The notes under the pieces were generated by a model. It did no database searches, had not been told where the DNA came from, and was given only the letters and a program-made list of their open reading frames with translations. This document shows positions 1-13,857 of a DNA stretch of 13,857 nt, one piece after another; position 1 is the first letter of the stretch; each line of letters opens with the position of its first letter. Source of the DNA: Methanobacteriota archaeon. Lineage in GTDB: Archaea > Thermoplasmatota > Poseidoniia > Poseidoniales > Thalassarchaeaceae. Location of the stretch: the NCBI GenBank assembly GCA_002685415.1, contig NYXO01000006.1, positions 87,358-101,214 on the forward strand, read 5' to 3'. The translations under genes were made by a program, and so were the position numbers.

Positions 1-627
1 TCCGGTTCCGGGAAATCTACTGTTCTTCGATGTATCAACAGATTGATTGAGCCCACAGAAGGAGCGATTGAACTACGTGGAGAACAGATTAACACCCCTA
101 ATGCGAATGTAAACGAAGTAAGAAGTAGAATAGGAATGGTTTTCCAGTCTTTCGAGTTATTTTCCCATTTGAAAGTATTAGATAATGTAACTCTAGGTTT
201 ACGCCATGTTCGCGGAATGAGTAAATCCGAGGCAGAAGAAGTGGCTTTAGATGTGCTAGAAAGAGTCGATATGCTGGAAAGGATTGAGGCCTATCCCGGT
301 AATTTATCCGGTGGACAAAAACAACGTGTTGCGATTGCCAGAGCGTTAGCAATGAAGCCGGAAGTCATTCTATTCGATGAACCTACAAGCGCATTAGACC
401 CAGAGTTGATTGGATCTGTATTGCAAACTATTCGTGGATTATCTGATGAGGGAATGACAATGGTTATTGTCACTCACGAAATTAATTTCGCCAGGGATGT
501 AGCCGACAGAATCGTCTATTTAGATCAGGGCAAGGTAGCTGAAGAAGGCCCTTCCTCAATAATCAACCAGCCAAAGACTGAGCGCCTTCAGAGATTCCTC
601 TCTTCTATGCATGAAGAAAATACCTGA
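1..627 (+). CDS. Polar amino-acid ABC transporter ATP-binding protein (GlnQ-like), 5' truncated by window edge
   Basis: This is the ATPase subunit of an ABC importer, probably for polar amino acids, and should act at the inner face of the cytoplasmic membrane. The frame is open from base 1 and 208 residues are visible. It opens within Walker A (SGSGKST, residues 1-7), followed by a Q-loop (VFQ), the signature LSGGQKQR, Walker B with the catalytic Glu (ILFDEP), the D-loop SALD and the switch His (VTHE). The Q-loop surroundings (FELFSHLKVLDNV) and the C-terminal tail closely resemble GlnQ/HisP-type ATPases, which run to about 240-250 residues, so roughly 35 N-terminal residues are missing. A TTG at 43 could be taken for a start but lies inside the domain. 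The permease and binding protein are probably upstream, outside the window. The exact substrate cannot be read from the ATPase. The gene converges on gdhA with 3 bp between the stop codons. Confidence 0.93.
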   Translation, partial: SGSGKSTVLRCINRLIEPTEGAIELRGEQINTPNANVNEVRSRIGMVFQSFELFSHLKVLDNVTLGLRHVRGMSKSEAEEVALDVLERVDMLERIEAYPGNLSGGQKQRVAIARALAMKPEVILFDEPTSALDPELIGSVLQTIRGLSDEGMTMVIVTHEINFARDVADRIVYLDQGKVAEEGPSSIINQPKTERLQRFLSSMHEENT

Positions 628-630
628 CCC

Positions 631-2112
<1,482 letters not shown>

Positions 2113-3429
2113 TCAACCAAAGAGATATCTTTCAGCTAATTCTGCGACTGGTTTCTCGTATCCTGAGAGAGTCATTACGTATACTACTGCTTGACTAACT
2201 TGTCTCTTTCTCAGAGCATCTGCTATTGGAGTATGTTCACTCATCTTTCTAGTTCTACCATCATCACCAATAATTCGAATATCAACAGCATCCATTCTAG
2301 GCTCAGATAATAGAAGTTTGACACTAGGGACATCAATTGCAACATACCCTGGTTCTAGACCTGCTCGATGAGCCAGATCATCTTCAATTTCTCTTCTCTT
2401 CTTCGAACTGTTTGCGATTTCAATTAATCGTTCTATTTGGGAATCTGACAAATCTCCCTGTCTTCTACTTGTAGCAACCTTTAGCATTTGACGATACTTT
2501 AGTCGCCTCATCATATCTCTAGAGTAATCCCCAGCTTCGTAAAGTGCTTGCCAAATTTCCGCATCGACACTTCTCTGCATATCTTTGGGGTCCGGGAGTG
2601 AATCTTCCGAACGCTCTACTGCTCTACTAAGCATGACCTCCGTCACTCTTGTTACCCGGTGGAAATAAACGGCACTATACATCAAACCTCTAGCAAGTAA
2701 CATCCCTTCTAGAGAAGCAAGACCTCCCTCTTCAACAGCAATGTCACCTCCATGTCTTCTTAGGCATGAAATCAAACGATGGTGGTCAACAATTCCATGG
2801 GTGACTCCTGTAAAATGAGAGTCACGCAATAGGTAATCCATCTGATCGCAATCTACCGGGCCGTGAACCAAATGGCCGAGAGTTTTGTCCTCTGCCACCA
2901 GATCTTCCTTACCATCGGTCCAAGACAGTAGAGTTCTCTCTGAGCCCTTTGCATCTGGTCCTCGGATCAAACTGGCAACATCTTCTGGTTCAATATTGTA
3001 AGATTCTAGAATATCAGGAATCCGTTTTCTGTTTTCAAAAATGGACTCTTCGCCTTTCCTTAGTACATCATATTCACCAAGGATTATACCTTCAGTAATT
3101 GACATATGGTCGAGTCCACCTCTTTCATGCAGTATGTGTTCAAGTGTGTGTGAATACGGACCATGCCCCACATCATGCAACATTCCTGCGACTTGAACCA
3201 GTGTCTTTTCTGAGTCATCTAATGACATTGCATCCGCCATCATCCCCCCTACATGGGATACTCCAAGTGAATGTTCGAAACGTGTATGGTGAGCCCCGGG
3301 AAATACGAGATGTGCAAGACCTAATTGTTTGATATGACTCAGTTTGTTCATTTCTGGCGTAGAGAGCAATTCTTCCCTGACTCCATCAAGAGAAATTTGC
3401 CCATGAATTGTGTCGTTGATGACCTTCAT
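2113..3429 (-). CDS. HD-domain phosphohydrolase, COG1078 / SAMHD1-like family
   Basis: This is a predicted metal-dependent phosphohydrolase of 438 residues. Family relatives include the SAMHD1 and EF1143-type dNTP triphosphohydrolases and many uncharacterised COG1078 proteins, so a dNTPase role in nucleotide pool control is plausible but not proven. The metal-binding set is complete: HTRFEHSLG with His53, the HD pair at 85-86 in LHDVGHGPYSH, and DCDQMDYLLRDSHFTG with the expected Asp195. The N-terminus (KVINDTIHG) is typical of the family, and the last 150 residues form a variable C-terminal region. The start is an ATG, with AGGTTG about 5 bases before it as a moderate ribosome binding site. 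The gene is divergent from the RHH regulator and probably cotranscribed with gdhA. No signal peptide or membrane segment is visible, so it is cytoplasmic. Confidence 0.88.
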   Translation of the reverse strand: MKVINDTIHGQISLDGVREELLSTPEMNKLSHIKQLGLAHLVFPGAHHTRFEHSLGVSHVGGMMADAMSLDDSEKTLVQVAGMLHDVGHGPYSHTLEHILHERGGLDHMSITEGIILGEYDVLRKGEESIFENRKRIPDILESYNIEPEDVASLIRGPDAKGSERTLLSWTDGKEDLVAEDKTLGHLVHGPVDCDQMDYLLRDSHFTGVTHGIVDHHRLISCLRRHGGDIAVEEGGLASLEGMLLARGLMYSAVYFHRVTRVTEVMLSRAVERSEDSLPDPKDMQRSVDAEIWQALYEAGDYSRDMMRRLKYRQMLKVATSRRQGDLSDSQIERLIEIANSSKKRREIEDDLAHRAGLEPGYVAIDVPSVKLLLSEPRMDAVDIRIIGDDGRTRKMSEHTPIADALRKRQVSQAVVYVMTLSGYEKPVAELAERYLFG

Positions 3430-3482
3430 GATACAACCTGCAGTGCTCCGAGATAACCATCCCCCTTCAACTGAACTGAGAT

Positions 3483-3490
3483 GGATAAAT
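3483..3490 (-). promoter_or_regulatory. Possible TATA box of the HD gene
   Basis: On the - strand this reads ATTTATCC, an A/T-rich TATA-like element 54-61 bases before the HD gene ATG. This would place the transcription start near 3458 and leave a leader of about 30 bases holding the AGGTTG element. No purine-rich BRE stands out, so the call is weak. Confidence 0.28.
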
Positions 3491-3536
3491 GATGGAAGAT
3501 TGAGAGAATTGGAGAATGTTACTGAAATTTTCCATT

Positions 3537-3567
3537 AATTGTAATTCATTTGTACTACAATTGCAAT
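3537..3567. promoter_or_regulatory. Candidate operator cluster upstream of the RHH gene
   Basis: Two near-identical, nearly palindromic elements, AATTGTAAT (3537-3545) and AATTGCAAT (3559-3567), are spaced exactly 22 bases apart, two helical turns. Between them, overlapping the second, lies an inverted repeat TTGTA-C-TACAA (3550-3560). The cluster ends 3 bases before the TATA-like element of the RHH gene, covering the BRE position. RHH proteins commonly bind short direct or inverted repeats as cooperative dimers and often repress themselves, so this is a reasonable autoregulatory site. The repeats are seen directly; the binding is inferred. Confidence 0.45.
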
Positions 3568-3570
3568 ACG

Positions 3571-3577
3571 TTTAATA
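3571..3577 (+). promoter_or_regulatory. TATA-like promoter element of the RHH gene
   Basis: TTTAATA lies 38-44 bases before the GTG start. With the usual archaeal spacing of about 25 bases, transcription would start near 3598-3602, just before or at the AGGAGG ribosome binding site, giving a very short leader. The octamer GGCGGTCT (3584-3591) lies between this box and the predicted start. Confidence 0.5.
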
Positions 3578-3614
3578 CCCCAAGGCGGTCTCAGAAGTTT
3601 AGGAGGAAGGCAGT

Positions 3615-3980
3615 GTGGCAGGTCAAAGCCCTATGATTTCGTTAAGGATTCCAGAAGACTACTTGCTCGAACTTGAGCGTAAGGTAGGGTTCGATGGGAT
3701 GAGAAACAAGTCTGATGTTATTCGAGAAGCCATCAGGAGATTTCTGGCAACACCTGCATTTTCCTCCGGCACCCGTATCGAGGTAGAATTAGGGCCTGAC
3801 CTGAGTGTTCGTTTGGATGACTTTTGTCGAATTCATGGAGAACAACCAGATGTAGTCCTGAGATATGCGGCGCGCGAACACATAGCGCGTTCCTCTACTG
3901 ACGATGCGACAGTCGATGCAGTGCTTAGTAAGCGCCTGGAAGAGCTTCGTGCTCGATTTGACGATTCGACTGAACAATGA
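3615..3980 (+). CDS. Ribbon-helix-helix transcriptional regulator, apparently with two tandem RHH units
   Basis: This is a predicted DNA-binding regulator of 121 residues. Residues 7-45 form a typical CopG/NikR-like RHH unit: a short strand (ISLRIP), then two helices around RNKSDVIREAIRRFL. Residues 54-92 repeat the same pattern: a strand (IEVELG), a helix (LSVRLDDFCRIHG), a turn and a helix (DVVLRYAAREHIA), with hydrophobic positions that align to the first unit. The last 25 residues are a charged helix. The GTG start has a strong AGGAGG 8 bases upstream (3601-3606); an internal ATG at 3636 would remove only seven residues that precede the strand. No NikR-type metal-binding domain is evident. 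The gene is divergent from the HD gene and precedes the helicase on the same strand. The effector and targets are unknown. Confidence 0.82.
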   Translation: MAGQSPMISLRIPEDYLLELERKVGFDGMRNKSDVIREAIRRFLATPAFSSGTRIEVELGPDLSVRLDDFCRIHGEQPDVVLRYAAREHIARSSTDDATVDAVLSKRLEELRARFDDSTEQ

Positions 3981-3990
3981 GGTGAGAGAC

Positions 3991-4215
3991 ATGGGTGAGA
4001 ATGGGATGCACTCAAACTCCGCGGGGGGGCGGCATAGTCGCCCCTCCGCACAATCATCATCTCCTGCAGTCTTCACAGTAGGATTCAATGGTCTTCGAAA
4101 GAGAGCTAAACTATCCAATGCGGTAGGTTACTCGCCATCGGATGCTCCTCGACACAATCGACCTGACCTTTCGCCACGTAGCAGACATCATGATCTAGAG
4201 AATCGTGATAATTGA
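3991..4215 (+). CDS. Possible small basic protein of 74 residues, unrecognised
   Basis: I do not recognise this product. The case for a gene is translational: GGTGA lies 5 bases before the ATG, the same arrangement as at gdhA, and the ATG comes 11 bases after the RHH stop codon. The peptide is rich in Arg, Ser, His, Asn and Pro, has no membrane segment, and is probably disordered. Against it, codons 11-20 encode a run of seven G and a 13-bp hairpin that would hinder ribosomes, and the composition is not clearly that of a folded protein. It could be a leader peptide, a small nucleic-acid-binding protein, or chance translation of an untranslated RNA. The frame also stays open upstream of the ATG, to 3904, inside the RHH gene. 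Confidence 0.35.
   Translation: MGENGMHSNSAGGRHSRPSAQSSSPAVFTVGFNGLRKRAKLSNAVGYSPSDAPRHNRPDLSPRSRHHDLENRDN
4021..4049 (+). promoter_or_regulatory. Very strong 13-bp RNA hairpin
   Basis: The left arm (4021-4033, with seven consecutive G) pairs with the right arm (4037-4049) across an ATA loop. All 13 positions pair on the + strand RNA, 11 as Watson-Crick pairs and 2 as G-U. The arms are far more GC-rich than the surroundings. It lies 40 bases after the RHH stop codon. It could protect or process the RHH mRNA end, or attenuate reading into downstream genes. No T-tract follows, so intrinsic termination of the usual kind is not supported. Confidence 0.6.
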
Positions 4216-4230
4216 AACTCAACACACACC

Positions 4231-4253
4231 GTCCCGCCCAATTCGGGCGGGGC
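4231..4253 (+). terminator. GC-rich hairpin, possible transcript end of the RHH unit
   Basis: CCCGCCC and GGGCGGG form a perfect 7-bp stem around an AATTC loop, extendable to 9 bp with one G-U pair. It lies 15 bases after the stop of the small ORF. Only a pyrimidine-rich stretch (CCATTCCTTCC) follows, not the T-run expected of an archaeal terminator. A transcript-end or stabilising role is therefore only likely. Confidence 0.4.
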
Positions 4254-4332
4254 ACACCCATTCCTTCCAGATCAGCCCTGCTGATCATTTGATCATCAGT
4301 GGCAATTTAGCAATTATTTCTGATATCTAATT

Positions 4333-4380
4333 TAGACCGCTTTTCAATAATTGAGAGAGCCAATATTCTTGGGCGGTCTA
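4333..4380. promoter_or_regulatory. Inverted repeat TAGACCGC / GCGGTCTA around the helicase promoter
   Basis: Two perfect 8-base arms (4333-4340 and 4373-4380) are separated by 32 AT-rich bases. The right arm, with the preceding G, carries GGCGGTCT, also found in the RHH gene leader at 3584-3591. In both places the octamer lies a few bases after a TATA-like box, where a bound repressor could block transcription. The repeat is seen directly; operator function is inferred. Confidence 0.4.
4361..4367 (+). promoter_or_regulatory. TATA-like element of the helicase gene
   Basis: CAATATT lies 31-37 bases before the ATG, preceded by a purine-rich GAGAGAG stretch. Standard spacing puts the transcription start near 4390-4395, making an almost leaderless transcript, which fits the absence of any ribosome binding site before this ATG. 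An alternative box at 4344-4350 would give a leader of about 25 bases. Confidence 0.4.
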
Positions 4381-4397
4381 TCAGCAGCCAAGAAACC

Positions 4398-6416
4398 ATG
4401 ACGGCGGAAGTAGTCGATTCTTCGACGAGATACTTCGCTCACCCTGAGGCTAGGGAATCTCAGTCAGACATGATATCAGATGGGATTGAGGCCTTGTTGT
4501 GCGAGGGCACTTTGCTAGCTTCAGCCCCCACTGGGATAGGGAAAACGGCTGCCTCATTAGCTAGCGCAATCAAGGTACAGAGATCGAGTTCTGATAATTT
4601 GAAGGTTTTATTCCTCACAGGTCGACAATCACAACATAAGATTGTAGTAGACACCGTATTGAAAATCAACCAAAAACTTGGATCAACTGAGCCATCAATA
4701 CGATTGGTAGATTTAATCGGTCGTGAAGGCATGTGTCAAAATGTAGACAGAATGACTGGGAAATGTGATTGTGAAGATCAATTAGACGGGACGATGAGGG
4801 AGGAATTGAGAGCCGACATGCAAGCGAATATTCTCCGAAGGGCGACTCATGTTGATGAATTAATCCAGAATAGTAGACGTGTTAATCTCTGCCCATGGGC
4901 AACAGCAAGAGAGGCTGTGAAGAATTGTGACATATTGGTTTGTGATTACAATCACGTTTTCATCGATAGTGTTAGGGAAGCATCGTTAGCTTCTATGGGG
5001 GTAGATATTGAAAACACTATTTTGGTTGTAGATGAAGCACATAATTTACCAGATAGAGTACGTAATGGGATGGAACGTAGAATAATTTCTAACACCTTTC
5101 GAGATGCTAGATTCGAAGTACAAGAACACTTGGAAACTGCCATTGAATTGGCTTCATCTAAGGGAGAAGATGTAGAATTAGATGAAATGGAGTGGGCTGA
5201 AAGATCGCTTAAACGCCTTCAATCCCAAATGCCTGCTTGGTTCTCAGCAAGAGAAAAGGAATTGGCTCGCTCTGATGAGGATGATATGCAAGTTGAGACA
5301 AAAAACCTACTAGAAGAAATGGAAAGTATACTCAACGAAACCCTGGAAGAAAAAACGAAAGGAAAATTCTCTAGCCTTCATAGACTCGTAGCACAACTAT
5401 ACTCTGTACGTGTTGATCTAGAAAATGAGGATGATGACGAGAGGGAAACAAGCAGTGAAAGGTTGGCTGCATTCATTACAACTTGTGGGAAATATGAAAA
5501 TTCATCCGCTCTTGTATTGGTTTTTGACAAATTACTGGATGAACCTAGGGTGAGATCATTTCTTCTCGACCCCGGAGTCGTATCCGGACCGCTGTTCTCA
5601 TCTTGCCGTGGCTCCATACTCATGTCAGGAACCTTATACCCCCCTGAAATGTATCGAGATCTACTGCGATTACCTGAAGATGAACAGAAGCGAGTTTTCG
5701 CAAAGGACTATGATTCTCCATTCTTATCTGAAAGGAGACCTGTTTTAGTTGCTCAAAATACTACTTCTAGATACACAGAACGTGGAGAGGCCAATACTAA
5801 CAATATACGTGATCATGTGATAGAGATATTACGAAATACGCCAGGTCATGTTGCGCTTTTTGCTCAAAGCTATGCTATGCTGGATATGGTACTGGACGAT
5901 TACCGGTGGGTGCCTTGGGGAATTAAAATAGAGAAAGAGAACCCTCGGATGAGTAAGCGACAAGTCTCAGAAATGGTTGAAAATCTATATCGTAAACGCA
6001 GAACAAATGACAGAATTATGCTTTGTGGAGTTCTCTCGGGAAAATTAGCGGAAGGTGTTGATTATCCTGAAAATATACTGGACGCAGTAATTTGCATTGG
6101 ACTACCTGTACCACCCCCAAGCGCACGACAGAAAGCATTGACAGAATATTGTCAAGATAAGTTTGGAATTAATTCTGCGAGAAGATATTCTAGCCATCAA
6201 CCTGCGGTAAACAGTGTACTACAAGCGATTGGTCGACCAATAAGGAAAGCCGAGGATAGAGCACTTGTAGTGATACTAGAAAAAAGAATTAGAGAAAAGC
6301 CGTACAAATTTTGTATCCCTAACAACCTCATGGTGATGAGATGCCAAGACGCGGAGAGAACTGGTCGTCTTGCCAAGAGGTTCTTCCAACGCTTTCCGGA
6401 ACCAGCTATAGAGTGA
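4398..6416 (+). CDS. XPD/Rad3-like superfamily 2 DNA helicase with Fe-S cysteines
   Basis: This is a predicted ATP-dependent 5'-3' DNA helicase of the Rad3/XPD/DinG group (COG1199), of 672 residues, likely acting in DNA repair. Motifs in order are Walker A SAPTGIGKT (Lys49); four candidate Fe-S cysteines at 113, 123, 125 and 165; Walker B VVDEAH (211-215, a DEAH box); motif III SGT (410-412); motif V GKLAEGVDYP (548-557); and motif VI QAIGRPIR (609-616), followed by the family's DRALVVILEKR. The charged helical stretch 250-350 takes the place of the XPD Arch domain. It is somewhat longer than many archaeal XPD proteins (about 550-600). The ATG at 4398 places the nucleotide-binding motif at the usual distance and has no ribosome binding site, as expected for a nearly leaderless gene. 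A small Hsp20-like gene follows after 51 bp. Confidence 0.93.
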   Translation: MTAEVVDSSTRYFAHPEARESQSDMISDGIEALLCEGTLLASAPTGIGKTAASLASAIKVQRSSSDNLKVLFLTGRQSQHKIVVDTVLKINQKLGSTEPSIRLVDLIGREGMCQNVDRMTGKCDCEDQLDGTMREELRADMQANILRRATHVDELIQNSRRVNLCPWATAREAVKNCDILVCDYNHVFIDSVREASLASMGVDIENTILVVDEAHNLPDRVRNGMERRIISNTFRDARFEVQEHLETAIELASSKGEDVELDEMEWAERSLKRLQSQMPAWFSAREKELARSDEDDMQVETKNLLEEMESILNETLEEKTKGKFSSLHRLVAQLYSVRVDLENEDDDERETSSERLAAFITTCGKYENSSALVLVFDKLLDEPRVRSFLLDPGVVSGPLFSSCRGSILMSGTLYPPEMYRDLLRLPEDEQKRVFAKDYDSPFLSERRPVLVAQNTTSRYTERGEANTNNIRDHVIEILRNTPGHVALFAQSYAMLDMVLDDYRWVPWGIKIEKENPRMSKRQVSEMVENLYRKRRTNDRIMLCGVLSGKLAEGVDYPENILDAVICIGLPVPPPSARQKALTEYCQDKFGINSARRYSSHQPAVNSVLQAIGRPIRKAEDRALVVILEKRIREKPYKFCIPNNLMVMRCQDAERTGRLAKRFFQRFPEPAIE

Positions 6417-6467
6417 GATTCAGACAATGGATTCATCAAAGTCGGATTATTCGCAAGGTTGAGTGAT

Positions 6468-6929
6468 ATGTGGCGGAAGGTCGAAATTTTAGGTTCCGAG
6501 ACCCTTGGTGAAGAATTAGATGACACTCTGGATAGAGGATTGGATATAGATGCCGAGACCATGCACAAACGATTTTTGGCAGACCTTCCGCATCTTGAAT
6601 CGGCAAAAAATAATCATAACGAGGTATTGACTCAAATTTCTGGTAGAATAGATGAGTCAAAGACAAATTCTAGGTCATTGGATTCAGATAGTGTTGCCTT
6701 CGATGAATTAGATCGAGAGGCGGCGAAAGCGGGATTTGAAATCAGTTTAGATATGGATTCTTTAACTGAACTTTCGGTAACTACGTCAATAGACGATGGT
6801 AGAAGATTAGTCCGAGTGATTGCCCCTGAACGCTTCGGAGGGATGATTCACACCCTTTCAGTTCCAGCGTCAATGGATGTTGATTCGGCAATCCTTACAG
6901 ATGGAATTCTTCATCTGAATTTTGATTGA
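6468..6929 (+). CDS. Small protein with a C-terminal Hsp20/p23-like domain
   Basis: This acidic cytoplasmic protein has 153 residues from the ATG at 6468. The C-terminal third resembles an alpha-crystallin/Hsp20 or CS/p23 beta-sandwich: FEISLDM, then strands around DGRRLVRVIAP, the FGGMIHTLSVPASMD segment that parallels the FxRxxxLPxxVD segment of small heat-shock proteins, and DGILHLNF at the GVLxI position. The protein ends right there, without the usual IxI tail. The N-terminal 90 residues are helical, charged and unrecognised. GGTTGA lies 5 bases before this ATG; a TTG at 6459 would add three residues. The gene follows the helicase and may share its transcript. A chaperone or scaffold role is only a suggestion from the fold, and I did not find a close known family. 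Confidence 0.6.
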   Translation: MWRKVEILGSETLGEELDDTLDRGLDIDAETMHKRFLADLPHLESAKNNHNEVLTQISGRIDESKTNSRSLDSDSVAFDELDREAAKAGFEISLDMDSLTELSVTTSIDDGRRLVRVIAPERFGGMIHTLSVPASMDVDSAILTDGILHLNFD

Positions 6930-9900
6930 TCAGGCGACTGCCTCACTGAGATCAAATGAATCTCTCTCTGGCACGTCTTGTAACTCATCGATTTCTTGCA
7001 ATACCATCGATAGCGCATGCTGAGCGTTTTGTCTGTGTCCATCCCCTAACTTGTGGGACGAATATCTCGCCTCTTCGAAAATTCGATCTAGTGCCACAAG
7101 AGCTTCCTCACTAATTGGTAGAGCCTTCCTGATTGCCATTTCGAATTCTCTGACAGTTTCGAAGTCTCTGCGTAGGAACCCGTTTCTCATTAGAATGTTG
7201 CAAAGGCTCTCATAGCAAGTGAAAATAGCTTCACGGATTTCATCTCCTGCGGCAAGTAATTCAGCAGTATAACTGAAGATTCCTGCCATCTCATCAATAG
7301 CCGCCAAACGACGTTTTCTGAGGGATAATGCTAATCCAACTAGGGTTCCTAAAATCAGTATTATTCCAATAATTGCTAAAATTTGCCAGAATGTGAAGAG
7401 TGGGGCTGGATCTTCGTAGGTCATCTCAATACCAGAATAATCGTTATTCAACCACAATCGATCATTCGGACTAATTAATTGAGAATCTGTTTGGAATAAT
7501 AGAGTTAATTCACCCCATCTATTTTTGTCATAAAATGCTGGTTGATTTTGTATAGTGAAATCATAATCCATTACGCCATTTGAATCCGTGAGTTTGACAT
7601 TTTGGAAATGTATTACAGATTGATTGACAAGTCTGGCAACAATTGAAATTCCTTCGACAGGTAAGCCTGTGTCATTGGCAGTAACTGTAACTGTGCCATT
7701 TATTCGCCGCTGATTTTCCTTGATGTGATGATTTTCCGGTGTAAATGTAAATGACACAGGAACTCGAATATTGACAATATGCTCAACATCTACACCATTC
7801 AAGAATCTATCAGCATCTGGGAGTGCAGATATTGTTAGAGAGAGTTCTCCAGGAGGCATGGTAGAGCGAGCAGGAGAGTTTAGTTCGAAGTGACCTGTGG
7901 ATTCGTCCCAAACAAGATTAGATGGTTCTGCTAAACCATTCCAAAGCAAGACTACTTCCATACCTTCAATGACGTTACTTTCACCGCCAACTTCGACTAT
8001 CCTAGCAACTAATTTAATTCCCTTAGAATCATCTGAACGGATTATCAAGTCAGTCTCCCAAAGAACCTCGATTTGGACATCTGCCTTAGCATATACCGTC
8101 ATGTTATATTCAACGGGAAGGTAGAATGTTTGACCCTCAAAGGTAAATCTGATATCGTGCCCCCCTCTTGAGATAAGGTAGCCAATTGAGTAATCAAATT
8201 CGAATACTCCATCGTCTCCTGTAGTAATTCGATCGATTTCTACACCATCAAGAGAGACGATAATTTCCCGACCTGAGAGGCCAGGAGCTCCAGCAGTATC
8301 TGAGTCAAACAAGCGGCCCGAGAAGTTCCATTGTTCTCCCCTAGTAACCGACACATCATCCACCTGCAGATTAATCGCAGTGTGGTAAGCGATGGTTAGA
8401 TTGGCATCTACACTTCCTGGTCTGTAGTAGCCTTGTGCTGGTGCGGATGCAGTAATTGTATGGAAACCGATGTCTAGGAAGTCAGATATCACCCAATTAA
8501 ATGACCAATCTCCGTTTTCTCGGCTTGTCGTAATTCCTACCAAGGTCCCATCAATGAAAATCTCTAGCGAGTGGTTTGCCAACCCACCATCCGGAAGATT
8601 ATCTCTAACTGAACCCGTTAGTCTCATTTCATCCCCTACAGCATAAGCACTTGGGGGGTCTATCGAAATGATAGTAGGTGCATAGACTGTGAATACTGTG
8701 GTTGAATTTGAAGATAGTATGAATTCCTCCCCTTGGAAAATTATCCTTACCAAACGAGGACCGAGTGGCATATCCGGTGGAATCGGGAGGTATACACTGA
8801 ATGTGCCATTTTCTTCAACTTGGAGTCCGGTCAAAAATTGATCATTCATTGTGACTTCTAGATATCTGTCACCCAGTGTACGCCCTGCTCCATCGGTAAG
8901 CATACCCTCTATCAGAAGTAGTTGATTTCTATCCACCTCTCCTGGAGGTGTCGTGAGAACCACTTGTGATGTTTGTGTCACATTGAATCCAACTGTAGTG
9001 GCAGAGGGTAGGTAGTATTCAGGATTCAAGGAATCTCCTTGACCCATTGGGTCTACCCAAGTAAATCCACCTAGGAATCTTGCAGTAACTGTATGAGCCC
9101 CATAATCCATGTCTAATGGCAGATCATAGGTTACTGTCCATTGCCCTGTTGATGCATTGGATATTGTTGTGTAGGACGAACCAACATCAATTCCATCTAT
9201 CCAAATATGGATTACTCCTCCTGAAATCAAACCGTTGTCAGTCAATAATTGACCATGTTCATCTAGAAGCGTGCCGGTGAAGGTTATGTTTTCTCCAGCA
9301 ATCATTGACCCAGTCAAATCTGAGAATTCGATCACAGTTGGAGCTAGAACTATCACTCTAGACCAAGTGGAATCTCCAATCAAACCCGTTGAACCACTTA
9401 TTCCTGGGAATTCTGCAGAAATCAACATAGGCCCTTGGGTCCTTTGTGAATCTACTGGGATGTTCAGTGATGCTCTGCCGGTTGCATCCGTAGTAACAGA
9501 TTGCAAGAATGACCCATCAACAAGGATCTCTATTTGTGCATTATCGACCAACTGACCTGCGTTATCGATTATTGAGAGATTGACACTAACGTCATTGCCT
9601 CGAATAACTCTTCTGTCAGGGTCTAAATCTGCTGGATCTAAGATTGAGATTAGTGAGTATCCCCTACTGTCGAAATTACCTATGTTACTACTAGAACCGT
9701 AATAATTTACGGTTGGTGTGTAACTTGCAGTGAGATTATGGGTCCCTCTTGGGAAAGATAATCCGAGGGTTATCACAGCACTCCAAGTTCCATTTGGATT
9801 AACAACACCGCCTGTTGCTTGGAAACCAGAATCAGTACCGTCAATCGAGAATGTAAGTGAAGAAGGTAAAGCTGCTCCGGTCCTATCCATTATTCCGGTT

Positions 9901-12900
9901 CCATTGCTAGAAAGTAAAGTACCACTAACATTGAATGATTCACCAGCAACTGGATTTTCTGTGATAGTCGAGATTGTTAGGTTCGTTGGAGAACGAACGA
10001 ATATTTGATTCATCACTGTTGTAGTTGAAAGTAGGGTTGATGAACCGTTGAAGTACAGGGTGATACCGATTAGCCCAAGTGGATGAGAATGTGGGACGTC
10101 GAATGTGAAATTAATTTGACCTTGGCCATTAGTAACTCCCTCGGTCAACCATGTATCATGGAACTTAGCTGCAACGTCTGCACCTCCGACTGGAAGGTCA
10201 TTATCTGAAAACTCTGTCAATCTAGCTCCGAAAGTAATTGATGTACCCCTGTCGACGACGGTCTGAATTATTGGAGTTCTGTCTGTGAATCGAGTAACGC
10301 CCTTCACTAAGATAGAAGCATTGCCAGTACCCGTAAGATAGAACGGGGTACTTCCTTCAATCACGCTGACGACTACTGTCTTCGAGCCGCTTGATACTCC
10401 ATCTCCAAATGGATCAGTCGGTACAGATACCGAGAACGAACCATTGTTTGTTGTGGTGTGACTGGACACAAGTGTTTCGCTTGAATCATTTAGGAAGAAG
10501 ACTTCAACCGCCATTGGTCCACTTACGCTTCTATTTCCATCAAATCCATCTAAGACTCGTCCTGTAAGTGTGAATGATTGGCCCGCAGTGACCTCTTGGG
10601 GTATTGAGATAATCTCGACCTGGCTGTTTACTTGGACGGTTAGGTTCGCGAATGTATCATTGCCGAGCCAGCGCCCTGGGTCGTTATCCGTTAGGTTATC
10701 TGTAATGTCATCAGAGGCATGAACACGAAGATCATAGAAGCCAGGAGTAGTATCCTCTAGAATAGTCGGATTAAATCTCGCAACACCATCGACATCTGTT
10801 GTGGCTGTATCTATTATTACCTGATTCGGACCACCCCAATCGAAGTATAGGTCAACATCCACATCGGATACGATAGAATCATCTGCGGCATCTGAAATTG
10901 TTGCATTAACAATGAGAGTTGTTCCGGCGATGACTATGATTGATTGGGGTTCTGCATCAACCACAAATTCACTTTGAAGGCCTGCAAGTACCCTTGTTTG
11001 GACTAGTGTAGTGTAGAACGGGCCAAGAACCTCTGAGTTGGTTGAGAAATCTAGCACAAATCTAAGGAAATAGGCTCCAGATCTGACATCACTTGGCATG
11101 ATGAACGAATAATTGTAAAATCCGGTTGTCTGATTTATCCAACCGCTTACGAGAGGGACAATAACAGGAGGCGCAGGGCTACCGTCTGGCCCAGGGGGAA
11201 GTTCTGAGGGGGTCTCCATTTGGATAACAATAGAGGAATTGTTACCGGTAATTGGAGTTAGGTGGAATATATCCTGAGCGAAACCAGACACCCAAGTTAC
11301 GGTACCCCTATCGGTCCACTCTGAGCCCAAAGTCACGGTTACATTCGCCCTGCCCTGTATACGGATTTTGTCGGTAACGGAAGTTGGCCTGAGCCAAGTA
11401 GAGCCTGTATAGTTGAGTTCCCAATCGTAGTCCCCTGCAAACATATCGGAATTTGGTGACCAAACTACGTTGAAATTACCCGAGTCAGGGTCGGTTATGT
11501 TGAACACCTCAGTGCCATTAAAATCGACAGCATATGTCCCCGGGAAATCAGCAACCGAAGTACCGGTGTGATCAGATAATTGAACTTCGACTATTGCTTC
11601 AAGACCCCTCTCCTTTGGATTTAGTGTATATTCAAATTCCACATATGACCTAATACCAAAAGTCGAAGCGAAAGTCTCCTCATCAGAAGCGAATAAGTCA
11701 TCTGCTGTGTACTTAAATTTCACATCCACAAAGCCTGCAGGTATTGGCACGGTCGACTCATTGAAGTCCCATTGAATGGAAAATTGACCGGGAGAAGTTG
11801 TCCAATTACTGGAGTTTAAATCCCATGTTGCGAGGTCTGTATAGGGACCATTTGTTCCAGCTCTTCGCATCTGGAAAATAAGTGTACCATTCAATGGGTC
11901 GGCATTAGGACCTCTACTAACTGCGGTCCCATTAATGAAAACTAATTGATTAATATCAAGGATTGAGTTATTCGAATCACTGCCTTCCAGAGATATTGAA
12001 AGATCAGGTGAGGGTGTGATATTGAAATTAAAATCTAATATCGTTGGTCTTAGATGATATTCGGGAATACTGGCATTATTCAAGTCACTCTGATGCCAAC
12101 CTAAGAATTCCATACTGGCATTAATCAGGCCTAACGACTCATTTTCAGAAATAGGAACTACAAATTCAAAGTATCCTCCTGAACCTACCTCGGTAATTAG
12201 GTTAACATCACCGTCTTCTATTGTTGTGTAGTTGATGAGAACTTGGAGGCTATCGAGAATTGCGGGGTCGGTTTGAGGCAAATTTTCTAATGCCAAATAA
12301 CCAGTAACGGTTGTACTTACACCCACTCCTAGCATAGGCTGATCTATGGGTACTGGATAGCTAATCGCCAAATTTACATCATCTGTGATATTAATTCTCC
12401 ATGGGAATGAAATTCCCTGAACGCCTACGTACCCCTTGGATTGAGTTACCACGACTAAGGAACCATATCCTGGACTAATCATTTCAGTGGGAGAGCCATT
12501 GAATGAAAAGAATCCTTCTGAATCAGTGACAGTAGTACCAATCAGTCTATTTGACTGTGCAGCGCTACCAGGAACATTTGCCGTTTCATTATCTGGTACC
12601 AAGTAAAGTTCTATTGTGATCCCCTCAATGCTCGAAGAGTTGCTTACGAATTGTAATGTTCCATTGAGTGTAATGTTTCCTGAGGAGTAATCCCTGTCCA
12701 AGGTATCTGGCGAATATGTCTCATCTACAACTTCGACCACGGAGGCCTCAGGACAGGCTTCAAATGGAATCCAACCAAGGTCTAATTCTCCTTGATTTGC
12801 ATTTGTTTGAAGGTGGACTTCTACCCACCATGAGAAATCATTGCCATAAACTTCGAATCCATTGTCGACCCAAGTTCCACCCGAGAAGCCCGTTACCTTC

Positions 12901-13857
12901 CTTGTAGGCAAACCAATACTTCTCAACATGGCTGCGAAGACTGTGGCAAACTCATCACAATCTCCTTGTTGAGCCTCTTCTAGAATCCACACTGTAGTAT
13001 CATCCAGTGCTTCTGACACACCTGAAGACGTTGTTCGATTCAGATTCGAGCCGGCATAATTCCTCAGGAATGTCGTTGTATTGTTGCCGTTGATGAGGAA
13101 TTGTTGGATTGCCTCAATCTGATCCCAAGCAGATACCCATCCACTTTCGTCTAGTACCTGTTGTGTGATGATTGAAACATTATCGAATCCATCATATTCA
13201 GTAGCATATGTACTATTTTGGAAAGCTGTAGTATTGTCTCTAATCGCATCAGTAAAGATGACTTGGGGTGTAGTGACAAACAATTCATCAATAGTAGAGG
13301 AATCTATCAGAACATCCCTAGTGTAATTTGAGAAATTGAGACCGGTTGAGGTATCGCTCCAACTTGTATAATTGACTGCATTGTAAGGTGCAATCAACTC
13401 CTCTCCGGGACTTAGTATACCATTGTTGCTGAATGATATTTGCCAAGAATGTAAGGCAGAATTATCCCAAAAGTCTGGATGTGCGACCCCTTGAGTTGTT
13501 GACCATGTCGGGAACATCTGAGTATAACCAACGAGTGTTTTGTTGACACCCCATGAAACACCAGTATAGTAATCATACGTATGCCATCTCCAATAGTGGG
13601 TTTGATTGAAGTCAATTCCAATTGTGGTATTCTCTGCAAAGAAGTATAGCATGTTTGTAGAGAGATCATCAGTCGGATCCCAAGGGCTGAAAGGAGAATC
13701 TATACAGTCGTTATCCCAGTATTCCGGAAGACATTCGTCACCATCTGGAATACCGCCTCCATCCGTGTCTGGGTCCAGCCAATCTGTTCCCAATTCTCTT
13801 TCTATAGTATCTGGAATCCCATCTCCATCTGTATCCAATGGGTTCATATCGTCATTA
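6930..13857 (-). CDS. Giant cell-surface protein: TSP3-like repeats, transglutaminase-like domain, about 16 Ig-like repeats, TM helix, DUF4129; 5' truncated by window edge
   Basis: The frame is open to the window edge and shows 2,308 residues; numbering here is from the Met codon at 13847, which is internal because Asn-Asp-Asp precede it in frame and no signal peptide follows. The order is Asp-rich DTDGDGIPD-type calcium-binding repeats (1-40); an unrecognised ectodomain (60-280); a transglutaminase-like core (about 285-375); about 16 beta-sandwich repeats of 95-120 residues (390-2145), many with a G-x-hydrophobic-D start and a TDxxGxF turn, like bacterial Ig-like domains; one TM helix (2153-2176) followed by RKRR; and a cytoplasmic DUF4129 domain (2195-2290). 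N-x-S/T sequons are abundant outside and suit an archaeal N-glycosylated surface protein. The overall plan is TgpA-like with a huge stalk. The catalytic His and Asp appear replaced, so a binding or adhesion role is more likely than an enzymatic one. Confidence 0.9.
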   Translation of the reverse strand, partial: NDDMNPLDTDGDGIPDTIERELGTDWLDPDTDGGGIPDGDECLPEYWDNDCIDSPFSPWDPTDDLSTNMLYFFAENTTIGIDFNQTHYWRWHTYDYYTGVSWGVNKTLVGYTQMFPTWSTTQGVAHPDFWDNSALHSWQISFSNNGILSPGEELIAPYNAVNYTSWSDTSTGLNFSNYTRDVLIDSSTIDELFVTTPQVIFTDAIRDNTTAFQNSTYATEYDGFDNVSIITQQVLDESGWVSAWDQIEAIQQFLINGNNTTTFLRNYAGSNLNRTTSSGVSEALDDTTVWILEEAQQGDCDEFATVFAAMLRSIGLPTRKVTGFSGGTWVDNGFEVYGNDFSWWVEVHLQTNANQGELDLGWIPFEACPEASVVEVVDETYSPDTLDRDYSSGNITLNGTLQFVSNSSSIEGITIELYLVPDNETANVPGSAAQSNRLIGTTVTDSEGFFSFNGSPTEMISPGYGSLVVVTQSKGYVGVQGISFPWRINITDDVNLAISYPVPIDQPMLGVGVSTTVTGYLALENLPQTDPAILDSLQVLINYTTIEDGDVNLITEVGSGGYFEFVVPISENESLGLINASMEFLGWHQSDLNNASIPEYHLRPTILDFNFNITPSPDLSISLEGSDSNNSILDINQLVFINGTAVSRGPNADPLNGTLIFQMRRAGTNGPYTDLATWDLNSSNWTTSPGQFSIQWDFNESTVPIPAGFVDVKFKYTADDLFASDEETFASTFGIRSYVEFEYTLNPKERGLEAIVEVQLSDHTGTSVADFPGTYAVDFNGTEVFNITDPDSGNFNVVWSPNSDMFAGDYDWELNYTGSTWLRPTSVTDKIRIQGRANVTVTLGSEWTDRGTVTWVSGFAQDIFHLTPITGNNSSIVIQMETPSELPPGPDGSPAPPVIVPLVSGWINQTTGFYNYSFIMPSDVRSGAYFLRFVLDFSTNSEVLGPFYTTLVQTRVLAGLQSEFVVDAEPQSIIVIAGTTLIVNATISDAADDSIVSDVDVDLYFDWGGPNQVIIDTATTDVDGVARFNPTILEDTTPGFYDLRVHASDDITDNLTDNDPGRWLGNDTFANLTVQVNSQVEIISIPQEVTAGQSFTLTGRVLDGFDGNRSVSGPMAVEVFFLNDSSETLVSSHTTTNNGSFSVSVPTDPFGDGVSSGSKTVVVSVIEGSTPFYLTGTGNASILVKGVTRFTDRTPIIQTVVDRGTSITFGARLTEFSDNDLPVGGADVAAKFHDTWLTEGVTNGQGQINFTFDVPHSHPLGLIGITLYFNGSSTLLSTTTVMNQIFVRSPTNLTISTITENPVAGESFNVSGTLLSSNGTGIMDRTGAALPSSLTFSIDGTDSGFQATGGVVNPNGTWSAVITLGLSFPRGTHNLTASYTPTVNYYGSSSNIGNFDSRGYSLISILDPADLDPDRRVIRGNDVSVNLSIIDNAGQLVDNAQIEILVDGSFLQSVTTDATGRASLNIPVDSQRTQGPMLISAEFPGISGSTGLIGDSTWSRVIVLAPTVIEFSDLTGSMIAGENITFTGTLLDEHGQLLTDNGLISGGVIHIWIDGIDVGSSYTTISNASTGQWTVTYDLPLDMDYGAHTVTARFLGGFTWVDPMGQGDSLNPEYYLPSATTVGFNVTQTSQVVLTTPPGEVDRNQLLLIEGMLTDGAGRTLGDRYLEVTMNDQFLTGLQVEENGTFSVYLPIPPDMPLGPRLVRIIFQGEEFILSSNSTTVFTVYAPTIISIDPPSAYAVGDEMRLTGSVRDNLPDGGLANHSLEIFIDGTLVGITTSRENGDWSFNWVISDFLDIGFHTITASAPAQGYYRPGSVDANLTIAYHTAINLQVDDVSVTRGEQWNFSGRLFDSDTAGAPGLSGREIIVSLDGVEIDRITTGDDGVFEFDYSIGYLISRGGHDIRFTFEGQTFYLPVEYNMTVYAKADVQIEVLWETDLIIRSDDSKGIKLVARIVEVGGESNVIEGMEVVLLWNGLAEPSNLVWDESTGHFELNSPARSTMPPGELSLTISALPDADRFLNGVDVEHIVNIRVPVSFTFTPENHHIKENQRRINGTVTVTANDTGLPVEGISIVARLVNQSVIHFQNVKLTDSNGVMDYDFTIQNQPAFYDKNRWGELTLLFQTDSQLISPNDRLWLNNDYSGIEMTYEDPAPLFTFWQILAIIGIILILGTLVGLALSLRKRRLAAIDEMAGIFSYTAELLAAGDEIREAIFTCYESLCNILMRNGFLRRDFETVREFEMAIRKALPISEEALVALDRIFEEARYSSHKLGDGHRQNAQHALSMVLQEIDELQDVPERDSFDLSEAVA
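6978..7391 (-). other. Transmembrane helix and cytoplasmic DUF4129 domain
   Basis: A 24-residue hydrophobic helix (7320-7391) is followed by RKRR, which fixes the C-terminus inside the cell by the positive-inside rule. The next about 95 residues (6978-7265) match the DUF4129 pattern: IREAIFTCYESLCNIL, then GFLRRDFETVREFE, then LDRIFEEARYSSHKLG. This domain ends bacterial TgpA-like transglutaminase proteins, often encoded near MoxR ATPases and DUF58 proteins. Confidence 0.85.
12723..12995 (-). other. Transglutaminase-like domain with altered catalytic triad
   Basis: The Cys motif QQGDCDEFATVFAAMLRSIG is intact (Cys297, codon 12957-12959) and is followed by the family's GLPTRKVTGF. At the usual HAWVEV position the protein reads SWWVEV, giving Ser339 (codon TCA, 12831-12833) for His. 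At the usual GWVPFDPTP position it reads GWIPFEACP, giving Glu363 (codon GAA, 12759-12761) for Asp. The fold call is firm; loss of transglutaminase or protease activity is inferred. Confidence 0.8.
13728..13857 (-). other. Thrombospondin type 3-like calcium-binding repeats at the visible N-terminal end
   Basis: Two DxDxDGxxD-type units are visible (DTDGDGIPD and DPDTDGGGIPD), separated by ERELGTDWL. The spacing is that of TSP3/EF-hand-like repeats found in many secreted prokaryotic proteins. The second unit has Gly in place of the usual Asp at one ligand position. More copies probably lie upstream of the window. Confidence 0.75.

Follow-up and report, generated by a model that had tools for sequence, protein, structure and literature searches.

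A probable order-wide pseudo-transglutaminase domain in a giant surface protein of Poseidoniales

The transglutaminase (TG) domain of a giant surface protein of the archaeal order Poseidoniales lacks the catalytic His and keeps two invariant cysteines, Cys297 and Cys365, whereas giant relatives outside the order retain an intact triad. The domain has a predicted TgpA-type fold, and the other conserved cysteines of the ectodomain follow a paired pattern. We propose, with a probability of roughly 0.8, that the Poseidoniales domain is a fixed pseudo-transglutaminase in which Cys297 and Cys365 form a disulfide, and that it is a non-catalytic module of a surface protein of about 2980 residues.

According to this putative mechanism, a TgpA-type fold whose Cys-His-Asp chemistry would be unusable has become fixed in Poseidoniales inside a membrane-anchored surface protein. 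Two substitutions would underlie this, one removing the catalytic His and the other exchanging Thr for Cys at the second residue past the catalytic Asp column (Asp+2). A structural disulfide between Cys297 and Cys365 would then span what was the active-site tunnel, stabilising the fold and sequestering the nucleophile. The domain, probably inactive, would act in an Ig-repeat surface protein, whose DUF4129 tail is intracellular, either as a rigid non-catalytic support or as a binding module. Surface binding, as a putative function of such a domain, is plausible.

Architecture and genomic setting of the giant protein

The window (the whole stretch of DNA that was analysed, 13,857 nucleotides) contains the C-terminal ~2305 of the 2978 residues of the giant protein, in a minus-strand frame (6930..13847) whose start lies outside, since window and contig both end within it. 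The whole gene, encoding 2978 aa, was read on C71, another contig of the same genome (L004:7135-16065), and full-length residue numbers equal those of the window plus 673. The overlap of C71 with the window spans 8.4 kb (99.3% identity), and within it the encoded proteins differ at 2 residues, both far from the TG domain. Mixed strains or a redundant contig are the proposed alternatives for this overlap. C71 and window positions 5425-13857 part inside a helicase gene, whose C71 copy seems more divergent. The window also encodes, at 4398-6416 (plus strand), a Rad3/XPD- and DinG-like helicase that scores below the Rad3 cut-off and, at 2113-3429 (minus strand), an HD-domain protein with weak dGTPase-like matches.

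From its N terminus, the full-length protein comprises one hydrophobic segment, TSP3-type repeats, a pre-TG domain and TG core, an Ig-like stretch, a transmembrane segment and DUF4129, and all window coordinates given for it below are on the minus strand. A TSP3-type repeat (13776..13835) falls below the curated cut-off in its window part, and the full protein reaches 28.1 bits against a cut-off of 25. It is followed by a co-conserved cysteine pair, Cys39 and Cys48 (13704..13733; full-length 712 and 721), and by the TgpA-like unit of pre-TG beta domain and TG core (12648..13670, as modelled). Within this unit, Transglut_core PF01841 matches window residues 279-364 (12756..13013; full-length 952-1036) at 53.3 bits with a cut-off of 23, and a TgpA fold was predicted by a structure model; both the profile score and the predicted transglutaminase fold place the domain in the PF01841 superfamily as a fold family. 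The best Ig-like repeat of the stalk is a Big_3_5 match (9684..9962; 57.7 bits, three stretches). A transmembrane segment was assigned by hydropathy (7314..7409; full-length 2820-2851), and the DUF4129 tail (PF13559) lies at 7011..7217 with 29.6 bits against a cut-off of 24.8.

A close counterpart among the structural families compared is TgpA from Pseudomonas aeruginosa (PDB 6g49, 6g4h). Proteins of the TgpA family carry several N-terminal membrane segments. The Poseidoniales protein has the periplasmic pre-TG and TG unit and the C-terminal DUF4129 domain of this family, but differs in that hydropathy gives it just one hydrophobic segment at the N terminus and that it has a long stalk of Ig repeats, and, in contrast to the intact triad of TgpA, it lacks the His and has gained Cys365. 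TgpA itself is described as active in an assay in the accessible text of PMC3507681.

Directly upstream of the giant gene lies a gene for a ~987-residue membrane protein with almost no known domains (L004:4084-7047, plus strand). This neighbour was present at 12/12 named loci of relatives, an oxidoreductase-like gene at 11/12 and a convergent helicase at 10/12, and the misses fall where the stored stretch is short. The giant gene and the adjacent membrane-protein gene appear to form a conserved unit. MoxR and DUF58 genes, which commonly accompany TgpA-type genes, stand side by side elsewhere in the genome than the giant gene. A second giant surface protein encoded in these genomes, of ~2680 aa where complete, also ends in a DUF4129 tail (L268:1951-10002, minus strand; also L269-L271 and L274), and the one copy scanned (L268) gave no PF01841 match. 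Apart from the giant protein, no PF01841 protein was found in G000 and 11 genomes of the same genus (12 genomes, 57-93% complete), so for this set we rejected the idea that the same genome also encodes another, active transglutaminase. Eight genomes of the second family of the order carry at least one further transglutaminase, mostly of 517-565 aa. A separate transglutaminase-like protein of second-family genomes (L224-L239), with GDCDE and HAW/HGW motifs, keeps Cys and His at 16/16 loci read.

Active-site columns across the order

The original prediction described a domain that keeps Cys297 and carries Ser339 and Glu363 at the catalytic His and Asp columns. This assignment is borne out by the codons of Cys297 (12957..12959; full-length 970), Ser339 (12831..12833) and Glu363 (12759..12761), by the PF01841 match and by C71, which contains an identical 416-residue stretch including the Ser339/Glu363 domain. 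A sequencing error, previously judged unlikely, is excluded because the second contig agrees; sequencing or assembly error as the source of the missing His was rejected by the C71 copy together with the pattern in 107 genomes. Glu363, which had been listed as an altered residue, proved ordinary: Glu is a common natural variant at this column, found in 23/67 relatives that keep Cys and His and in 41/42 proteins of a further search (described below), and a second triad loss at Glu363 was rejected. The informative loss is that of the His, and Glu at the Asp column is none.

Among 7997 candidates scored, 271 homologues were found, and the best 120 of these 271 were aligned with the query to give 121 rows. 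Because Trp341 and Glu343 of the HxWxE motif do not vary (121/121 rows), the alignment of the His column is firm, and in the phmmer alignment SWWVEV faces HAWVEY of TgpA. Cys297 and Cys365 (12753..12755; full-length 1038), the latter at Asp+2, are each Cys in 121/121 rows. The His column holds Thr (71), Ser (17), Ala (17), Asp (8), Gly (4), Asn (3) and Gln (1) but His in none, and the Asp column holds Glu (70), Asp (27), Gln (11), Asn (8) and others (5). Position 345 is His in 97 rows and Arg, Gln or Asn in 24.

The protein matched in 140/148 genomes of the same family (a few to short pieces only) and in 113/115 genomes of an order-wide sample, and on unbroken contigs the gene is mostly a single open frame of about 2950-3050 residues. 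The whole domain was read in 107 genomes of the order, 55 from the second family and 52 from the first; for the latter, 53 of the 140 matched genomes were read and G039 was dropped for its cut-off domain. The group names used here, that is Thalassarchaeaceae, Poseidoniaceae, Marine Group III and Poseidoniales as Marine Group II, are our own inferred assignments. Cys297 and Cys365 were each present in 107/107 genomes and the catalytic His in 0/107. The Asp column was Asp in 52, Glu in 43 and another residue in 12, with Asp in 49/55 genomes of the second family. At position 345, this family carries Arg in 44/55 genomes, Arg, Lys or Asn in 51/55 and His in 4/55. Overall, the substitutes at the His column were Thr, Ser, Ala, Asp, Arg, Asn, Gly, Lys and Gln. 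The Cys-His-Asp/Glu triad of an active transglutaminase is therefore incomplete throughout, and within the order the original prediction holds as to the missing canonical His (His in 0/121 rows and 0/107 genomes). On the question whether Ser339 and Glu363 are fixed, neither is, nor is His345; the constant features are the lack of His and the two cysteines. Ser339 as a fixed feature or a new nucleophile was rejected, the column being mostly Thr, Ser or Ala.

We considered whether Cys297 is still catalytic with another base, such as His345 (12813..12815), a nearby His or substrate assistance, which would represent new chemistry. This is very unlikely. It would fit the invariance of Cys297 (121/121 rows, 107/107 genomes) and the occurrence of His345 in 97 of the 121 rows from the query and best 120 homologues. 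However, neither the pre-TG nor the TG domain has a conserved His (the best columns reach 91/115 and 89/115), position 345 is Arg, Lys or Asn in 51/55 second-family genomes and the Asp column is variable, while the retention of Cys297 is accounted for by Cys365, which is equally invariant and would be its partner. Therefore His345, which had been put forward as an alternative base, was rejected as a substitute. Of the two readings offered at the outset, the pseudo-enzyme is favoured by the absence of the catalytic His (0/121, 0/107) and of any conserved His nearby, whereas altered chemistry is not supported, given the variable substitute, the non-conserved His345 and the invariant Cys365.

A functionless remnant in decay is a hardly credible reading of the domain. 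Free variation at the His and Asp columns would fit it, as would the second giant DUF4129 protein, which manages without a TG domain. Nevertheless, 22 columns of the domain are identical in at least 115 of the 121 rows (query and best 120 of 271), and both families maintain the length and the gene neighbours. As would be expected of a pseudo-transglutaminase scaffold, the fold is kept and the triad is broken, and this state is fixed in a clade.

Cysteine pairing and the putative disulfide

Cysteine pairs were read in 115 proteins, namely the best 120 of the 271 homologues minus 6 of 2900 aa or shorter and plus the C71 copy. The conserved ectodomain cysteines occur as close neighbours that are retained or lost jointly. 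The pairs 169/194, 421/449, 536/549 and 603/624 were each present in 115/115 proteins. Pair 288/301 was found in 112/115, with one half missing in 3, and pair 712/721 was complete in 108/115 and wholly absent in 7. Two further pairs are lineage-specific, with both members in 23 and 14 of the 115 proteins and no member ever alone. Between full-length residues 721 and 2884, Cys297 (970) and Cys365 (1038) are the only well-conserved cysteines in these 115 proteins. Near 2646, a lineage-specific couple occurs in 12 to 14 proteins, partly paired and incomplete in 2/14. An odd number of cysteines in the columns taken as extracellular, found in 24/115 proteins, counts against the disulfide reading, as do the incomplete 288/301 and 2646 pairs.

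Because Cys297 and Cys365 are both invariant and the other conserved ectodomain cysteines are co-conserved in pairs, we infer a disulfide between them as the best reading of these alignments. In human TG2, the Asp+2 residue, Thr360, is reported to form the active-site tunnel with Trp241 and Trp332 (accessible text of PMC13073648). Since Thr360 lines the tunnel, a Cys at Asp+2 should face the nucleophile. The residue set of the original prediction was right about Cys297 but missed its invariant putative partner, Cys365 (121/121 rows, 107/107 genomes).

Two invariant cysteines at a former active site might also form a reversible redox switch or a metal site rather than a permanent bridge, and redox control of human TG2 by Cys370/Cys371 has been reported (accessible text of PMC13073648). 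We regard this as unlikely: the other conserved ectodomain cysteines are paired as well, as expected of plain structural disulfides, and no further conserved His or Cys is present to complete a metal site.

Relatives outside the order and biological meaning

One search of other bacteria and archaea yielded 68 outside loci, chosen by patterns without the His, and Cys and His were kept in 68/68. One locus lacks the domain end; in the remaining 67, the Asp column is Asp in 44 and Glu in 23, and Asp+2 is Thr in 61 and Cys in 0. A search from L204, a Marine Group III-like giant relative, gave 42 proteins, some of them more distant and multi-domain. In the best domain of each, Cys and His are kept in all, the Asp column is Glu in 41 and Asp in 1, and Asp+2 is Thr in 42/42. 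The giant TG-Ig-DUF4129 proteins of Marine Group III-like archaea (L204, P0121-P0123 and others) are similar in size to the Poseidoniales protein, and L204 shares its TSP3, TG core, Ig-like repeats and DUF4129, but they differ from it in their intact Cys-His-Glu/Asp triad and their Thr at Asp+2. Six proteins (P0124, P0125, P0140, P0148, P0151 and P0160) carry two to four TG domains, with Cys in some copies and Ser or Ala in others. P0155, recorded as Poseidoniales, has an intact triad; we took this label as loose because the protein is nearer to P0149 of the same set (65% identity) than to the giant family (24%, over part of its length).

Other groups of the phylum supplied 20 loci, six of them from the same class. 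Of these, 9 have intact triads, 10 have Ser or Ala for Cys with His kept, and 1 lacks both; Cys at Asp+2 occurred in none of the 20. The loci in which the catalytic Cys has become Ser or Ala (L210, L213-L215 and L217-L223, one also without His) represent a separate triad loss in other Thermoplasmatota. Giant members of this set, such as L213-L215, resemble the Poseidoniales protein in having a broken triad, and L213 in its TG core, Ig-like match and DUF4129, but they followed another route to loss, with Cys replaced and His kept in 10/11. In a tree of 66 domains, the order forms a single branch (SH-aLRT 100) separate from the lineages that lost the Cys. The tree requires at least 4 changes of triad state; it is a quick one, with a weak root and 30/63 internal branches drawn open. 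Therefore, the triad was lost more than once in the phylum, via different residues.

We also considered, as a tentative and rather doubtful extension, that the closed cleft is a fixed ligand- or partner-binding head of the giant protein, locked by the disulfide, and that the DUF4129 tail couples it through the membrane, perhaps to MoxR-DUF58 machinery encoded elsewhere. In relatives within the phylum, this head would have been disarmed by exchanging Cys for Ser or Ala, and catalysis would therefore have been dispensable more than once while the architecture was kept.

Erythrocyte band 4.2, Rad4/XPC and FBXO21 are described as inactive transglutaminase folds serving as scaffolds, so this kind of case is known. 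These examples are eukaryotic, and the accessible parts of the sources describe no case in which a Cys at Asp+2 captures the nucleophile. What seems new for the Poseidoniales pseudo-transglutaminase is the archaeal, order-wide occurrence, the nucleophile kept as the putative half of a disulfide and the intact giant relatives outside. Among titles and abstract openings in the open-access PMC literature, no description of such a case was found; the one paper linking transglutaminase to Poseidoniales concerns ice-binding proteins, and none joined transglutaminase with the group II euryarchaea or DUF4129 with archaea, a result that speaks for this literature alone. Poseidoniales are described as lacking cultured members (accessible text of PMC6461757 and PMC6336850), and adhesion has been argued to matter to them, thrombospondin genes being widespread (accessible text of PMC6461757).

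Overall, the Poseidoniales domain offers a clear natural case in which an enzyme nucleophile has apparently found a second use, throughout an order of marine archaea, as one half of a structural disulfide, and the intact giant relatives outside the order provide a ready control. Source names such as "transglutaminase-like putative cysteine protease", which some members bear, are misleading on activity. Additionally, our data indicate that Poseidoniales have a pair of surface proteins that is conserved and unstudied.
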